In this document: in pieces, positions 1 through 64,000 of the stretch
Numbering within the stretch: position 1 is the first letter of the stretch
Layout of the letters: each line of letters starts with the position of its first letter
From: Hydrogenophaga sp.
GTDB lineage: Bacteria > Pseudomonadota > Gammaproteobacteria > Burkholderiales > Burkholderiaceae_C
Length of the DNA stretch: 64,000 bases
Assembly (NCBI RefSeq): GCF_025699295.1
Contig: NZ_JAILWB010000003.1
Coordinates: forward strand, 1-64,000
Direction: 5' to 3'
Made by a program: the position numbers and the translations under genes
Notes under the pieces: generated by a model
What the model was told of the DNA's origin: nothing
The model's database searches: none
Seen by the model: only the letters and a program-made list of their open reading frames with translations

Positions 1-1235
1 TTGCCCGAGGCAATCTCCACCGACGCCGTGTTGATGCTGTCCGTCGCGCTGCGCAGCTCGCGCATCATGCCCAAGAAGCGCTGGCGCATGGTTTCCACCT
101 CGCGCACCAGGCGACCGATTTCGTCGCTGCGCGAGGACTCAAAGGCCTGGCTCAAGTCGCCCTGGGCCACCGTGGTGACGGCCGACGTCAGCTGGGCCAG
201 GGGCTGGCTCACGTTGCGGCGCACCAGCAGGAACAGGCCCACGCCCAGCGCCAAGGTGGCGCCGGCCAGCAGCGCCCAGAACGCATAGATGGTGCGCCAG
301 TGGCTGGCCATGGCTTCGGTGTCGGACACCTCGGCCACCACCCACCAGCCGCCCGCCTTGGCTTCGCGCTTGGCCACCCAGGGGTCCTGGATGGATGCGC
401 CGAGCAGCGGCACGGCATTGCGCACGAAAGCACTGGGCGATGCGCGCAGCTCGCTCAGCATCGCGTCCGCGCCGGGGTTGACCTCCAGCACCTTCTTGCC
501 TGCGGCGGTGGGGTGCGAGACAAACACCGCTTCGGCGTTGGACTGGCGTGGATCGATCACGTAGGTACCGCCGCTTTCGAAGAAGCGCGCTTCGTCGACC
601 AGTTTGTCCAGCGAGGCCTGGAAGTCGGCGATGTCAAAGCCGATGAAGAGGATGCCGACCACCTTGCCGGCCTCGTCCTTCATGGTTTCGTAATGCGTCA
701 TGTACGGCTTGCCGAACAACACGGCGCGCCCGGTGTAGCTCTTGCCTTCGAGCATCAGCGGATAGGCCGGATGCCCACGCGCGAGCAACGTGCCCATGGC
801 GCGCTCGCCGTTTTCCTTCTTCAGCGAGGTGCTGACGCGCTCGAAGTCGTCGCCCTTGCGCATGAAGATGGTGGCCACGCCACCGTTGGTGCGGTTGAAG
901 GTGTCGACTTCGGAGAAGTCGTTGTTGAGCAACATGCCCCAGCTCTTGAGCATGTTGGCCTGTGTGTCGAGTTCGAACTTGTCGGCGAACTTCTGGCGGA
1001 ACGGCTTGAACGCGCGTTCGGTCATCAGGCGGGCCGTGGCGTCGAATGCGTCGACCGAGTTGGCGACGGACACCGCCTTGTCGCCCGCCCATTCCACCGT
1101 GCGCTCGCGCGAGGAGCTTTCGGCGACCACGGACAGCACGCCGCTGATCAGCGCGAGCACCGACGCCAGCAGGACAACAGCCAGCAGCGCCACGCGGCGC
1201 GCGACCGAACTTTCTCGAAGGGTCTTGTCTTTCAT
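1..1235 (-). CDS. Methyl-accepting chemotaxis protein, 3' end outside window
   Basis: This is a membrane chemoreceptor that senses a periplasmic ligand and signals to CheA through CheW. About 411 residues are visible. A first hydrophobic segment near residues 13-37 is followed by a periplasmic sensor of roughly 260 residues of the Cache type, including a GKSYTGRAVLFG-like stretch and FIGFDIADF. A second membrane segment (FWALLAGATLALGVGLFLLV) leads into a HAMP region, and the start of the signalling coiled coil is cut by the window edge. The ATG at 1235 is preceded by a GAGGAG-like ribosome site. The gene lies just downstream of cheW on the same strand, 32 bp away, so the two are probably co-transcribed. 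The ligand cannot be told from sequence. Confidence 0.9.
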   Translation of the reverse strand, partial: MKDKTLRESSVARRVALLAVVLLASVLALISGVLSVVAESSSRERTVEWAGDKAVSVANSVDAFDATARLMTERAFKPFRQKFADKFELDTQANMLKSWGMLLNNDFSEVDTFNRTNGGVATIFMRKGDDFERVSTSLKKENGERAMGTLLARGHPAYPLMLEGKSYTGRAVLFGKPYMTHYETMKDEAGKVVGILFIGFDIADFQASLDKLVDEARFFESGGTYVIDPRQSNAEAVFVSHPTAAGKKVLEVNPGADAMLSELRASPSAFVRNAVPLLGASIQDPWVAKREAKAGGWWVVAEVSDTEAMASHWRTIYAFWALLAGATLALGVGLFLLVRRNVSQPLAQLTSAVTTVAQGDLSQAFESSRSDEIGRLVREVETMRQRFLGMMRELRSATDSINTASVEIASG

Positions 1236-1267
1236 GATCGGTTCTCCTCGTGGGGATGCCAGCCGGC

Positions 1268-1798
1268 TTATTGAAGGGCTTGGGTGGTGGTGTCCATCAG
1301 ACCCATGTCGCTGCCGGACATGAGGGCCTCGATGTCCATCAGGATCAGCATGCGTTCACCCACGCTGGCGATACCGGTGATGAACGTGGTGTCCACGTTG
1401 GTGTTCATTTCGGGCGCGGGCTTGATCAGGTCACCCGCGAGTTCGAGCACATCCGAGACCGAGTCCACCACCGCGCCCACCACACGGCCGTGCACGTTGA
1501 GCACGATCACCACGGTGAAACCGTTGTATTCGACCTTGTCGCAGCCGAGCTTGATGCGCAGGTCCACCACCGGCACGATCACGCCGCGCAGGTTGACCAC
1601 GCCCTTGATGAACGAGGGCGCATTGGCAATGCGGGTCGGTTCCTCGTAGGAGCGGATTTCCTGCACGCGCAGGATGTCGATGCCGTATTCCTCGCCGCCC
1701 AGGCGGAAGGTCAGGAATTCGGCGCTGGCCTGCTGGGCCGCGGCGGCCCGCGCGCTGTCCGGGCGGGCAATTGGGGAGGCGTCGTTGCGCATGTCCAT
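1268..1798 (-). CDS. cheW: CheW chemotaxis coupling protein
   Basis: CheW links chemoreceptors to the kinase CheA in the receptor array. The 176-residue product has the CheW fold over residues 30-165, with EFLTFRLGGEEYGIDILRVQ at its start and the motif NLRGVIVPVVDLRIKLG in the middle. The ATG at 1798 has GAGGA eight bases upstream and gives MDMRNDAS; an upstream extension to 1975 is open but lacks family similarity. It ends at GLMDTTTQALQ, a normal CheW tail. It is followed directly by a chemoreceptor gene, the usual partner. A second internal ATG at 1792 is possible but is poorly spaced from the ribosome site. Confidence 0.93.
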   Translation of the reverse strand: MDMRNDASPIARPDSARAAAAQQASAEFLTFRLGGEEYGIDILRVQEIRSYEEPTRIANAPSFIKGVVNLRGVIVPVVDLRIKLGCDKVEYNGFTVVIVLNVHGRVVGAVVDSVSDVLELAGDLIKPAPEMNTNVDTTFITGIASVGERMLILMDIEALMSGSDMGLMDTTTQALQ

Positions 1799-1996
1799 GG
1801 GATCGGTCCTCGGTTGACAGGTTGGTCCAAGGACTATCGGCCGGCAGCGGCGCGGCTGAAGTCGGAAAAAAGCGGACAAACCCGCCGCATTCCGGCGCGC
1901 GGCACCGGAAACGAATTCAAAAGTTCTCATATTGACCAACCCGAGCTGTCCCTGCGGCGTCGCCAGGGCTGCCACTCATCTGCTACCTTGTGTCCC

Positions 1997-2683
1997 ATGC
2001 CCATCGATACCGCGCCCGGCCCGCAGCACCTGGCCGCCACGCCCTGGATCCAGTCCGACCACCCCGCGGTGCAGGCCTTCGCGGCCGAGCATGCCCGTGG
2101 CGGCAACCCGCGCGACCGGGCCGTGGCGCTCTACCTGGCGGTGCGCGACCGCGTGCGCTACGACCCTTACCGCATTGACCTGTCGGATACCGGCATGAGT
2201 GCCAGCCGCGTGCTGGAACAAGGGCATGGCTGGTGCGTGCCCAAGGCGGTGCTGCTGGCCGCGGTGTGCCGCGCGCAAGGCATTGCGGCCCGGCTGGGGT
2301 TTGCCGACGTGCGCAACCACCTGTCCACGGAGCGCCTGCGCAACACCATGAAGACCGACGTGTTCGCCTGGCACGGCTACACCTCGCTGTGGCTCGATGG
2401 CGCCTGGCGCAAGGCCACGCCCGCGTTCAACATCGAACTGTGCGAAAAGTTCGGCCTGCTGCCGCTGGAGTTTGACGGTGAGCGCGATTCGCTCTATCAC
2501 CCGTTCGACCGGGAAGGCCGCCAGCACATGGAGTACGTGAACGAGCGCGGCGCCTTCGACGACCTGCCGCTGGCGCAACTGCGCGCCGCGTTCCGTGAGA
2601 TCTATCCCGACATGCCCACGGCCAGCGACGTGGCCGAGGGCGATTTTGCGGCCGATGCCGCGCGTGAAGCGGCTCGGGGCTAA
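1997..2683 (+). CDS. Transglutaminase-like cysteine protein
   Basis: This 228-residue protein belongs to the bacterial transglutaminase-like superfamily of papain-fold proteins. The candidate nucleophile is Cys80 in GHGWCVPKA and the candidate histidine is His126 in AWHGYTSLWL. The third position lies in the segment KATPAFN, where Asn rather than the usual Asp appears. No signal peptide is seen, so it should be cytoplasmic. The reaction is unknown; relatives include peptidases and amide hydrolases. It stands alone, divergent from cheW and convergent with metW, which ends 4 bp away. Confidence 0.8.
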   Translation: MPIDTAPGPQHLAATPWIQSDHPAVQAFAAEHARGGNPRDRAVALYLAVRDRVRYDPYRIDLSDTGMSASRVLEQGHGWCVPKAVLLAAVCRAQGIAARLGFADVRNHLSTERLRNTMKTDVFAWHGYTSLWLDGAWRKATPAFNIELCEKFGLLPLEFDGERDSLYHPFDREGRQHMEYVNERGAFDDLPLAQLRAAFREIYPDMPTASDVAEGDFAADAAREAARG

Positions 2684-2687
2684 GCGC

Positions 2688-3269
2688 TCAGCTCGAGAAG
2701 CGGAACACCGCCGTGCTGGCCAGCAGATTGGGCCAGGTGCGGATTTCGCGGCCTTCGTGCAGGCCGAAGCTGTCTTCGATGGTCAGTCCATTGCGCCGCG
2801 CCAGCACCTCGAAGTCGGCATGCGTGCCGACACGGATGTTGGGCGTGTCATACCACTGGTAGGGCAGGCGCTTGGTCACTGGCATGCGCCCCTGCAGCAC
2901 GTGCAGGCGGTTCGGCCAGTGCGCGAAGTTCGGAAAGGCCACCACGCCCGCGCGACCCACGCGCGCGGTTTCGCGCAGCATGGTCTCCGCGTTGCGCAGG
3001 TGTTGCAGGGTATCGATCTGCAAGACAACATCGAAGGCGTCATCTTCGAACATGGTCAGCCCGTCTTCCAGGTTGAGCTGCAGCACGCTGACGCCGCGCC
3101 GCATGCAGGCCAGCACCTTGGCGTCGTCGATCTCCACACCGTAGCCACTGCACGCGCGAGTGGCCTGCAGATGCGCCAGCAGCGCACCGTCGCCGCAGCC
3201 CAGGTCCAGCACGCGCGAACCAGGCGGCACCAGGCGGGCGATGGACTCCATCACGGGTTTCTCGCTCAT
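2688..3269 (-). CDS. metW: MetW, methionine biosynthesis methyltransferase-fold protein
   Basis: MetW is a small class I SAM-dependent methyltransferase-fold protein commonly encoded with metX and reported to support its acyltransferase activity in methionine synthesis. The 193-residue product carries motif I as [12 protein letters not shown] near residues 19-30 and the acidic loop GYGVEIDD after it. [10 protein letters not shown] and [10 protein letters not shown] are typical MetW signatures. Its ATG overlaps the metX stop codon as ATGA, showing translational coupling in a metX-metW operon. Expression should fall under the SAM-II leader in front of metX. Confidence 0.95.
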
Positions 3270-4435
3270 GGCCGCGTCCCCCCGACGGTCTGTTCGAAAT
3301 AGGCCTGCACCGCATGCAGGTAACGCGGGTCGTCGAGCAGGAAGGCATCGTGGCCGTGCGGCGCGTCGATCTCGGCGTAGCTGACCTCGCGCCTGTTGTC
3401 GAGCAGGGCCCGGACGATCTCGCGGCTGCGCGCGGGCGAGAAGCGCCAGTCCGTTGTGAAGCTCACCAGCAAGAACCGAGCCCGGGCGCGCGCCAGTGCC
3501 GCCGTCAGGTTGCCGTCGAACGAGCGCGCGGGATCGAAATAGTCGAGCGCCCGGGTGATCAGCAGGTAGGTGTTGGCGTCGAAGTACTCGCTGAACTTGT
3601 CGCCCTGGTAGCGCAGGTAGCTTTCGATCTGGAACTCGACATCCTGCGTCGTGTAGCGGTAGGCCTGTTCGGCCACGGCGGCGGGGTCTTCGCCATCGGC
3701 CGAGCGCAGCGAGCGCCCGAACTTCTCGTTCATCACGTCGTCGCTGAGGTAGGTGATGTGGCCGATCATGCGGGCGATGCGCAGGCCGCGCCGGGGCAGC
3801 GTGCCCTCGCGCAGGTAGTGGCCGCCATGGAAGTCGGGATCGGTCACGATGGCGCGGCGCGCCACCTCGTTGAAGGCGATGTTTTCCGCCGTGAGATTGG
3901 GTGCGCTGGCGACCACCACCGCGTGGCGCACGCGCTCGGGGTACTGCAGGGTCCAACTGAGCGTCTGCATGCCGCCCAGGCTGCCACCCATGACGGCAGC
4001 CAGGGTCTCGATGCCCATCAGGTCCAGCAGCCGGGCCTGGGCATCGACCCAGTCCTCGACCGTGACCACTGGAAAGTCAGCCCCCCAGGGCGTGCCGGTG
4101 GCGGGGTTGACATGCGTCGGGCCGGTGGAGCCGAAGCACGAGCCCAGGTTGTTGACGCCAATGACGAACCAGCGGTCGGTGTCGACCGGTTTGCCAGGAC
4201 CGATCATGTTGTTCCACCAGCCCTCGCTGCGCGCCAGCGGCTGGCCGTGCGCGTCGGCATGCCAGCCCGCCACGTGGTGCGACGCATTGAGCGCGTGGCA
4301 GATCAGCACCGCGTTGGAGCGTTCGGCATTGAGGGTGCCATAGGTTTCCACCACCAGTTCGTAGGCAGGAAGCACGGCACCGGAGCGCAATGCGAGCGGT
4401 TCGGCGAAGTGAAAGGTTTGGGGCGTGACGATCAA
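3266..4435 (-). CDS. metX: MetX, homoserine O-acyltransferase
   Basis: MetX acylates homoserine with acetyl-CoA or succinyl-CoA, the first committed step of methionine synthesis. The 389-residue product is an alpha/beta hydrolase. The nucleophile is Ser152 in MGGSLGGMQ, with the aspartate in [10 protein letters not shown] and the histidine in [13 protein letters not shown] chose a TTG start at 4435, seven bases after AGGA, which gives [16 protein letters not shown], the expected N-terminus. An in-frame TTG at 4465 falls inside the T-tract of the leader terminator and is unlikely. The donor (acetyl or succinyl) cannot be assigned by eye. Transcription probably responds to SAM through the upstream riboswitch. 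Confidence 0.95.
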
Positions 4436-4466
4436 GGCCTTGTCCTGCGGGCGGCACCCGCCCAAT

Positions 4467-4500
4467 AAAAAAACCCGGCGCCGCCAAAAGCGAGACCGGG
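4467..4500 (-). terminator. Intrinsic terminator in the metX leader
   Basis: Read on the minus strand, CCCGG and CCGGG enclose a loop containing an inner CGC/GCG pair, followed by seven T residues. It lies between the SAM-II aptamer and the metX start codon, so it can only act as a regulated leader terminator. Its 5' arm can pair with the GGGGA at the aptamer 3' end (GGGA-GAT-TCCC), which would give a competing antiterminator. Confidence 0.8.
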
Positions 4501-4504
4501 AATC

Positions 4505-4556
4505 TCCCCTTTAGCGGCATTTTTAAAGCGCCCGCAATCTGGATCAAATCGGCGCT
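4505..4556 (-). promoter_or_regulatory. SAM-II (metA-type) riboswitch aptamer ahead of metXW
   Basis: On the minus strand a stem AGCGCC/GGCGCT encloses GATTTGATCCAGATTGC, and is followed by an A-rich stretch and CGCTAAAGGGGA. This order (P1 with a GAUUUNA...AUUGC loop, then the GCUAAA-GG 3' pseudoknot strand) matches the SAM-II consensus as I remember it. The aptamer lies about 70 bases before the metX start codon and is followed at once by an intrinsic terminator. This suggests premature termination when SAM is bound, through release of the terminator arm. The family is best known from alpha-proteobacteria. The assignment was made by eye and not by a covariance model. Confidence 0.82.
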
Positions 4557-4563
4557 GGGCACA

Positions 4564-4592
4564 AGTATAAGTTGAAGCACAAGGCATGTGCA
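4564..4592 (-). promoter_or_regulatory. Probable sigma-70 promoter of metX-metW
   Basis: On the minus strand TGCACA (four of six to the -35 consensus) is followed after 17 bases by TATACT (five of six to -10). Initiation about seven bases on would place the transcript start right before the riboswitch P1 stem, as expected for a short SAM-II leader. Confidence 0.55.
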
Positions 4593-4847
4593 GCCGGGCC
4601 CGAAGGGTCCCGACACGGGTTTCCCCTGTGCCTGGACAGCCCTGTTGTAGCCGCGCATCGACCCCCGGCCGGCTTTGCACATCCTGAAAAATAGTTAGTG
4701 TTTGCGGGACATTCAGCGCATAATCCTCCGGCGAGCGTGGAAAGCGCTCGTTTTGACAAGTGATCGGTTGGTTTCGCGTGCTACAGGTTTTTGTGTGCTA
4801 ACGGGGCTCCATCGCTATTTTTCTCAGTGTTATTAGGAGTCCCATCC
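4593..4847. other. Intergenic region between metX leader and the RRM gene
   Basis: No gene is seen. The right half should hold the promoter and 5' leader of the RRM protein. A perfect -35 hexamer TTGACA lies at 4753-4758, with only a weak -10-like GTGCTA 19 bases later. An alternative is CATAAT near 4720. A TTAGGAG ribosome site lies about ten bases before the ATG at 4848. The promoter assignment is weak. Confidence 0.4.
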
Positions 4848-5249
4848 ATGGGCAACAAACTGTACGTGGGCAACCTGCCTTACACCGTGCGCGACGAAGA
4901 TCTGCAGCAGGCTTTCAGCGCCTTTGGCTCTGTCAACAGCGCCAAGGTCATGATGGAGCGCGAAACCGGCCGTTCCAAGGGCTTCGGCTTCGTGGAAATG
5001 GGCAGTGATGCAGAAGCGCAATCCGCGATCGAAGGCATGAACGGCCAGTCCCTGGGCGGTCGCAGCCTGGTGGTCAACGAAGCCCGCCCGATGGAAGCGC
5101 GTCCCCCGCGCACCGGCGGCTTTGGCGGCGGCCGCAGTGGCGGCGGCGGCTTTGGTGGTGGTGGTGGTGGCGAAGGCGGTTTCCGCAGCCCCTACGGCGG
5201 CGGTGGCCGTCGTGAAGGTGGTGGCGGTGGTGGCCGCGGCGGTTACTGA
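4848..5249 (+). CDS. Glycine-rich RRM RNA-binding protein
   Basis: This 133-residue single-RRM protein resembles the cold-induced glycine-rich RNA-binding proteins of cyanobacteria and beta-proteobacteria. RNP2 is LYVGNL at residues 5-10 and RNP1 is KGFGFVEM at 44-51, with aromatic residues at the RNA-stacking positions. From residue 90 to the end the chain is a low-complexity tail rich in Gly, Arg and Phe, which often adds nonspecific RNA binding. It probably acts as an RNA chaperone in the cytoplasm. It is monocistronic: a strong terminator follows 41 bp after the stop, and the long 5' leader is consistent with post-transcriptional control. Confidence 0.92.
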   Translation: MGNKLYVGNLPYTVRDEDLQQAFSAFGSVNSAKVMMERETGRSKGFGFVEMGSDAEAQSAIEGMNGQSLGGRSLVVNEARPMEARPPRTGGFGGGRSGGGGFGGGGGGEGGFRSPYGGGGRREGGGGGGRGGY

Positions 5250-5290
5250 TCGCCCGCACCCGTCGACCTGAGCGGTCGATGCGCAAACAA

Positions 5291-5320
5291 AGCCCTGCGG
5301 CGATGCCTCAGGGCTTTTTT
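5291..5320 (+). terminator. Terminator of the RRM gene
   Basis: AGCCCTG and CAGGGCT form a seven-pair stem with a ten-base loop, followed by six T residues. It lies 41 bp after the RRM stop codon and before the convergent sbtB stop. Confidence 0.9.
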
Positions 5321-5349
5321 CATGGGCACACCGCCCCGGGTGCAGGAGA

Positions 5350-5652
5350 TCAGTATTTTTCGCCGCGTACCACGGTCACATCTGCGAAATACAGCGACAG
5401 CGCGTGATCCGGCGCATACGTGGCCAGAACATGCTGGGCCACCTGGTCTGCCACATCGGCGGAGCAGACGATCTTGACCTCGATGCTGCGATCTGCCTCC
5501 CACAGTGCTTCGCGCGCGCCCAGTCGGCTGCCCCCGCGAACGTCGTGCACGGTGTAGCCCTGGGCACCGATGCGCAAGGCGTCGGCCACCAGCCTCTTTT
5601 CCAGCACCGCCTCAGTGATGATGACCAGCAGCTGGCGGGAATGTCTGTCCAT
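5350..5652 (-). CDS. sbtB: SbtB-like PII-family regulator
   Basis: This 100-residue protein has the size and ferredoxin-like pattern of PII proteins: QLLVIITEAVLEKRLVADAL at the start, GYTVHDVRGGSR at the T-loop base, and ALSLYFADVTVVRGEKY at the end. It lacks the canonical PII T-loop Tyr region and resembles SbtB, which binds adenyl nucleotides and controls the bicarbonate transporter SbtA. It is encoded 11 bp after sbtA, with GAGGAG before its ATG, so the pair is co-expressed. The inference that it gates the neighbouring transporter comes from family knowledge and context. Confidence 0.82.
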   Translation of the reverse strand: MDRHSRQLLVIITEAVLEKRLVADALRIGAQGYTVHDVRGGSRLGAREALWEADRSIEVKIVCSADVADQVAQHVLATYAPDHALSLYFADVTVVRGEKY

Positions 5653-5663
5653 GGTGCGACTCC

Positions 5664-6617
5664 TCAATCGTGCAGCATGCGCGCAAGCTGCAGGTACAGC
5701 GGCACGCCAATGACGATGTTGAAGGGAAAGGTCACGCCCAGCGCGGCGGTGATCGACAGCGCCGCGTTCGCCTCGGGGACGGCCAGGCGCATGGCCGTGG
5801 GCGCGGCGATATAGCTGGCGCTGGCGGCCAGGGTGGCCAGCAGCGCGGTACCGCCCACGCTCAGGCCCAGTGCCAACCCCGTGAGCGCGCCCGCCACGGC
5901 CAGCAGCGGGGGGGCGATGAGGGCGAATGCAAGCAGGCGAAGGCCGTGGCGCCGCAGCTCGCCCAGGCGTCCGCCAGCCACCAGCCCGAGTTCCAGCAGG
6001 AACAAGGCCAGCAGGCCCTTGAAAGGCAGACTGAACACGGACGCGATCGGTGCGGTGCCCGCCTCTCCCATGACGGCGCCAATCAACAGGCCGCCCGCCA
6101 GCAAAAGCACCGACTTGCCAAAAAATACGTCGTGCGCCAGCGCACCCCAGGCCACCCGCTGGGGCCGGCCGGCCGCATCCACGGCACCCAGTCGAGCCAG
6201 CAAAATGCCGGCAACAATGCCCGGAGCTTCCATGATGGCCACCCACAGCGCCGCGTGGGACTCAGCCGGCACGCCGTGCGCGGCAAGGTAGGCGCTGGCC
6301 ACGGCAAAGGTGACCACACTGACTGAGCCATAGTGCGCCGCCATGGCGGCCGCGTCCGCTCGAGACAGCCCCAGCAAACGCAGCACGGGCATGAGCACAA
6401 AGGGAATGGCGAGTCCAAGGCCCATGCAGGCCAGCATCTGCGGCAGCAACTCAAGCCAGGGCTGCCTTGAGAGTTCGATGCCGCCCTTGAGTCCGATGGC
6501 CAGCAACAGATAGATGGACAGCGTCTCGTACAGCGGCTCGGGCAGTCGCAAGTCGCTCCCGACCAGGCGGGCAAACACGCCCAGCAGGAAGAACAGGACG
6601 ACGACGTCGAGTGTCAC
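5664..6617 (-). CDS. sbtA: SbtA-family sodium-dependent bicarbonate permease
   Basis: The 317-residue protein has about ten hydrophobic segments and the SbtA/DUF897 signature HYGSVSVVTFAVASAYL near the middle, repeated in degenerate form as AASASYIAAPTAMRLA in the second half. SbtA imports bicarbonate with sodium across the inner membrane. The GTG start at 6617 overlaps the stop of the upstream SDR gene as GTGA, and AAGG lies just before it. In cyanobacteria SbtA serves the carbon-concentrating mechanism; here it could feed autotrophic CO2 fixation or anaplerotic carboxylases. No carboxylase is encoded in the window, so the role is open. Confidence 0.85.
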   Translation of the reverse strand: MTLDVVVLFFLLGVFARLVGSDLRLPEPLYETLSIYLLLAIGLKGGIELSRQPWLELLPQMLACMGLGLAIPFVLMPVLRLLGLSRADAAAMAAHYGSVSVVTFAVASAYLAAHGVPAESHAALWVAIMEAPGIVAGILLARLGAVDAAGRPQRVAWGALAHDVFFGKSVLLLAGGLLIGAVMGEAGTAPIASVFSLPFKGLLALFLLELGLVAGGRLGELRRHGLRLLAFALIAPPLLAVAGALTGLALGLSVGGTALLATLAASASYIAAPTAMRLAVPEANAALSITAALGVTFPFNIVIGVPLYLQLARMLHD

Positions 6618-7438
6618 GTGCGACCTTCGCCCTGGCGGTGCTTGCGCGGTCGGCCCGAGAGCAGGCGATCGAACAGGGCATTGGGCAACAGGCGCAGCAA
6701 CTTGGCCACCACACCCATCTGCCAGGGAATGACACGGTAACTGGAACGCGCCCGGATGGCGTTGAAGGCGCGATCGGCAAAGGTCTCGGCGCTCAGCAGG
6801 AACGGCATGCTGTAGCGGTTCTGGCGCGTCAGTGGCGTATCCACATAGCCGGGCAGCAGGGTGACCACCGCGACGCCACTGCTGCGCAACTCGCCGCGCA
6901 GGCTCTCGCAATAGGCCACCACGGCCGCCTTGCTGGCGCAGTAGGCGCCGTGGCCGGGCAGGCCGCGGATGGCAGCCACGCTGGCAATACCCACCAGCAC
7001 GCCGCTGCCGCGCGTGGCCATCGCGGTCAAGAAGGGATGGAAGGTGGCGGCCAGGCCGGTGTTGTTGGTGGCGAAGGTGCGTGCCATCACGTCGATGTCG
7101 GCACGCTCGCAGGTGTCCATGCCGACGCTGATGCCGGCATTGGCGATCACCACGTCGGGCACGCCCTGCTCGGCCAGGCAGGCCTGCCCGGCAGCTGCGA
7201 TGCTGTCGGTGTCAGCCACATCCGCGCCATAGACGCGGCATTCGGTCGCGTCGAACGCCCGGGCATCGGCCCAGGCCTGCATCTCCCGCGCACGGCGTGC
7301 CACCAGCGCGAGCCGGTAGCCGGCTTGCGCAAAACGCAGCGCCAGCGCCTGACCAATGCCACTGGAAGCGCCGGTGATGAATACCAGTGGAGCGTCGCTG
7401 CGGGATCGCGGGGTGTGGGTGCTTGGCATGACGGGCAT
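6614..7438 (-). CDS. Short-chain dehydrogenase/reductase
   Basis: A classical SDR of 274 residues. The nucleotide-binding TGASSGIG lies near residues 22-29, NAGI marks the beta4 strand, and the catalytic Tyr and Lys are in GAYCASKAAV. The segment LLPGYVDTPLT is typical of the family. The C-terminal tail is basic and hydrophobic (VVAKLLRLLPNALFDRLLSGRPRKHRQ), which suggests membrane association. Two starts are possible, at 7438 and 7429, and neither has a good ribosome site. It sits between lptC and sbtA in a tight leftward operon. The substrate is unknown. Confidence 0.85.
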   Translation of the reverse strand: MPVMPSTHTPRSRSDAPLVFITGASSGIGQALALRFAQAGYRLALVARRAREMQAWADARAFDATECRVYGADVADTDSIAAAGQACLAEQGVPDVVIANAGISVGMDTCERADIDVMARTFATNNTGLAATFHPFLTAMATRGSGVLVGIASVAAIRGLPGHGAYCASKAAVVAYCESLRGELRSSGVAVVTLLPGYVDTPLTRQNRYSMPFLLSAETFADRAFNAIRARSSYRVIPWQMGVVAKLLRLLPNALFDRLLSGRPRKHRQGEGRT

Positions 7439-7455
7439 TGGAGGAATGTGTCCGT

Positions 7456-8127
7456 TCAGCGCGGCACCAGCTGCACTTTCACGCGGCCCTTGAACAGCGC
7501 CACCTGATTCTCTGCGTTGTAGTCAAGGGTGTCCGCGACGAGGCGGTCGCTGCCGCGCAACAAGGTGACCGGCCGGTCGGAGACGATGCGATCAGGCTCC
7601 AGATAGACATGCAGGAACTCGCCCTGGAACTCCAGCCGCGGCTGGGGATTTCCCTGGGCGTCGTTGCCTGCCTCGCGCACGACCACGGCATCGCCTTCCA
7701 GCACGAATTCGGTGTTGTCGCTGTTGGTCGTGACCAGGCGCGCACGGGCCAGCGTGGGCAGGCCCTGTTCCCCGATGTGGCGGATGCGCGCCATGTCGAT
7801 CTCCACCGTGTCGCTGGCCGGGAAATGGCGCGCCTCCACCCCGGAGACCTGCGTCCGGAGTTCGCCCTGGGCGTCGAAGGCCTTGACCGAGAACTGCCGC
7901 ATGAAGTAGTCGGGCTCGCTGCTCACCGGCTGCGGTGGCGCTGGCAACGCGGGCGCAGGCGTTGCCCGCAGCAACCAGTAGGACGCCAGGGCCAGCAGGC
8001 CCATGAGCAGCACCGGCAGGTAGATGGACAGGCGGTCCATGAGCTGGCGTTTGCGCCGCGGCGCGCGGGGCACGACGGCCGTCTGGTCGACGTCGTCGAA
8101 GAAGTCGAGCGGGTCGGAGGTGCTCAC
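7456..8127 (-). CDS. lptC: LptC, LPS export inner-membrane protein
   Basis: LptC is the bitopic inner-membrane component that passes lipopolysaccharide from LptBFG to LptA. The 223-residue product has a cytoplasmic N-terminus, one membrane segment (residues 35-55, LSIYLPVLLMGLLALASYWLL), a proline-rich linker and a beta-jellyroll periplasmic domain containing YFMRQFSVKAFDAQGELR. The GTG start overlaps the kdsC stop as GTGA. The usual downstream partners lptA and lptB do not follow; an SDR and sbtA-sbtB take their place. Confidence 0.93.
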   Translation of the reverse strand: MSTSDPLDFFDDVDQTAVVPRAPRRKRQLMDRLSIYLPVLLMGLLALASYWLLRATPAPALPAPPQPVSSEPDYFMRQFSVKAFDAQGELRTQVSGVEARHFPASDTVEIDMARIRHIGEQGLPTLARARLVTTNSDNTEFVLEGDAVVVREAGNDAQGNPQPRLEFQGEFLHVYLEPDRIVSDRPVTLLRGSDRLVADTLDYNAENQVALFKGRVKVQLVPR

Positions 8128-8678
8128 CGCGAGGCCGCCTCCAGTGCCTGCGCGTAGCTGCCACTGGCGATCAGCAACAGATCGCAGGCCTCGCGCACCG
8201 CGCCAGCTCCCGGCGCGCCCGCAGTGACATGGTGCGCCACGGCCAGCACCTCGGCATGCGCCGTGGGCGGCGCGATGGCCAGCGCGGCGCGGCGCAGCAG
8301 CGGCAGGTCGGGCCAGTCATCGCCCATGGCCGCGGCAGCACTCCAGTCCAGGCCCAGTTCGGCCAGGATGGCCTCGGCCGCGGGCGCCTTGTCCTCGGTG
8401 CCCAGGCGCAGGTGCACGACGCCCAGTGCGGACAGGCGCGCGCGCAACGCCGCCGAGTCGCGCCCGCTGACCACCGCAGGGGCAATGCCGGCGCGCTGCA
8501 GCAGCTTGATGCCGTGGCCGTCCAGGGTGTGGAAGCGCTTGAGGGTTTCACCGGCTTCACTGAAGTACAGGCTGCCGTCGGTAAGCACGCCGTCGACATC
8601 GAGGAACAGCACGCGCACCGGCTGGGCGCGCAGAAGCAGGGCAGGCGGGAAGTTCAGCACGGGGCGCAAGGGGTTCAC
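8124..8678 (-). CDS. kdsC: KdsC, 3-deoxy-D-manno-octulosonate 8-phosphate phosphatase
   Basis: KdsC removes phosphate from KDO-8-phosphate to give KDO for the LPS inner core. The 184-residue HAD-superfamily protein has the nucleophile motif FLDVDGVLTDG near residues 25-35, SGRDS as motif II, and GDDWPDLPLL as motif IV. It is the compact, capless HAD type that forms tetramers. It begins with GTG, two bases after the kdsD stop, and overlaps lptC. The kdsD-kdsC-lptC order is normal for beta- and gamma-proteobacteria. Confidence 0.95.
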   Translation of the reverse strand: MNPLRPVLNFPPALLLRAQPVRVLFLDVDGVLTDGSLYFSEAGETLKRFHTLDGHGIKLLQRAGIAPAVVSGRDSAALRARLSALGVVHLRLGTEDKAPAAEAILAELGLDWSAAAAMGDDWPDLPLLRRAALAIAPPTAHAEVLAVAHHVTAGAPGAGAVREACDLLLIASGSYAQALEAASR

Positions 8679-8680
8679 GC

Positions 8681-9688
8681 TCAGATCACCTTCGCGCGCA
8701 TCAGGTCGTTGCTGTTGATCGCGCCCTGCAGTCGGCCATCTTCGCCCACCACCAGCACGCTGGTGATGCGGCTGGCTTCCATGAGGCCGGCCGCCTCCAC
8801 CGCCAGCGCGTCCGAACGCACGGTGCGAGGGTCGGGATGCATCACGTCGCGCGCCACCATCGATCGCAGGTCGGCGCTGCTGCCGGTCTTCTCGATCAGA
8901 CGGCGCAGGTCGCCATCGGTGAAGATGCCCAGCACCCGCTGTTCGGTGTCGACAATGGCGCTCATGCCCAGGCCCTTGGCGCTGATCTCGCGCATCAGGT
9001 CCATCAAGCCGGCACCCGGTCCTACCCGGGGCACCGCATCGCCGCTGCGCATGACGTCGCCGACATGGGTGAGCAGCTTGCGACCGAGCGCGCCACCCGG
9101 GTGCGAACGCGCGAAGTCGTCGGCCTTGAAGCCGCGCGCGTCGAGCAGCGCCACCGCCAGCGCGTCGCCCAGCGCGAGCTGCGCGGTGGTACTGGCCGTG
9201 GGCGCGAGGTTGTGCGGGCAGGCCTCCTTGTCCACCGAGGCATCCAGCACTACGCTGGCGTGGCGGCCCAGGGTGGAGTCGCGGCGGCCGGTGATCGCCA
9301 GCAGCGGCACCCCCATGCGCTTGATCAGGGGCAGGATGGCGGTGAGCTCCTCGCTCTCGCCGCTGTTGCTGATGCCCAGCACCAGATCGAAGCGGGTGAT
9401 CATGCCGAGGTCGCCGTGGCTGGCTTCGGCCGGGTGCACGAACATGGCCGGCGTGCCGGTGGACGCCAGCGTGGCGGCGATCTTGCGGCCAATATGACCG
9501 CTCTTGCCCATGCCCATGACCACGACGCGCCCGGAAACGCCCAACACCAGCGCCACTGCGCGCACGAAAGTGTCGTCCATGCGCCGGGCCACGGCGGTCA
9601 CCGCCTGCGCCTCGATGCTCAGGGTCTCCTGCGCCATGGCCAGGGCCCGGGCAGGGTCGAAGGTGGAAGGCAGGCTCATGCGGGGCAT
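8681..9688 (-). CDS. kdsD: KdsD, arabinose-5-phosphate isomerase
   Basis: KdsD interconverts ribulose-5-phosphate and arabinose-5-phosphate, the first step towards KDO. The 335-residue protein has an N-terminal SIS domain (VVVMGMGKSGHIGRKIAATL; ISNSGESEEL; HPGGALGRKLL) and a C-terminal pair of CBS domains from about residue 215. Starts at 9688 (MPRMSL) and 9679 (MSLPST) are both possible; neither has a strong ribosome site. It is divergent from the Kef antiporter gene across only 54 bp, so their promoters must overlap or face each other. Confidence 0.94.
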   Translation of the reverse strand: MPRMSLPSTFDPARALAMAQETLSIEAQAVTAVARRMDDTFVRAVALVLGVSGRVVVMGMGKSGHIGRKIAATLASTGTPAMFVHPAEASHGDLGMITRFDLVLGISNSGESEELTAILPLIKRMGVPLLAITGRRDSTLGRHASVVLDASVDKEACPHNLAPTASTTAQLALGDALAVALLDARGFKADDFARSHPGGALGRKLLTHVGDVMRSGDAVPRVGPGAGLMDLMREISAKGLGMSAIVDTEQRVLGIFTDGDLRRLIEKTGSSADLRSMVARDVMHPDPRTVRSDALAVEAAGLMEASRITSVLVVGEDGRLQGAINSNDLMRAKVI

Positions 9689-9742
9689 TATCGCCGCCAC
9701 CCCCTCCGTTTGCGCCGCGCGGGCAGCCAGTACCATCGCCGC

Positions 9743-11728
9743 ATGAATTCGCTCGACATCGCCCTGCTGTACCTGCTGGCCGCCGTGCTGGGCGTTGTGG
9801 GTTGCCGCATGCTGCGCCTGCCGCCGATGCTCGGCTACCTGGTGGTGGGCGTGCTGATCGGGCCGAACGCGCTGGCCCTGGCGCAGGACTCGGGCGGCAT
9901 CCGCTACCTGGCCGAATTCGGCGTGGTCTTCCTCATGTTCGTCATCGGACTGGAGTTCAGCCTGCCCAAGTTGCGTGCCATGAAACGCCACGTGTTCGGT
10001 CTGGGGCTGTCGCAGGTGGTGCTCACCCTGCTGCTGACCACGCTGGCCTCGCTGGGCCTGGCGTTGTGGCTTCCAGCGTGGTGGAACGTCTCCTGGCAGA
10101 CCGCACTGGCGCTTGGCGGCGTGATGGCGATGAGCAGCACCGCAATCGTGATGAAGATGGTGGCCGAGCGGCTGGAGCTGGAGTCCGAGCACGGCAAACG
10201 CGTGTTGGGCATCCTGCTGTTCCAGGATCTCGCGGTGGTGCCCCTGCTGGTGCTCATTCCCGCGCTGTCCGCCGAGCCCGAGGAGTTGCTGCCCGCGCTG
10301 GCGTGGGCCGGCATGAAGGCCGTGCTGCTGCTGGGCCTCCTGCTCACGGGAGGGCAGAAGCTCATGCGCTGGTGGCTCACGCTGGTAGCTCGGCGCAAGA
10401 GTGACGAGCTCTTCATGCTCAATCTGCTGCTCATCACGCTGGGGCTTGCCTGGATGACTGAACACGCCGGGCTCTCGCTCGCGCTGGGGGCCTTCGTGGC
10501 CGGCATGCTGATCTCGGAGACCGAGTTCAAGCACCAGGTGGAGACCGACATCCGGCCCTTCCACGACGTGCTGCTGGGCCTGTTCTTCATCACCATCGGC
10601 ATGATGCTGGACTGGCGTCTGGTTCTGGACCGCTGGCCCCTGGTGCTGTTGCTGCTGTCGGTCTCGGTGCTGTTCAAGCTGGCACTCATCACCGGGCTGA
10701 CGCGCGCCTTCGGTGCGCCCACGGGCGTGGCGCTGCGCACCGGCCTGTACCTGGCGCAGGCGGGGGAATTCGGCCTGGTGCTGCTGACGCTGGCGGGGCA
10801 GAACAACCTGGTGCCGCCGCAGCTGTTCAACCCGATTCTCGCCAGCATGGTGATCTCCATGCTGGCGACGCCATTCGCCATCCTCTACGCCAACAGCATC
10901 GTCACGCGCCTGGTCGGCAGCGACTGGCTGATGCAGTCGGTGCAGATGACCACCATCGCGCGCAAGGCCATCAACGCCGACAAGCACGTGATCATCTGCG
11001 GTTATGGACGCTGCGGGCAGAACCTGGCGCGGCTGCTGGAAACCGAAGGCATTCCCTACATGGCGCTCGACCTCGACCCGGACCGCGTGCGCCAGGCCGC
11101 CGCCGCCGGGCATTCGGTCGTGTTCGGTGACGCCGCACGCCTGCAGGCGCTGATGGCCGCCGGCCTGCACCGCGCCAGCGCGGTGGTGGTGACCTACCTG
11201 GACACCGCGAGCGCGCTCAAGGTGTTGCACCATGCGCACGCGCAGGCCTCCCATGTCCCCGTGGTGGTGCGCACGGTGGACGACGGCGACCTGGAGAAGC
11301 TGCGCGCCGCGGGCGCCACCGAGGTGGTGCCCGAAGCCATCGAGGCCAGCCTGATGTTGGCCAGCCATGCCCTGGCGCTGGTGGGCGTGCCCATGCGGCG
11401 CGTGATCCGCCTGGTGCAGGACCAGCGCGACGCGCGCTACAACCTGCTGCGCGGCTACTTCCACGGCGCCGACGACGACGGCGTGGACGAGATCGATCAC
11501 GAGCGGCTCAACACGGTGACCTTGCCCGCCGGTGGGCGCAACGTCGGCAAGACGCTGGGCAGCCTGGCCCTGCACGCGGTCGGCGTGCGGGTGGTGAGCC
11601 TGCGCCGGGCCAGCGGACGGCCACAACCACTCGAGGACGAGACGGTCTTCGAAGGCGGCGACACGGTGGTGATCAGCGGCAAGGCGCCTGCGCTGGCGCT
11701 GGCCGAACAGAAGCTGCTGATGGGCTGA
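9743..11728 (+). CDS. Kef-type monovalent cation:proton antiporter
   Basis: This 661-residue CPA2-family protein has about twelve membrane segments over residues 1-385, including [18 protein letters not shown] and the family signature [19 protein letters not shown] cytoplasmic RCK/TrkA-N domain follows ([19 protein letters not shown], residues 414-432), then a TrkA-C domain at the end (from about 575). Kef systems export potassium, often under glutathione-adduct control. The KefB/KefC assignment is not certain because the regulatory loop cannot be judged by eye. A gene in this position next to kdsD is common in beta-proteobacteria. Confidence 0.9.
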
Positions 11729-11736
11729 GATCCGGT

Positions 11737-11883
11737 TGGCGCACCCTCTCCACGCACTTCGTCGGCCACAGCGCGCCGCACACCGGGAACCGGGACCACC
11801 GCCTGGCAGCGGCCACCACAATGAATCCACGGGCCCTTTTCACGGCCTTGCTTCCTGCCCATGGCCTAAGTACAGGGTCGCCA
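11737..11883 (+). ncRNA. Possible structured RNA between the Kef gene and apt
   Basis: The 232-bp spacer holds no open frame that looks coding. TGGCG-C-ACCCT at 11737-11747 can pair with AGGGTCGCCA at 11874-11883 (ten pairs, one bulge), closing a region of about 147 bases, and GGCCA can pair with TGGCC inside it. A strong terminator follows within eleven bases. Size, long closing stem and terminator would suit a 6S-like RNA, but I could not match conserved 6S positions. It may equally be the apt leader. Confidence 0.3.
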
Positions 11884-11893
11884 TGGTCTCTCG

Positions 11894-11920
11894 CCCCGGC
11901 CTTCGTGCCGGGGTTTTTTT
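11894..11920 (+). terminator. Intrinsic terminator upstream of apt
   Basis: CCCCGGC and GCCGGGG form a seven-pair stem with a six-base loop, followed by seven T residues. It lies 166 bp after the Kef stop and 41 bp before the apt ATG. It could end the Kef mRNA, end a small RNA, or attenuate apt. Confidence 0.9.
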
Positions 11921-11960
11921 GTCGCCATTGATAATGGGCGTCCCCTTCCGGACCGAGCCC

Positions 11961-12506
11961 ATGGACACCTCCGCTTTTCTGAAGTCCCATATCCGCACCG
12001 TGCCGGACTGGCCCGCGCCCGGCGTGCAATTCCGCGACATCACGCCACTGCTGCAGGACCCCAAGGTCTTTCGTGTGCTGATCGACACCTTCGTGCACCG
12101 CTACATGGACCCGGCGCTGCGACCGTCCGTGGTGGCCGGACTGGACGCGCGCGGCTTCATCATCGGCTCGGTGCTGGCCTACGAACTGGGTGTGGGTTTC
12201 GTGCCGATTCGCAAGAAGGGCAAGCTGCCATTCACCACGGTGGAAGAGACCTACGAACTGGAGTACGGTAGCGCGACGGTGGAGTTGCACACCGACGCGG
12301 TGAAGGCCGGTGACCGGGTGGTCCTGATCGACGACCTGATCGCCACCGGCGGCACCATGATGGCCGGACGGCGGCTGCTGGAGAAGCTGGGCGCCCACGT
12401 GATGGAGGGCGCGGCCATCGTCGACCTTCCCGAGCTCGGTGGCTCGGAGAAGCTTCGCGCGTCGGGCCTGCCGCTGTTCACGCTGCTGGATTTCGCGGGC
12501 CACTGA
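11961..12506 (+). CDS. apt: Adenine phosphoribosyltransferase
   Basis: Apt makes AMP from adenine and PRPP for purine salvage. The 181-residue product has the PRPP-binding motif [14 protein letters not shown] near residues 119-132, the flexible-loop region [20 protein letters not shown], and the N-terminal [18 protein letters not shown] typical of the family. The ATG at 11961 matches the usual N-terminus [18 protein letters not shown]; an upstream in-frame ATG at 11937 would add residues with no family counterpart. It is preceded closely by a terminator hairpin, so its promoter must lie within about 40 bp or the hairpin is read through. Confidence 0.96.
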
Positions 12507-12534
12507 ACAGCGGCACTTCGCACGGCACGGCGCG

Positions 12535-13242
12535 TCAGAGCTTGCCGTGTTGTGTCTCGCTCAATGCCGCGAAGTCACTGTGCGACTCGGGTACCGGCAT
12601 CTCCATCTGTGCTTCTGCCGGCGTACGGTAGGGCGGCGTGGCCACGCTTTCGAGCGCTTGCCTGAAGGCCTGCACCTCGTCGTCACCCACCTGCTGCGTG
12701 GGTGCGTTGTCCGGTGCGAGCACGGGACGTGGAATGGCAGTCGGGCGAGGCACCGGCTGCGAGGTCGGCGGCACCATGCCGGGCGCCATCAGCACAGTCT
12801 CGCGCCGCGTCTGAGCCGCAACCGCGGCCTTCAGTGCCATGCCGACCTGATCGTGCACCGCCTTGCGACGCCAGTAGACGGATCGCACATCCATCTCGTG
12901 CCGGGTCCGGGCGCTCTGCTGGATCCAGCGCTCGATCTCGAGCAGGTATTCGTCTGGCATGGACTGGGCGGGCAGGGCCAGGTCGATCAGCACCAGGAAG
13001 CTGTCACCATTGGCGTCGAGTGTGAGCACCTTGAATTCGTAGCTGGTGGACAGCACGCCGGCGCGGATGAGCGATTCGCGAACCACGGAGAACAGTTGTT
13101 CACGCCGCAGGATGCGGCGCCCGCGGCGTGGCGAGATCAGCGGCAGCGTGGTCTGGCTGAACTTGTTGCGGGCGCGCGTGAACGGTCCGCCCTTGCTGGA
13201 TGTGGTGGACTTCTTGGCCTGTAGCCAGCTCAACAAGGACAT
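12535..13242 (-). CDS. Conserved hypothetical protein
   Basis: I do not recognise a named family. The 235-residue product starts with MSLLSWLQAKKSTTSSKGG, followed by a compact region (residues 40-150) with alternating hydrophobic strands such as YEFKVLTLDANGDSFLVLID and an amphipathic helix EYLLEIERWIQQSARTRH. The last 85 residues are rich in Pro, Gln and Thr and probably disordered. No signal peptide or membrane segment is seen, so it should be cytoplasmic. An upstream in-frame start at 13293 is possible. It is convergent with apt and separated from the next leftward gene by 88 bp. Confidence 0.7.
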   Translation of the reverse strand: MSLLSWLQAKKSTTSSKGGPFTRARNKFSQTTLPLISPRRGRRILRREQLFSVVRESLIRAGVLSTSYEFKVLTLDANGDSFLVLIDLALPAQSMPDEYLLEIERWIQQSARTRHEMDVRSVYWRRKAVHDQVGMALKAAVAAQTRRETVLMAPGMVPPTSQPVPRPTAIPRPVLAPDNAPTQQVGDDEVQAFRQALESVATPPYRTPAEAQMEMPVPESHSDFAALSETQHGKL

Positions 13243-13330
13243 GGGCAGAGTGTGCGCCAGAGGCGCGCGCGCATAGGATTGAAAAGACGGCACAAATGGA
13301 CCTTGATCAATGCACGCAACCCCAACGGGT

Positions 13331-13822
13331 TCAGGTCACGGCCACCCGTTTGGGTCGGTTGTACATGCGCCGCGCCAGCACCGCCGACATGGCCACCGTC
13401 ACGTCCAGCGCGATCTCGGGGTGGCGCGTCGACAACTCGCGAAAACGCAGCGGCGTCAGGCACCAGAGTCGGCAGTCGCTACCCGCGTGCACCGTGGCGC
13501 TGCGTGGCAGGTGACTGAAGAATGCGCCCTCGCCCAGCAAAGAACCTGAACCCACCACGGCAATGCGCACGCGTTCGCGCGAATCCTCGTAATGCACGGT
13601 CAGGGTGCCGCTTTCCACGAAATAGACAGTACGGTCCTTCACGCCCTGCTCGATCAGCACCTGCCCCTGCTGCAAGGCCACCGGCTGCAGGTAGTTGGCC
13701 AGCAAAGGCCACTGGTTGTCATTGAGATTCAGGGGCACGGCGTCCAGCGCGCTGCTCAGGCGCATGGACTGGGCCAGACCTTGGATGTCAAAGCGCACGG
13801 GCGTGGGCAACTGGGCGTTCAT
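13331..13822 (-). CDS. Single-domain cyclic-nucleotide-binding (Crp-like) protein
   Basis: The 163-residue product contains a cNMP-binding beta-roll over residues 40-140: VALQQGQVLIEQGVKDRTVYFVESGTLTVHY, then GSLLGEGAFFSHLPRSATVHAG in place of the phosphate-binding cassette. It ends with RRMYNRPKRVAV and has no helix-turn-helix, unlike Crp/Fnr regulators. It may therefore act through protein contacts rather than DNA, or simply bind a nucleotide. The PBC-like Gly-Glu pair is present but the Arg-Ser context is altered. It stands between the hypothetical gene and mnmE on the same strand. Confidence 0.8.
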   Translation of the reverse strand: MNAQLPTPVRFDIQGLAQSMRLSSALDAVPLNLNDNQWPLLANYLQPVALQQGQVLIEQGVKDRTVYFVESGTLTVHYEDSRERVRIAVVGSGSLLGEGAFFSHLPRSATVHAGSDCRLWCLTPLRFRELSTRHPEIALDVTVAMSAVLARRMYNRPKRVAVT

Positions 13823-13929
13823 GCGATCAAGATAACCGCGCCCTGCCACCGCGCGCAAGCCGGTTCTTACCCGCGCTTACAGTTGCACTCTCGACGGTAT
13901 CCGCGCGGCTCCGAGCGGTACTTTCGGCT

Positions 13930-15336
13930 TCATTTGCCGATGCAAAAACGCGAAAAGATTTCGCCCAGCAGGTCGTCAGCGGTGAACTCACCCGTGATCC
14001 CGCTCAGGGTCTGCTGAGCCAGCCTCAGCTCCTCGGCCAACAGATCGAGGTGTTCGGCGCGCGAGCGCAGCAGGCCAGCGGCGGCATCCAGGTGTTCGCC
14101 CACGCGATGCAGGGCCTGCACATGCCGCTCTCGCGCCATGAACAGACCATCGCCCGCATGCTGCCAGCCGGCAAGCGCGAGCAGCCGCTGGCGCAGGTCC
14201 TCCAGGCCGGTGCCGTTCCGTGCCGATATGGCCAGCGCATCGCCCTGTCCGCGCACACCATCGGGCACGCGACCGTCCACCTGGTCCAGCTTGTTCCAGA
14301 CGTGCAGTACCGGCACACCCGGTGGCAGTGCTGCGGCGAGGCTGGCGGCGATCGAGGCATCGGCATCCCGGTACTCCTGGTTTTCACCCCGGCCCAGGTC
14401 GTGCAGGAACAGCACGGCATCGGCCTGGCGGATGCGGCCCCAGGCGCGCTCGATGCCGATCTTCTCGACCTCGCCCACGTCGGGGCTGTCGCGCAGGCCC
14501 GCGGTGTCGGTCACGTGCAGGGGTACGCCCTCGATCTGTATCGTTTGCTGCACCACATCGCGCGTGGTGCCCGCAACGGGCGTGACGATGGCCAGCTCCG
14601 CGCCCGCCAGTGCATTGAGCAGCGAGCTTTTGCCTGCATTGGGCTGGCCGGCGATGACCACCTGCAGGCCGTCGCGCAGCAGGGCGCCCTGGCGCGCCTG
14701 CGCCTGCACGTCCGCCAGCGCCTGCTGCAGGCGCTGCAACTGGCCAGTGGCGTCGGCCTTCTGCAGGAAATCGATCTCTTCCTCGGGGAAATCCAGCGTC
14801 GCTTCGACCAGCATGCGCAGGTTCACCAGTGCATCGCGCAGATCGTGGACAAGGGCGGAGAACGCGCCCGCGAGCGAGCGCGAGGCACTGCGTGCGGCCG
14901 CCTCGGTGCTGGCGTCGATCAGGTCAGCGACCGCCTCGGCCTGCGCGAGGTCAAGCTTGTCGTTGAGAAACGCGCGCTCGGTGAACTCGCCCGCGCGCGC
15001 CGGCCGCAAGGCAGGCAGCACGTCGCGTCCCACCTCCAGGCAACGCGCCATCAGCAACTGCAGGACCACCGGCCCGCCGTGTCCCTGGAGTTCAAGCACA
15101 TCCTCCCCGGTGTAGGAATGTGGCCCGGGAAACCACAGCGCCAGGCCGTGATCGATCGGCTGGTCGACGGCATCCGCGAACGGAAGGTAGGTTGCCTCGC
15201 GCGGCTTCAAGGCTCGCCCCAGCAAAGCCTGCACGAACAGCGCCAGCCCCCGCCCCGAGACCCGCACGATGCCCACGCCCCCGCGTCCGGGCGCGGTGGC
15301 AATGGCAACGATGGGATCACGCGAGGCGGCGAGCAT
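13930..15336 (-). CDS. mnmE: MnmE, tRNA uridine-5-carboxymethylaminomethyl modification GTPase
   Basis: MnmE works with MnmG to modify U34 of tRNAs at the wobble position. The 468-residue product has the N-terminal formyl-THF-binding domain ([22 protein letters not shown]), a helical domain, an inserted G domain with [14 protein letters not shown], the DTAGLRD switch and NKLD, and the C-terminal FCIGK with the catalytic cysteine. Its ATG at 15336 gives [14 protein letters not shown]; open sequence upstream to 15417 is a terminator hairpin and not coding. It is the last gene of the leftward origin-side set after yidC. Confidence 0.96.
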
Positions 15337-15345
15337 AACGAGCGA

Positions 15346-15381
15346 GCATAAAAGACAAAGGGCCTGCGCAAGCAGGCCCTT
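15346..15381 (-). terminator. Hairpin terminator between yidC and mnmE
   Basis: AAGGGCCTGC and GCAGGCCCTT form a perfect ten-pair stem with a four-base loop at 15358-15381. Read leftwards it is followed by TGTCTTTT. It should end or attenuate the rpmH-rnpA-yidD-yidC transcript just before the mnmE start codon. Confidence 0.75.
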
Positions 15382-15407
15382 ACCGAGAGAAGCCATGCCC
15401 CTCATCA

Positions 15408-15489
15408 GAGACACCAAGGGTCCGGCCCCGCCGGCCCGAGGTGTCGTCCCCCCTTCGAGGGGGGAAGCCGCGTCAGCGGCGCAGGGGGG
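15408..15489 (-). repeat. Hairpin-rich intergenic repeat, copy A
   Basis: This about 82-bp element abuts the yidC stop codon. It has three consecutive hairpins: a long palindrome (GACACC...GGTGTC outer arms with CCGGC/GCCGG inner arms), a CCCCCC-TTCGA-GGGGGG stem, and GCCGC-GTCA-GCGGC. A second copy with the same architecture is at 38092-38188. It resembles REP-type extragenic elements common in Comamonadaceae genomes. Confidence 0.75.
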
Positions 15490-17196
15490 TCAGGAGAACT
15501 TCGGCATGCTGAACTTCAGCGGCACGCCCATGCTCTTGTTGATCACCGCCTGCTGAGCGATGGTCAGCACGTTGTTCGTGATCCAGTACAGCACCAGGCC
15601 GGACGGGAAGAAGAAGAACATGACCGAGAACATCAGCGGCATCAGCCACATCAGCTTGGCCTGCAGCGGGTCCGGCGGCAGCGGGTTGAGCGCGGTCTGG
15701 ATCATGGTCGTGACGGCCATCACCAGCGGCAGGATGAAGTAAGGGTCCGGCGAGGACAGGTCGGTGATCCAGGCCATCCAGGGCGCGTTGCGCATCTCCA
15801 CGCTGGACAGCAGCACCCAGTAGAGCGCGATGAACACCGGAATCTGGATCAGGATGGGGAAGCAGCCGCCCAGCGGGTTGACCTTCTCCTCCCGGTACAT
15901 CTTCATCATTTCCTGTTGCATCGCCTGCGGGTTGCCCTTGAGGCGCTCGCGCATTTCCATGATGCGCGGGTTGATCTTCTTCATCTTGGCCATGCTGCGG
16001 TAAGCGCTGGCATTGAGCCAGTAGAACGCCGCCTTGATCAGCACCACGAGCAGTACGATGGCCCAGCCCCAGTTGTCCACGTAACCATGGATCTTCTCGA
16101 GCAGCCAGTACAGCGGCTTGGCCAGGATGGTGAGCCATCCATAGTCCTTGACCAGTTCAAGGCCCGGAGCGATGGTCTCCAGCACCTTTTCTTCCTGCGG
16201 CCCCACGAACAGGCGCGTCTGCACGCGCTCGCTCTGCCCGGGCTCGATGGCCTTGAGCGCCGTGATGCTGCCGACGGCATACAGGTTGTTGTCGATCTTG
16301 CGCGCGAAGTTGTCCCGCGCCACGCCGTCGCCCAGCAGCCAGGCCGAAGCGAAGTAGTGCTGCACCATGGCGACATAGCCATCGCTGGTGGACTTCACGA
16401 ATTCGGCCTGGTTCTTCTCGATGTCGGCGAATTCGACCTTCTGGTACTTCTTCTCGGCGGTGTAGACCGCCGGGCCGGTGAAGGTGGAGTAGAACGGCGT
16501 CTCGCTGCTGAGCGTGCTGCCGTCGCGCACGAGCTGAAAATAGAGTTGCGGGCTCACCGGCTGGCCACCCAGGTTCTGCACCTCGTGCTCGACCGCGATG
16601 TCGTAACTGCCGCGTGTGAGCGTGTAGGTCTTGACCAGCTTCACGCCACCGACTTCGGCGGACTCGAAGCGCACCTGCAGCTGGTTCTGGCCGTCGGCCA
16701 TGTTGACGGGCGCACCCACCAGCGTCATCGGCGTCCTGTGGGTCGGAAAGCTGCCACCGATCAGGCCGGTCTGGGCCACGTAGATGTGCTCGCCGCCCTG
16801 GGTGAGCAGGGTGAAGGGCTGCGCGCTCTGGTCCTTGCTCTGGCGCGTGGCTTCGGCGTGCCTGAGCAACTGGGCGCCGATCAGGGAACCACCTTCGCTG
16901 TTGAAGGCGAGCTTGAACACATCGGTGCTCACCTCGTAGCGCTGGGCGACCGCACTCGGGGCGGTCGTTGGCGCTTGCCCACCAGCGGCCACGGCCGCCT
17001 GGCTCGCCGTCGGCAGGCTGGCGTCGGCCGCGGGCGCCGCGGGGGCACTGGAGGAGGTGGCGGCAGGCGCGGTCACCGGCGCGGAGCCCGGGAAGAAGGT
17101 GGGTTGGTGGCCATTGTGAATCTGCCACTTGTCCCAGATCAGGACCATCGACAGACCAAAAACCACCCACAGGATGGACCGACGGATGTCATTCAT
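15490..17196 (-). CDS. yidC: YidC membrane protein insertase
   Basis: YidC inserts and folds inner-membrane proteins with or without SecYEG. The 568-residue product has the N-terminal membrane segment (ILWVVFGLSMVLIW), a low-complexity Ala/Pro/Ser linker (residues 35-85), the large periplasmic P1 beta domain, and the conserved C-terminal core of five membrane segments with a cytoplasmic loop of RMREMRERLKGNPQAMQQEM type. Its ATG overlaps the yidD stop as ATGA. The order rpmH-rnpA-yidD-yidC-mnmE is the standard bacterial origin-side set. Confidence 0.97.
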   Translation of the reverse strand: MNDIRRSILWVVFGLSMVLIWDKWQIHNGHQPTFFPGSAPVTAPAATSSSAPAAPAADASLPTASQAAVAAGGQAPTTAPSAVAQRYEVSTDVFKLAFNSEGGSLIGAQLLRHAEATRQSKDQSAQPFTLLTQGGEHIYVAQTGLIGGSFPTHRTPMTLVGAPVNMADGQNQLQVRFESAEVGGVKLVKTYTLTRGSYDIAVEHEVQNLGGQPVSPQLYFQLVRDGSTLSSETPFYSTFTGPAVYTAEKKYQKVEFADIEKNQAEFVKSTSDGYVAMVQHYFASAWLLGDGVARDNFARKIDNNLYAVGSITALKAIEPGQSERVQTRLFVGPQEEKVLETIAPGLELVKDYGWLTILAKPLYWLLEKIHGYVDNWGWAIVLLVVLIKAAFYWLNASAYRSMAKMKKINPRIMEMRERLKGNPQAMQQEMMKMYREEKVNPLGGCFPILIQIPVFIALYWVLLSSVEMRNAPWMAWITDLSSPDPYFILPLVMAVTTMIQTALNPLPPDPLQAKLMWLMPLMFSVMFFFFPSGLVLYWITNNVLTIAQQAVINKSMGVPLKFSMPKFS

Positions 17197-17483
17197 GACG
17201 GGTTCTTCTTTTCGCAGGAAGGTGAAGAAATCAGGCGGGAAAACAGCGCCGGGCGCTCCATGGGGACCGGGTCATGGCCACCCTCGCACCAGGGATGGCA
17301 GCGCACCAGGCGGCCCAGCGTCAGGCGACTCCCGACCAGGGCCCCGTGGCGCTCCAGCGCCCCGATCGCATAGACCGAACAGGACGGCTCGAAGCGGCAG
17401 GCGCTGCCCAGCCAGGGACTGAGCAGCAAACGGTACCCTTTGACCAGCCCCAGCAGGCCCTGGCGAGGCCAGTCAGACAGCAT
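17193..17483 (-). CDS. yidD: YidD membrane protein insertion efficiency factor
   Basis: This 96-residue protein of the YidD (DUF37) family assists YidC-dependent membrane insertion. It contains the family block GYRLLLSPWLGSACRFEPSCSVYAIGALERHG and RCHPWCEGGHDPVP, with the conserved cysteines in the order C-x4-C and later C. The N-terminal helix is amphipathic and membrane-associated. The ATG at 17483 overlaps the rnpA 3' end by 11 bp, and the stop overlaps the yidC start. Confidence 0.95.
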   Translation of the reverse strand: MLSDWPRQGLLGLVKGYRLLLSPWLGSACRFEPSCSVYAIGALERHGALVGSRLTLGRLVRCHPWCEGGHDPVPMERPALFSRLISSPSCEKKNPS

Positions 17484-17895
17484 CGCGGGTCTCCACGGAG
17501 CGGCTCGCGGCTCGCGGCGCGGACCGGGGCGACAGCAACTGCTCCAGCTCGGCACGCACCGCTCGCTTGAGCACCTCCGAGGTGGCGCTGATGAATTGCT
17601 GGCGGCTGAACTCGCTGCGCAGCCGCACCACCAGGGCCGCCTGGGGCAGGCTCCCGGCCCGCAGGCGCGCGGTTTCATAGATCTGGCGGCGGATCGTGTT
17701 GCGCGTGACCGCGCGTTTCGCCCAGCGCTTGGGCAGCAAAACCCCCAGCCAGGCATCGGCCACGGGAAACAACACCCTGCCATCGTGCGCGCTGGTGAGC
17801 GCGGCACGGTGCAAGGCAAAGTGAGGGGTCTTGGCCACGGGGGCTCCCGCCATGACGGCCTGGAACTGTTGCCGTGACCGCAGCCGCTGGATCAC
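17473..17895 (-). CDS. rnpA: Ribonuclease P protein component
   Basis: RnpA is the protein subunit of RNase P, which matures tRNA 5' ends with the M1 RNA. The 140-residue basic protein starts with the RLRSRQQFQAVMAG pattern and carries the RNA-contacting helix KRAVTRNTIRRQIYE, where the usual RNR motif reads R-N-T. The C-terminus is longer than average and rich in Ser, Arg and Ala. The start is GTG at 17895. It is encoded 70 bp downstream of rpmH and overlaps yidD. Confidence 0.95.
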   Translation of the reverse strand: MIQRLRSRQQFQAVMAGAPVAKTPHFALHRAALTSAHDGRVLFPVADAWLGVLLPKRWAKRAVTRNTIRRQIYETARLRAGSLPQAALVVRLRSEFSRQQFISATSEVLKRAVRAELEQLLSPRSAPRAASRSVETRDAV

Positions 17896-17965
17896 CGCAG
17901 AATCGATGGGGTCACGCGGCGAGGAAGCCGGTCAGGCTGGCGCCGGCAGAACACGCGCAATGGCC

Positions 17966-18100
17966 TCAGACGGCCAGACGCTTGCGGCCCTTGGCGCGGC
18001 GCGCATTGATCACGGCGCGGCCCCCGCGGGTTTTCATGCGGACGAGAAAGCCGTGGGTGCGGGCGCGGCGGATCTTGGAGGGCTGGTAGGTGCGTTTCAT
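17966..18100 (-). CDS. rpmH: Ribosomal protein bL34
   Basis: This 44-residue ribosomal protein of the large subunit reads [18 protein letters not shown] at its start and ends in [11 protein letters not shown], a full match to the bL34 pattern. It is the first gene of the leftward set next to dnaA, transcribed away from the presumed origin. Confidence 0.98.
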
Positions 18101-18334
18101 GGTGGTCTGTAGAAATCGGGGAAACCCGCAATTATCGCAAATAAAACCCATACCCGGCAAGCACTTGGCCGCGGCTGCGGGCACGGCACTTGAAGCCGCC
18201 GGTCTGCGGCAAGCGCCGGAAAATTCAGCCATTCAAGGGTTTGCGGGCCTTGTGGATAAGTTTTCCGCCGAACTACAATGCCGGGTCTGCCCGAGACAAT
18301 TGTCCACAACTCCAACGCATCCGACGCTTCCCGC
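18101..18334. other. rpmH-dnaA spacer, candidate chromosome origin region
   Basis: The spacer between divergent rpmH and dnaA carries a perfect DnaA box in reverse orientation (TGTGGATAA, 18251-18259) and a one-mismatch box (TTGTCCACA, 18300-18308), plus an AT-richer patch near 18128-18150 (AATTATCGCAAATAAAA). Gene strands switch here, as at a bidirectional origin. Only two clear boxes are visible, fewer than expected for a full oriC, so the unwinding site may lie elsewhere nearby. Confidence 0.5.
18250..18279 (+). promoter_or_regulatory. dnaA promoter with DnaA box over the -35
   Basis: TTGTGG and TACAAT are spaced by 18 bases, and the perfect DnaA box TGTGGATAA covers the -35 hexamer. The transcript would begin about 49 bases before the dnaA ATG. 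The overlap suggests autorepression by DnaA. Confidence 0.6.
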
Positions 18335-19753
18335 ATGATCGAGGGCACACCCCCTGAAGCCATCGTGGCCGCCACCCGGCCCGACACCCCCTCGCTGTGG
18401 CCGAGCTGCATGGACCGGCTGTCGCAGGAAATCCCCGAACAACAGTTCAACACCTGGATTCGGCCGCTGTCCGCGACCGTGGCCGAGGACGGCTCGCGGG
18501 TGGTCGTTGCCGTGGCCAATCGCTTCAAGCTGGACTGGATCCGCGCCCAGTACGCAGCACGCATCTCTGCCTTGCTGGAAGCCGTAAACGGTACGCCAGT
18601 GGTGTTGGAGTTGGTGCTTGCTCCGCGCGAAGGGCCCAGCCGGACGTCGCCTGCCCCACGTATGGCGCAAGACCCCGTGCTGGCTGAGCTGCCCGACCTG
18701 GCGCCGGTGGAAGTGGCCACGCCCAGCGGACCCAAGACCCGGCTCAATCCCGCGCTGGCCTTCTCCACCCTGGTGGAAGGCTCGGCCAACCGCATGGCCC
18801 GTGCCGCGGCCATGCACGTGGCTGGCAGCCTGGGCCAGTTGTACAACCCGCTGTTCATTTACGGCGGCGTCGGCCTGGGCAAGACGCACCTGGTGCACGC
18901 CATCGGCAACCATCTGCTGGCCGACCGTCCACAGGCACGGGTTCTCTACATTCACGCCGAGCAGTTCGTCTCGGATGTGGTCAAGGCCTACCAGCGCAAG
19001 ACCTTCGACGAGTTCAAGGAGCGCTACCACTCGCTCGACTTGCTGCTGATCGACGACGTGCAGTTCTTCGCCAACAAGGAGCGTACCCAGGAGGAGTTCT
19101 TCAACGCCTTCGAGGCCCTGCTGGCCAAGAAAAGCCACATCGTGCTGACCAGCGACACCTATCCCAAAGGCCTGGCCGACATCCACGAGCGGCTGGTCTC
19201 GCGCTTCGATTCGGGCCTGACGGTGGCGATCGAGCCGCCCGAGCTGGAGATGCGCGTGGCGATCCTGATCAACAAGGCGGCCGTGGAGAACGCCGTGATG
19301 CCCGAGGAAGTGGCCTTCTTCGTGGCCAAGAACGTGCGCTCCAACGTGCGCGAGCTCGAAGGCGCGCTGCGCAAGATCCTGGCCTATTCCCGCTTCAACC
19401 AGAAAGACATCTCGATCCAGCTCGCGCGCGATGCGCTCAGGGACCTGCTGTCGATCCAGAACCGGCAGATCAGCGTGGAGAACATCCAGAAGACCGTGGC
19501 CGACTTCTACAAGATCAAGGTCGCGGACATGTACAGCAAGAAGCGTCCGGCCAGCATTGCCCGGCCGCGCCAGATCGCGATGTTCATTGCCAAGGAACTG
19601 ACCCAGAAGAGTCTGCCCGAGATTGGCGAGCTGTTTGGCGGACGCGACCACACCACGGTGCTGCATGCGGTGCGCAAGATCGGTGCTGAGCGGCAGCAGA
19701 ACACCGAACTGAACCAGCAGCTGCACGTGCTCGAACAGACACTCAAGGGATGA
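18335..19753 (+). CDS. dnaA: DnaA, chromosomal replication initiator
   Basis: DnaA binds DnaA boxes and opens the origin. The 472-residue product has domain I ([25 protein letters not shown]), a variable linker, an AAA+ domain III with Walker [11 protein letters not shown] near residue 177 and Walker [10 protein letters not shown], and domain IV with the signature [16 protein letters not shown] place the start at the ATG at 18335 ([10 protein letters not shown]) and not at the upstream in-frame start at 18278, which lies in the promoter. It heads the dnaA-dnaN-gyrB set. Confidence 0.97.
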
Positions 19754-19859
19754 GGCCGCAAAAAGGGCGAAAATAGCGTGGATTTGCCCCGAACAACGGG
19801 GCAGGTCATCCGGGTGGCAGGAACCGGCTTGCAAACAACCAGAGACGAAAGAGTCTGAC

Positions 19860-23673
<3,814 letters not shown>

Positions 23674-24091
23674 GTTTTGCGGATGGCTGGACCCCGGCCA
23701 TCACACCCCGTTTCGCGGGCTTGGCGCCGGATGGCACGTCAGGCACCCGCCTGAACGGTGTCAAACGCGTTTGCGATGGGTGCGCGGCGCGACGCCACGC
23801 TCTCGCTGGGACGCGCGCTCAAACGCACCGACTGAGCGCAAGCCGCCACCGCTCGCGATCCTTTCCTGCAATGTGCGCGATGGCATGGACCACAACGCCT
23901 GGCGCCGTCAGCGGACGCCGTGGCGTTGCGCAGCGGGATGGCGCACTCCGGTGCACCCCGTTTTGTCGATTCGGGTGGCAGCCGATCGTCGTGAGGTGGA
24001 AGGCGGGCGAATCAGGACTTGTCAGCCTTCCTCCCGAGACTCGAAGACCTGTCTATCTGTCCATCCATTCACTCAAGCAAGGAGCAACCCA
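23674..24091. other. Gene-free stretch after gyrB
   Basis: I see no gene, RNA or repeat here that I can support. A 124-residue open frame at 23721-24095 is rich in Arg, Cys and Trp with no family resemblance and is probably chance. There is no clear terminator after gyrB. An AAGGAG ribosome site for the next gene lies at about 24079-24084. Confidence 0.5.
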
Positions 24092-24565
24092 ATGAGCAGT
24101 TCCATCCGTACCTGCCTCTGGTTCCGCGACGGTCGGGGCCGTGAGGCCGCTGACTTCTACTGTTCACTGATCCCGGGAAGCCGGGTCGAGACGACGTTTT
24201 CCGGCGATGCCGGGCACGGCACCTTCTCGGTGATCGATTTCTCGCTGGGCGGCGTGCCGTACCAGATTCTCGATGCCGGTCCCGTCTTCACGCTGACCGA
24301 GGCGGTGTCGATTTCGGTCGCGACGGATGACCAGGCCGAGACCGACCGGCTGTGGGCGGCGCTGACCGCGAATGGCGGCGAGGAGAGTGTTTGCGGCTGG
24401 CTGAAGGATCGCTACGGGGTGTCCTGGCAGATTTTCCCCCGGCGGCTGACGGAGCTGACGACGAGTGCCGACAAGAAGGTGTCCGCCTCGGCGATGGCCG
24501 CAATGATGAAACAGCGAAAAATCGATATCGCCGCGATCGAGGCAGCGGTTCGCGAGGCGGCGTAG
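24092..24565 (+). CDS. VOC-family (PhnB-like) protein
   Basis: This 157-residue protein has the glyoxalase/VOC fold of the PhnB or 3-demethylubiquinone-methyltransferase-like type: TCLWFRDGRGREAADFYCSLIPGSRVE at the start, FSLGGVPYQILDAG in the middle and GWLKDRYGVSWQIFPRRL near the end, then a helical tail with SASAMAAMMKQRKIDIAAIEAA. Members are small dimeric proteins of mostly unknown function, and most lack the full metal site. The ATG at 24092 follows AAGGAG. It stands alone between gyrB and the pnb cluster. Confidence 0.88.
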   Translation: MSSSIRTCLWFRDGRGREAADFYCSLIPGSRVETTFSGDAGHGTFSVIDFSLGGVPYQILDAGPVFTLTEAVSISVATDDQAETDRLWAALTANGGEESVCGWLKDRYGVSWQIFPRRLTELTTSADKKVSASAMAAMMKQRKIDIAAIEAAVREAA

Positions 24566-24648
24566 TCGGCCATACGCCATCGCGCGCACGGCTCGCCCCG
24601 AACTGGACGGCCTCATCGTCGAACTGCCCGCCTCCCGGTGGCAGCCCC

Positions 24649-25617
24649 TCAGGCCACCCGATCCGCCGCCCGCGCCACGCTGTCCTGCAGCCACACGTGC
24701 GCGGGGTCGTGGTCGTTGCGGCTGTGCCAGACGGCGCGGAAGGTGGATGGCGCGGACGGGTAGGGCGGCTCGCGCATCAGCAGTTCGCCGCCCGCGGCCA
24801 GATTGCGCGCCAGCGACGACGGCATGATGGACAGCATGTCCGAGTCGCGCAGCAGCGCGGGGATCGCGAGCGAATGGGGCACGGTCACGCGGTAGCGCGG
24901 CGCCTTGCCCACGGCCTGCAGGGCCTCCTCCAGTGCGTGGCGGTCGAACATCTCCGCCTGGCGGGCCAGCCCGCGCTCCAGGATGAAGCCCCCCACCGCG
25001 CCTTCCTCCTGCCCGCCCACCGACACCGTGACCAGCGGGTAGCGCGCCAGGTCCTGCAGCGCCAGGCGGCGGCGCGAGGCCGGGTGGGCCTTGCGCATCA
25101 CGATCCGTTCGCCCTGCGTCATCAGCGTGCGCGAGCTCAGCCGCTGCGGCACCTGCGCGAAGATGCCCACCGCGAGATCGATCCGCCCCACGTCGATCTG
25201 CTCGGCCAGGTCGATGCGCGTGGAGGGGCGGATCACCAGGTCGATACCGGGCGCCTCCACCTTCATCAGGCGGCTCAGTTCGGCCACCATCACCGCCGTC
25301 AGGTGGTCGTTGGCGGCGATCACGAAGCGGCGCGTCGAACGGCCCGGATCGAACGGCTCCACGCCCAGCGTCGCCTCGATGCGGCGCAGCGCGTCGCGCA
25401 GTTCATCGGCCATGGCCACGGCCCGCGCGGTCGGCACCATGCCTCGGGCCGTGCGCACGAACAGCTCGTCGCCCACCACCTCGCGCAGGCGCGCGAGCGC
25501 GTGGCTCACCGCCGACTGGCTGAGGTTCAGGCGCTTGCCGGCGCGCAGCAGGTTGCGGTCTTCGTGAACCGCGTCGAACACCTTGATCAGGTTGAGGTCG
25601 ATGCGCCCGATGCTCAT
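24649..25617 (-). CDS. LysR-type regulator, probable PnbR
   Basis: A 322-residue LysR-type transcription factor. The N-terminal winged helix-turn-helix is LIKVFDAVHEDRNLLRAGKRLNLSQSAVSHALARLREVVGDELFVR, followed by the effector-binding domain starting near residue 90. The ATG at 25617 follows AAAGG by six bases. It is divergent from a TctC receptor gene and the pnbB-pnbA pair, so it probably activates them in response to a nitroaromatic acid, by analogy with PnbR. A clear inverted repeat sits 32 bp upstream of its start codon. Confidence 0.88.
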   Translation of the reverse strand: MSIGRIDLNLIKVFDAVHEDRNLLRAGKRLNLSQSAVSHALARLREVVGDELFVRTARGMVPTARAVAMADELRDALRRIEATLGVEPFDPGRSTRRFVIAANDHLTAVMVAELSRLMKVEAPGIDLVIRPSTRIDLAEQIDVGRIDLAVGIFAQVPQRLSSRTLMTQGERIVMRKAHPASRRRLALQDLARYPLVTVSVGGQEEGAVGGFILERGLARQAEMFDRHALEEALQAVGKAPRYRVTVPHSLAIPALLRDSDMLSIMPSSLARNLAAGGELLMREPPYPSAPSTFRAVWHSRNDHDPAHVWLQDSVARAADRVA

Positions 25618-25648
25618 GGCCAGCCTTTCGCGTGTTGCATGGCGTGCA

Positions 25649-25664
25649 TTTTGCTCTTGCAAAA
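25649..25664. promoter_or_regulatory. Inverted repeat in the LysR/tctC divergent spacer
   Basis: TTTTGC-TCTT-GCAAAA is a perfect six-base inverted repeat with a four-base spacer, extended by TGC/GCA outside it. It lies in the 119-bp spacer between divergent genes, where LysR proteins usually bind. It is the best candidate operator for the adjacent regulator. Confidence 0.55.
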
Positions 25665-25736
25665 GCACCGCTTCCGTTCAAGTCGCCCGGTGGCGATCAT
25701 CCGTGACACCCATCCCCTGAACCCACGGAGCCCCAC

Positions 25737-26726
25737 ATGAACACACTCTCGCGCAGGCGCTTTGGCGCCGCCAGCCTCGCCACACTGGCCGCGTCGGCCT
25801 GGCCTCTGACGACCTGGGCACAAGCACCCGGATCAACCCGCAAGATCATCGTCGGCTACCCCGCTGGCGGCACGCTGGACCAGACAGCGCGCCGCGTGGC
25901 CGAGGCATGGCGCCAGCAGGGCATCACCACCATGGTCGACAACCGCTCCGGCGCAGCCGGCCGCCTGGCCAATTCCCAGCTCAGGCGCGAGCGCGGCGAT
26001 GGCGCCACGCTGCTGTGCACCCACACCTCGGCGCTGAGCATCTACCCGCACGTCTACAGCAAGCTCATGTACGACGCGGTCGCGGACTTCGTGCCCATCT
26101 CGCCCGTGGTCTCGGCCACCTGCGCGCTGGCCATCAGCAACGCCGTGCCGGCGTCCGTCAAGACGCTGGCCGACTACGTGAAGTGGGTGCGGCAATCGCC
26201 CGACCACGCCATGTACGCCTCACCGGCCGCGGGCTCCATGGCGCACTTCCTGGGCTTCCAGTTTTCGGAAGCGGCCGGCCTCAAGCTGCAGCACGTGGGC
26301 TACCGCGGTTCGGCGCCGGCGATGAACGACATGCTGGGCGGCCAGATCCCCGCCTACCTGGGTTTTGTCGCCGACTTCCTGCCCTACATGCAGACCGGCA
26401 AGCTGCGCATCCTGGCCGTGAGCGGCGAGAAGCGCTCGCGATTCATGCCGGGTGTACCGAGCTTTCCAGAACAGGGCTTCGGCGCGATCACCGGCATCGA
26501 GTCCTACGGCATCTTCGCGCCGCCCGGCACGCCCGAGGCGGTGGTAAGGACGCTGCACGAGGACGTGATCGCATCCACCCGCAACCCCGCCCTGGTCGCA
26601 GGCTTCGAGGAGGTGGGCCTGGAGCTGTTCACGCTCAGCCCGAAGGCGTATGAACGCTACATCCAGTCTGAGCGCGACAAGTGGGGCCCGGTGGTGCGTG
26701 CCTCGGGCTTCAAGTCGGAGGAATGA
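25737..26726 (+). CDS. TctC/Bug-family solute-binding protein with Tat-like signal
   Basis: A 329-residue periplasmic receptor of the Bug/TctC family (tripartite tricarboxylate transporter type), which binds carboxylates. The N-terminus MNTLSRRRFGAASLATLAASAWPLTTWAQA is a twin-arginine-like signal with cleavage after AQA. The mature part has KIIVGYPAGGTLDQTARRVAEAW and HVGYRGSAPAMNDMLGGQIPAYLG, both family blocks. Its stop overlaps an ATG of the next gene, tying it to pnbB-pnbA. No TctA/TctB membrane partner is in the window. It may capture or sense a (nitro)benzoate, which is inference from context only. Confidence 0.88.
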   Translation: MNTLSRRRFGAASLATLAASAWPLTTWAQAPGSTRKIIVGYPAGGTLDQTARRVAEAWRQQGITTMVDNRSGAAGRLANSQLRRERGDGATLLCTHTSALSIYPHVYSKLMYDAVADFVPISPVVSATCALAISNAVPASVKTLADYVKWVRQSPDHAMYASPAAGSMAHFLGFQFSEAAGLKLQHVGYRGSAPAMNDMLGGQIPAYLGFVADFLPYMQTGKLRILAVSGEKRSRFMPGVPSFPEQGFGAITGIESYGIFAPPGTPEAVVRTLHEDVIASTRNPALVAGFEEVGLELFTLSPKAYERYIQSERDKWGPVVRASGFKSEE

Positions 26727-26728
26727 GC

Positions 26729-27292
26729 ATGCGGGACGAGCAGCAGCACCCCGACCGCGAGGCCCTGATCCAGCGCAGCATCGCCTTTCTCGACGAGGTC
26801 AAGGACATGACCGCCGGCACGGAGGTCGAACGCTGGCTCAACCGGACGCACGGCCCGGGCAGCGCGGTGTACGAAGACCTGGCGCGGCTGGTGAAGGCCG
26901 GCGTGCGCGACGGCTGGGCCGCCAACATCGAGATCACCGGCACGCACTACCGCCGCAGCCGCATCATGGAGCCTTCGGAAGGCACGCACTGGTTCAGCAT
27001 CACCGCGGTGTACATGGACAGCAGCGGCAACACCCAGGGCAACCCGGGCAACAGCTTTCGCGGGCAGTACCATGCACACCCCTATGGCGAGCTGAACATG
27101 GTGATCCCGCTCAACCCCGGCGCCGCGCTGGCCGGACCCAACGGCTGGTGCGAAGCCGGCTGGACGGCACCCGGCCCGGGCAGCCACCACTACCCCGAGG
27201 CCCGGGGCGGCGCGGTCATCGCGCTGTTCTATCTGCCCGCGGGGCGCATCGCCTACCACCCACCACCGGTGGAAGCACAAATGGAAGGATGA
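26729..27292 (+). CDS. pnbB: PnbB-like 4-hydroxylaminobenzoate lyase
   Basis: The 187-residue product belongs to the DUF4863/PnbB family. PnbB converts 4-hydroxylaminobenzoate to protocatechuate with release of ammonia. The cupin-like core includes GQYHAHPYGELNMVIPLNPGAALAG, with candidate metal ligands His, His and Glu, and GSHHYPEARGGAVIALFYLPAGRI. The ATG at 26729 sits six bases after GGAGGA; the ATG six bases earlier touches the ribosome site and is less likely. It is directly followed by a nitroreductase gene, giving the pnbB-pnbA pair known from nitrobenzoate degraders. Confidence 0.82.
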   Translation: MRDEQQHPDREALIQRSIAFLDEVKDMTAGTEVERWLNRTHGPGSAVYEDLARLVKAGVRDGWAANIEITGTHYRRSRIMEPSEGTHWFSITAVYMDSSGNTQGNPGNSFRGQYHAHPYGELNMVIPLNPGAALAGPNGWCEAGWTAPGPGSHHYPEARGGAVIALFYLPAGRIAYHPPPVEAQMEG

Positions 27293-27294
27293 GC

Positions 27295-27990
27295 ATGTCG
27301 GAACACAGCATCGAGGACGTGACGCGGGTGGTCGACGGCGTGCTGCGCTCGCGCCGCAGCCTGCGCGCCTACCGGCCAGACGCCGTGCCGCGCGCCGTGC
27401 TGGAGGACATCCTGGACGTGGCCTCGAGCGCGCCCAGCAACTCGAACACCCAGCCCTGGCGCGTGCACGCCCTTGCGGGCGCACCCAAGCAGGCGCTGGG
27501 CGCCGCGTTGCTGGCCGCCTTCCGAGAGAACACCCTGCCCCCGTCGCCGCACTTCCCCCACCCGTTGCCCGAGGAATACGCCCAGCGGCAGCGGGACTTT
27601 GGCGCGGTCTACTACCGCACGCTGGGCATCGACGTCGCCGACATGCCCGCCCGCCTGCGCCAGACCGAGAAGAACTTCGGCTTCTTTGGCGCGCCGGTCG
27701 GTCTGATCTTCACCATCGACCGCCGCCTGGCGCCGCACAGCTGGCTCGACCTCGGCCTGCTGGTGCAGAACGTGATGATCGCCGCCAGCGCACGCGGCCT
27801 GGGCACCTGCCCGCAGGTCTCTTTCGCGCGTTTCCATCCGGTCATCGCGCAGCACCTGGCCTTCACCGAACACGAGCTGACGGTGTGCGGCATGTCGCTG
27901 GGCTACCCAGAGCACGACGAGCCCGTCAACCGCATGGCCATGCCGCGTCGCGGGGTGAGGGAATTCGCATGCTTCGATCAATTCGAATGA
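27295..27990 (+). CDS. pnbA: PnbA-like nitroreductase
   Basis: A 231-residue FMN-dependent nitroreductase. The FMN-binding RRSLRAYRPDAVPRAVLEDIL and SSAPSNSNTQPWRVHAL are at the N-terminus, and ARGLGTCPQVSF and GMSLGYPEHDEPVNRMAMPRRGV near the end. In the pnb pathway PnbA reduces 4-nitrobenzoate to 4-hydroxylaminobenzoate using NAD(P)H. The ATG at 27295 lies five bases after GGAAGGA and just after the pnbB stop, so the genes are coupled. Substrate choice is inferred from the neighbour; other nitroaromatics are possible. Confidence 0.83.
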   Translation: MSEHSIEDVTRVVDGVLRSRRSLRAYRPDAVPRAVLEDILDVASSAPSNSNTQPWRVHALAGAPKQALGAALLAAFRENTLPPSPHFPHPLPEEYAQRQRDFGAVYYRTLGIDVADMPARLRQTEKNFGFFGAPVGLIFTIDRRLAPHSWLDLGLLVQNVMIAASARGLGTCPQVSFARFHPVIAQHLAFTEHELTVCGMSLGYPEHDEPVNRMAMPRRGVREFACFDQFE

Positions 27991-28066
27991 GCGCCCACGC
28001 AACAGTGACACTGCGCGCGATGCCGACACCGGACAGTGCAGACCGACTGAAGCGCGCCACTCGTCC

Positions 28067-28876
28067 TCAGTCGTAGATCTCCACCGGCCCGTGATCCCCC
28101 ACGGCCACCGTGTGCGACACGAGCGCCCCGTCGCGCAGCAGGTGCAGCGCGTACCCGGGCGGTTCGCGCCGGTAGGTGGCGGGCGCGTCCTCACGCAGGT
28201 CGAGCACGATCTGGTGCGCGGTGGACGGCACCGTCATGGCCACCGTGCCGCCGAAGCGGCGCACGATGGGGCGGTGCAGGTGCCCGCAGAGCACGCGCTC
28301 GACCTGCGGGTGGCGGCGCAGCAGCTCCGCCAGTGCCGCGCTGCCCTGGCGCAGACCGATGCGGTCCATGTGCGCGATGCCGGTGGCGAACGGCGGGTGG
28401 TGCATGGCCACCACCGTGGGCTGGTGCGGCGCCTCGGCCAGGGTGCGGTCCAGCCAGGCCAGGCGGTGTTCGCACAGCGCGCCGTGGGACGCGCCTTCGA
28501 CCACCGTGTCCAGCGCCACCAGGCGCAGGCCAGCCACCTCGCGCACCCACAGCACGAAGGGCGCGAGCGCCGGGTCCGGCAGAGGCGCCAGTTCGGCGTG
28601 GTCAGGGAAGGCGCGGCGCAGCGCGCCGGCGGCGTCGTGGTTGCCGGGCATCAGCCAGACCGGGCAGGACAGCGGCGCCAGCAGTAGTTGCAGGTGCGCG
28701 TATTCGTCGGCGCTGCCCCGGTCGACCAGGTCGCCCGTGACCACCACGGCCGAAGCCGCCGGCGCCAGGCCGCACACGCTGGCCACGGCTTGCGCCAGCA
28801 GCGCGGGTGTGTCGATGCGGTCCATCAGCAGGCGGCCGGGCGCGACGATGTGGGGGTCTGAGAGTTGCACGAGCAC
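28067..28876 (-). CDS. GpdQ/CpdA-type metallophosphodiesterase
   Basis: A 269-residue calcineurin-like phosphodiesterase with all dinuclear-metal motifs: QLSDPHIV at the N-terminus, VVTGDLVDRGSADEY, PGNHD, AMHHPPF and CGHLHRPIVRR. The order and spacing match the GpdQ/CpdA group, which cleaves glycerophosphodiesters or cAMP. I chose a GTG start at 28876, nine bases after AGGAG; the frame is open further upstream to 28948 but extends past the family start. It is divergent from a GlpR-type repressor and a Ugp-like importer, which favours glycerophosphodiester hydrolysis. Confidence 0.85.
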   Translation of the reverse strand: MLVQLSDPHIVAPGRLLMDRIDTPALLAQAVASVCGLAPAASAVVVTGDLVDRGSADEYAHLQLLLAPLSCPVWLMPGNHDAAGALRRAFPDHAELAPLPDPALAPFVLWVREVAGLRLVALDTVVEGASHGALCEHRLAWLDRTLAEAPHQPTVVAMHHPPFATGIAHMDRIGLRQGSAALAELLRRHPQVERVLCGHLHRPIVRRFGGTVAMTVPSTAHQIVLDLREDAPATYRREPPGYALHLLRDGALVSHTVAVGDHGPVEIYD

Positions 28877-28963
28877 GGGGCCTGTCTCCTGTGTTGAACC
28901 CCGATTGGAAACCGAAAGCGTGGCCCCGCGATGACATCGACGGGTCACATTCGGCTTCTACGC

Positions 28964-29000
28964 TGTTCGTATGAACCCGCTTGATGCATTCATTCGAACA
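28964..29000. promoter_or_regulatory. GlpR-like dyad between gpdQ-like gene and glpR-like gene
   Basis: TGTTCGTATGAA and TTCATTCGAACA form a 12-base inverted repeat with one mismatch and a 13-base spacer, ending on the first base of the regulator ATG. The TGTTCG and CGAACA cores match half-sites of the E. coli GlpR operator. It is positioned to repress both divergent units. Confidence 0.7.
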
Positions 29001-29767
29001 TGCCGGCACTGAAGCCCGATTCGCGCGCGCAACAGATCCTGGACCTCGTGCGCGGTCGTGGGCTGGTGGACATCAGCGAGCTTGCGGGCCAGTTCGGCGT
29101 CACACCGCAGACCATCCGCCGTGGCGTGAACCAGCTCAGCGAACTCGGCCTGCTGCGCCGCGTGCACGGTGGCGTCACGCTGCCGGCCCACAGCGCCAAC
29201 CTGCCCTACGAGGCGCGCCAGGTGCAGCGGCTCGACGGCAAGCGCCGCATAGCCGCCGCGGTGGCGGCGCTGATCCCGCACGGCGCCTCGGTGTCGATCG
29301 GGCTGGGCACCACGCCGCACCAGGTGGCGCTGGCGCTGCGCGCGCACAAGAAGCTGCGCGTGGTCACCAACAGCCTGCGCGTGGTGTTCGCGCTCTCGGG
29401 CAGCGAAGGCCTGGAGATCGCGGTGGCCGGGGGGTTTCTGCGCACCGCCGATCTCGACGTGGTGGGTGAAGCCGCCGTGCGCTGCTTCGCGGGCTTCAAG
29501 ACCGACTACGCGGTGTTCGGCGTTGGCGGCATCGACGAGGACGGCACGCTGCTGGACTTCGACCCCGCCGAGGTGGCGGCGCGCGAGGCCATGCGCCTGA
29601 ACTGCCGCCAGTCACTGCTGGTGGCCGACGCGAGCAAGTTTGGCCGCACGGCCATGGCACGCGGCGGGCAGCTGGCCGACATGGACCACCTCTTCATCGA
29701 CGAGCGGCCCGCCACGCCGTTTCGCGCGCTGCTCAAGCTCGCGCGGCCACAGGTGCATCTGTCATGA
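29000..29767 (+). CDS. DeoR/GlpR-family transcriptional repressor
   Basis: A 255-residue DeoR-family regulator. The N-terminal helix-turn-helix is RAQQILDLVRGRGLVDISELAGQFGVTPQTIRRGVNQLSELGLLRRVHGGV (residues 9-59), and the C-terminal sugar-phosphate-sensing domain holds SVSIGLGTTPHQVALAL, VTNSLRVVFAL and VFGVGGIDEDGTLLDFD. DeoR proteins of this type answer to phosphorylated polyols, and GlpR to glycerol-3-phosphate. It is the first gene of an operon with an ABC importer (ATGA overlap with the next gene) and probably represses itself and the divergent phosphodiesterase through the dyad over its start codon. Confidence 0.9.
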   Translation: MPALKPDSRAQQILDLVRGRGLVDISELAGQFGVTPQTIRRGVNQLSELGLLRRVHGGVTLPAHSANLPYEARQVQRLDGKRRIAAAVAALIPHGASVSIGLGTTPHQVALALRAHKKLRVVTNSLRVVFALSGSEGLEIAVAGGFLRTADLDVVGEAAVRCFAGFKTDYAVFGVGGIDEDGTLLDFDPAEVAAREAMRLNCRQSLLVADASKFGRTAMARGGQLADMDHLFIDERPATPFRALLKLARPQVHLS

Positions 29768-30765
29768 GCCGGGTCGAACTGCACGGCATCGGCAAGCACT
29801 TCGGCGGCCACGCCGCGGTGCAGGACGTGCATCTGGTGGCCGAGCCCGGCCAGTTCGTGGCGCTGCTTGGCCCCTCGGGCTGCGGCAAGAGCACCACGCT
29901 GCGCCTGATCGCGGCGCTGGAGCAGCCCGACGCGGGGCGCATCGTCATCGGCGGTGTGGACGTCACCCACGCACCGGCGGCCGAGCGCGGCATTGCCATG
30001 GTGTTCCAGAACTACGCGCTGTTTCCGCACCTCACCGTGGGCGAGAACATCGTCTTCGGGCTCACCGTGCGCCGCGTGGACAAGGCCGAGCGCGCGCGCC
30101 GGCTGGCGCAGGCCGCCGAGCTGCTGGGCCTGCAGGCTCTGCTCGGGCGCAAGCCGGCGCAGCTCTCCGGCGGACAGCGCCAGCGCGTGGCGCTGGGCCG
30201 CGCCATCGTGGCGCAGGCGCCGGTGTGCCTGATGGACGAGCCCCTGTCCAACCTGGACGCGCAGTTGCGCCAGCAGATGCGCGGCGAGATCCGCGAGCTG
30301 CAGCAGCGCCTGGGCATCACCATGGTCTACGTCACGCACGACCAGACCGAGGCCATGACCATGGCCGACCGCGTGGTGCTCATGCGCGCGGGCCACATCG
30401 AGCAGCAGGGCACGCCACAGGACCTGTACGAGCGCCCGGCCAGTGCCTTCGTGGCCGGCTTCATCGGCGCGCCCGCCATGAACCTGTTTCCCGCGCCCGA
30501 CGGCAGCGCCGCCGTGTGGGGCGTGCGTCCCGAACAGATGCAGCTGCGACCCGTGCACGAAGGCCTGGCCGCCACCGTCCAGGCCGTGGAGTACCTGGGT
30601 GCCGAGAGCCTGCTGATCTGCGAGACCGCCTCTTCGGCGCGCGTGGTGCTGCGCGCCGGTGGACACGCGCTGCCCCGTCGCGGCGACGCGGTCGGCCTGG
30701 ACTGGCCGGCCTCTGCCCTGCACCGATTCGACCGCGCAAGCGGCCTGCGACTTTCCCAACCGTAA
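29764..30765 (+). CDS. UgpC/MalK-type ABC transporter ATPase
   Basis: A 333-residue ATP-binding subunit of a CUT1-type importer. Walker A is GPSGCGKSTTLRL near residues 38-46, the signature LSGGQRQRVALGRAIV, Walker B VCLMDEPLSNLDAQLR, and the switch histidine is in VYVTHDQTEAM. A short TOBE region follows (VWGVRPEQMQLRPV). UgpC is the closest common relative by context. Its ATG overlaps the regulator stop codon as ATGA. It should energise the two permeases and the binding protein encoded next. Confidence 0.93.
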   Translation: MSRVELHGIGKHFGGHAAVQDVHLVAEPGQFVALLGPSGCGKSTTLRLIAALEQPDAGRIVIGGVDVTHAPAAERGIAMVFQNYALFPHLTVGENIVFGLTVRRVDKAERARRLAQAAELLGLQALLGRKPAQLSGGQRQRVALGRAIVAQAPVCLMDEPLSNLDAQLRQQMRGEIRELQQRLGITMVYVTHDQTEAMTMADRVVLMRAGHIEQQGTPQDLYERPASAFVAGFIGAPAMNLFPAPDGSAAVWGVRPEQMQLRPVHEGLAATVQAVEYLGAESLLICETASSARVVLRAGGHALPRRGDAVGLDWPASALHRFDRASGLRLSQP

Positions 30766-30774
30766 GGAGAACCC

Positions 30775-32052
30775 ATGAAACCCTGGACCCCGAGCCTTGC
30801 CGCCGTCGCGCTGAGCGCGACCCTGAGCCTGCCTGCCATCGCGCAGGAGCTGAGCTTCTACTACCCGGTCGCCGTCGGCGGCCCGGTCACCAAGATCATC
30901 GACGGCATGGCCGCCGACTTCGAGAAGGAGAACCCCGGCATCAAGATCAAGCCGGTCTACGCCGGCAGCTACCAGGACACCATCACCAAGGTGCTGACCG
31001 CGGCCAAGGGCGGCGACGCGCCGCACGTCGCGGTGATGCTGTCGACCGACATGTACACGCTGATCGACGAGGACGTGGTCGTGCCCTTCGACGACATGGC
31101 CAGGACCGCCGCCGACAAGGCCTGGATGAACAGCTTCTACCCTGGCTTCATGCAGAACAGCCAGACCGGTGGCAAGACCTGGGGCATTCCGTTCCAGCGC
31201 TCCACCGTGGTGATGTACTGGAACAAGGACCTGTTCAAGCAAGCCGGCCTGGACCCGAACAAGCCACCGCAGAACTGGAACGAGCTGGTCGACTACGGAC
31301 AGAAGCTGACGAAGCGCGACGCCGCCGGCAACGTCAGCACCTGGGGCATCCAGGTGCCGTCCTCGGGCTTCCCGTACTGGCTGTTCCAGGGCTTCACCAC
31401 GCAGAATGGGGCGCGGCTCATGAACCCGGCCGGTACCCAGACCTACTACGACAAGCCCGAGGTCGTGCAGGCGCTGCAGTTCTGGATGGACCTGTCGCAG
31501 AAGCACAAGATCCACCCGCCCGGCGTGGTGGAGTGGGGCACGACGCCGAAGGACTTCTTCGAACGCAAGGCGGCCATGATCTGGACCACCACCGGCAACC
31601 TGACCAACATCCGCAACAACGCGAAGTTCGATTTCGGCGTGGCCATGCTGCCCGCCGGCAAGGAGCGCGGCACGCCGACGGGCGGCGGCAACTTCTACGT
31701 GTTCAAGAAGGCCACCGCGGCCGAGCGCGAGGCCTCGATGAAATTCATCCAGTGGATGACCTCGCCCAGGCGCGCGGCCGAGTGGGCCATTGCCACCGGC
31801 TACATCGCCGTCAGCCCGGCGGCCTGGGACACGCCGGAGATGAAGAAGTACCTGGGCGAGTTTCCCGCGCCCATCGTCGCGCGCGACCAGCTGCAGCACG
31901 CCGTGGCCGAACTCTCCACGCATGAGAACCAGCGCGTGACCAAGGCGCTCAACGACGGCCTGCAGGCCGCGCTCACCGGCGCCAAGCCGGCGCAGCAGGC
32001 CCTGCAGGACGCGCAGCGCGAGGCCGACCGCATCCTGCGGCCGTACCGCTGA
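30775..32052 (+). CDS. UgpB-type extracellular solute-binding protein
   Basis: A 425-residue periplasmic binding protein of family 1 (CUT1). The signal peptide is MKPWTPSLAAVALSATLSLP with cleavage after AIAQ. The mature start ELSFYYPVAVGGPVTKIIDGMAADFEKENPGIKI is typical, and TTTGNLTNIRNNAKFDFGVAMLPAG and KFIQWMTSPRRAAEWAIATGYIAVS are UgpB-like blocks. Expected ligands are glycerol-3-phosphate or glycerophosphodiesters, by family and by the neighbouring phosphodiesterase and GlpR-like repressor. It lies 9 bp after the ATPase gene. Confidence 0.9.
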   Translation: MKPWTPSLAAVALSATLSLPAIAQELSFYYPVAVGGPVTKIIDGMAADFEKENPGIKIKPVYAGSYQDTITKVLTAAKGGDAPHVAVMLSTDMYTLIDEDVVVPFDDMARTAADKAWMNSFYPGFMQNSQTGGKTWGIPFQRSTVVMYWNKDLFKQAGLDPNKPPQNWNELVDYGQKLTKRDAAGNVSTWGIQVPSSGFPYWLFQGFTTQNGARLMNPAGTQTYYDKPEVVQALQFWMDLSQKHKIHPPGVVEWGTTPKDFFERKAAMIWTTTGNLTNIRNNAKFDFGVAMLPAGKERGTPTGGGNFYVFKKATAAEREASMKFIQWMTSPRRAAEWAIATGYIAVSPAAWDTPEMKKYLGEFPAPIVARDQLQHAVAELSTHENQRVTKALNDGLQAALTGAKPAQQALQDAQREADRILRPYR

Positions 32053-32074
32053 GCCGGGTGCCGGGTACGTCCTG

Positions 32075-32950
32075 ATGTCCGATCGCCGCGGCGCCATCAT
32101 GGGCTGGCTGCTGTTGCTGCCGGCGGCGGTGCTGCTGGCGGCCTTCACCCACTACCCGGCGGTGGCCACGCTGTGGCACAGCCTGTTCAGCACCGCCCGG
32201 CCCAACCGCCCGGCGCGCTGGATCGGGCTGGAGCACTACCAGGCGCTGGCCGAAGACCCGGTGTTCTGGACCTCGCTCACCAACAACGCCTGGTACGCGC
32301 TGGGCACCATCGTGCCGGCGATCGCGCTGGCCATCGCGATGGCGCTCTGGGTGGACCGCAAGCTCGCCGGCCGCGGCCTGCTGCGGCTGGCCTACTTCAC
32401 GCCCACCGTGCTGCCCATGATCGCGGTGGCCAACATCTGGCTGTTCTTCTACACGCCCGACTACGGCCTGCTCGACCAGATCCGCGGCCTGTTCGGCGGC
32501 GCGGCGCACAACTGGCTGGGCTCGCGCGAGACCGCGCTGGGCGCGCTGATGGTGGTGGCGGTGTGGAAGGAAGCGGGCTTCTTCATGATCTTCTACCTGG
32601 CCGCGCTGCAGCAGATGTCTCCGGAGCTGCGCGAGGCCGCTGCGCTGGAGGGTTGCGGGCGCTGGCAGTTCTTCTGGCGCGTGACCTTTCCCCTGCTCAT
32701 GCCGACCACACTGTTCGTGCTGGTCAACGCCGTCATCAACGCCTTCCGCCTGATCGACCATGTGGTCGTGATGACGCGCGGCGGGCCCGACAACGCCAGC
32801 TCGCTGCTGCTGTTCCACATCTACGAGACCGGCTTCAAGTTCTGGGACGCCGGCTATGCCGCCGCGCTCACCGCGGTACTGCTGGCCTTGCTCGCGCTGC
32901 TGGCCCTGCTGCAGTTCGGTCTGCTCGAGCGCCGCACCCACTACCAGTGA
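32075..32950 (+). CDS. UgpA-type ABC permease
   Basis: A 291-residue inner-membrane permease with six predicted membrane segments, starting with GWLLLLPAAVLLAAFTHYPAVATLWHSLF. The EAA loop that docks onto the ATPase reads ELREAAALEGCGRWQFFWRVTFPLLMP. It is the first of two permeases, as in ugpAE and malFG. It lies 22 bp after the binding-protein gene. Confidence 0.92.
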   Translation: MSDRRGAIMGWLLLLPAAVLLAAFTHYPAVATLWHSLFSTARPNRPARWIGLEHYQALAEDPVFWTSLTNNAWYALGTIVPAIALAIAMALWVDRKLAGRGLLRLAYFTPTVLPMIAVANIWLFFYTPDYGLLDQIRGLFGGAAHNWLGSRETALGALMVVAVWKEAGFFMIFYLAALQQMSPELREAAALEGCGRWQFFWRVTFPLLMPTTLFVLVNAVINAFRLIDHVVVMTRGGPDNASSLLLFHIYETGFKFWDAGYAAALTAVLLALLALLALLQFGLLERRTHYQ

Positions 32951-32966
32951 CAGTGACCGGCACCCC

Positions 32967-33785
32967 ATGCTGAACCCTTCACGCGCCGACACCTGGCTCA
33001 ACACCGCGGGCGCCTGGCTGCTCGCCCTGCTGTGGCTGCTGCCCCTGCTCTACGCCATCTGGTCGGCGGTGCACGCCACCGAGTTCTCGACCCGCTTCGA
33101 TCTGCTGGCGCCCCTGACGCTGGAGAACTTCCGCGCCGCCTGGGCCGCCGCGCCCTTTCCGCGCTACTTCCTCAACACCTTCGCGCTGGTCAGCAGCATC
33201 CTCGTCGGACAGCTGGTGCTGTGCACGCTGGCGGCCTACGCCTTCGCCCGCTTCACTTTCCCGGGCCGCGACATCGCCTTCGCCCTGGTGCTGGTGCAGC
33301 TGCTGGTGATGCCCGACGTGGTGCTGGTGGAAAACTACCGCACCCTGCACCAGCTCGGCCTGACCGACACGCTCAGCGCCATGGCCTTGCCCTACATGGC
33401 CTCGGCCTTCGGCATCTTCCTGCTGCGCCAGACCTTCAAGACCGTGCCGAGGGAGCTGGAGGAGGCCGCGCGCGTCGAAGGCTGTGGCGCGCTGGGCGTG
33501 CTGTGGCGGGTGTACATCCCGCTGGCGACGCCGGTCTACCTGGCGTACGCGCTGGTGTCGGTGAGCTACCACTGGAACAACTTTCTCTGGCCGCTGGTGG
33601 TGTCCCATTCGGTGGAGACAAGGCCCCTGACGGTGGGGCTGTCGGTGTTTGCGGGCACCGACCAGGGCATCGACTGGGCCATCATCAACGCGGCCACGCT
33701 GATCTCCAGCGCGCCGCTGCTGCTGGCTTTCCTGCTGTTCCAGCGGCACTTCGTGCAGAGCTTTCTGCGCGCGGGCATCCGCTGA
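32967..33785 (+). CDS. UgpE-type ABC permease
   Basis: A 272-residue permease of the MalG/UgpE type with six membrane segments (first at residues 14-36). The EAA loop is PRELEEAARVEGCGALGVLWRVYIPLATP. It partners the permease encoded 16 bp upstream. The operon (regulator, ATPase, binding protein, two permeases) ends here, 17 bp from the convergent histidine-kinase stop; no clear terminator is seen between them. Confidence 0.92.
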   Translation: MLNPSRADTWLNTAGAWLLALLWLLPLLYAIWSAVHATEFSTRFDLLAPLTLENFRAAWAAAPFPRYFLNTFALVSSILVGQLVLCTLAAYAFARFTFPGRDIAFALVLVQLLVMPDVVLVENYRTLHQLGLTDTLSAMALPYMASAFGIFLLRQTFKTVPRELEEAARVEGCGALGVLWRVYIPLATPVYLAYALVSVSYHWNNFLWPLVVSHSVETRPLTVGLSVFAGTDQGIDWAIINAATLISSAPLLLAFLLFQRHFVQSFLRAGIR

Positions 33786-33802
33786 GGGCGGGCCGCGGCG
33801 GA

Positions 33803-36031
33803 TCAAGCTTCGTCGTCGACCGTGCGGCGGACCACGCCCATGAGCACCGCATCCAGTTCAGCGGCCTCGATCGGCTTGCGCAGCACGGCGGCGAACAGCT
33901 CGCGGGGCAGGTGGCTGCCGGCCTCGTCCAGGTTGCCGCTGAGCAGCACCACCGGTGGCGGCTGGTCCATGGCGCGGATGCGCTCGGCCAGGCCCGCGCC
34001 GTTGAGCCGCGGCATCGCGTAGTCGGTGAGCACCACATCCCAGCGCCGTGGCGACTGCACCAGGTAGCTCCAGGCCTCCTCGCCGTCGCGCGCGCGCGTG
34101 ACCTGCCAGCCGCGGCGCTCCAGCAGGGCGCTCCACGACTGGCGCACCAGCTGGTCGTCGTCGACGAACAGCAGCTCCCGGCCCGCGCTGCCGGTCCTCG
34201 TCGTGGTGGCCGGCAGCGCCGCGGCGGCCTCGCCCCCGCACGCGGGCAGGTAGATGTGGAAGTGCGCGCCCTCGCCGGGCACGCTGCGCAGCCCGATGTG
34301 ACCGCCGTGGCGCACCGTGATGCCCTGCGCGACCGACAGGCCCAGCCCCGTGCCACGGCCTGCCCCCTTGGTGGTGAAGAAGGGCTCGAAGACCTGGTCC
34401 ACGATCTCCGCCGGCACGCCCGGCCCGAAGTCGCGCACGCCCACAACGAGGTAGCGCCCGGGTGCCAGCGCGCAGGCGCCTGGCCAGCGCGCGTGCGCAT
34501 CCGCGTCCGCGAACGGCACCGTGATCTCGTCGAGAGTGACCTCGATGCGGCCCTTGCCGTTCATGGCGTCGGCGGCGTTGATCAGCAGGTTGACCACGAC
34601 CTGCTGCAGTTGGGTGGGATCTGCTTCGACCACATCGGCCTCCACGCGTCCGACGCAGACGATTTCGCATTCGCGCGTCAGCCCGGCGCTGACCAGACGG
34701 CGGGTGTCCTCGAGCAGGATCTTCAGGTGCAGCGGCTGCAGCTTCGGCTGGGTCTTGCGGCCGAACGCGAGCAGCTGGCGGATGAGGCCATCGGCGTAGC
34801 GCGTCGCCTTCAGGGCCTGCTCCAGCGACTCGTGCCCCGGGTGTCCCTTCTCCAGGTCCTCCATCGTGAGCCGCACCCAGCCCGACACCGCCGCCAGCGA
34901 GTTGTTGATGTCGTGGGCAATGCCTCCGGCCAGCCGGCCCAGGGCTTCAGCCTTCTGGCCCTGCATCATCTGCGCCCGCGTGGCCTCCTGCCGTTCGTGT
35001 GCCTGCTGCTGCTGCTGCGCGTCCGAACGCACGCGCGCGAGCAGGTGGTTGATGCCGGTGGCCAGCGCGCTGATCTCGTCGCGGCCTTGCACCCGCACCG
35101 GCGGGGCCGCGGTGGGGCCGTCGCGGGTGATGACCTCGATGTCGCCGTAGAGGCGCTGCAGGCGCTTGAGCAGGAAACGGTCCAGCAGCCACACAAGCAG
35201 CAGGCTGGCCATCAGCGAGGTCACGGCGACCACCACCATGCTCAGCCCGCTCAGTGCGCGCCCGCGCGCCTGCAGGCGGCGGTCCAGACCCAGGACCAGA
35301 TCCGCCACGGGCTGGCCGGTGTGGTCCTCCAGGACGACGTGCAGGACATCCTCCTCCTCGTCCCGGTGCACATGGATGGGAGGTCCGGGGTGCGCGGCGA
35401 CGTCGAACGACAGCCGCGCGGGCGTCATCAGCACCTCTGCCAGGAGCGCGATCTCGGTGTCGTCGAAGCGGCGCGTCATGACCATGACGCCGTAGGTCTT
35501 CTGATCGGACAGGTCCTGCCGGTGGATGGCGGCCGCGATCACGATCCTGAGCTCGCCATCCTCCGCGCGCAGCGTCTGCAGCGCGCGCTTCGGTCCCCCG
35601 GCAGCCAGCACCTGCGCTGCCAGCGCCTGGAAGGACGCCGTGCGCTCGGCGTTCAGCGACGCCAGCGAGCCGTCACGCGTTTTCTCCAGCGTCGCGAGCG
35701 CACGGCCGCCACCGTCGAACACAAGGATTTCCGAGATGCGCAGGTAGCCCATGTTCTCGGCCTCGAAATTCGAGGACATGAAATCGGGCTGATGGCCCGT
35801 GACGAATTCCACGGCATCGTTCCAGAACGCGTAGTCCTGCGCGGTGGCGCTCAGGGCCTGCACCTGCTGGTTGAAGACGCGCCTGGCGCGCTCGCCCTCG
35901 CGCAACGCGGCCGCCGTCTCCAGCTGGGCAAACGAATCGCCGACGATGTAACGAGCGCCCAGCATGGCCGTGCACGCACTCAAAGCCAGTGCGGTCAGTA
36001 TCAAGGCCCAGGCTTTGTGTTGCAGCTTCAT
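33803..36031 (-). CDS. Hybrid sensor histidine kinase with CHASE4 and receiver domains
   Basis: A 742-residue membrane sensor. A membrane segment at residues 5-25 is followed by a periplasmic CHASE4-like domain (AQDYAFWNDAVEFVTGHQPDFMSSNFEAENMGYLRISEI) and a second membrane segment near 245-270, then a HAMP-like linker. The phosphoacceptor His is about residue 373 in GGIAHDINNSL; the ATPase has NLLINAADAM, DFGPGVP and GTGLGLSVAQG. A C-terminal receiver has its phosphoaspartate near residue 669 in VVLTDYAMPRLNG. No output-domain response regulator or histidine phosphotransferase is encoded nearby, so its partner is unknown. Start at MKLQHKAWAL. Confidence 0.9.
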   Translation of the reverse strand: MKLQHKAWALILTALALSACTAMLGARYIVGDSFAQLETAAALREGERARRVFNQQVQALSATAQDYAFWNDAVEFVTGHQPDFMSSNFEAENMGYLRISEILVFDGGGRALATLEKTRDGSLASLNAERTASFQALAAQVLAAGGPKRALQTLRAEDGELRIVIAAAIHRQDLSDQKTYGVMVMTRRFDDTEIALLAEVLMTPARLSFDVAAHPGPPIHVHRDEEEDVLHVVLEDHTGQPVADLVLGLDRRLQARGRALSGLSMVVVAVTSLMASLLLVWLLDRFLLKRLQRLYGDIEVITRDGPTAAPPVRVQGRDEISALATGINHLLARVRSDAQQQQQAHERQEATRAQMMQGQKAEALGRLAGGIAHDINNSLAAVSGWVRLTMEDLEKGHPGHESLEQALKATRYADGLIRQLLAFGRKTQPKLQPLHLKILLEDTRRLVSAGLTRECEIVCVGRVEADVVEADPTQLQQVVVNLLINAADAMNGKGRIEVTLDEITVPFADADAHARWPGACALAPGRYLVVGVRDFGPGVPAEIVDQVFEPFFTTKGAGRGTGLGLSVAQGITVRHGGHIGLRSVPGEGAHFHIYLPACGGEAAAALPATTTRTGSAGRELLFVDDDQLVRQSWSALLERRGWQVTRARDGEEAWSYLVQSPRRWDVVLTDYAMPRLNGAGLAERIRAMDQPPPVVLLSGNLDEAGSHLPRELFAAVLRKPIEAAELDAVLMGVVRRTVDDEA

Positions 36032-36192
36032 GTGACTGGCATATCGGCAGGGGCCGATGGGGATGAAGCGCCCGCGGACCACGAGGCGCAAGGTTCCGCC
36101 CGACGGTGTGCGCTTCCTCACTGAACCCGCGTGCCCTCACTGCGGGGCTGCTCCGCCCGTCGGCAGCGGCCGGCACACGGCCGGCGCGAGCC

Positions 36193-36504
36193 TCAGTGCC
36201 GATCCACCAGCGTCTGCAGCAGCCGCTCCAGCTGCAGGCCGATGGATTCGAGCACGCCTTTGACGCCCGCGCTCTTGTGAACGGTCTCCGAAGCCATGTG
36301 TTTCGGCTGGCCCTGCAACTGCGCGAGCTCGCTGCCGAGACGGAAGCGCTCGCGCTCGATCTCGGCCAGTTGGGCCTGCAGGTCGGGCCCTGCGGGCTTG
36401 AGCGCGTGCGCCTGCCGGGCCTTGTCCATCATCTCGTCGATGTGTTTGAGGTGCGAGGCCGAAATGAGGAAGTGCTGCTCCACCAGTCTGCTGATCTCGT
36501 CCAT
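36193..36504 (-). CDS. Small helical hypothetical protein
   Basis: I do not recognise a family. The 103-residue product is almost all helix, with a coiled-coil-like stretch DLQAQLAEIERERFRLGSELAQLQG (residues 41-65) and a C-terminal amphipathic helix GLQLERLLQTLVDRH. There is no signal peptide. The ATG at 36504 follows GGAGA by five bases, which supports it as a real gene. It lies between an FAD oxidoreductase gene and the hybrid kinase on the same strand, with about 160 bp to the kinase start. Confidence 0.65.
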   Translation of the reverse strand: MDEISRLVEQHFLISASHLKHIDEMMDKARQAHALKPAGPDLQAQLAEIERERFRLGSELAQLQGQPKHMASETVHKSAGVKGVLESIGLQLERLLQTLVDRH

Positions 36505-36568
36505 GGCTGTCTCCGAAGTCGGGTTTCCGAAGGGGCACGGCCCCTTGTAGCACCAACCGCGGCGCGTG

Positions 36569-38041
36569 TCAGCCCCGGGCCGCGTCCCGCGCGGCGAAGC
36601 GCCCCGCGCGCCGCCCGGAGACGAAGGCCCAGGCCAGGTGGTGGCCGTGGCCCTTGAGCAGCAGGCCGCCCTGGCCGGTGGAGCCGGCGGCATAGAGACC
36701 GGGCAGGGGCTGCTCGTCGGCACCGAGCACGCGGTGCTCGCCATCGACCATCAGGCCGCCCTCGCTGTGCACGAACACCGAACGCACCGGGCCGAGCGCC
36801 ACGAAAGGGCCCTCGCCGAGCGGGCGCACGCCGCCTTCGCGGGCGCTGCGCGCCAGCGCCGCGGTGTCCATGCCCAGGCGCGCGGCCAGGGCGTCCAGCG
36901 TCGGCGCTTCGGCGAACACGTCCGGGCGGTTGCGGCGGTAGTCGGGCACGTAGGCGTAGGCCACGCCCGGTGCGGTGGACACGTAGTCCGGCCATGCGGA
37001 AAAGCGCTGTGCCAGCGCGGCGTCGATCACGATGTAGCCGAGCTTGTCGGGCTGGTCGGGCAGGCGCCAGGCCGGGCGGTCGCGCTCGTCACCGAAGCGC
37101 TCGCCGTGCCGGTTCACCAGCACCGCGCCCGCGTCGAACAACGCGGTGGATGGCGCCAGCGCGGTGGTGAGGAAGCGCATCATCAGCGGCCGCAGGATCA
37201 TCGGCGGCACGTGGTCGATCGCCCACTCCATGAAGACGGCCAGCCAGCGCCAGGGCGGCAGGCGGCGCACCAGGGTTTCGGTGGCGGGCGCGATGAAACG
37301 GATCTCGGGACCCAGCGCGAGGTCGCCGTTGACGATGCGCGCACCCAGCGCCTCGGCCATGCGCTGGCCGTCGCCGGTGGCGGTCACGTTCACGCCTTCG
37401 ACCTTGGCCTCCTGCGGCCCCATGAAGCGCGCCTTGAACGCGGCTCCGTTGGTGAAGTCGCCTGCGGCCAGCACCACGCCGCCGCGCGCGCGGTAGCGCA
37501 CCGGGCCGCCTTCGCCTTCGGCATCGACGCCGGTGACGCGGCCGCTCTCCTGCACGATCGCGTTCACCCGCACGCCGGTGCGAATGTCCACGCCCGCGCG
37601 TTTCGCGCGCCGCGTGAGGTGGTAGATGAAGGAACGCGAGTTCGGCAGCACGTTGTGCATGCGCGGCTGGCGGTGCGGCGGTTCGGGCATGGGGCCCATG
37701 AAGCGCACGCCCGAATCCAGCAGCCACTGGAAGGTGGCGGGCATCTCGTCGCACAGCACGCGGCGCAGCGCGGCGTTGTCGCGCCCGTCGAGATCGCCCG
37801 CGAAGCCGGGCATGTCGGCCCAGTGGTCCGCGGGCGAATCGGCGATGCCGCGCCGGCGCTGGTGCGGCGTGCCGCTGGACGTGACCGAGCCGATCGACCA
37901 CGCTGTGGAGCCGCCGGGCTGCGGGTTCTTCTCCAGCAGCACCACGCTGCGCCCGGCCCCGCGCGCCTCGATGGCCGCGGCCAGTCCGGCGCCGCCCGCG
38001 CCGACCACCACCACGTCGAAGCATTCCTCAGATTTCGCCAC
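36569..38041 (-). CDS. FAD-dependent fumarate-reductase/ketosteroid-dehydrogenase-type oxidoreductase
   Basis: A 490-residue soluble flavoprotein. The dinucleotide motif VVVVGAGGAGLAAAIEARGAGRSVVLLEK opens the protein, with GGSTAWSIGSV next, VVLAAGDFTNG in the cap region and GLYAAGSTGQGGLLLKGHGHHLAWAFVSGRRAG at the C-terminal FAD contact. The family includes fumarate reductases, 3-ketosteroid dehydrogenases and TcuA; the substrate cannot be chosen by eye. The GTG start at 38041 follows GGAAGG. It is the last gene of the long leftward catabolic cluster, separated from it by a repeat element that may end transcription. Confidence 0.85.
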   Translation of the reverse strand: MAKSEECFDVVVVGAGGAGLAAAIEARGAGRSVVLLEKNPQPGGSTAWSIGSVTSSGTPHQRRRGIADSPADHWADMPGFAGDLDGRDNAALRRVLCDEMPATFQWLLDSGVRFMGPMPEPPHRQPRMHNVLPNSRSFIYHLTRRAKRAGVDIRTGVRVNAIVQESGRVTGVDAEGEGGPVRYRARGGVVLAAGDFTNGAAFKARFMGPQEAKVEGVNVTATGDGQRMAEALGARIVNGDLALGPEIRFIAPATETLVRRLPPWRWLAVFMEWAIDHVPPMILRPLMMRFLTTALAPSTALFDAGAVLVNRHGERFGDERDRPAWRLPDQPDKLGYIVIDAALAQRFSAWPDYVSTAPGVAYAYVPDYRRNRPDVFAEAPTLDALAARLGMDTAALARSAREGGVRPLGEGPFVALGPVRSVFVHSEGGLMVDGEHRVLGADEQPLPGLYAAGSTGQGGLLLKGHGHHLAWAFVSGRRAGRFAARDAARG

Positions 38042-38091
38042 ACCAAACCTTCCACGCTGGCGCTGGACCCGCAGCGCATGAGATGACCCCG

Positions 38092-38188
38092 TCCAGGGAC
38101 ACCGAGGGTCCGGCTCCGCCGGCCCCAGGTGTCGCCCCCCTCCCGCCGCAGGCGAGAGAGGGGGGAGCGCCGAAGGCGCGCGGGGGGT
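38092..38188 (-). repeat. Hairpin-rich intergenic repeat, copy B
   Basis: This copy has the same order of hairpins as the element at 15408-15489: GACACC...GGTGTC with CCGGC/GCCGG inside, a CCCCCC...GGGGGG stem with a longer loop, and GCGCC-GAA-GGCGC. It again lies immediately downstream of a leftward gene stop and in the same orientation relative to that gene. The loop and third hairpin differ in sequence but keep pairing. Confidence 0.75.
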
Positions 38189-38196
38189 GCTTCATA

Positions 38197-39171
38197 TCAA
38201 TCCACTTTGATGTTGGCCGCCTGGATCACGGCGTTCCACTTGGTGGTTTCGGCTTGGTTGCGTTTGACCGCGTCGGCCGGCGAACCACCGAGCGCGGACA
38301 CCCCCAGCGTGGCCCAGCGTTCGCGCAGGTCGGGCGCCTTGAGCACGACGTTGATCTCGGCGTTGAGCTTGTTGACGATGTCGGCCGGCACACCGGCGGG
38401 CGCGGAAATCGTGTACCAGGGCACCGAGGCGTAGCCGGCGACTCCCGCCTCGGCCACGGTGGGCACGTCGGGCAGGCTCGGGTCGCGCTGCGTGCCGGTC
38501 ACGGCGAGCGCGCGCACCTTGCCGGACTTGAGGTGCGCGTGCGCCGTGCCCAGGCTCTCGAACAGCAGCTGGATCTGGCCGCCCAGCAGATCGGCCATGG
38601 CCGGCGCGCCGCCGCGGTAGGGCACATGCACGTAGTCGATCTTCGTCATGTAGCGGAACAGCTCGGCCGCCATGTGCATGGCCGAGCCATTGCCCGCCGA
38701 GCCATAGCTGAGCTGGCCGGGCTGGCTCTTCGCGAGTGCCAGCAGCTCCTGCACCGACTTCGCGGGCACCTTGTCGTTCACCAGCAGCACGCTGGGTGCC
38801 TCGGCCAGCAACACCACCGGTTGCAGGTCCTTGCCCGGGTCGTAGCGCAGGTTGTTGTAGAGCCTGGCGGCGCCGTTGTGCGCGATGGTCGCGAGCACCA
38901 GGGTGTAGCCGTCGGCAGCGCCGCGCGCGACCTGCTCGGCGCCGGTGTGGCCGCCGGTGCCGGGCTTGTTCTCGATCACCACCGGCTGGCCCAGGCGCGG
39001 CGCCAGGCGCTCGCCGACCATGCGCGCGAGCAGGTCGGCCGGGCCGCCGGCGGCATACGGCACGACGATCTTGACCGGCCGCGCCGGGTAGGCATCCTGC
39101 GCGAACGCGGGGATCGAAACAGCACACAGGCCCAGGGCCAGCAGCGATCGGTGGAAGGTTCTCTTGAGCAT
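38197..39171 (-). CDS. TctC/Bug-family solute-binding protein (1)
   Basis: A 324-residue periplasmic carboxylate-type receptor. The signal peptide is MLKRTFHRSLLALGLCAVSIPAFAQ with cleavage near AFA-QDA. Mature blocks are YPARPVKIVVPYAAGGPADLLARMVGERLAPRLGQPVVIENKPGTGG and YVHVPYRGGAPAMADLLGGQIQLLFESL. It is one of two such genes in tandem, 25 bp apart and about as similar to each other as typical paralogues, with no TctAB channel near. They are probably receptors recruited to the catabolic cluster, or sensors. Confidence 0.92.
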   Translation of the reverse strand: MLKRTFHRSLLALGLCAVSIPAFAQDAYPARPVKIVVPYAAGGPADLLARMVGERLAPRLGQPVVIENKPGTGGHTGAEQVARGAADGYTLVLATIAHNGAARLYNNLRYDPGKDLQPVVLLAEAPSVLLVNDKVPAKSVQELLALAKSQPGQLSYGSAGNGSAMHMAAELFRYMTKIDYVHVPYRGGAPAMADLLGGQIQLLFESLGTAHAHLKSGKVRALAVTGTQRDPSLPDVPTVAEAGVAGYASVPWYTISAPAGVPADIVNKLNAEINVVLKAPDLRERWATLGVSALGGSPADAVKRNQAETTKWNAVIQAANIKVD

Positions 39172-39196
39172 GTCTTGTCTCCTGTCGGTTGTGTCT

Positions 39197-40183
39197 TCAG
39201 TCGAGCTGCAGGTTGGCTGCCTCGATCACCCGGTTCCACTTGACCGTCTCGGTCTTGAAGAACGCGGCGGCTTCGGCCGATGTGTTGGGCGTGTGGTTCA
39301 CGCCCAGCTTGTCGAAGCGCGCCACCACCTCAGGCGAGGCCAGCGCGCGCTCCACGTCCTTGTTGAGCTTGTTGACCAGCGCCGCGGGCATGCTGGCCGG
39401 TGCCGCCAGCGTGAACCATGAGGTGCCGCTGTAGCCCGGCACGCCGGCCTCGGCGATGGTGGGCACGTCGGGGAAGCGCGCGTCGCGCTTCGGGCCGGTC
39501 ACGGCCAGCGCGCGCAGCTTGCCGCTGTGCACGTGCGGCATGCCCGAGGACATGTTGTCGAACATCACCTGCACCTGGCCGGCCATGAGATCGACGAGCG
39601 CCGGGCCGCTGCCCTTGTAGGGCACGTGGGCCATGCGCGCGCCGCTGGCCAGCTCGAACAGCGCGGTGACCATGTGCACCGAGGAGCCCGCACCGGCCGA
39701 GGCGTAGTTGATCTTGCCGGGGTGGGCCTTCACGTCGGCCAGGAAGTCGCCAAAGGTCTTGTAGGGCGAGTTCGCGGGCACCAGCACCAGGTTGGGCGCC
39801 TCGCCCAGGACCATGACGGGCTGCAGCTCGGTGGCGGGTTGGTAGGCCAGCTTGCGGTAGCTGGCATGGGCGGCGTGGATGCCGATGGTGCCCACCAGCA
39901 GGGTGTAGCCGTCGCCCGGTGAATTTGCCACGAGCTGCGCGCCCAGGTGGCCGCTGGCGCCGGGCTTGTTGTCGACGATGACGCTCTGCCCGTACTGCGG
40001 CGCGAGCCGCTCGGAGAGGATGCGCGCCAGGATGTCGACCGCGCCCCCGGGGGCGAAAGGCGCGACCAGCCGGATCGGCTTGTTCGGGTAGTCGGCCGGC
40101 TGGGCCAGCGCGGTCCCGCCGCCCAGCACCAGCAGAGGGCCGAGCGCGAACGTGCCCAGCTGTTTCAGAAAGCGCCGTTTCAT
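39197..40183 (-). CDS. TctC/Bug-family solute-binding protein (2)
   Basis: A 328-residue Bug-type receptor. The N-terminus MKRRFLKQLGTFALGPLLVLGGGTALAQ is a signal peptide. Family blocks YPNKPIRLVAPFAPGGAVDILARILSERLAPQYGQ and AHVPYKGSGPALVDLMAGQVQVMFDNMSSG are intact. Its ATG overlaps the stop of the upstream sugar-binding-type gene as ATGA, which places both in one operon. It resembles the next gene downstream and probably arose by duplication; ligands may differ. Confidence 0.92.
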   Translation of the reverse strand: MKRRFLKQLGTFALGPLLVLGGGTALAQPADYPNKPIRLVAPFAPGGAVDILARILSERLAPQYGQSVIVDNKPGASGHLGAQLVANSPGDGYTLLVGTIGIHAAHASYRKLAYQPATELQPVMVLGEAPNLVLVPANSPYKTFGDFLADVKAHPGKINYASAGAGSSVHMVTALFELASGARMAHVPYKGSGPALVDLMAGQVQVMFDNMSSGMPHVHSGKLRALAVTGPKRDARFPDVPTIAEAGVPGYSGTSWFTLAAPASMPAALVNKLNKDVERALASPEVVARFDKLGVNHTPNTSAEAAAFFKTETVKWNRVIEAANLQLD

Positions 40184-41085
40184 GGTGTTGTCTCCTTCAG
40201 TTGTTCCAGGGTGATCACGGGCCGCCGCGCGTAGGGCAGGTCCCATTGGTGGCAGTTGCCCGCGTCGACGATCTGCACCGGCAGCTCGATGCGCGCGGGC
40301 ACGGCCTGGCCGCGCAGGTGGCGCACCGCGCATTCGGTGGCGAGGTAGGCCATCTGCATGGCGTTGAAGTCGGCCGTGGCCAGCATGCGGTCAGCGGCAA
40401 TGGCCTCGATGGCCTGGGGAATGGCGTTCACTCCCACCACGGTGGCACCGCGCCCGGCGGCGTCGAGCGCGTCGAGCACGCCCACGGCCATGATGTCGTT
40501 GGCCACCAGGCAGGCGTCGAGCAGGGCGTGGTGGCGCAGCCAGTGCGCCGTGCGTTCGCGGGCCGTGTCGCGCGCGTAGTCACCCGCGATCACGTCCACC
40601 ACCTCGATGCCGGGGAATGCGCCGACCGCCTCACGGAAGCCGCGCAGGCGTTCATTGCTGGTGAAGGACTCGGCCGGGCCCGTGACGATGAGCACGCGCC
40701 CCTGGCCTTGCAGGTGCTTGAACAGGTGGCGCGCGATGGCCAGCGCCAGCGCGTGGTCGTCCGAGCTCACGTAGGCCACGCTGGGTGCGGCCTCGATCGG
40801 GTTGACGAATCCGATCATGGGAATGCCGGCGTCGGCCACACGGCGGATGGCGGGGTTCACCTTGCTCGCGTGCACCGGAGAGAGCACGAAGGCGTCGGGC
40901 CGTGGGCTGAGCGCCAGCGCCTCGTCGATCAGCACGCTCTGCTGCGCGGGGTCGTCGGGCGTCTGCGGCACGAAGTGCAGCACCTCGGCGCCCCCGAGTG
41001 CGGCGGCCGCGCGCTCGGCGCCCAGGCGCGCCGCGCCGTAGGCCGGGTTGGTGAGGTTCTTGGTGAAGACGGCCAGGCGCATCAT
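40180..41085 (-). CDS. Cytoplasmic periplasmic-binding-protein-like protein (LacI/RbsB fold)
   Basis: The 301-residue product has the type I periplasmic-binding fold: MMRLAVFTKNLTNPAYGAARLGAERAA at the start, FVLSPVHASKVNPAIRRVADAGIPMIGFVNP, GRVLIVTGPAESFTSNERLRGFREAV, and ACLVANDIMAVGVLDAL. It has neither a signal peptide nor a helix-turn-helix, although this fold is normally either secreted or fused to a LacI-type DNA-binding domain. It may be a cytoplasmic ligand sensor, a LacI regulator that lost its DNA-binding part, or a gene whose true start is missed. It overlaps the next tctC gene by 4 bp. Confidence 0.8.
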   Translation of the reverse strand: MMRLAVFTKNLTNPAYGAARLGAERAAAALGGAEVLHFVPQTPDDPAQQSVLIDEALALSPRPDAFVLSPVHASKVNPAIRRVADAGIPMIGFVNPIEAAPSVAYVSSDDHALALAIARHLFKHLQGQGRVLIVTGPAESFTSNERLRGFREAVGAFPGIEVVDVIAGDYARDTARERTAHWLRHHALLDACLVANDIMAVGVLDALDAAGRGATVVGVNAIPQAIEAIAADRMLATADFNAMQMAYLATECAVRHLRGQAVPARIELPVQIVDAGNCHQWDLPYARRPVITLEQLKETTP

Positions 41086-41116
41086 GATTCGCCGAGCGAA
41101 CGTGGGGGCTTCATGT

Positions 41117-41839
41117 TCAGACCATGCCGCCGTTGGGTTGCACGATCTGGCCGTGCACCCAGGACGCCTTGTCGGAGGCCAGGAAGGCCACCACCTCGGC
41201 CACCTCCTCGGGCTGGCCCACGCGGTTGAACGGGCTCATGCCCGCCGAGCGCGCGATCGCCGCCTCGTCCTTGCCCGCGCGGAACAGGTCCGTGTCCACC
41301 GGGCCGGGCGCGACGCCATTGACGCGCACCTTGCGACCCGCCAGCTCCTTCGACAGCGAGCGCAACAGGCTTTCCACCGCCGCCTTGCTCGCCGTGTAGG
41401 GGCCACCGCCCGGCACCGCCACGCGCACCATGGATGTGGTCAGGCCGATGATGTTGCCGCCGTCGGCCACATGGCGCGCGGCCGCGCTCAGCACATGGAA
41501 GGCACCGACGATGTTGACCTCGACCAGCTTGCGGAAGCTGGCGGGATCGAACTGGGCGAGCGGGCCCGGTGGCACGTTGATGCCGGCGTTGGCCAGCACG
41601 CAGTGCACGGCACCGCCAAAGTCGCGCGCCGCGTCGGCGAACACCTGTTCAACCTGCGCCGCGTCGCAGATGTCCACCGCATAGCCGCGCGTGCGCGCGC
41701 CGCCGATCCGCTCGGGCAGGTCGGGTGCGCTGCTGACATAGGTGTAGGCCACGTCGTAGCCACTCTCGGCGAGTTTGCGCACACAGGCCGCGCCGATGCC
41801 GCGCGTGCCGCCAAACACCAGTGCTGTCTTCTTGCTCAT
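41117..41839 (-). CDS. FabG-type short-chain dehydrogenase
   Basis: A 240-residue classical SDR. The cofactor motif is FGGTRGIGAA near residues 9-18, NAGINVP follows, and the catalytic Ser, Tyr and Lys are in LTTSMVRVAVPGGGPYTASKAAVESLLRSL. The C-terminus KASWVHGQIVQPNGGMV is typical of the FabG-like group. It probably oxidises or reduces an alcohol/ketone intermediate of the cluster. It lies 31 bp from the neighbouring sugar-binding-type gene and 26 bp from the ThDP-enzyme gene, all on one strand. Confidence 0.92.
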   Translation of the reverse strand: MSKKTALVFGGTRGIGAACVRKLAESGYDVAYTYVSSAPDLPERIGGARTRGYAVDICDAAQVEQVFADAARDFGGAVHCVLANAGINVPPGPLAQFDPASFRKLVEVNIVGAFHVLSAAARHVADGGNIIGLTTSMVRVAVPGGGPYTASKAAVESLLRSLSKELAGRKVRVNGVAPGPVDTDLFRAGKDEAAIARSAGMSPFNRVGQPEEVAEVVAFLASDKASWVHGQIVQPNGGMV

Positions 41840-41865
41840 GGGAAATCCTTGGTCGGTGAAATCGG

Positions 41866-43644
41866 TCAGGCCTTGAAAGGCTTGCCGTAGATCGGTTCTT
41901 TGAAAGGGATGGGTGGCAGTTGCCAGGTTCCGGTGGAGGGCGGGCGCACCTCGGCGTCCACGTGCACATCGATCACGCAGGGTCGCCTGTTCTTCAAGGC
42001 CTGTTGCACGGTGGCGCCGAGGTCCTGCGGGCGCGTCACGGTGTAGCCGTCGGCGCCGGCGGCGCGGGCCCAGGCAGCGAAGTCGGGGTTGTAGCGTTCG
42101 CCGGTCTCCCCCTTGTAGAAGGCGGTGCCGATCTCGCGGCCGTTGAACAGGCCGTACTGCAGGTCGCGGATCGCGCCCCAGGCGAAGTTGTTCCAGATGA
42201 TCCAGACCACGGGCAGGTTCAGCTCCACCGCCGTGCACAGCACGTATGGCGCCATGGTGAAGCCGCCGTCGCCGACCACGGCCACGCAGGGGCGGTCGGG
42301 CGCGGCCAGCGCCGCGCCCATCACGCCGCAGACGCCGAAGCCCATGCTGGAGTAGCCCCAGCTGTTCAACATGCTCTGCGGGCGCTTCGCTTGCCAGAAC
42401 TGCATGAACCAGTTGTGGTGCACGCCGGAGTCCAGCGCCAGGATCACGTCGTCAGGCAGCACCTTCTGCAGCGTGCCGACCACGAACTCGGGCCGCAGCG
42501 GGCTGGTGCTGTCACCGAAGTGCGGGCGCACGAAAGCTTCCCACTCGGCCTGCCAGCCCTGCACCTCGGCCAGCCAGGGCGCGTAGCGCTGCGCGGTGAT
42601 GCCGGTGCGCGCGGGCAGTGCGTTGAGCAACTGGCGCGTGAACACCTGCACATCGGCGATGACACCCAGCGTCGGCGCGTAGTTGCGACCCAGCTCCTGC
42701 GGGTCGATGTCCACGTGCACCAGCTTCGTGGCAGGGAAGTTCCACGAGTAGCCCTCGTGCCAGCTCGACGAGCTGCGGTCGTCGAAGCGCGTGCCCAGGG
42801 TGATGACCAGGTCGGCGCGGCGGCCGGCCTCGTTGGCCGGGTAGGCACCGTTGCGACCGATGAAGCCCAGCGCCAGCGGGTGGTCGCCCGCGATGCAGCC
42901 CATGCCGTTGGGCGAGGTGATGACCGGGATGCCGAGCTGTTCGGCCAGCGTGGTGATCTCCACGCCGGCCTCGGACAGCGTGGCGCCATGGCCGATGAAC
43001 AGCACCGGCTTGTGCGCGGCGGCCAGCAGGTCCAGCGCGGCGGCCACATCCAGGTCGCTGGCGCCGGGGCGGTGCGCGCGGTGGATGTGCGAAGGCGGTG
43101 GCAGTTCCACGTCCGCCTCTTCCTGGTACACGTTGTACGGGATGTCCAGGTTCACCGGGCCGGGCCGGCCGGTGACCATGGTGTCCATGGCCTGGCGCAG
43201 CGCCAGCGGCAGCATGTCCACGCGGCTGGGCTGGAAGGCGCGCTTGACCACCGGGCGCATCACCTGCGCGAAGTCGGCCTGGTTGTGCTTGTAGAGCTCC
43301 TGGAACGGCGCGCGGTTGTGCTGCGAGGTCGGCACGTTGGAGGTGATGCACAGGAAGGCCGACGAGTCCGACAGCGCGGTGGCGCAGGACATCACCATGT
43401 TGGCCGATCCCGGGCCGGTGGAGGTGAGCGTGGCCACCGGCTTGTGCTTCACGCGGAAGTAGGCGTCGGCCATGTGGCCGGCGCACTGCTCGTGGCGCGG
43501 CGAGACCAGCTGGATCTTGTCCTTGCGGTCGTACAGGGCGTCGAGGATGCCCACGTTGCCGTGGCCGCAGATGCCGAAGATGTACGGCACTTTCTCCTGG
43601 ACGAGGTATTCGGCGATCAGTTCGCCGCCTTTCATCATGGGCAT
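41866..43644 (-). CDS. Thiamine-diphosphate-dependent enzyme (acetolactate-synthase-like)
   Basis: A 592-residue ThDP enzyme of the acetolactate synthase/benzoylformate decarboxylase superfamily. The catalytic glutamate is Glu52 in VSPRHEQCAGHMADAY, the ThDP-binding block is VVGDGGFTMAPYVLCTAVELNLPVVWIIWNN, and the central domain has LFIGHGATLSEAG. The N-terminal GHGNVGILDAL resembles IolD-like hydrolases. No regulatory subunit gene is present, so it is unlikely to be the biosynthetic IlvB. With the aldehyde dehydrogenase next to it, a 2-oxo acid decarboxylase or a C-C lyase yielding an aldehyde is the most reasonable guess. Confidence 0.88.
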   Translation of the reverse strand: MPMMKGGELIAEYLVQEKVPYIFGICGHGNVGILDALYDRKDKIQLVSPRHEQCAGHMADAYFRVKHKPVATLTSTGPGSANMVMSCATALSDSSAFLCITSNVPTSQHNRAPFQELYKHNQADFAQVMRPVVKRAFQPSRVDMLPLALRQAMDTMVTGRPGPVNLDIPYNVYQEEADVELPPPSHIHRAHRPGASDLDVAAALDLLAAAHKPVLFIGHGATLSEAGVEITTLAEQLGIPVITSPNGMGCIAGDHPLALGFIGRNGAYPANEAGRRADLVITLGTRFDDRSSSSWHEGYSWNFPATKLVHVDIDPQELGRNYAPTLGVIADVQVFTRQLLNALPARTGITAQRYAPWLAEVQGWQAEWEAFVRPHFGDSTSPLRPEFVVGTLQKVLPDDVILALDSGVHHNWFMQFWQAKRPQSMLNSWGYSSMGFGVCGVMGAALAAPDRPCVAVVGDGGFTMAPYVLCTAVELNLPVVWIIWNNFAWGAIRDLQYGLFNGREIGTAFYKGETGERYNPDFAAWARAAGADGYTVTRPQDLGATVQQALKNRRPCVIDVHVDAEVRPPSTGTWQLPPIPFKEPIYGKPFKA

Positions 43645-43684
43645 GTCTTGTCTTCCATCGGTTCAATAGGTAGGCCGCAATGTC

Positions 43685-45145
43685 TCATGCGGTCGTGAAG
43701 GTCACGACCCGTTCCTCGGTCATTTCGTGCACCGCGTAGCGCGGGCCTTCGCGGCCGAAGCCGCTGTCCTTGGAGCCGCCGTAGGGCATGAGGTCCACGC
43801 GCGAGCTGGAGGTCTCGTTGACGTGCACGCCGCCCACTTCGAGTTTCTGCGCGGCGGCCAGCGCGTCGCCCAGGCGGTTGGTGAACAGGCCGGTGGCCAG
43901 GCCGAAGGGCGTGGCGTTGACGCGGTCGATCGCCTGCTGGAGCGTGCCGAAGGGCACGATGCAGACCACCGGGCCGAAGATCTCGCTGCAGCCCACGCGC
44001 ATGCTGTCGCTGACGCGGGTGAGCAGCGTGGGCGCAACCACCGCGCCTTCGCGCGTGCCACCGGCCAGGCACTGGGCGCCAGCGGCCACCGCCTCGGCAA
44101 TCCACTGTTCGATGCGGCGCGCCGCCTCGACGCTGATGACCGGGCCGACGAAGGTCCGGGCGTCCATCGGGTCGCCACAGGGCAGGGCCTGCACCAGCTT
44201 CGCCAGCCGCGTCTCCACCACCTGCTGCAGCGACTCGTGCACCAGCAGCAGCTGCACCGAGGTGCAGACCTGGCCGGCCTTGCGGTAGCCCGCGTTGACG
44301 ATCTTGGGCAGCGCCATGTCGAGGTTGGCGTCCTCGCAGACGATGGTGCAGGCGATCGATCCCAGCTCCATCTGCGTGCGCCGCAGGCCGGCGGCCTGCT
44401 GGATCTGGCGGCCCACCTCGGTGCTGCCGGTGAAGGCGAAGAAGCGCACGCGCGCGTCGTCCTGCAGGTGCTTCACCACCTCGGCGCTGCCATGCAGCAC
44501 CGTGAGAAAGCCCGGGGGCACGCCCGCATCCAGCAGCACCCGGGCCAGCAGCAGCGCCGTCAACGGCGTGTGCGTGGACGGCTTGAGGATGACCGCGTTG
44601 CCCGCCGCCAGCGCCGGCGCCACCTTGTGCGTGACGGTGTTCAGCGGCGAGTTGAATGGCGTGATCGCCGCGACCACGCCCAGCGGCACGCGCAGCGTGA
44701 AGCCCAGGCGGCCGGCCTGGCCGGGCGCGCCGGCCAGCGGGATCACGTCGCCGGCCAGGCGGCGCGCTTCCTCGGACGAGAGCTTCAGCGTCTGGATGCA
44801 GCGGCGCACCTCGCCCGTGGCGTCGGACTGCGTGAAACCGGCCTCGATCTGCATGGTGCGCACGAAGTCCGGCAGGCGCGCCTCCATGAGCGCGGCGGCC
44901 CGGTCCAGCGCCACGCCGCGCTCGTACGCCACCGGGGCGCCCTGGCGGAACGCGGCGTGCGCCACGTCCACCGCCTGGCGCACCTGCGCGGCGTCGGCGG
45001 TGGTGATGGTGGCGAAGGGTTCCAGGCGGAACTTGTCGTGCACGGTCACACGCGGCCCGGCGCCTTCGACCCACTGGCCGTCGATCAGCAGGTGGTGCAG
45101 GGTGGTCGGTGCCGTGTCGGTCACGGCGGCAGCCTTGCGGTCCAT
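43685..45145 (-). CDS. NAD(P)-dependent aldehyde dehydrogenase
   Basis: A 486-residue aldehyde dehydrogenase. The nucleophile is Cys294 in KAGQVCTSVQLLLV, the general base lies in the block MELGSIACTIVCEDANLD, and the cofactor part is FFAFTGSTEVGRQI. The C-terminus has the usual SSSRVDLMPYGGSKDSGFGREGP segment. The active-site context resembles aromatic or succinate semialdehyde-type enzymes, but the substrate is not decidable by eye. Its ATG shares a base with the cupin stop (TGATG). It probably oxidises the aldehyde made by the ThDP enzyme. Confidence 0.93.
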   Translation of the reverse strand: MDRKAAAVTDTAPTTLHHLLIDGQWVEGAGPRVTVHDKFRLEPFATITTADAAQVRQAVDVAHAAFRQGAPVAYERGVALDRAAALMEARLPDFVRTMQIEAGFTQSDATGEVRRCIQTLKLSSEEARRLAGDVIPLAGAPGQAGRLGFTLRVPLGVVAAITPFNSPLNTVTHKVAPALAAGNAVILKPSTHTPLTALLLARVLLDAGVPPGFLTVLHGSAEVVKHLQDDARVRFFAFTGSTEVGRQIQQAAGLRRTQMELGSIACTIVCEDANLDMALPKIVNAGYRKAGQVCTSVQLLLVHESLQQVVETRLAKLVQALPCGDPMDARTFVGPVISVEAARRIEQWIAEAVAAGAQCLAGGTREGAVVAPTLLTRVSDSMRVGCSEIFGPVVCIVPFGTLQQAIDRVNATPFGLATGLFTNRLGDALAAAQKLEVGGVHVNETSSSRVDLMPYGGSKDSGFGREGPRYAVHEMTEERVVTFTTA

Positions 45146-45531
45146 CAGCGCGCCTCCTCGTCGTCGCTCGCGGGTGTGGTGATCACCAGGAACACCAGGC
45201 CCTGGGTGCCGGTGTTGGTGAAGCTGTGGCGCACGCCCGGTGGCACGTAGACGTAGTCGTGCGCTCGCATCAGGTTCTTCGTGTCGTCCAGCGTGAGCAC
45301 GCCTTCGCCTTCAAGCACGTAGTAGACCTGCTCCTGCACCTGGTGCACGTGCTCCTGCACGTAGGCCGCGGGCGCGTAGCGCGAGATGCGGAAGTCCACG
45401 CGCGCGCTGCCTGTGGTCTCGGGGCCGGCCAGCTCCTTGGACAGGGCGCCACCGAAGTGTCCCGGGTACTCCTTCCAGGGCATGTTGGCCATCTTCTCCA
45501 GCAGCAGTCGGGGTGCCGGTTTGCGGGTCAT
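45145..45531 (-). CDS. Cupin-domain protein
   Basis: A 128-residue single-cupin protein. The two cupin motifs read VQEHVHQVQEQVYYVLEGEG (candidate metal ligands His, His, Gln/Glu) and HDYVYVPPGVRHSFTNTG (His). The ATG at 45531 is placed about eight bases after GGAAG; an in-frame ATG at 45552 adds seven residues and lies just after the preceding stop codon. Such cupins in catabolic operons act as isomerases, dioxygenases or small-molecule-binding proteins. The activity here is unknown. Confidence 0.85.
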   Translation of the reverse strand: MTRKPAPRLLLEKMANMPWKEYPGHFGGALSKELAGPETTGSARVDFRISRYAPAAYVQEHVHQVQEQVYYVLEGEGVLTLDDTKNLMRAHDYVYVPPGVRHSFTNTGTQGLVFLVITTPASDDEEAR

Positions 45532-45555
45532 GGTGTGTTCTTCCTTGTTCATGTG

Positions 45556-48090
45556 TCAGAGCCAGAGGATCTGCTTGCGGTAGTCGAGATTCGTGAGCAG
45601 CGGTTCGGCCGGCCCTTCGTGGAACACGGCGCCGCGCTCCAGCGCGTAGGCGCGGTCGGCCAGGGCCAGCACCAGGTCGAGGTTGTGTTCGACGATGACG
45701 ATGGCGATGTGCTGGCGCAAGCGGTCGAAGACGGTGAACAGTTCCTGCACCACCGTCGGCGCCAGCCCCTCGAAGGGTTCGTCGAGCAGCAGCAGCTTCA
45801 CGTTGCCCGAGAGCGCGCGCGCCACGGCCACCATCTGCTGCTCGCCGCCCGAGAGGTAGTCGGCCGCGATGTGCATGCGCTCCTTCAGGCGCGGGAAGTA
45901 CTCGAAGATCTTCGCTTCGTCCCAGACCACGCCGGTCTTGCCGTCGGTGGCGCGTGCCAGGCGGCCGAGCGAGAGGTTTTCCGCCACCGTCATGCCGGCG
46001 AACAGGCCACGCCCCTGGGGCACATAGCCGATGCCCAGCCGCGCGATGTCGGGCGCGCTCAGACCGGCGATCTCGCGCCCGTCGAACCGGACGCTGCCGC
46101 TGGCGGGCGGCACCAGGCCCACCAGGCTCTTGAGCAGCGTGGACTTGCCCGCGCCGTTGCGCCCCAGCAGGGCCACGATCTCGCCCGCGCGCACCTGCAG
46201 GCTGGCGCCGTTGAGGATGTGGCTCTTGCCGTAGAAGGCGTTGACCTGGTCGAAGTCCAGCACCAGGGCGCGGTCACCCGTGGCCACGCCCGTGCGCCCG
46301 GTGACGGGCGGTGTGCCGGTGCCGGTGTAGATCTCCTGCACGCGCGCGTCGTCGCGCACCTGGTCGGGCGTGCCGCTCATGAGCACCTCGCCCTGGTTCA
46401 TCACCGTCACGCGGTGCGACAGCGCCAGCACGCGGTCGATGTCGTGCTCCACGATCAGCACCGGGATGTTGCTGGCGATGGTGGTCACCAGGCGCGACAC
46501 GCGCTCGCGCTCGGCCGCCGCCAGGCCGGCCAGCGGCTCGTCCATCAACAGCACCTGTGGTTTGGAGCCCAACGCGATGCCGAGGTCCACCAGGCGCTGG
46601 CCGCCGTAGGACAGGTCGCCGCCGCCCACGGCCTCCATGCCCTGCAGGCCGAGGAATTTCATGAGTTCGGCGGTCTCGGCGTGGATCTCGGGGTAGCTGT
46701 CGATGTCGCGCCAGAAGTTGAAGCGCGCCGGGTGCCGCGCCTGCAGCGACAGCCGCAGGTTTTCCTGGATCGTCAGGCCCTTGAACAGGTTGGTGATCTG
46801 GAACGAGCGCGCCAGGCCCTGCTGGCAGATGCGGTCCGGCGCCAGGTGGTGAATGGCCTGCCCGTGCAGGTGCACGGTGCCGGTGCTGGGCGGGAACATG
46901 CCCGAGATCAGGTTGAAGGTGGTCGTCTTGCCCGCGCCGTTGGGCCCGATCAGCGCGTGGATCTGCCCGGCTTCCACGCTCAGGTGCGCGCCTTTCACCG
47001 CCTGGATGCCGCCAAAGCGCATGCCGACGTCTGTCGCCTCCAGCACCGCGCCTTCGCGCCGCGCGGGCCGCAGGAATTCGGGCAGCGGCAGGCCCTCGTA
47101 GATCTTGCGCTTGCTCATGGCCGCGCCGTCCTCGGGCGGCGGGCGCAGGCGGCGCTGGATCTGCCCCCAGATGCCGGTGAGGCCCGAGGGCGAGAAGATG
47201 ATGAAGCCGACGAAGATCAGGCCGAAGTACAGCAGCCAGTTGTCGGTCCACATCGAGAACAGCTCGCGAAACAGCAGGAAGAACACCGCGCCCAGGGCCG
47301 GGCCCAGAAAGCTGTGCATGCCGCCGATGACCACCATGGCCAGCAGTTCGCCCGAAAAATGCACGGCAGTGGATTCGGCCGCCACCAGCCGGTGCAGGAA
47401 CACCAGCAGCGCGCCCGCCAGTCCGGTGACCGTGGCCGAGAGCACGAACACCATCAGCTTGTAGCGCTCGACGTCGTAGCCCTGGAAGGTGGCGCGCTGC
47501 TGGTTCTCGCGGATGGCCACGAGCACATGGCCGAACGGCGAACGCACCACGCGGTGCAGCAGGTACAGCACGGCAAAGCCGACCAGCGCCGCAAAGACGT
47601 AGTAGCTCAGGTGGCTGTTGAGGTCGATCGGGCCGAAGCTGGCGCGCTCGATGCCGCCCAGGCCGCCTTCGCCGCCGGTCAGGCTGGTCCAGCGGAACGA
47701 GATCGCGAACGTCAGTGCGCACAGGGCAAGCGTGAGCAGCGAGAAGTAGACGCCGCGCCGCCGCAGGATCAGGTAGCCGACGACCAGCGACAGCGCGGCG
47801 ACGAACACCACCGCGAACAGCAGCGGCAGCAGCATCTGGCCCTTGAACCAGTGCAGCTGCGCCAGGCCGGCCGCGTAACCGCCGATGCCGAACCAGGCCG
47901 CGTGGCCGAAGGACACCAGGCCGGTGTAGCCCACAAGCAGGTTCAGACCCATGGCCGCCATGGCCAGGATGACCACCACGGTGGCGGAGTCCAGCGTCAG
48001 GCCGACGGCCTGGAACACCAGCGGCAGCGCCACCAGGGCCAGTGCGCCGATCCACAGGGGTCGGTGTCGGGATGTCAGGAAGGCGTTCAT
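45556..48090 (-). CDS. LivM-LivG-LivF three-domain fusion ABC transporter protein
   Basis: One 844-residue frame encodes three subunits of a branched-chain-amino-acid-type importer. Residues 1-324 are a LivM permease (VGYTGLVSFGHAAWFGIGGYAAGL; VAIRENQQRATFQGYDVERYK). About 340-590 is a LivG-type ATPase (Walker A GPNGAGKTTTFNL; signature LSYGGQRLVDL; LMDEPLAGL). About 604-844 is a LivF-type ATPase (GRNGAGKSTLLKSL; LSGGEQQMVAVARAL; LLLDEPFEGL). An internal ATG at 47118 (MSKRKIYEG) with GAGGA upstream could also allow a separate LivGF protein. The transported compound is probably the substrate of the cluster, not necessarily an amino acid. Confidence 0.92.
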   Translation of the reverse strand: MNAFLTSRHRPLWIGALALVALPLVFQAVGLTLDSATVVVILAMAAMGLNLLVGYTGLVSFGHAAWFGIGGYAAGLAQLHWFKGQMLLPLLFAVVFVAALSLVVGYLILRRRGVYFSLLTLALCALTFAISFRWTSLTGGEGGLGGIERASFGPIDLNSHLSYYVFAALVGFAVLYLLHRVVRSPFGHVLVAIRENQQRATFQGYDVERYKLMVFVLSATVTGLAGALLVFLHRLVAAESTAVHFSGELLAMVVIGGMHSFLGPALGAVFFLLFRELFSMWTDNWLLYFGLIFVGFIIFSPSGLTGIWGQIQRRLRPPPEDGAAMSKRKIYEGLPLPEFLRPARREGAVLEATDVGMRFGGIQAVKGAHLSVEAGQIHALIGPNGAGKTTTFNLISGMFPPSTGTVHLHGQAIHHLAPDRICQQGLARSFQITNLFKGLTIQENLRLSLQARHPARFNFWRDIDSYPEIHAETAELMKFLGLQGMEAVGGGDLSYGGQRLVDLGIALGSKPQVLLMDEPLAGLAAAERERVSRLVTTIASNIPVLIVEHDIDRVLALSHRVTVMNQGEVLMSGTPDQVRDDARVQEIYTGTGTPPVTGRTGVATGDRALVLDFDQVNAFYGKSHILNGASLQVRAGEIVALLGRNGAGKSTLLKSLVGLVPPASGSVRFDGREIAGLSAPDIARLGIGYVPQGRGLFAGMTVAENLSLGRLARATDGKTGVVWDEAKIFEYFPRLKERMHIAADYLSGGEQQMVAVARALSGNVKLLLLDEPFEGLAPTVVQELFTVFDRLRQHIAIVIVEHNLDLVLALADRAYALERGAVFHEGPAEPLLTNLDYRKQILWL

Positions 48091-48103
48091 TGTTCTTGTC
48101 TCG

Positions 48104-48979
48104 TCATTCGAAGCGCTCGATGCGCTCCCCCAGCAGGCCGCGCGGGCGGAACATCAGCACCAGGAACATCAGCACGTACATCGATGCCTCGCTGGCTGCG
48201 GGCATGAAGTGCGTGGTGATGCCGCGCACCACGCCCACCAGCAGCGCCGCCGCCACCACGCCCCAGAAGCTGCCCAGCCCGCCGATGACCACCACCACGA
48301 AGGCGACCGTCATGATCTCCATGCCCATGGCCGGGTGCACGATGGCAATCGGCCCGAACAGCACGCCGCCCAGCGCGGCCGTGGCCACGCCGAGCACCAC
48401 GATCGCCGTCATGTAGGGCTGCAGCTTGATGCCCAGCACCGCCACCATGTCGGGCTTCTGCACGCCCGCGCGCACCACGCGGCCGAAGGCGGTCTTGTGC
48501 ATCAGCAGCCAGATGCCCGTCATCACCACGATCACCACGCCCAGGATGAAGAGGCGGTATTTCGAGAACAGGAAGTCACCCAGCACCACGCTGCCCTTGA
48601 ATTCGGGCGGCATGTTGGAGGCCAGTGGCGCGGAGCCCCAGATCATGCGCAGCGCCTGTTCGGCCACCAGCGCCAGCCCGAAGGTGACCAGCAGGCTGAG
48701 GATGGGATCGGCGCTGTAGAAGCGGCGCAGCAGGAAGCGCTCGAACAGGATGCCCAGCAGGCCCACCAGCAGCGGCGTGATGACGATGCTGGGGCCGAAG
48801 CCGGTGACCTGGATGACTTCCAGCGACAGGTAGGCGCCCAGCGCGTAGAAGGCGCCGTGCGCGAGGTTGACGATGCCACCCACGCTGAAGATCAGCGACA
48901 GGCCCAGGGCCAGCAGCAGGTAGTAACCCCCGAGCACCAGGCCGTTGACGACCTGCTCGAGCAGAAAGACGATTTCCAT
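48104..48979 (-). CDS. livH: LivH-type branched-chain ABC permease
   Basis: A 291-residue hydrophobic permease with about eight membrane segments. The family block GLVLGGYYLLLALGLSLIFSVGGIVNLAHGAFYALGAYL opens it, and the conserved loop GRVVRAGVQKPDMVAVLGIKLQ contacts the ATPase. It would pair with the LivM part of the fusion protein encoded 13 bp downstream. A strong hairpin separates it from livK upstream, which may reduce its expression relative to the binding protein. Confidence 0.93.
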   Translation of the reverse strand: MEIVFLLEQVVNGLVLGGYYLLLALGLSLIFSVGGIVNLAHGAFYALGAYLSLEVIQVTGFGPSIVITPLLVGLLGILFERFLLRRFYSADPILSLLVTFGLALVAEQALRMIWGSAPLASNMPPEFKGSVVLGDFLFSKYRLFILGVVIVVMTGIWLLMHKTAFGRVVRAGVQKPDMVAVLGIKLQPYMTAIVVLGVATAALGGVLFGPIAIVHPAMGMEIMTVAFVVVVIGGLGSFWGVVAAALLVGVVRGITTHFMPAASEASMYVLMFLVLMFRPRGLLGERIERFE

Positions 48980-48995
48980 GGGGATCCGGGGAAAG

Positions 48996-49024
48996 GGAAA
49001 ACACCGGCACCGCCACGCGGTGCC
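48996..49024 (-). terminator. Hairpin between livK and livH (attenuator-like)
   Basis: CCGGCACCGC and GCGGTGCCGG form a perfect ten-pair stem with a three-base loop; read leftwards it is followed by TGTTTT. It lies right after the livK stop and before livH. This is the usual place for a partial terminator or mRNA-stabilising hairpin that raises binding-protein levels. Confidence 0.7.
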
Positions 49025-49047
49025 GGCCGGGGCCGCTCAGGGCGCGG

Positions 49048-50310
49048 TCACATCTTGCAGGCGCTCTCCGCCTTGGTGGGTGCGAGCTTTTCCAGCGGCT
49101 CGTTCGGGCCGGGCACGGCCTCGCCGAACAGCAGGAAGTCCTGCTTGTGCTTCGCCTGTCCCTTGGGCTTGACGGTGAAGGGGTAGGCCTCCTGCATGAG
49201 CTGGTGGTCCCAGCTGCGGAAGTAGGCCTTGCGCGCCTTGAGCACGTCGAACTGCGCCTCGCTCTCGAAGTAGGCGATGACCTTGTCGGTGTCGGTCGAC
49301 TTGGTTTCGCGGATCGCCTGCACCAGCATCATGAGCGAGACGTATTCGATCCAGGCGTGGTTCTCGGGGATGCGGCCGTACTTCTTCGTGAACTTCTCGA
49401 CGAAGGCCTGCGTGCCCGGTGTCTTGAGCTCGTGGTGCCACACCGTGGGCCAGATGCCGCCCAGGTTGCCTTCGCCCGCTGCCCAGGCGTCGGCGGTGTT
49501 GAGGTTGAAGCCCGCCACGGGAATCTGCAGGCCGAACTCCGAATACTGCTTGACGAAGTTGGTGACCTGGTTGCCGCCGAGGTTGGTGGCGATGAGATCG
49601 GGCCGGGCCTGGCGGATCTTGATCATCTGCGAGCTGAAGTCGGTCAGGTCGGTCGGCACGAGCTCGTCGCCGATCACGGTGCCGCCGTTGCGGGTGAAGA
49701 AGTTCTTCGCCGCCTTGGACAGGTCGTGGCCGAACAGGTAGTCGGAGGTCAGGGCATAGACCTTCTTGTCCTTGACCAGACCCTGGCGCAGCAGGGCCTC
49801 GCCCGCGGCGTTGACCATCACCGTCACCGGGATGTCGACGTGGAAGGTGTAGCGGTTGCAGTTCTTGCCGCGCAGCGCGTCGGAGCGCGCGCCGATGCTC
49901 ATGAACAGGGTCTTGTTGCGCTCGGCCACCTGGGCGATGGTGAGCGCCGAGGCCGAGTTGATCTCGCCCATCAGGAAGGCGACCTTGTCGCGCTCGATCA
50001 TGCGCTGCGCCTTGCTCGAGGCCGTCTGCGGGTTGACCGAGTCCTCGCTGACCAGGTCGATCTGGCGGCCCAGCACGCCACCGGCGGCATTGACCTCTTC
50101 CACCGCCATCTTGATGCCCTGCACGGCGTAGTCGCCCAGAGCGCCGAGGAAACCGGTGAGCGGCGTGAGGTGGCCGATCCTGATTTTTTCCGCCTGTGCG
50201 ACGGCCAGCGTGGGCAAGCCCAGCGCCGCGCTGCCGGCCACCAGGGCGCCGGTCTTGAGCATCGTGCGGCGATGCGCCGAAGCCACCTGCAATTGCGATT
50301 TCGATTCCAT
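49048..50310 (-). CDS. livK: LivK-type substrate-binding protein
   Basis: A 420-residue periplasmic receptor of the Leu/Ile/Val-binding family. The N-terminal MESKSQLQVASAHRRTMLKTGALVAGSAALGLPTLAVAQA has an arginine pair and hydrophobic core typical of a Tat-like or long Sec signal, with cleavage after AVA or AQA. The mature part starts EKIRIGHLTPLTGFLGALGDYAVQGIKMAVEEVNAAGGVLG. Aromatic-acid and amide receptors also belong here. It is the first gene of the leftward catabolic cluster, divergent from a LysR gene. Confidence 0.92.
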   Translation of the reverse strand: MESKSQLQVASAHRRTMLKTGALVAGSAALGLPTLAVAQAEKIRIGHLTPLTGFLGALGDYAVQGIKMAVEEVNAAGGVLGRQIDLVSEDSVNPQTASSKAQRMIERDKVAFLMGEINSASALTIAQVAERNKTLFMSIGARSDALRGKNCNRYTFHVDIPVTVMVNAAGEALLRQGLVKDKKVYALTSDYLFGHDLSKAAKNFFTRNGGTVIGDELVPTDLTDFSSQMIKIRQARPDLIATNLGGNQVTNFVKQYSEFGLQIPVAGFNLNTADAWAAGEGNLGGIWPTVWHHELKTPGTQAFVEKFTKKYGRIPENHAWIEYVSLMMLVQAIRETKSTDTDKVIAYFESEAQFDVLKARKAYFRSWDHQLMQEAYPFTVKPKGQAKHKQDFLLFGEAVPGPNEPLEKLAPTKAESACKM

Positions 50311-50376
50311 GCTCTTGTCTCCTGTTTGTTGGGTCTGCCGGGATGCAGCGCGATCATAGGAAGGAGCCTCTCAGAG

Positions 50377-50393
50377 GGAAAATACTGTTTTCC
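50377..50393. promoter_or_regulatory. Inverted repeat in the livK/LysR divergent spacer
   Basis: GGAAAA-TACTG-TTTTCC is a perfect six-base inverted repeat with a five-base spacer. It lies 67 bp from the livK ATG and 69 bp from the LysR ATG, almost in the middle of the spacer, where a LysR activator of the cluster would bind. Confidence 0.55.
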
Positions 50394-50461
50394 GAGATGG
50401 GCTATCGCTTTTGCTTATGGGCTGTTCCACTATGCTCGGGCCACCACAACGGAGACACGGC

Positions 50462-51397
50462 ATGGACCTGCGGCAGCTCAAGTACTTCGTGCAGATCGTC
50501 GAAAGCGGCAGCCTGGCCAAAGCCTCGCGCCAGCTCTACGTCGCACAACCCGCGCTCAGCCAGCACGTGGCCAAGCTCGAAGCGGAGGTGGGCAAGCCGC
50601 TGCTGATCCGCACCGCCAAGGGCGTGACGCCGACCGAGAACGGCGCCGCCCTGCACCACCACGCGCGCTTCATGCTGCGCCAGCTGGACCAGGCCTTGTC
50701 CATCGCGCGGCAGGAGCCGGGCACGGTGCACGGCATGGTGTCGGTGGGCCTGGCCGCCACCACGGTGTGCGCGGTGGGTGTGCCCTTCATGCGCCGCGTG
50801 CGCGAGAAGTACCCGGGCGTCGTGCTCAACGTCGTCGAAGGCATGAGCGGCCACCTGGCGCAGATGATGCGGCTTGGCCAGCTGGACCTGGCCATCCTGT
50901 TCAGCCGCGACGCCGTGCCCGACCTGCCGGCCGAGCCGCTGGTAGAGGAAGAACTTTTCGTGATGCTTCCCGACAGCAGCGAGCTCGTCGCGCCGCGGCG
51001 CATCAAGCTCAGCTGCGCCGAGACGGCCGAGCTGCCGCTCATCCTGCCCACCGGCATCCACGGCCTGCGCCGCCGCATCTCGGCCGAGTTCGAACAGCGC
51101 AACCTGACCACGCGCGTGGTGGCCGAGATCGACTCGCTCTCGCTGCTGATGACCTGCGTGCGCGACGGCATGGGCGCCACCATCAAGCCCATGGCCGCCG
51201 CGCTGCTCGAAGGCAAGATGCGCGAACACTGGCGCACGCTGGCGTTCTCCGACGCCGACATGAAGCGGCCGAACTACCTGTTCTCGGTCGTGGCCGACCG
51301 CCTCACGCCGGCGGCGGCCGCGGTGCGGGCGGAGCTGCGGGAGACGGTGAAGGACCTGGTGGTGGGCGGGGAGTGGCGCGGGGTGAACCTGATCTGA
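50462..51397 (+). CDS. LysR-type regulator of the liv catabolic cluster
   Basis: A 311-residue LysR regulator. The DNA-binding domain is MDLRQLKYFVQIVESGSLAKASRQLYVAQPALSQHVAKLEAEVGKPLL, followed by an effector domain with GMVSVGLAATTVCAVGVPFMRRVREKYPGVVLNVVEGMSGHLAQMM. It resembles the LysR protein at 56988-57947 block by block, so the two are paralogues. Divergent placement next to livK suggests it controls the whole leftward cluster. The ATG is preceded by CGGAGAC. Confidence 0.92.
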   Translation: MDLRQLKYFVQIVESGSLAKASRQLYVAQPALSQHVAKLEAEVGKPLLIRTAKGVTPTENGAALHHHARFMLRQLDQALSIARQEPGTVHGMVSVGLAATTVCAVGVPFMRRVREKYPGVVLNVVEGMSGHLAQMMRLGQLDLAILFSRDAVPDLPAEPLVEEELFVMLPDSSELVAPRRIKLSCAETAELPLILPTGIHGLRRRISAEFEQRNLTTRVVAEIDSLSLLMTCVRDGMGATIKPMAAALLEGKMREHWRTLAFSDADMKRPNYLFSVVADRLTPAAAAVRAELRETVKDLVVGGEWRGVNLI

Positions 51398-51547
51398 CCG
51401 GGCCTCGGCAGGACGAACCTCGACAAGATCATCGGGGGCGAGCGCGGCGCTGCGTTACGCTGCGACCTGGGCGCGGCGGCCGAAGCCCCGCCATCCGATG
51501 CACAACATCCGGCCCCCATCCCGGCCCAAGACCCCCAGGAGCAGACA

Positions 51548-52291
51548 TTGACAGAACCCACCCCCCACCTGCCGCATGCGCCCCTGCCGGCCTACTACCG
51601 TGACGAGGCGGACCATGCGCGGTACGTGCGCCGCATCTTCGACGAGACCGCCGTCGACTACGACCGCATCGAGCGCGCGATGGCGCTCGGGTCGGGTGGC
51701 TGGTACCGGCGGGAAGCGCTGGTCCGGGCGGGCCTGGCGGCCGGCGACAAGGTCGTCGACGTGGGCATCGGCACGGGGCTGCTGGCGCGCCAGGCCTGCG
51801 GCGTGATCGGCGAGCGGGGCCGCCTGATCGGCGTCGACCCCAGCCCCGGCATGCTGGCGCAGGTGGACATCCCCGGCGTTGAACTGCGCGCCGGCCGGGC
51901 GGAGGAACTGCCGTGCGCCACCGGCGAGGCCGACTTCCTCAGCTTCGGCTACGCGTTCCGGCATGTGTCGGACGTGGACGCCGCGCTGCGCGAGTTCCAT
52001 CGGGTGCTGCGGCCTGGGGGCCGCCTGCTGATCCTGGAAATCAGCCAGCCGGCGAGCCGCCTCTCGCGCGCCTTCGTGAAGTTCTACATGCGCCGCGTCG
52101 TGCCGACCCTCGCGCGCCTGGTGGCGCGCGAGCGCGGCAGTGCGGAGCTGTGGCGCTACTACTGGGACACCATCGAGAGCTGCATCCCGCCCGCGCAGAT
52201 CCTTGAGGCGATGGAGCGTGCCGGCTTCCTGCAGGTCAGGCGCCACACCGAGCTGGGCATCTTCTCGGAGTACACGGCTGTGCGGCCGTGA
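51548..52291 (+). CDS. UbiE-like class I methyltransferase
   Basis: A 247-residue SAM-dependent methyltransferase. Motif I is VVDVGIGTGLLARQACG near residues 69-85, then GVDPSPGML, FGYAFRHVSDVDAALREFHRVLRPGGRLLILEI as motifs II and III. This is the ubiE/COQ5-like subfamily, but the residues of true UbiE at the C-terminus are only partly present. The start is TTG at 51548, six bases after AGGAG; no ATG is near. It is convergent with a halogenase-family gene 12 bp away. The substrate is unknown. Confidence 0.85.
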   Translation: MTEPTPHLPHAPLPAYYRDEADHARYVRRIFDETAVDYDRIERAMALGSGGWYRREALVRAGLAAGDKVVDVGIGTGLLARQACGVIGERGRLIGVDPSPGMLAQVDIPGVELRAGRAEELPCATGEADFLSFGYAFRHVSDVDAALREFHRVLRPGGRLLILEISQPASRLSRAFVKFYMRRVVPTLARLVARERGSAELWRYYWDTIESCIPPAQILEAMERAGFLQVRRHTELGIFSEYTAVRP

Positions 52292-52303
52292 GCGGGTGTC
52301 CCG

Positions 52304-53629
52304 TCAGTCGGCCTTCATGACCGTCTCGCCGCTCAAGGGGCCCACGTCGCGGATGTTGAGGCGGTGGCGCTTCCAGCCGGCATAGGTGCGGCGCCAGTTC
52401 GCCACCGAGACGACGTAGTAGATCAGCTTGAACATCACCAGCGACAGCCGGTAGGCGGGGCCGTGGTGGATGTCGGCCGCCAGCAGCGACATGAGCCCCT
52501 GCTTGACCTTGAACCGGTTGTTCGGGTGCATGAACATGTCGCGGATGGTGGGGTTGGTGACGCGGTAGATGAACCATGAATAGTCGCGCGGGCCAACGCG
52601 CACGCGTTTCTCGAACGCAGCGCGAGCAGCGGGCAGGCGCCGGGGTTCGTCCAGCGCCGTGGCCACGAACGCTGCGCCGTCAAAGGCGCTCTGCATCGCC
52701 AGGAACACGCCGGAGGAGAACATGGGATCGATGAAGGTGAAGGCATCGCCCACCATCAGGTAGCGGTCACCCGTGGCATGTGTGCTGGCGTAAGCGAAGT
52801 TGCCCGTGGCGTGCACCTGGTCGTCCACCAGCGTGGCGTCCTTGAGCCGGTCGTGCAGTTCCGGGCACAGGGCGATGGTGTCGAAGAAGTAGTCCTTGAG
52901 CGGCTTGTCGCGCGCCTTCAGGTAGTAGGCCCAGCACACCGCACCCACGCTCGTGGTGCCGTCGGCCAGCGGGATGAACCAGAACCAGCCGTGCTCGAAC
53001 CAGCAGATGCTGATGTTGCCTTCGCGCTTGCCTTCCAGGCGCCGCGCGCCGCGGAAGTGGCCGAACAGGGCCGTGCTGTTGTGGTCCTTGTTCTTCTGCT
53101 TGCACCTGAACTTGTTCGCCAGCAGGGTGTCGCGGCCCGATGCGTCCACCACGAAGCGCGCGCGCCAGCGGCGCGTTTCACCGCTGTCGTGCACCGCCTC
53201 GACCCGGGCGCCCTCGTCGTCGAACGCGACGTCCGTGACCCTCACACCTTCGAGCGCCTGGGCGCCCGTGCGCGCGGCGTGGCGAAACAGCAGCTCGTCC
53301 ATCTCGGAGCGCCGCACCTGCCACGCCGACGCCATCGAAGGGTCCCAGCCCTCGGCGAAATCCACATAGCTGCAGTAGTCGAGGTCCGGAGGGACGAATT
53401 CGATGCCGTACTTCGGCATGCCGATCTTCTCGATCTGGTCCCGCACGCCGAGCTGGTCGAACAAGGCCACGTTGCCCGGCAGCAGGGATTCGCCGATGTG
53501 AAAGCGCGGGTGGTGCGCCTTCTCCAGCAGCACCACCTTGCGACCCTGGCGCGCGAGCAGGGCGGAAATGGTGGAGCCAGCGGGGCCGCCACCCACCACC
53601 AGCACGTCGCAATGTTCTTCCGGTTGCAT
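52304..53629 (-). CDS. Flavin-dependent halogenase-family monooxygenase-like protein
   Basis: A 441-residue FAD protein. GGGPAGSTISALLARQGRKVVLLEK is the Rossmann motif, and HPRFHIGESLLPG is shared by phenolic halogenases and related monooxygenases. The halogenase-type WxWxIP motif is present as HGWFWFIPLADG, and a lysine occurs in GMPKYGIEF where halogenases keep their catalytic Lys. The C-terminal 100 residues are helical and basic. Many proteins with these motifs are not proven halogenases; epoxidases and geranylgeranyl-reductase-like enzymes are alternatives. A flavin reductase partner is not encoded nearby. Confidence 0.82.
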   Translation of the reverse strand: MQPEEHCDVLVVGGGPAGSTISALLARQGRKVVLLEKAHHPRFHIGESLLPGNVALFDQLGVRDQIEKIGMPKYGIEFVPPDLDYCSYVDFAEGWDPSMASAWQVRRSEMDELLFRHAARTGAQALEGVRVTDVAFDDEGARVEAVHDSGETRRWRARFVVDASGRDTLLANKFRCKQKNKDHNSTALFGHFRGARRLEGKREGNISICWFEHGWFWFIPLADGTTSVGAVCWAYYLKARDKPLKDYFFDTIALCPELHDRLKDATLVDDQVHATGNFAYASTHATGDRYLMVGDAFTFIDPMFSSGVFLAMQSAFDGAAFVATALDEPRRLPAARAAFEKRVRVGPRDYSWFIYRVTNPTIRDMFMHPNNRFKVKQGLMSLLAADIHHGPAYRLSLVMFKLIYYVVSVANWRRTYAGWKRHRLNIRDVGPLSGETVMKAD

Positions 53630-53827
53630 CGGGGCACTTTCTGATTTGGGGAGGGGGCCAAAAATACCATGGCGACGGGCGCGGCCGGCGGCGTTTTGAA
53701 GTGTGTGAACTTGATTTGACCAAACCTGCACTTCACATCATTGACCGTTGCCCGGTTGACGCCCACCGGGGCGAGAATGCACCTGGTCCTTTCCGCAATG
53801 AAACCCTGAACAGCAACGGAGTGCATC

Positions 53828-54133
53828 ATGTTCAAGAACGGCATGCGTCCAGTCCATCCAGGCGAAGTCCTGCTGGAGGACTACATCAAACCCATGGGCG
53901 TCAGCGTGCGCGCAGTGGCCATCGCCCTGCATGTGCCCTACTCGCGCCTCAGTGAAATCACCAAAGGCGAGCGCGGCGTGAGTGCCGATACCGCGCTGCG
54001 TCTGGAGCGCTACTTTGGCAGCGAGGCCCAGGGTTGGTTGAACCTGCAAAGCGCGTACGACCTGCGCACCGCCGAGATCGCGGCAGGCAAGGCGATCACC
54101 AGGGAGATCAAGCCGCTCGCGCTGGCCGTGTGA
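53828..54133 (+). CDS. higA: HigA-family antitoxin / XRE regulator
   Basis: A 101-residue HigA-type protein. PVHPGEVLLEDYIKPMGVSVRAVAIALHVPYSRLSEITKGERGVSADTALRLERYFG contains the helix-turn-helix of the family, and EAQGWLNLQSAYDLRTAE is the conserved C-terminal helix. HigA normally neutralises the HigB mRNA interferase encoded just upstream, but no HigB-like frame is visible in the preceding 200 bp. An inverted repeat (TGAAGTG...CACTTCA, 53697-53735) in that spacer may be an operator. It is probably an orphan antitoxin or a free-standing regulator. Confidence 0.85.
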   Translation: MFKNGMRPVHPGEVLLEDYIKPMGVSVRAVAIALHVPYSRLSEITKGERGVSADTALRLERYFGSEAQGWLNLQSAYDLRTAEIAAGKAITREIKPLALAV

Positions 54134-54315
54134 AGAGCTTTCATTCGCCGGACAACATCCAGCACAGACCTTCACCCGATGGTCCAGGCAACGGCAGTAC
54201 CCGAGCCCGCAGTGGATCAGATGAAGGAAATCGCCAAAGAGCTAAAAGAGCTGAAACAGGTCGTCGTTAGCTTGATCCCGCGGCAGCAACTACCACTCTT
54301 GGCAATTTATCGCGC
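54134..54315. other. Small AT-richer patch with a possible gene remnant
   Basis: A frame from 54179 reads MVQATAVPEPAVDQMKEIAKE then LKELKQVVVSLIPRQQLPLL, which looks like real helical coding sequence and is less GC-rich than its surroundings. It then runs antisense into the tcuB 3' end without an in-frame stop of its own. It may be the broken 5' end of a gene, left between higA and tcuB. No named family is recognised. Confidence 0.25.
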
Positions 54316-55491
54316 TCAATCCGCCCCCAGCCCCACCGGGTTCGGCTGCCGCTTCTCCACCGCAAACCGCAGCAGCGACGCCGTGCGGAACACGCCGTGC
54401 GCGAACTTGCCGTAGGGCAGGGTGGCGAACAGCGCCATGACCGCGCCCAGGTGCAGGCACAGCGTGATGGCCAGTGCGGGTGTGCCGCGCAGCAGCCACA
54501 GCGCCAGGCCGGTGGCGCTGGTGAGGAAGAGCAGGGCGATGAAGCCGAGGTCCATGGGTTTTTGCGCGGCGTCGCCGTGCAGCGGGTGGCGGCGGCGGTT
54601 CAGGTGCCACAGGCCGGCGGTGCCGATGAGCAGGCTCACACCGCCGACCACGCCGAGCAGCTTGGGCAGGCTGGGCAGTTCGTAGGGCGCGACCCAGCCA
54701 AACACGTAGTGATACACGGTGGCCACGCTGGTGGCGGCGAAGCACAGCAGAAAGCCGTAGAAGGTGAAGTGGTGGAAGCGGCGGCGCGAGAGCGTGTAGG
54801 CGTCGTCTTCGTTGTGGCAGCCGTCGCCGTGGCCGCCGTCCAGGTACTTCAGGCGCAATGCGTTGCCGGTGGCCTCGGTGGTGGCAGGCAGGTTCAGCGG
54901 TGCGCCGCTGGTGGCGGGCGTCACGTCGCGCCAGAAGCGCGCGACGCCCATGCCGAGCGCGAACACCACGAACAGGAACACGGGCGCGAACAGGCTCACC
55001 AGCAGGTTGTGCGGGAACAGTTTGTAGAAGTTGCCGCCGAGGTCGCTGGGCCACAGGCTGCCTTTGAGCGCGACGGCCATCAGCAGGAACAGCGCGAGGC
55101 CGGCGGCCAGCGCTACCGACAGCGTGAGACCGTTGCGCTGGTAGAGCTTGCCCAGCGCGGGCGGCCAGGCGTAGTCGGCATAGGTCTGCCCGCGCACGGT
55201 GGCCATGGCCTGCGGCACGTTGATGGCGAATTCGTGCGGCGGCGCGTACTGGCAGGCGTGCAGGCAGGCGCCGCAGTTGTGGCACAGGTTGGCGAGGAAG
55301 TGGATGTCCGCCTTGCCGAATTCGAGCCGGCGCGTCATGGCCGGGAAGACGGCGCAGAAGCCTTCGCAGTAGCGGCAGGCGTTGCAGATCTGCAGCTGCC
55401 GCGCCACTTCGGTTTCGGGCGCGGAGAGTTGCACGGGTTCGCCTTGAGCGAGGGCGCGCGCGTCGCGCGTGAGGGCTTCAAGCGCCTGCAT
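54316..55491 (-). CDS. tcuB: TcuB, iron-sulfur/heme electron-transfer membrane protein
   Basis: TcuB re-oxidises the flavin of TcuA and passes electrons to the quinone pool during tricarballylate use. The 391-residue product has two ferredoxin-like cysteine clusters ([16 protein letters not shown] and [23 protein letters not shown]) at residues 35-95, followed by six membrane segments with several histidines for heme ([42 protein letters not shown]). It overlaps tcuA by 14 bp. A tcuC-type permease is not in the window. Confidence 0.93.
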
Positions 55492-56893
55492 GCTGCACCC
55501 CCTGTTGCTTCGCGGCTTTGGCGGCCTGCGTGCCCGCGATGCGGCCGAAGGCGGTGCCGATGGACATGCCCACGCCGGCGGTGTAACCCTTGCCGAGCAC
55601 GTTGCCGGCCATCATCTCGCCGGCCACGAAGAGGTTGGGGCTGGGCTGGTCGTTGAAGCGCACGGCGGCGGTGTGATCGGTGCGCAGGCCGAGGTAGGTG
55701 AAGGTGATGCCGGGGCGCACCGCGTAGCCGTAGAAGGGCGCGGTGTCGATGGGGCGCGCCCAGTGCGTCTTGGCGGGTGTGAGGCCTTCGGTGTGGCAAT
55801 CGTCGAGCGCGGTGTGGTCGAAGCTGCCGACGCGGCAGGCGGCGTTGTAGTCGTTCAGGGTCTGCATGAAGGTGTGTTCGTCCAGGCCGAGCTGGCGCGC
55901 GAGCTCGGGCAGGGTGTGTGCTTTCACGCCGGGGAACACCGGCGGCATGAAGCGGCCGATGGCCTTGCTGTCGATGATCGAATAGCCGATCTGCTGCGGC
56001 TGCTGGGCGACCAGGCGGCCCCAGATGGCGTAGCGCTTGGGCCAGAAGTCTTCGCCTTCGTCGTAGAAGCGGCGCGCCTCCTGGTTCACCACCACGCCGA
56101 GCGAGACGCAGTCGATGCGGGTGCAGATGCCGCCGTCGTAGAGCGGCGCGCGCGCGTCGATGGCCACCATGTGCGCCTGCGTCGGGTCGCCGATGCGGTC
56201 GGCGCCGTGGTCTTCCAGCATGTGCCTGAGCAGCACGCCCTTGTTGTACGCGGTGCCGCGGATCAGGAAGTTGTCGGCCGGCCATTCGCCGCGCTCGTTC
56301 TGGCCCCAGGCTTCGCGCAGCCATTCGCGGTCGGATTCGAAACCGCCGGCGGCAAGCACGCAGGCCCTGGCGGTGATGCGCTCACCACCGCGCGTGTGGG
56401 CGGCGACGAAGCGGTCGTCCTCCAGCTCGATGCGGTCCACCGGGGTTTCGTAGCGCACGCGCACGCCGAGTTTTTCGGCGCTGCGGTAGTAGGCGTTCAC
56501 CAGCGCCTTGCCGCCGCCCATGAAGAAGGCGTTGGTGCGCGCCACGTGCAGCGCGCCCGAGAGCGGCGGCTGGAAGTGCACGCCGTGGCGGCGCATCCAG
56601 TCGCGGCAGGTGGCGGAGGCGCGGATGGTCAGGCGCGCCAGGTCTTCGTTGGTCTGGCCACCGGTGACCTTGAGCAGGTCCTGCCAGTACTCCTCTTCGG
56701 GGTAGGCCTCGACCAGCACGTCCTGCGGCGCGTCGTGCATGCAGCGCAGGTTGCGCGTGTGGCCGGAATTGCCGCCACGCCAGGCGCGCGGCGCGGCTTC
56801 CAGCAGCAGCACGCTGGCGCCGGCTTCGCGCGCCATCAGGGCGGCGCACAGGGCGGCGTTGCCGCCACCGATCACCAGCACATCGGGTTCCAA
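55478..56893 (-). CDS. tcuA: TcuA, FAD-dependent tricarballylate dehydrogenase
   Basis: TcuA oxidises tricarballylate to cis-aconitate. The 471-residue flavoprotein has [30 protein letters not shown], then [19 protein letters not shown], a motif typical for TcuA, and [30 protein letters not shown] near the end. The start is TTG at 56893, five bases after GAGGAG. It is the first gene of tcuAB, behind a divergent-looking but same-strand LysR gene, with a 17-bp regulatory box about 90 bp upstream. Substrate assignment follows the family; related carboxylates are possible. Confidence 0.9.
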
Positions 56894-56983
56894 AGTCGCT
56901 CCTCACAGCGGCCGGGACCGCCCCGGCATGGCCACGACTGTAGGGACTCAGACCCCGGCGGTGCAGCCCGGTCCGGTCATGGG

Positions 56984-57004
56984 GGCATCACGATTCGTGA
57001 TGCC
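56984..57004. promoter_or_regulatory. Putative TcuR box upstream of tcuA
   Basis: GGCATCACG-ATT-CGTGATGCC is a perfect inverted repeat lying across the stop codon of the LysR gene and 91 bp before the tcuA start. Its core CATCAC-N4-CGTGATG recurs before the LysR start codon at 57969-57985. It is probably the activator site for tcuAB. Confidence 0.7.
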
Positions 57005-57947
57005 AGAGCCGTGTGCCGGGCCAGTGACCGCCTTCCACCATGCCCCGGACCGTGTCGCGGATCACCACCCGTGTGGCCAGCGCGGCAGGCGAGAGTTCGT
57101 CTTCCGACAGGCTGCACAGCAGGTTGACGCGGCGCGCCTGCGCGTCGTCGATGGGCACCATGCTGAAGCGCGTCTGCGCGTCCGGAAACCGGCCCACGGC
57201 GGCGTGCGGCTGCACCGTGGTGCCCAACCCGGCGTCCACCGCGGCCATCAGCATGGGCAGCGAATCCACCTCCAGCACCACCTGCGGCACCACGCCGGCG
57301 CGGGCGAAGGCGGCGTCCAGCGCGCTGCGCAGGCCGTGCGGCCCGGTGGGCAGGATCAGCGGTTCGTCGCCGAGTTCGGCCAGGGTCATGGTGGCAGGTC
57401 GGGGCCGGGCGTCCCGGCGCGCGGCGATCAGGAACAGGTCTTCCGAGAGCAGGGGCTGCACCTGCCAGAGCCGGCTGGCGGGGCTCTCCGGCTGGGTCTG
57501 CAGGCGCGCGTCGAACAGCACGGCGAGGTCGAGTTCGCGCGCATTGAGCAGGGTCGCGAGGTGGCCGGACATGCTCTCGACCATGTGCAGACGCACGTCC
57601 GGGTAGCGGGCCTTCATGGCCTGCATCAAAGGCAGGCCGAGCATGGCGGCGGTAGTGGGCGCCAACCCCACGCTCACCGTGCCCGACAGGCGGGCGTGCT
57701 GGGCGGCCCGCACCGCCTGCGCGGCATGGCGCAGGGTGAGCTGGGCCTCGCGGAAGAAGGCGGCCCCCGCGTCGGTGGGCACCACGCCGCGCGGCGTGCG
57801 CTGCAGCAGGCGGGTGCTGAGTTCGCCCTCCAGCCGGCTGATCTGCTGGCTCAGGGCCGACTGCACCAGGTCCAGGTCGAGCGCGGCGCGGCCCATGGAG
57901 CCCAGCTCCACCACGCGCACGAAGTAGCGCAGCTGTCGCAGTTCCAT
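56988..57947 (-). CDS. LysR-type regulator of tcuAB (TcuR-like)
   Basis: A 319-residue LysR regulator. The HTH domain reads MELRQLRYFVRVVELGSMGRAALDLDLVQSALSQQISRLEGELSTRLL and the effector domain GTVSVGLAPTTAAMLGLPLMQAMKARYPDVRLHMVESMSGHLATLL. The ATG at 57947 follows GGAGG by seven bases. Unlike many LysR genes it is on the same strand as its presumed targets tcuAB, 94 bp upstream of them. The same inverted-repeat box occurs at both of its ends, which indicates autoregulation plus control of tcuAB. Confidence 0.93.
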   Translation of the reverse strand: MELRQLRYFVRVVELGSMGRAALDLDLVQSALSQQISRLEGELSTRLLQRTPRGVVPTDAGAAFFREAQLTLRHAAQAVRAAQHARLSGTVSVGLAPTTAAMLGLPLMQAMKARYPDVRLHMVESMSGHLATLLNARELDLAVLFDARLQTQPESPASRLWQVQPLLSEDLFLIAARRDARPRPATMTLAELGDEPLILPTGPHGLRSALDAAFARAGVVPQVVLEVDSLPMLMAAVDAGLGTTVQPHAAVGRFPDAQTRFSMVPIDDAQARRVNLLCSLSEDELSPAALATRVVIRDTVRGMVEGGHWPGTRLWHHES

Positions 57948-57968
57948 CGAATGGCCTCCGGCGTTTCC

Positions 57969-57985
57969 CATCACACGTCGTGATG
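57969..57985. promoter_or_regulatory. Putative TcuR box upstream of the LysR gene
   Basis: CATCAC-ACGT-CGTGATG lies 22 bp before the LysR start codon. It matches the box at 56984-57004 in all arm positions and differs only in the four central bases. It is the probable autoregulatory site. Confidence 0.7.
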
Positions 57986-58032
57986 CCAGGGATGATCGCA
58001 CGGGCTTGCGATGCCCATGCCGCCGGGCGGGA

Positions 58033-58052
58033 AATATGACGAACGTCATATT
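58033..58052. promoter_or_regulatory. TetR operator 1
   Basis: AATATGACG-AA-CGTCATATT is a palindrome with perfect nine-base arms, 20 bp before the TetR start codon. It covers the -35 hexamer of the TetR promoter. A second copy with the same arms is at 58707-58726. Confidence 0.85.
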
Positions 58053-58064
58053 GACGGCTACAAT
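58036..58064 (+). promoter_or_regulatory. Promoter of the TetR gene
   Basis: ATGACG (four of six to -35) and TACAAT (five of six to -10) are spaced by 17 bases, with the -35 inside operator 1. The -10 ends only eight bases before the ATG, so the transcript would be leaderless or nearly so. Confidence 0.5.
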
Positions 58065-58072
58065 CCGGCCCC

Positions 58073-58663
58073 ATGGACACCGCCCCTGGCCGCAAGGCCC
58101 TCACCCACGAACGCATCCTCGACACGGCGGCGCGCGCGATCCGCCGCGCGGGTTTCCAGGGCGTGGGCGTGGCCGACATCATGAAGGAAGCGGGCCTGAC
58201 CCATGGCGGCTTCTATGCGCACTTCGCCTCGCGCGACGCGCTGCTGGCCGAGGCCCTGCAGCACGCCGGGCAACAGAGCGCCGAACGCATCGCCCGGGGC
58301 AACGCCACACGCCAGGCGCGCGGCGCGAGCCCGTTGCGCGCGCTGATCGAGGGCTATCTGTCGGAGCGCCACCTCAGCGGCACCGAGAACGGTTGCGCGG
58401 TCGCGGCGCTGGCCTCGGAGATGCCGCGCCAGTCGGCCGACGTGCGCGAAGCCGCCGCGCAGCGCGTGCGCGCCCTGGTGGCCGTGGTGGCGCGTGCGCT
58501 GCCGGCCGGCGCGCCGCCCCAGGCCGCGGCCGCCATCGCCAGCCAGATGGTGGGCGCGCTGCAGCTCGCGCGCACGCTGGGCGACAACGCCGAAGGCAGG
58601 GCCCTGCTGGCCGACAACCGCGCCGCCCTGCTGGCGCAGCACGACGTTTCCACCCAGGGCTGA
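58073..58663 (+). CDS. TetR/AcrR-family repressor
   Basis: A 196-residue TetR-type regulator. The N-terminal HTH is THERILDTAARAIRRAGFQGVGVADIMKEAGLTHGGFYAHFASRDALLAEAL (residues 11-62); the helical C-terminal ligand domain contains GCAVAALASEMPRQSADVREA, a block found in the subgroup that controls small-molecule reductases. It is followed after 104 bp by an SDR, a MATE exporter and a thioesterase. Identical palindromes before its own gene and before the SDR indicate that it represses both units. Confidence 0.92.
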   Translation: MDTAPGRKALTHERILDTAARAIRRAGFQGVGVADIMKEAGLTHGGFYAHFASRDALLAEALQHAGQQSAERIARGNATRQARGASPLRALIEGYLSERHLSGTENGCAVAALASEMPRQSADVREAAAQRVRALVAVVARALPAGAPPQAAAAIASQMVGALQLARTLGDNAEGRALLADNRAALLAQHDVSTQG

Positions 58664-58706
58664 GCCATGTGCCCTTGCGCCCTGCCCGTTGTTTCGATCG
58701 CCCTTG

Positions 58707-58726
58707 AATATGACGATCGTCATATT
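58707..58726. promoter_or_regulatory. TetR operator 2
   Basis: AATATGACGATCGTCATATT is a perfect 20-bp palindrome, 41 bp before the SDR start codon. It differs from operator 1 only in one central base. It should place the SDR-MATE-thioesterase operon under the upstream TetR repressor. Confidence 0.85.
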
Positions 58727-58767
58727 ACTTTCCCCAGCCTTTCCATCACCTGTCCAGGAAACGAACC

Positions 58768-59475
58768 ATGAAACTCCACAACGCCACCGTTCTCGTCACC
58801 GGCGCCAACCGCGGCATCGGGCTGGTTTTTGCGCGCGAGGTGCTGGCACGCGGCGCGCGCAAGGTCTACGCCGGCGCGCGCGACCCCGCCAGCTTGACGC
58901 TGCCCGGCGTCGAACCCCTTGCTCTGGACGTCACTGTCGACGAGCAGGTGGCCGCCGCCGCGCGGCGCGCCAGCGACGTGACGCTGGTGATCAACAACGC
59001 CGGCATCGCGCACTTCGGCGGCTTTCTGGCCGAGGGCGGCGTCGGGTCGGCGCGCACGCAGATGGAGACCAACTTCTTCGGCCCGCTGCGCGTGAGCCAG
59101 GCCTTTGCGCCGGTGCTCGCGGCCAACGGCGGCGGCGCGGTCCTGAACGTGCTGTCGGTCGCGAGCTGGATCAGCTCGCCGATGCTGGCGGTCTACGGCG
59201 CGAGCAAGTCGGCCGCCTGGGCGCTCACGAACGGGCTGCGCAACGAGTTGCGCGCGCAGGGCACGCAGGTGCTGGGCATGCACATGGGTTTTGTCGACAC
59301 CGACCTCACGCAGGGCATCGAGATGCCGAAGTCGACACCCGAGGACGTGGTGCGCCGCGCCCTGGACGCGCTGGAGGCGGGTGCCGAAGAGGTGCTGGCC
59401 GACGAACTGACGCGCCAGGTCAAAGGCGGGCTCTCCGCCGAGCCGGGCATCTACCTGCGCGATCCGCGCGCCTGA
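58768..59475 (+). CDS. Short-chain dehydrogenase/reductase
   Basis: A 235-residue SDR. The cofactor motif is TGANRGIGL near residues 11-19, NNAGIAHFGG follows, and the catalytic triad region is SVASWISSPMLAVYGASKSAAWALT. NADPH preference is suggested by the basic residues after beta2 (YAGARDPASL). It is the first gene behind TetR operator 2 and lies 13 bp before the MATE gene. It may detoxify an electrophile or aldehyde that also induces the operon, but the substrate is not known. Confidence 0.92.
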   Translation: MKLHNATVLVTGANRGIGLVFAREVLARGARKVYAGARDPASLTLPGVEPLALDVTVDEQVAAAARRASDVTLVINNAGIAHFGGFLAEGGVGSARTQMETNFFGPLRVSQAFAPVLAANGGGAVLNVLSVASWISSPMLAVYGASKSAAWALTNGLRNELRAQGTQVLGMHMGFVDTDLTQGIEMPKSTPEDVVRRALDALEAGAEEVLADELTRQVKGGLSAEPGIYLRDPRA

Positions 59476-59488
59476 TCGGAACCTGACC

Positions 59489-60874
59489 ATGAGCGCCGTC
59501 TTGCCCATCCACACACCCGCGACCAGCCCGGCCCAGACACGCCTGCAGCAGATGCTGCACGCGCCCCTGCTGCCCACGCTGCTGCGCCTGGCCACGCCCA
59601 ATGTGCTGGGCCTGTTCGCGATGACCATCGTGATCGGCTACGACGGCTACATCCTCGGGCGCGTGGGGGCCGACGCGCTGGCCGGCATCGCGCTGGTGTT
59701 GCCGCTCTCGATGCTGATGCTGCAGATGTCGGCCGGCGGCATCGGCGGCGCGACCACCGCCGCCGTGGCGCGCGCGCTGGGTGGCGGCCGCGGCGAGGAC
59801 GCCAGCCGGCTGGCGCAGCAGGCGCTGTTCATCTCGGCGCTGCTGGCGCTGCTGTTCATGGTGGCGCTGCTCGGCTTCGGGCGGGGCATCTACGGCGGCA
59901 TGGGCGGGCAGGGCGCCGCGCTGGACGCGGCGCTGAGCTATTCGAACGTGCTGTTCGGTGGCGCGGCGGTGATCTGGTTCACCAACGTGCTGGCCGGCAT
60001 CGTGCGCGGCGCGGGCAACATGCTGCTGCCTTCGGTGCTGCTGCTGGCCACGGCGCTGCTGCACCTGGTGCTGTGCCCGCTGCTCGTATTCGGCTGGGGG
60101 CCCGTGCCGGGCCTGGGCGTGGCCGGCGCAGCACTGAGCACGCTCGGCGTCAACGCGCTGTCGGCGCTGGTGATGGTGGTCTACCTGCTGCGCCGCGACG
60201 GCGCGGTGCAGCTGCAGCGCACGCGCTGGCGCCTGCACCTGCCGCTGCTGCGCGACATCCTGCGCGTGGGCCTGCCGGCCTCGATGAGCCCGGTGATCAG
60301 CAACGCCTCCATCGCCGTGGCCACGGCCTTCGTGGGCAGCTACGGCACGGCCGCGCTCGCGGGCTATGGCGTGGCCGCGCGGCTCGAGTACATCCTGGTG
60401 CCGATCGCTTTCGGCTTCGGCACCGCGCTGACCGCGATGGTGGCGACCAACATGGGCGCGGGCCAGTCGGCGCGTGCGTTGCGCGCGACCTGGGTGGGCA
60501 GCGCGCTGGTGGCGGCCATCACCGGCGCCATCGGCGTCACCACCGCGATCGCGCCCTCGCTGTGGATGGATCTCTTCACCACCGACGCCACCGTGCGGGG
60601 CTTCGGCGCCACCTACCTGCGCATCGTCGGCGGCTGCTACGCCTTCTTCGGCCTGGGCCTGGCGCTGTTCTTCGCCTCGCAGGGCGCGGGCCGCATGTTC
60701 TGGCCACTGGCTGGCAGCGTGGGCCGGCTGGCGATCCTGCTGGTCGGTGGCTGGCTGTGCGTGCGCGTGTTCCAGGCGCCGCCCGCTGTCTTTTTCGCGA
60801 TCGTGGCGATGAGCCTCGTCGTCTATGGTTCCACGCTTGCCATCGCGATCCGGCTGGGCAGCTGGACGCGCTGA
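59489..60874 (+). CDS. MATE-family multidrug exporter
   Basis: A 461-residue inner-membrane protein with twelve predicted membrane segments in two similar halves, as in MatE/NorM-type sodium- or proton-driven drug exporters. LLPTLLRLATPNVLGLFAMTIVIGYDGYILGRVGADALAGIAL opens the first half and LLRDILRVGLPASMSPVISNASIAVATAFVGSYGTAALAGYG the second. It is in an operon with an SDR and a thioesterase under a TetR repressor, a setting typical for inducible efflux. Substrates are unknown. Confidence 0.93.
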   Translation: MSAVLPIHTPATSPAQTRLQQMLHAPLLPTLLRLATPNVLGLFAMTIVIGYDGYILGRVGADALAGIALVLPLSMLMLQMSAGGIGGATTAAVARALGGGRGEDASRLAQQALFISALLALLFMVALLGFGRGIYGGMGGQGAALDAALSYSNVLFGGAAVIWFTNVLAGIVRGAGNMLLPSVLLLATALLHLVLCPLLVFGWGPVPGLGVAGAALSTLGVNALSALVMVVYLLRRDGAVQLQRTRWRLHLPLLRDILRVGLPASMSPVISNASIAVATAFVGSYGTAALAGYGVAARLEYILVPIAFGFGTALTAMVATNMGAGQSARALRATWVGSALVAAITGAIGVTTAIAPSLWMDLFTTDATVRGFGATYLRIVGGCYAFFGLGLALFFASQGAGRMFWPLAGSVGRLAILLVGGWLCVRVFQAPPAVFFAIVAMSLVVYGSTLAIAIRLGSWTR

Positions 60875-60908
60875 AGACCTTCACCCCAACCGAACCAAGG
60901 AGACCCCG

Positions 60909-61331
60909 ATGAACACCCTTGCCGAACAGTTCAACCAGCGCGGCGCCGGCGCGCTGCCGGGCCACCTGGGCCTGATCGTCACGCACGCGAGTCCCGATGA
61001 AGTGCGTGCCGAACTCACCGTGAAGCCCCACACCATGGCGCCCAACGGCTTCCTGCACGCGGGCAGCGTGGTCACGCTGGCCGACACCTCCTGCGGCTAT
61101 GGCTGTGTGGCCAACCTGCCGAAGGAGGCCAGCGGATTCACCACCATCGAGCTCAAGAGCAACCACCTGGGCACGGCGCGCGAAGGCACGATCGAGTGCG
61201 TGGCCCGGCCCGTGCACCTGGGCCGCACGACGCAGGTGTGGGACGCGACCGTCACCCACCGCGAGACGGGCAGGACGATCGCGCTGTTCCGCTGCACGCA
61301 GATGGTGTTGTATTCCAAGGCCGGGGGTTGA
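60909..61331 (+). CDS. PaaI/YdiI-type hotdog thioesterase
   Basis: A 140-residue hotdog-fold thioesterase. The catalytic region PNGFLHAGSVVTLADTSCGYGCVANL holds the HGG-like turn and the acid/base Asp, and FTTIELKSNHLGTAREGTIECVARPVHLGRTTQVWDATVTH forms the conserved sheet. Such enzymes hydrolyse acyl-CoA or aryl-CoA thioesters in the cytoplasm. It starts after AAGGAGACCCCG at 60909, 34 bp behind the MATE gene, and closes the TetR-controlled operon. Confidence 0.92.
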   Translation: MNTLAEQFNQRGAGALPGHLGLIVTHASPDEVRAELTVKPHTMAPNGFLHAGSVVTLADTSCGYGCVANLPKEASGFTTIELKSNHLGTAREGTIECVARPVHLGRTTQVWDATVTHRETGRTIALFRCTQMVLYSKAGG

Positions 61332-61448
61332 GGGATTGCGCGGCCGCTGGATGCGGTGCGAAAAGAATTGAATCCAGTGACGGCGTGAGCACGTATTCAG
61401 TGGGCAACCCAACGCTGGCACAGCCGGCACAACCGAAAGGAAACCCTC

Positions 61449-61850
61449 ATGAAATCCGCACGCCTCTCCCTCATCGCCCTGGCCCTCACCGCCGCGTCTG
61501 TCGGCACCACATTCGCTGCCGACGCATCGGCGCCCAAGACGCGCGACCAGGTACGCGCCGAACTGGCCGAAGCCCAGCGCAACGGCACGCTGATCGCCGA
61601 TGGCCAGACCGGCGCCACCTACCGCGATCTGAACCCGGGCCGCTACGGCGCGATGGCGATGACCTCGACGAAGTCCCGCGCCGAGGTGCGGGCCGAGTTG
61701 CGCGACGCCTGGGTGCGTGGTGAGCTGGTGGCCGATGGCCAGACCGGCGCCACCTTCCGTGATCTGGCGCCGCACCGCTTCGAGATGCAGACCGGCAGCG
61801 CCCGCCCGATGCAGGTGGGCCAGGGCCACATGACCACCACCGTCCGCTGA
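61449..61850 (+). CDS. DUF4148-type exported protein
   Basis: A 133-residue secreted protein. The signal peptide is MKSARLSLIALALTAASVGTTFA with cleavage before ADA. The mature part contains two copies of a 35-residue unit, RDQVRAELAEAQRNGTLIADG... and RAEVRAELRDAWVRGELVADG..., each ending in QTGAT(Y/F)RDL. DUF4148 proteins are abundant in Burkholderiales, periplasmic, and of unknown function. An AAGGAAA ribosome site precedes the ATG. A terminator follows directly. Confidence 0.92.
   Translation: MKSARLSLIALALTAASVGTTFAADASAPKTRDQVRAELAEAQRNGTLIADGQTGATYRDLNPGRYGAMAMTSTKSRAEVRAELRDAWVRGELVADGQTGATFRDLAPHRFEMQTGSARPMQVGQGHMTTTVR
61542..61781 (+). repeat. Tandem 35-residue repeat units inside the DUF4148 gene
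   Basis: Two in-frame copies (61542-61646 and 61677-61781) share GCCGAxxTGCG and a run of GGCCAGACCGGCGCCACCT near their 3' ends, where 19 bases are identical. The copies sit 135 bp (45 codons) apart. This indicates an internal duplication. Confidence 0.8.
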
Positions 61851-61877
61851 TCCGTCCCAGCCCGACCAGCCCCCCGT

Positions 61878-61903
61878 GCCCCCGCGGCACCGGGGGCTTC
61901 TTC
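61878..61903 (+). terminator. Terminator of the DUF4148 gene
   Basis: GCCCCCG and CGGGGGC form a seven-pair stem with a six-base loop, followed by TTCTTC. It lies 27 bp after the stop codon. The T-tract is interrupted, so efficiency may be moderate. Confidence 0.75.
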
Positions 61904-61942
61904 GCGCGAAGCGCGGCAGACATCGCGCTACAGTGCGTGTCC

Positions 61943-62587
61943 ATGAACCGCATCGCCGTCATTGACTTCGAGACCACTGGCACATCGCCCGGCCTGGGCG
62001 ACCGTGCCACCGAAGTGGCGATCGTGATCACCGAAGCAGGCCGGGTGGTGGACCGCTACCAGAGCCTGATGAACGCGGGCGTGCGCATCCCGGCCTTCAT
62101 CACGCAGCTCACGGGCATCACCAACGCCATGGTCGAGGCGGCTCCGCCGGCCGAGCGGGTGATGCGCGAGGCCGCGCAGTTCGTGGGTGATGTGCCCATG
62201 GTGGCGCACAACGCCGCCTTCGACCGCCGCTACTGGACGGCCGAACTCGCGCGCGTTGGCGTGGAGGCGCCGCAGCCGTTCGCGTGCACGGTGCTGCTCT
62301 CGCGCCGGTTGTACCCGCAGGCGCCGAGCCACAAGCTGGGGACGCTGGTGGATTTTTTCCGGCTGCCGCGCACCGGCCAGGCGCACCGGGCGCTGGCCGA
62401 CGCCGAGATGGCCGCCGAGCTGCTGGGGCGCATCCAGCACGACCTGCGCACGCAGCATGGCGTGGCCACGCCCGACCACGGCTTCCTGATGGCGCTGCAA
62501 CGCTGCGCGCGCACCGCGCTGCCGCGCTTCATCGAGGCGCACACGCGGCGCCCGCTACCGCTGGCGCTCAGTACACGCGCAGCTTGA
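61943..62587 (+). CDS. DEDDh 3'-5' exonuclease (DnaQ-like)
   Basis: A 214-residue exonuclease of the DnaQ/RNase T fold. The metal-binding residues appear as DFETTG (Exo I, Asp8 and Glu10), HNAAFDRRYW (Exo II) and HRALADAEMAAELL (Exo III, His and Asp). It resembles the exonuclease domain of PolC and DinG-type proteins more than the E. coli epsilon subunit. It could act in DNA repair or RNA turnover. An upstream GTG at 61937 adds two residues. Its 3' end overlaps the convergent gene by 20 bp. Confidence 0.9.
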   Translation: MNRIAVIDFETTGTSPGLGDRATEVAIVITEAGRVVDRYQSLMNAGVRIPAFITQLTGITNAMVEAAPPAERVMREAAQFVGDVPMVAHNAAFDRRYWTAELARVGVEAPQPFACTVLLSRRLYPQAPSHKLGTLVDFFRLPRTGQAHRALADAEMAAELLGRIQHDLRTQHGVATPDHGFLMALQRCARTALPRFIEAHTRRPLPLALSTRAA

Positions 62588-63062
62588 ACTGCACGATCAC
62601 CGCACCATCGACCTTGCCGATGGAAGGAATGACGCCGAAGTTGATGCCATAACGTTTGCCTTCCCAGGTCGCCAGGGGCATGGCCGCGAAGAAGGTGCCG
62701 CCGCTGGCCATCGAGGGATAGCCGTCCATGACGCCGATGGCAGCGCCCAGCTTCAGCAGGCCGATCGAAAGCGGCTGCCAGTTCACTGCCGCGTACGAAG
62801 TGGTCTTTCGCACGCTGTTGTAGTACGCCCCGGCCATGTACGAGATCTCCGGGCTGGTGCGGTATTCGACGCCCAGGCCCAGGTTGCTTTCGTTGTAGCC
62901 CTTGTTGCGCGAGAAGTGGCGCGAGAAGCCGCCGACGTTGAGCCAGACCTCGGAAGAGCGGTCTTCGAATGAGGGGGAGGGGGATGGCGCCGGCACCGAC
63001 TGTGCGAACGCGGGAACTGCGCTCATGCACAGTGCGGCCAGAGTGATGCGGAAAGTATTCAT
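62568..63062 (-). CDS. Outer-membrane beta-barrel-type exported protein
   Basis: A 164-residue exported protein. The signal peptide is MNTFRITLAALCMSAVPAFA with cleavage before QSV. The mature part alternates short strands ending in aromatic residues, typical for an eight-stranded outer-membrane barrel, and its last residues FKLRVY fit a barrel C-terminus. GFSRHFSRNKGYNESNLGLGVEYR and NSVRKTTSYAAVNWQPLSIGLLKLGAAIG recall the lipid A palmitoyltransferase PagP and related small barrels, but the catalytic set is not clear. I call it PagP-like at low confidence. It is divergent from the DAHP synthase gene. Confidence 0.75.
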   Translation of the reverse strand: MNTFRITLAALCMSAVPAFAQSVPAPSPSPSFEDRSSEVWLNVGGFSRHFSRNKGYNESNLGLGVEYRTSPEISYMAGAYYNSVRKTTSYAAVNWQPLSIGLLKLGAAIGVMDGYPSMASGGTFFAAMPLATWEGKRYGINFGVIPSIGKVDGAVIVQFKLRVY

Positions 63063-63078
63063 GCGTGCCTCGTTTGCC

Positions 63079-63094
63079 ATCCACCGCTGTGGAT
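63079..63094. promoter_or_regulatory. Inverted repeat upstream of the barrel gene
   Basis: ATCCAC-CGCT-GTGGAT is a perfect six-base inverted repeat 17 bp before the barrel-protein start codon, in the spacer with the DAHP synthase gene. TGTGGATAC within it matches a DnaA box in eight of nine positions. Function unknown. Confidence 0.3.
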
Positions 63095-63180
63095 ACGTAA
63101 CCTCATGTTTCGGCCGCCATGTCCCGAACTTGACGCCGGCCATGCCCCAGAATCGGCCGCAGTGCGACTTTTGACCGTGC

Positions 63181-63195
63181 GCGGGGATACCCCGC
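63181..63195 (+). promoter_or_regulatory. Hairpin just before the DAHP synthase start
   Basis: GCGGGG-ATA-CCCCGC is a perfect hairpin ending 12 bases before the ATG at 63208, and no Shine-Dalgarno sequence is visible between them. It may affect translation initiation. Confidence 0.35.
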
Positions 63196-63207
63196 CAACG
63201 CCCCAAC

Positions 63208-64000
<793 letters not shown>

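Follow-up and report, generated by a model that had tools for sequence, protein, structure and literature searches.

SAM-II riboswitches have been described as most common in Alpha-, Beta- and Gammaproteobacteria (PMC2704228). Bordetella bronchiseptica is listed among the organisms carrying them, putative terminators were noted in many SAM-II representatives, and a putative start site is in most cases situated a few nucleotides ahead of P1 (PMC1273637). SAM-II elements with terminators in beta-proteobacteria were reported in 2007, when the expression mechanisms were termed not yet experimentally established (PMC2258182); work on S. meliloti has followed (PMC9373788). A metXZ element was described in beta-proteobacteria in 2014, with a pseudoknot, a terminator and a suspected antiterminator in front of metXW or metZ (PMC4239095). 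An initial sequence-only reading of the locus presented here had regarded SAM-II with a terminator as unusual in a beta-proteobacterium. Since PMC2258182 and PMC1273637 report them, both parts of this surprise were already in print.

The window, i.e. the whole stretch of DNA analysed, comprises 64,000 nucleotides from Hydrogenophaga, a member of the Comamonadaceae (Burkholderiales, Betaproteobacteria). The claim that its minus strand carries a SAM-II aptamer was confirmed by the proposed covariance-model search, in which RF00521 matched above the gathering cut-off (Table 1). The E-value was 4.1e-6 when the window was scanned against all 4227 Rfam families, and this was the sole gathering-level match in the 64 kb. 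A genome-wide scan gave an E-value of 7.1e-8 and reported this match only, with no second RF00521 copy. The six pairs of P1 are all present as first read, and the CCCGG/CCGGG terminator with seven T residues does follow directly behind the aptamer. The wording on the loop was slightly loose: the GATTGC that was named is what the window has, whereas the Rfam consensus is GCUUGC. The leader of 97 nt folds at -44 kcal/mol (z -4.2), and none of 200 shuffled sequences reached an equally low energy. The SAM-II identity of this leader is thus well supported at the sequence level; the leader belongs to a known kind of element, for which SAM binding is predicted.

A single promoter-like site was found, with 7 nt from its end at 4564 to P1, which fits the remark on start-site positions in PMC1273637. 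Profile matches to both downstream open reading frames agree with the claim that the leader precedes metX-metW, and a methionine gene accordingly stands behind the RF00521 match. MetX passed the homoserine O-acetyltransferase model NF001209 as well, with a score above its cut-off. The TTG at 4435-4433 is the probable metX start, as the start codon used by relatives at this position is GTG or TTG. Several Hydrogenophaga leaders have, by eye, a hairpin of other sequence at the position equivalent to the small hairpin between T-run and metX.

Table 1. Features of the metX leader and its surroundings, with the related element before metK.
Feature	Position	Strand	Evidence
metW, ATG overlapping the metX stop	2688..3269	-	TIGR02081, 238.9 bits; start counted by hand
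metX, homoserine O-acyltransferase, probable TTG start	3266..4435	-	NF047916 MetX_succinyl, 645 bits, cut-off 560
Small hairpin GGGCGG-GTG-CCGCCC between T-run and metX	4449..4463	-	fold of 31-nt tail, -13.4 kcal/mol
Intrinsic terminator CCCGG...CCGGG + T7	4467..4500	-	fold, -17 kcal/mol
Terminator arms CCCGG and CCGGG; T7	4500-4496 and 4478-4474; 4473-4467	-	sequence
Predicted antiterminator hairpin, 4518-4501 with 4497-4480	4480..4518	-	lowest-energy fold; similar pairing in truncated leaders
SAM-II aptamer (RF00521 span)	4490..4565	-	42.1 bits, cut-off 36
Aptamer by own model R1	4502-4557	-	76.4 bits; window itself among the rows R1 was built from
P1 5' strand AGCGCC	4551..4556	-	sequence; pair counts over 109 sequences
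P1 3' strand GGCGCT	4527..4532	-	sequence; pair counts over 109 sequences
GATTTG	4550-4545	-	sequence
TTGC	4537-4534	-	sequence
Pseudoknot 3' strand GCTAAAG, also part of predicted antiterminator	4509..4515	-	paired in lowest-energy fold; GCTAAA invariant in 109 sequences
Promoter-like TGCACA-17 nt-TATACT	4564..4592	-	consensus scan, 9/12 matches; 0.1 expected by shuffling
SAM-II-like pseudoknot before metK	G000:C5:52332-52396 (same genome; L169, L197)	-	R1 match, pattern, covariation

For comparison we used the best 80 of 577 loci encoding a relative, all 80 obtained with one query and close kin; the nearest named metX loci in this set were mostly from Hydrogenophaga. An aptamer stands ahead of metX in 77 of these best 80 of 577 loci: 75 were found by a strict pattern, and two more (L085 and L107) have GATTTC replacing GATTTG. 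A lack of conservation upstream of metX in relatives, which the sequence-only reading had named as evidence against itself, is contradicted by these counts. In the same set, three loci as fetched, L089 (Serpentinimonas), L120 and L133, gave no match to the SAM-II patterns. Candidatus Fonsibacter is an alpha-proteobacterium, and L120, a short metagenome contig bearing that title, is therefore probably misassigned.

The window and 137 loci together yielded an alignment of 109 distinct aptamers. GATTT, TTGC and GCTAAA were invariant in 109/109 rows, an invariance that is partly built in because the pattern by which rows were chosen contained these blocks. The outer pair of P1 was changed on both sides in 31 of the 109 sequences and unpaired in 32, and the five inner pairs were nearly invariant, with a single double change (L037). 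The letters of the inner pseudoknot (UUGC with GC(U)AA) are present in the window and in all 109 rows, TTGC and GCTAAA again being part of the row-choosing pattern; these pairs hardly vary among the distinct sequences and hence give no covariation signal. The outer pseudoknot showed no covariation in the metX set, with a mean longest helix of 3.18 against 3.17 in permuted pairings. Of the covariation in P1 and pseudoknot that had been proposed as a check, variation at the outer P1 pair was found, but the inner P1 and pseudoknot pairs are nearly fixed and the outer pseudoknot showed no covariation. With invariance partly built in and inner pairs that barely vary, the pair counts say little.

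We consider it highly probable, judging from sequence and folding models, that this SAM-II riboswitch shuts off metX-metW by transcription attenuation. Aptamer, terminator and gene order are read directly from the DNA, and the switching steps that we infer are the following. When SAM is scarce and polymerase stands between the terminator arms, GCCGCUAAAGG (4518-4508) would pair with CUUUUGGCGGC (4490-4480), the CTTTTGGCGG segment being the pairing partner of GCTAAAG, and this pairing would block the terminator and allow metX to be transcribed. With SAM bound, GCUAAAG would be held in the pseudoknot, so that the 5' arm CCCGG could join CCGGG in the terminator helix and transcription would stop at the T-run. 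The pseudoknot strand would in this way double as the 5' arm of the antiterminator, a concrete antiterminator prediction for the SAM-II class.

Folding of the window leader is consistent with these steps. The lowest-energy fold is a long hairpin and not the terminator, with GCCGCUAAAGG paired to CUUUUGGCGGC inside the terminator; the two structures are mutually exclusive, and the antiterminator fold is the more stable one (-38.2 kcal/mol vs. -31.3 kcal/mol with the pseudoknot strand kept single). For most relatives examined, the more stable of the two folds is the terminator, and the choice there would therefore have to be kinetic. A terminator scan taken by itself was near chance (1 found vs. 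0.8 expected in shuffles). Across 78 leaders, the window and 77 from the best 80 of 577 loci, a script detected a hairpin with T-run in 67. Among the 11 that it missed, inspection by eye revealed a related hairpin whose T-run is interrupted in L072, L073, L075, L081 and L137, and a terminator of this kind is absent in L087, L090, L091, L093, L094 and L099 although the aptamer is kept. These six leaders possibly use another expression platform. As a separate observation, the leaders of L093, L094 and L099 carry CCGCAAGC, the complement of the aptamer's GCTTGCGG, and that of L087 carries GGCAAGC.

Pairing between pseudoknot strand and terminator was compared with several controls. The predicted duplex had a mean energy of -13.3 kcal/mol, compared to -7.2 with the inner region shuffled, and beat 95% of the shuffles in 57 of 69 leaders. 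Each leader's own pairing was also stronger than permuted ones (-13.3 vs. -11.1, sd 0.29, 0/10000), in a test that shared ancestry inflates. In lowest-energy folds of full-length leaders, the strand was paired downstream in 12/70, compared to 7.4 expected from shuffles, which is hardly any support. Leaders truncated immediately ahead of the last terminator arm, folded because RNA folds during its synthesis, were predicted to pair the strand downstream in 59/70 against 10.6 expected, or in 37/48 against 6.2 when identical cases were collapsed; 11/70 failed this test, which was picked after the full-length test had failed. When the strand was held unpaired, the terminator formed in 67 of 70 leaders. 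The folding programs ignore both pseudoknot and SAM. As read here, the truncated-leader and strand-held-single folds suggest that the switch is decided co-transcriptionally. Matched two-sided changes, GCTAAAT with ATTTTGGC in L132 and GCTAAAC with GTTTGGC in L080, point the same way, to a switch set during RNA synthesis. TTTAGC, the complement of GCTAAA, was seen in the terminator of at least seven loci (L029, L034, L037, L040, L042, L043 and L054) in a count, made by eye and without control, over 33 loci from further families of Burkholderiales. The earlier claim that the layout implies transcription termination gains support from these predictions and from the terminators of the relatives.

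The same folds bear on the main rival explanation, namely that a real aptamer regulates mainly translation and that the terminator is constitutive or minor. In its favour, full-length folds of most relatives examined do not prefer the antiterminator, and in S. meliloti a terminator was reported downstream of the translation-controlling SAM-II of metA (PMC9373788). The small hairpin of the window is also close to the presumed ribosome site. However, most leaders tested show complementarity between the pseudoknot strand and the inner part of the terminator, and 73 nt, terminator included, separate GCTAAAG from the TTG start. We regard mainly translational control as unlikely.

A second alternative is that the leader is not SAM-II at all and belongs to an RNA class of its own in beta-proteobacteria, the metXZ element as published. 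PMC4239095 reports SAM_alpha from Rhizobiales and Rhodobacterales alone and names metXZ as new in beta-proteobacteria, and many members, such as the Variovorax and Polaromonas loci L098 and L110, fall below the Rfam cut-off. Nevertheless, the window and other members exceed the RF00521 cut-off, the GATTT, TTGC and GCTAAA blocks are common to both, and the alignment between the window and RF00521 is end to end. The leaders, with about 100-205 nt from P1 to the start codon, showed by eye no second element conserved throughout the set. On the shared SAM-II blocks and the scores above cut-off, a separate class was judged very unlikely. With regard to chance resemblance or a decayed relic, the aptamer is short and the terminator scan alone is near chance, but the genome-wide E-value of 7.1e-8, the fold z of -4.2 and an aptamer at the same place in 77/80 metX loci (best 80 of 577) leave this reading hardly credible.

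The metXZ element is very probably this SAM-II riboswitch, since genes, lineage and layout agree and no other conserved element was seen in the leaders. We did not find this identification in print in the open-licence literature. It would give the orphan metXZ element a ligand. The SAM-II identity was likely missed because of the RF00521 cut-off. RF00521 matched at E 0.001 in 42 of 60 relatives and above the cut-off in 25; the corresponding numbers were 137 and 52 for 300 genomes of the order, and 111 and 51 for 200 genomes of the family, the multi-genome runs having used stricter filters by which some weak matches were lost. Model R1, built from the 109 aptamers, matched 180 of the same 200 family genomes, 149 with a best E <1e-13 and 31 weaker; its E-values are rough and some of the genomes tested supplied rows. 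Three genomes (G361, G363 and G411) had a weak RF00521 match and no R1 match. The Rfam cut-off thus misses many members in the family, and beta-proteobacterial annotation and published regulon maps are probably incomplete.

Model R1 produced a second match in the same genome (39.1 bits, G000:C5:52337-52395, minus strand), approximately 60 nt before metK. The consensus of these elements reads CGCC-GAGUUA (or GAUUUA) - GRRC - ACUUGCGG - GGCG - linker, optional hairpin - CCGCUAAAGCGUUC. A pattern derived from them matched 26 of the 200 family genomes, and the reversed pattern matched 2/200. In 25 of the 26 pattern loci metK lies 56-87 nt downstream on the same strand; the match in L184, with no metK beside it, was taken as chance. 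Over 25 same-family sequences 99.4% of the pair cells were standard, and two-sided changes occurred in 4 of 14 pairs, whereas slid registers gave at most one two-sided pair and shuffles reached four in 1/500. P1 covaries, and unlike in the metX set the outer pseudoknot covaries as well, in two of its four pairs. Model R2 matched 173/300 genomes of the order and 33/299 of the phylum (18 in the order, 11 in a single further family of the class), counts that are upper bounds because R2 also matches ordinary SAM-II at lower scores. Of the 33 loci fetched by R2, 27 have metK; it is absent in L204, L209, L220, L221, L222 and L228. The weaker R1 matches in 31 family genomes may be this metK relative. 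No Rfam 15 family matched the element's own strand at E up to 1 in ten loci scanned. A partial match of RF02483 (nucleolar RNA) to the opposite strand of L169 (24.2 bits vs. cut-off 100) was taken as chance.

We lean towards the view, based on these comparisons, that this widespread Burkholderiales metK pseudoknot, with no Rfam 15 match on its strand in the ten loci scanned, is a so far undescribed branch of the SAM-II fold that senses SAM, SAM being the obvious guess for its ligand. The element was not found in print in the open-licence literature, outside which a 2017 collection of 224 candidate RNAs falls. According to PMC4239095, beta-proteobacterial metK is not under any known methionine regulator, a gap that the metK relative would fill. 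If true, related RNAs would govern SAM synthesis in Burkholderiales at its entry, metX, as well as at its end, metK. As a side observation, a SAM-II aptamer followed by a metK-type SAM-II-like pseudoknot was seen in tandem in L015, L036, L058 and L204, and also in L037, where the second element runs close to an ATG. In L015, L036 and L058 the tandem precedes a gene starting MFDC or MYDC.

Compared with known systems, the leader has the P1, GAUUUG, UUGC and CGCUAAAG core of SAM-II (the metA motif, RF00521 SAM_alpha), likewise with a methionine gene downstream. It differs from RF00521 in being three letters shorter before UUGC, with a UUAAAAAU-type linker, and in outer pseudoknot pairs for which no covariation was found in the metX set. 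The order of promoter just before P1 and terminator behind the aptamer is that described for SAM-II in PMC1273637. The model of RF02424 (Bp2_287, a Burkholderia sRNA) matches the strand opposite SAM-II leaders, as in L043 (1601-1483, minus, 37.1 bits vs. cut-off 70), and similar opposite-strand matches were observed in L003, L034, L036, L039, L040 and L058, below the cut-off in every case; RF02424 may have been recorded from the wrong strand of a SAM-II leader. SAM-II of S. meliloti metZ likewise has a predicted SAM-induced terminator, in an alpha-proteobacterium and before a different gene (PMC9373788). The metXZ element was published as new and distinct from SAM_alpha, and our comparison with it is by genes, lineage and layout, as given in PMC4239095. 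It shares the metXW genes and the lineage (10/11 Comamonadaceae genomes in its Table 1), and has a pseudoknot followed by a terminator with poly-U.
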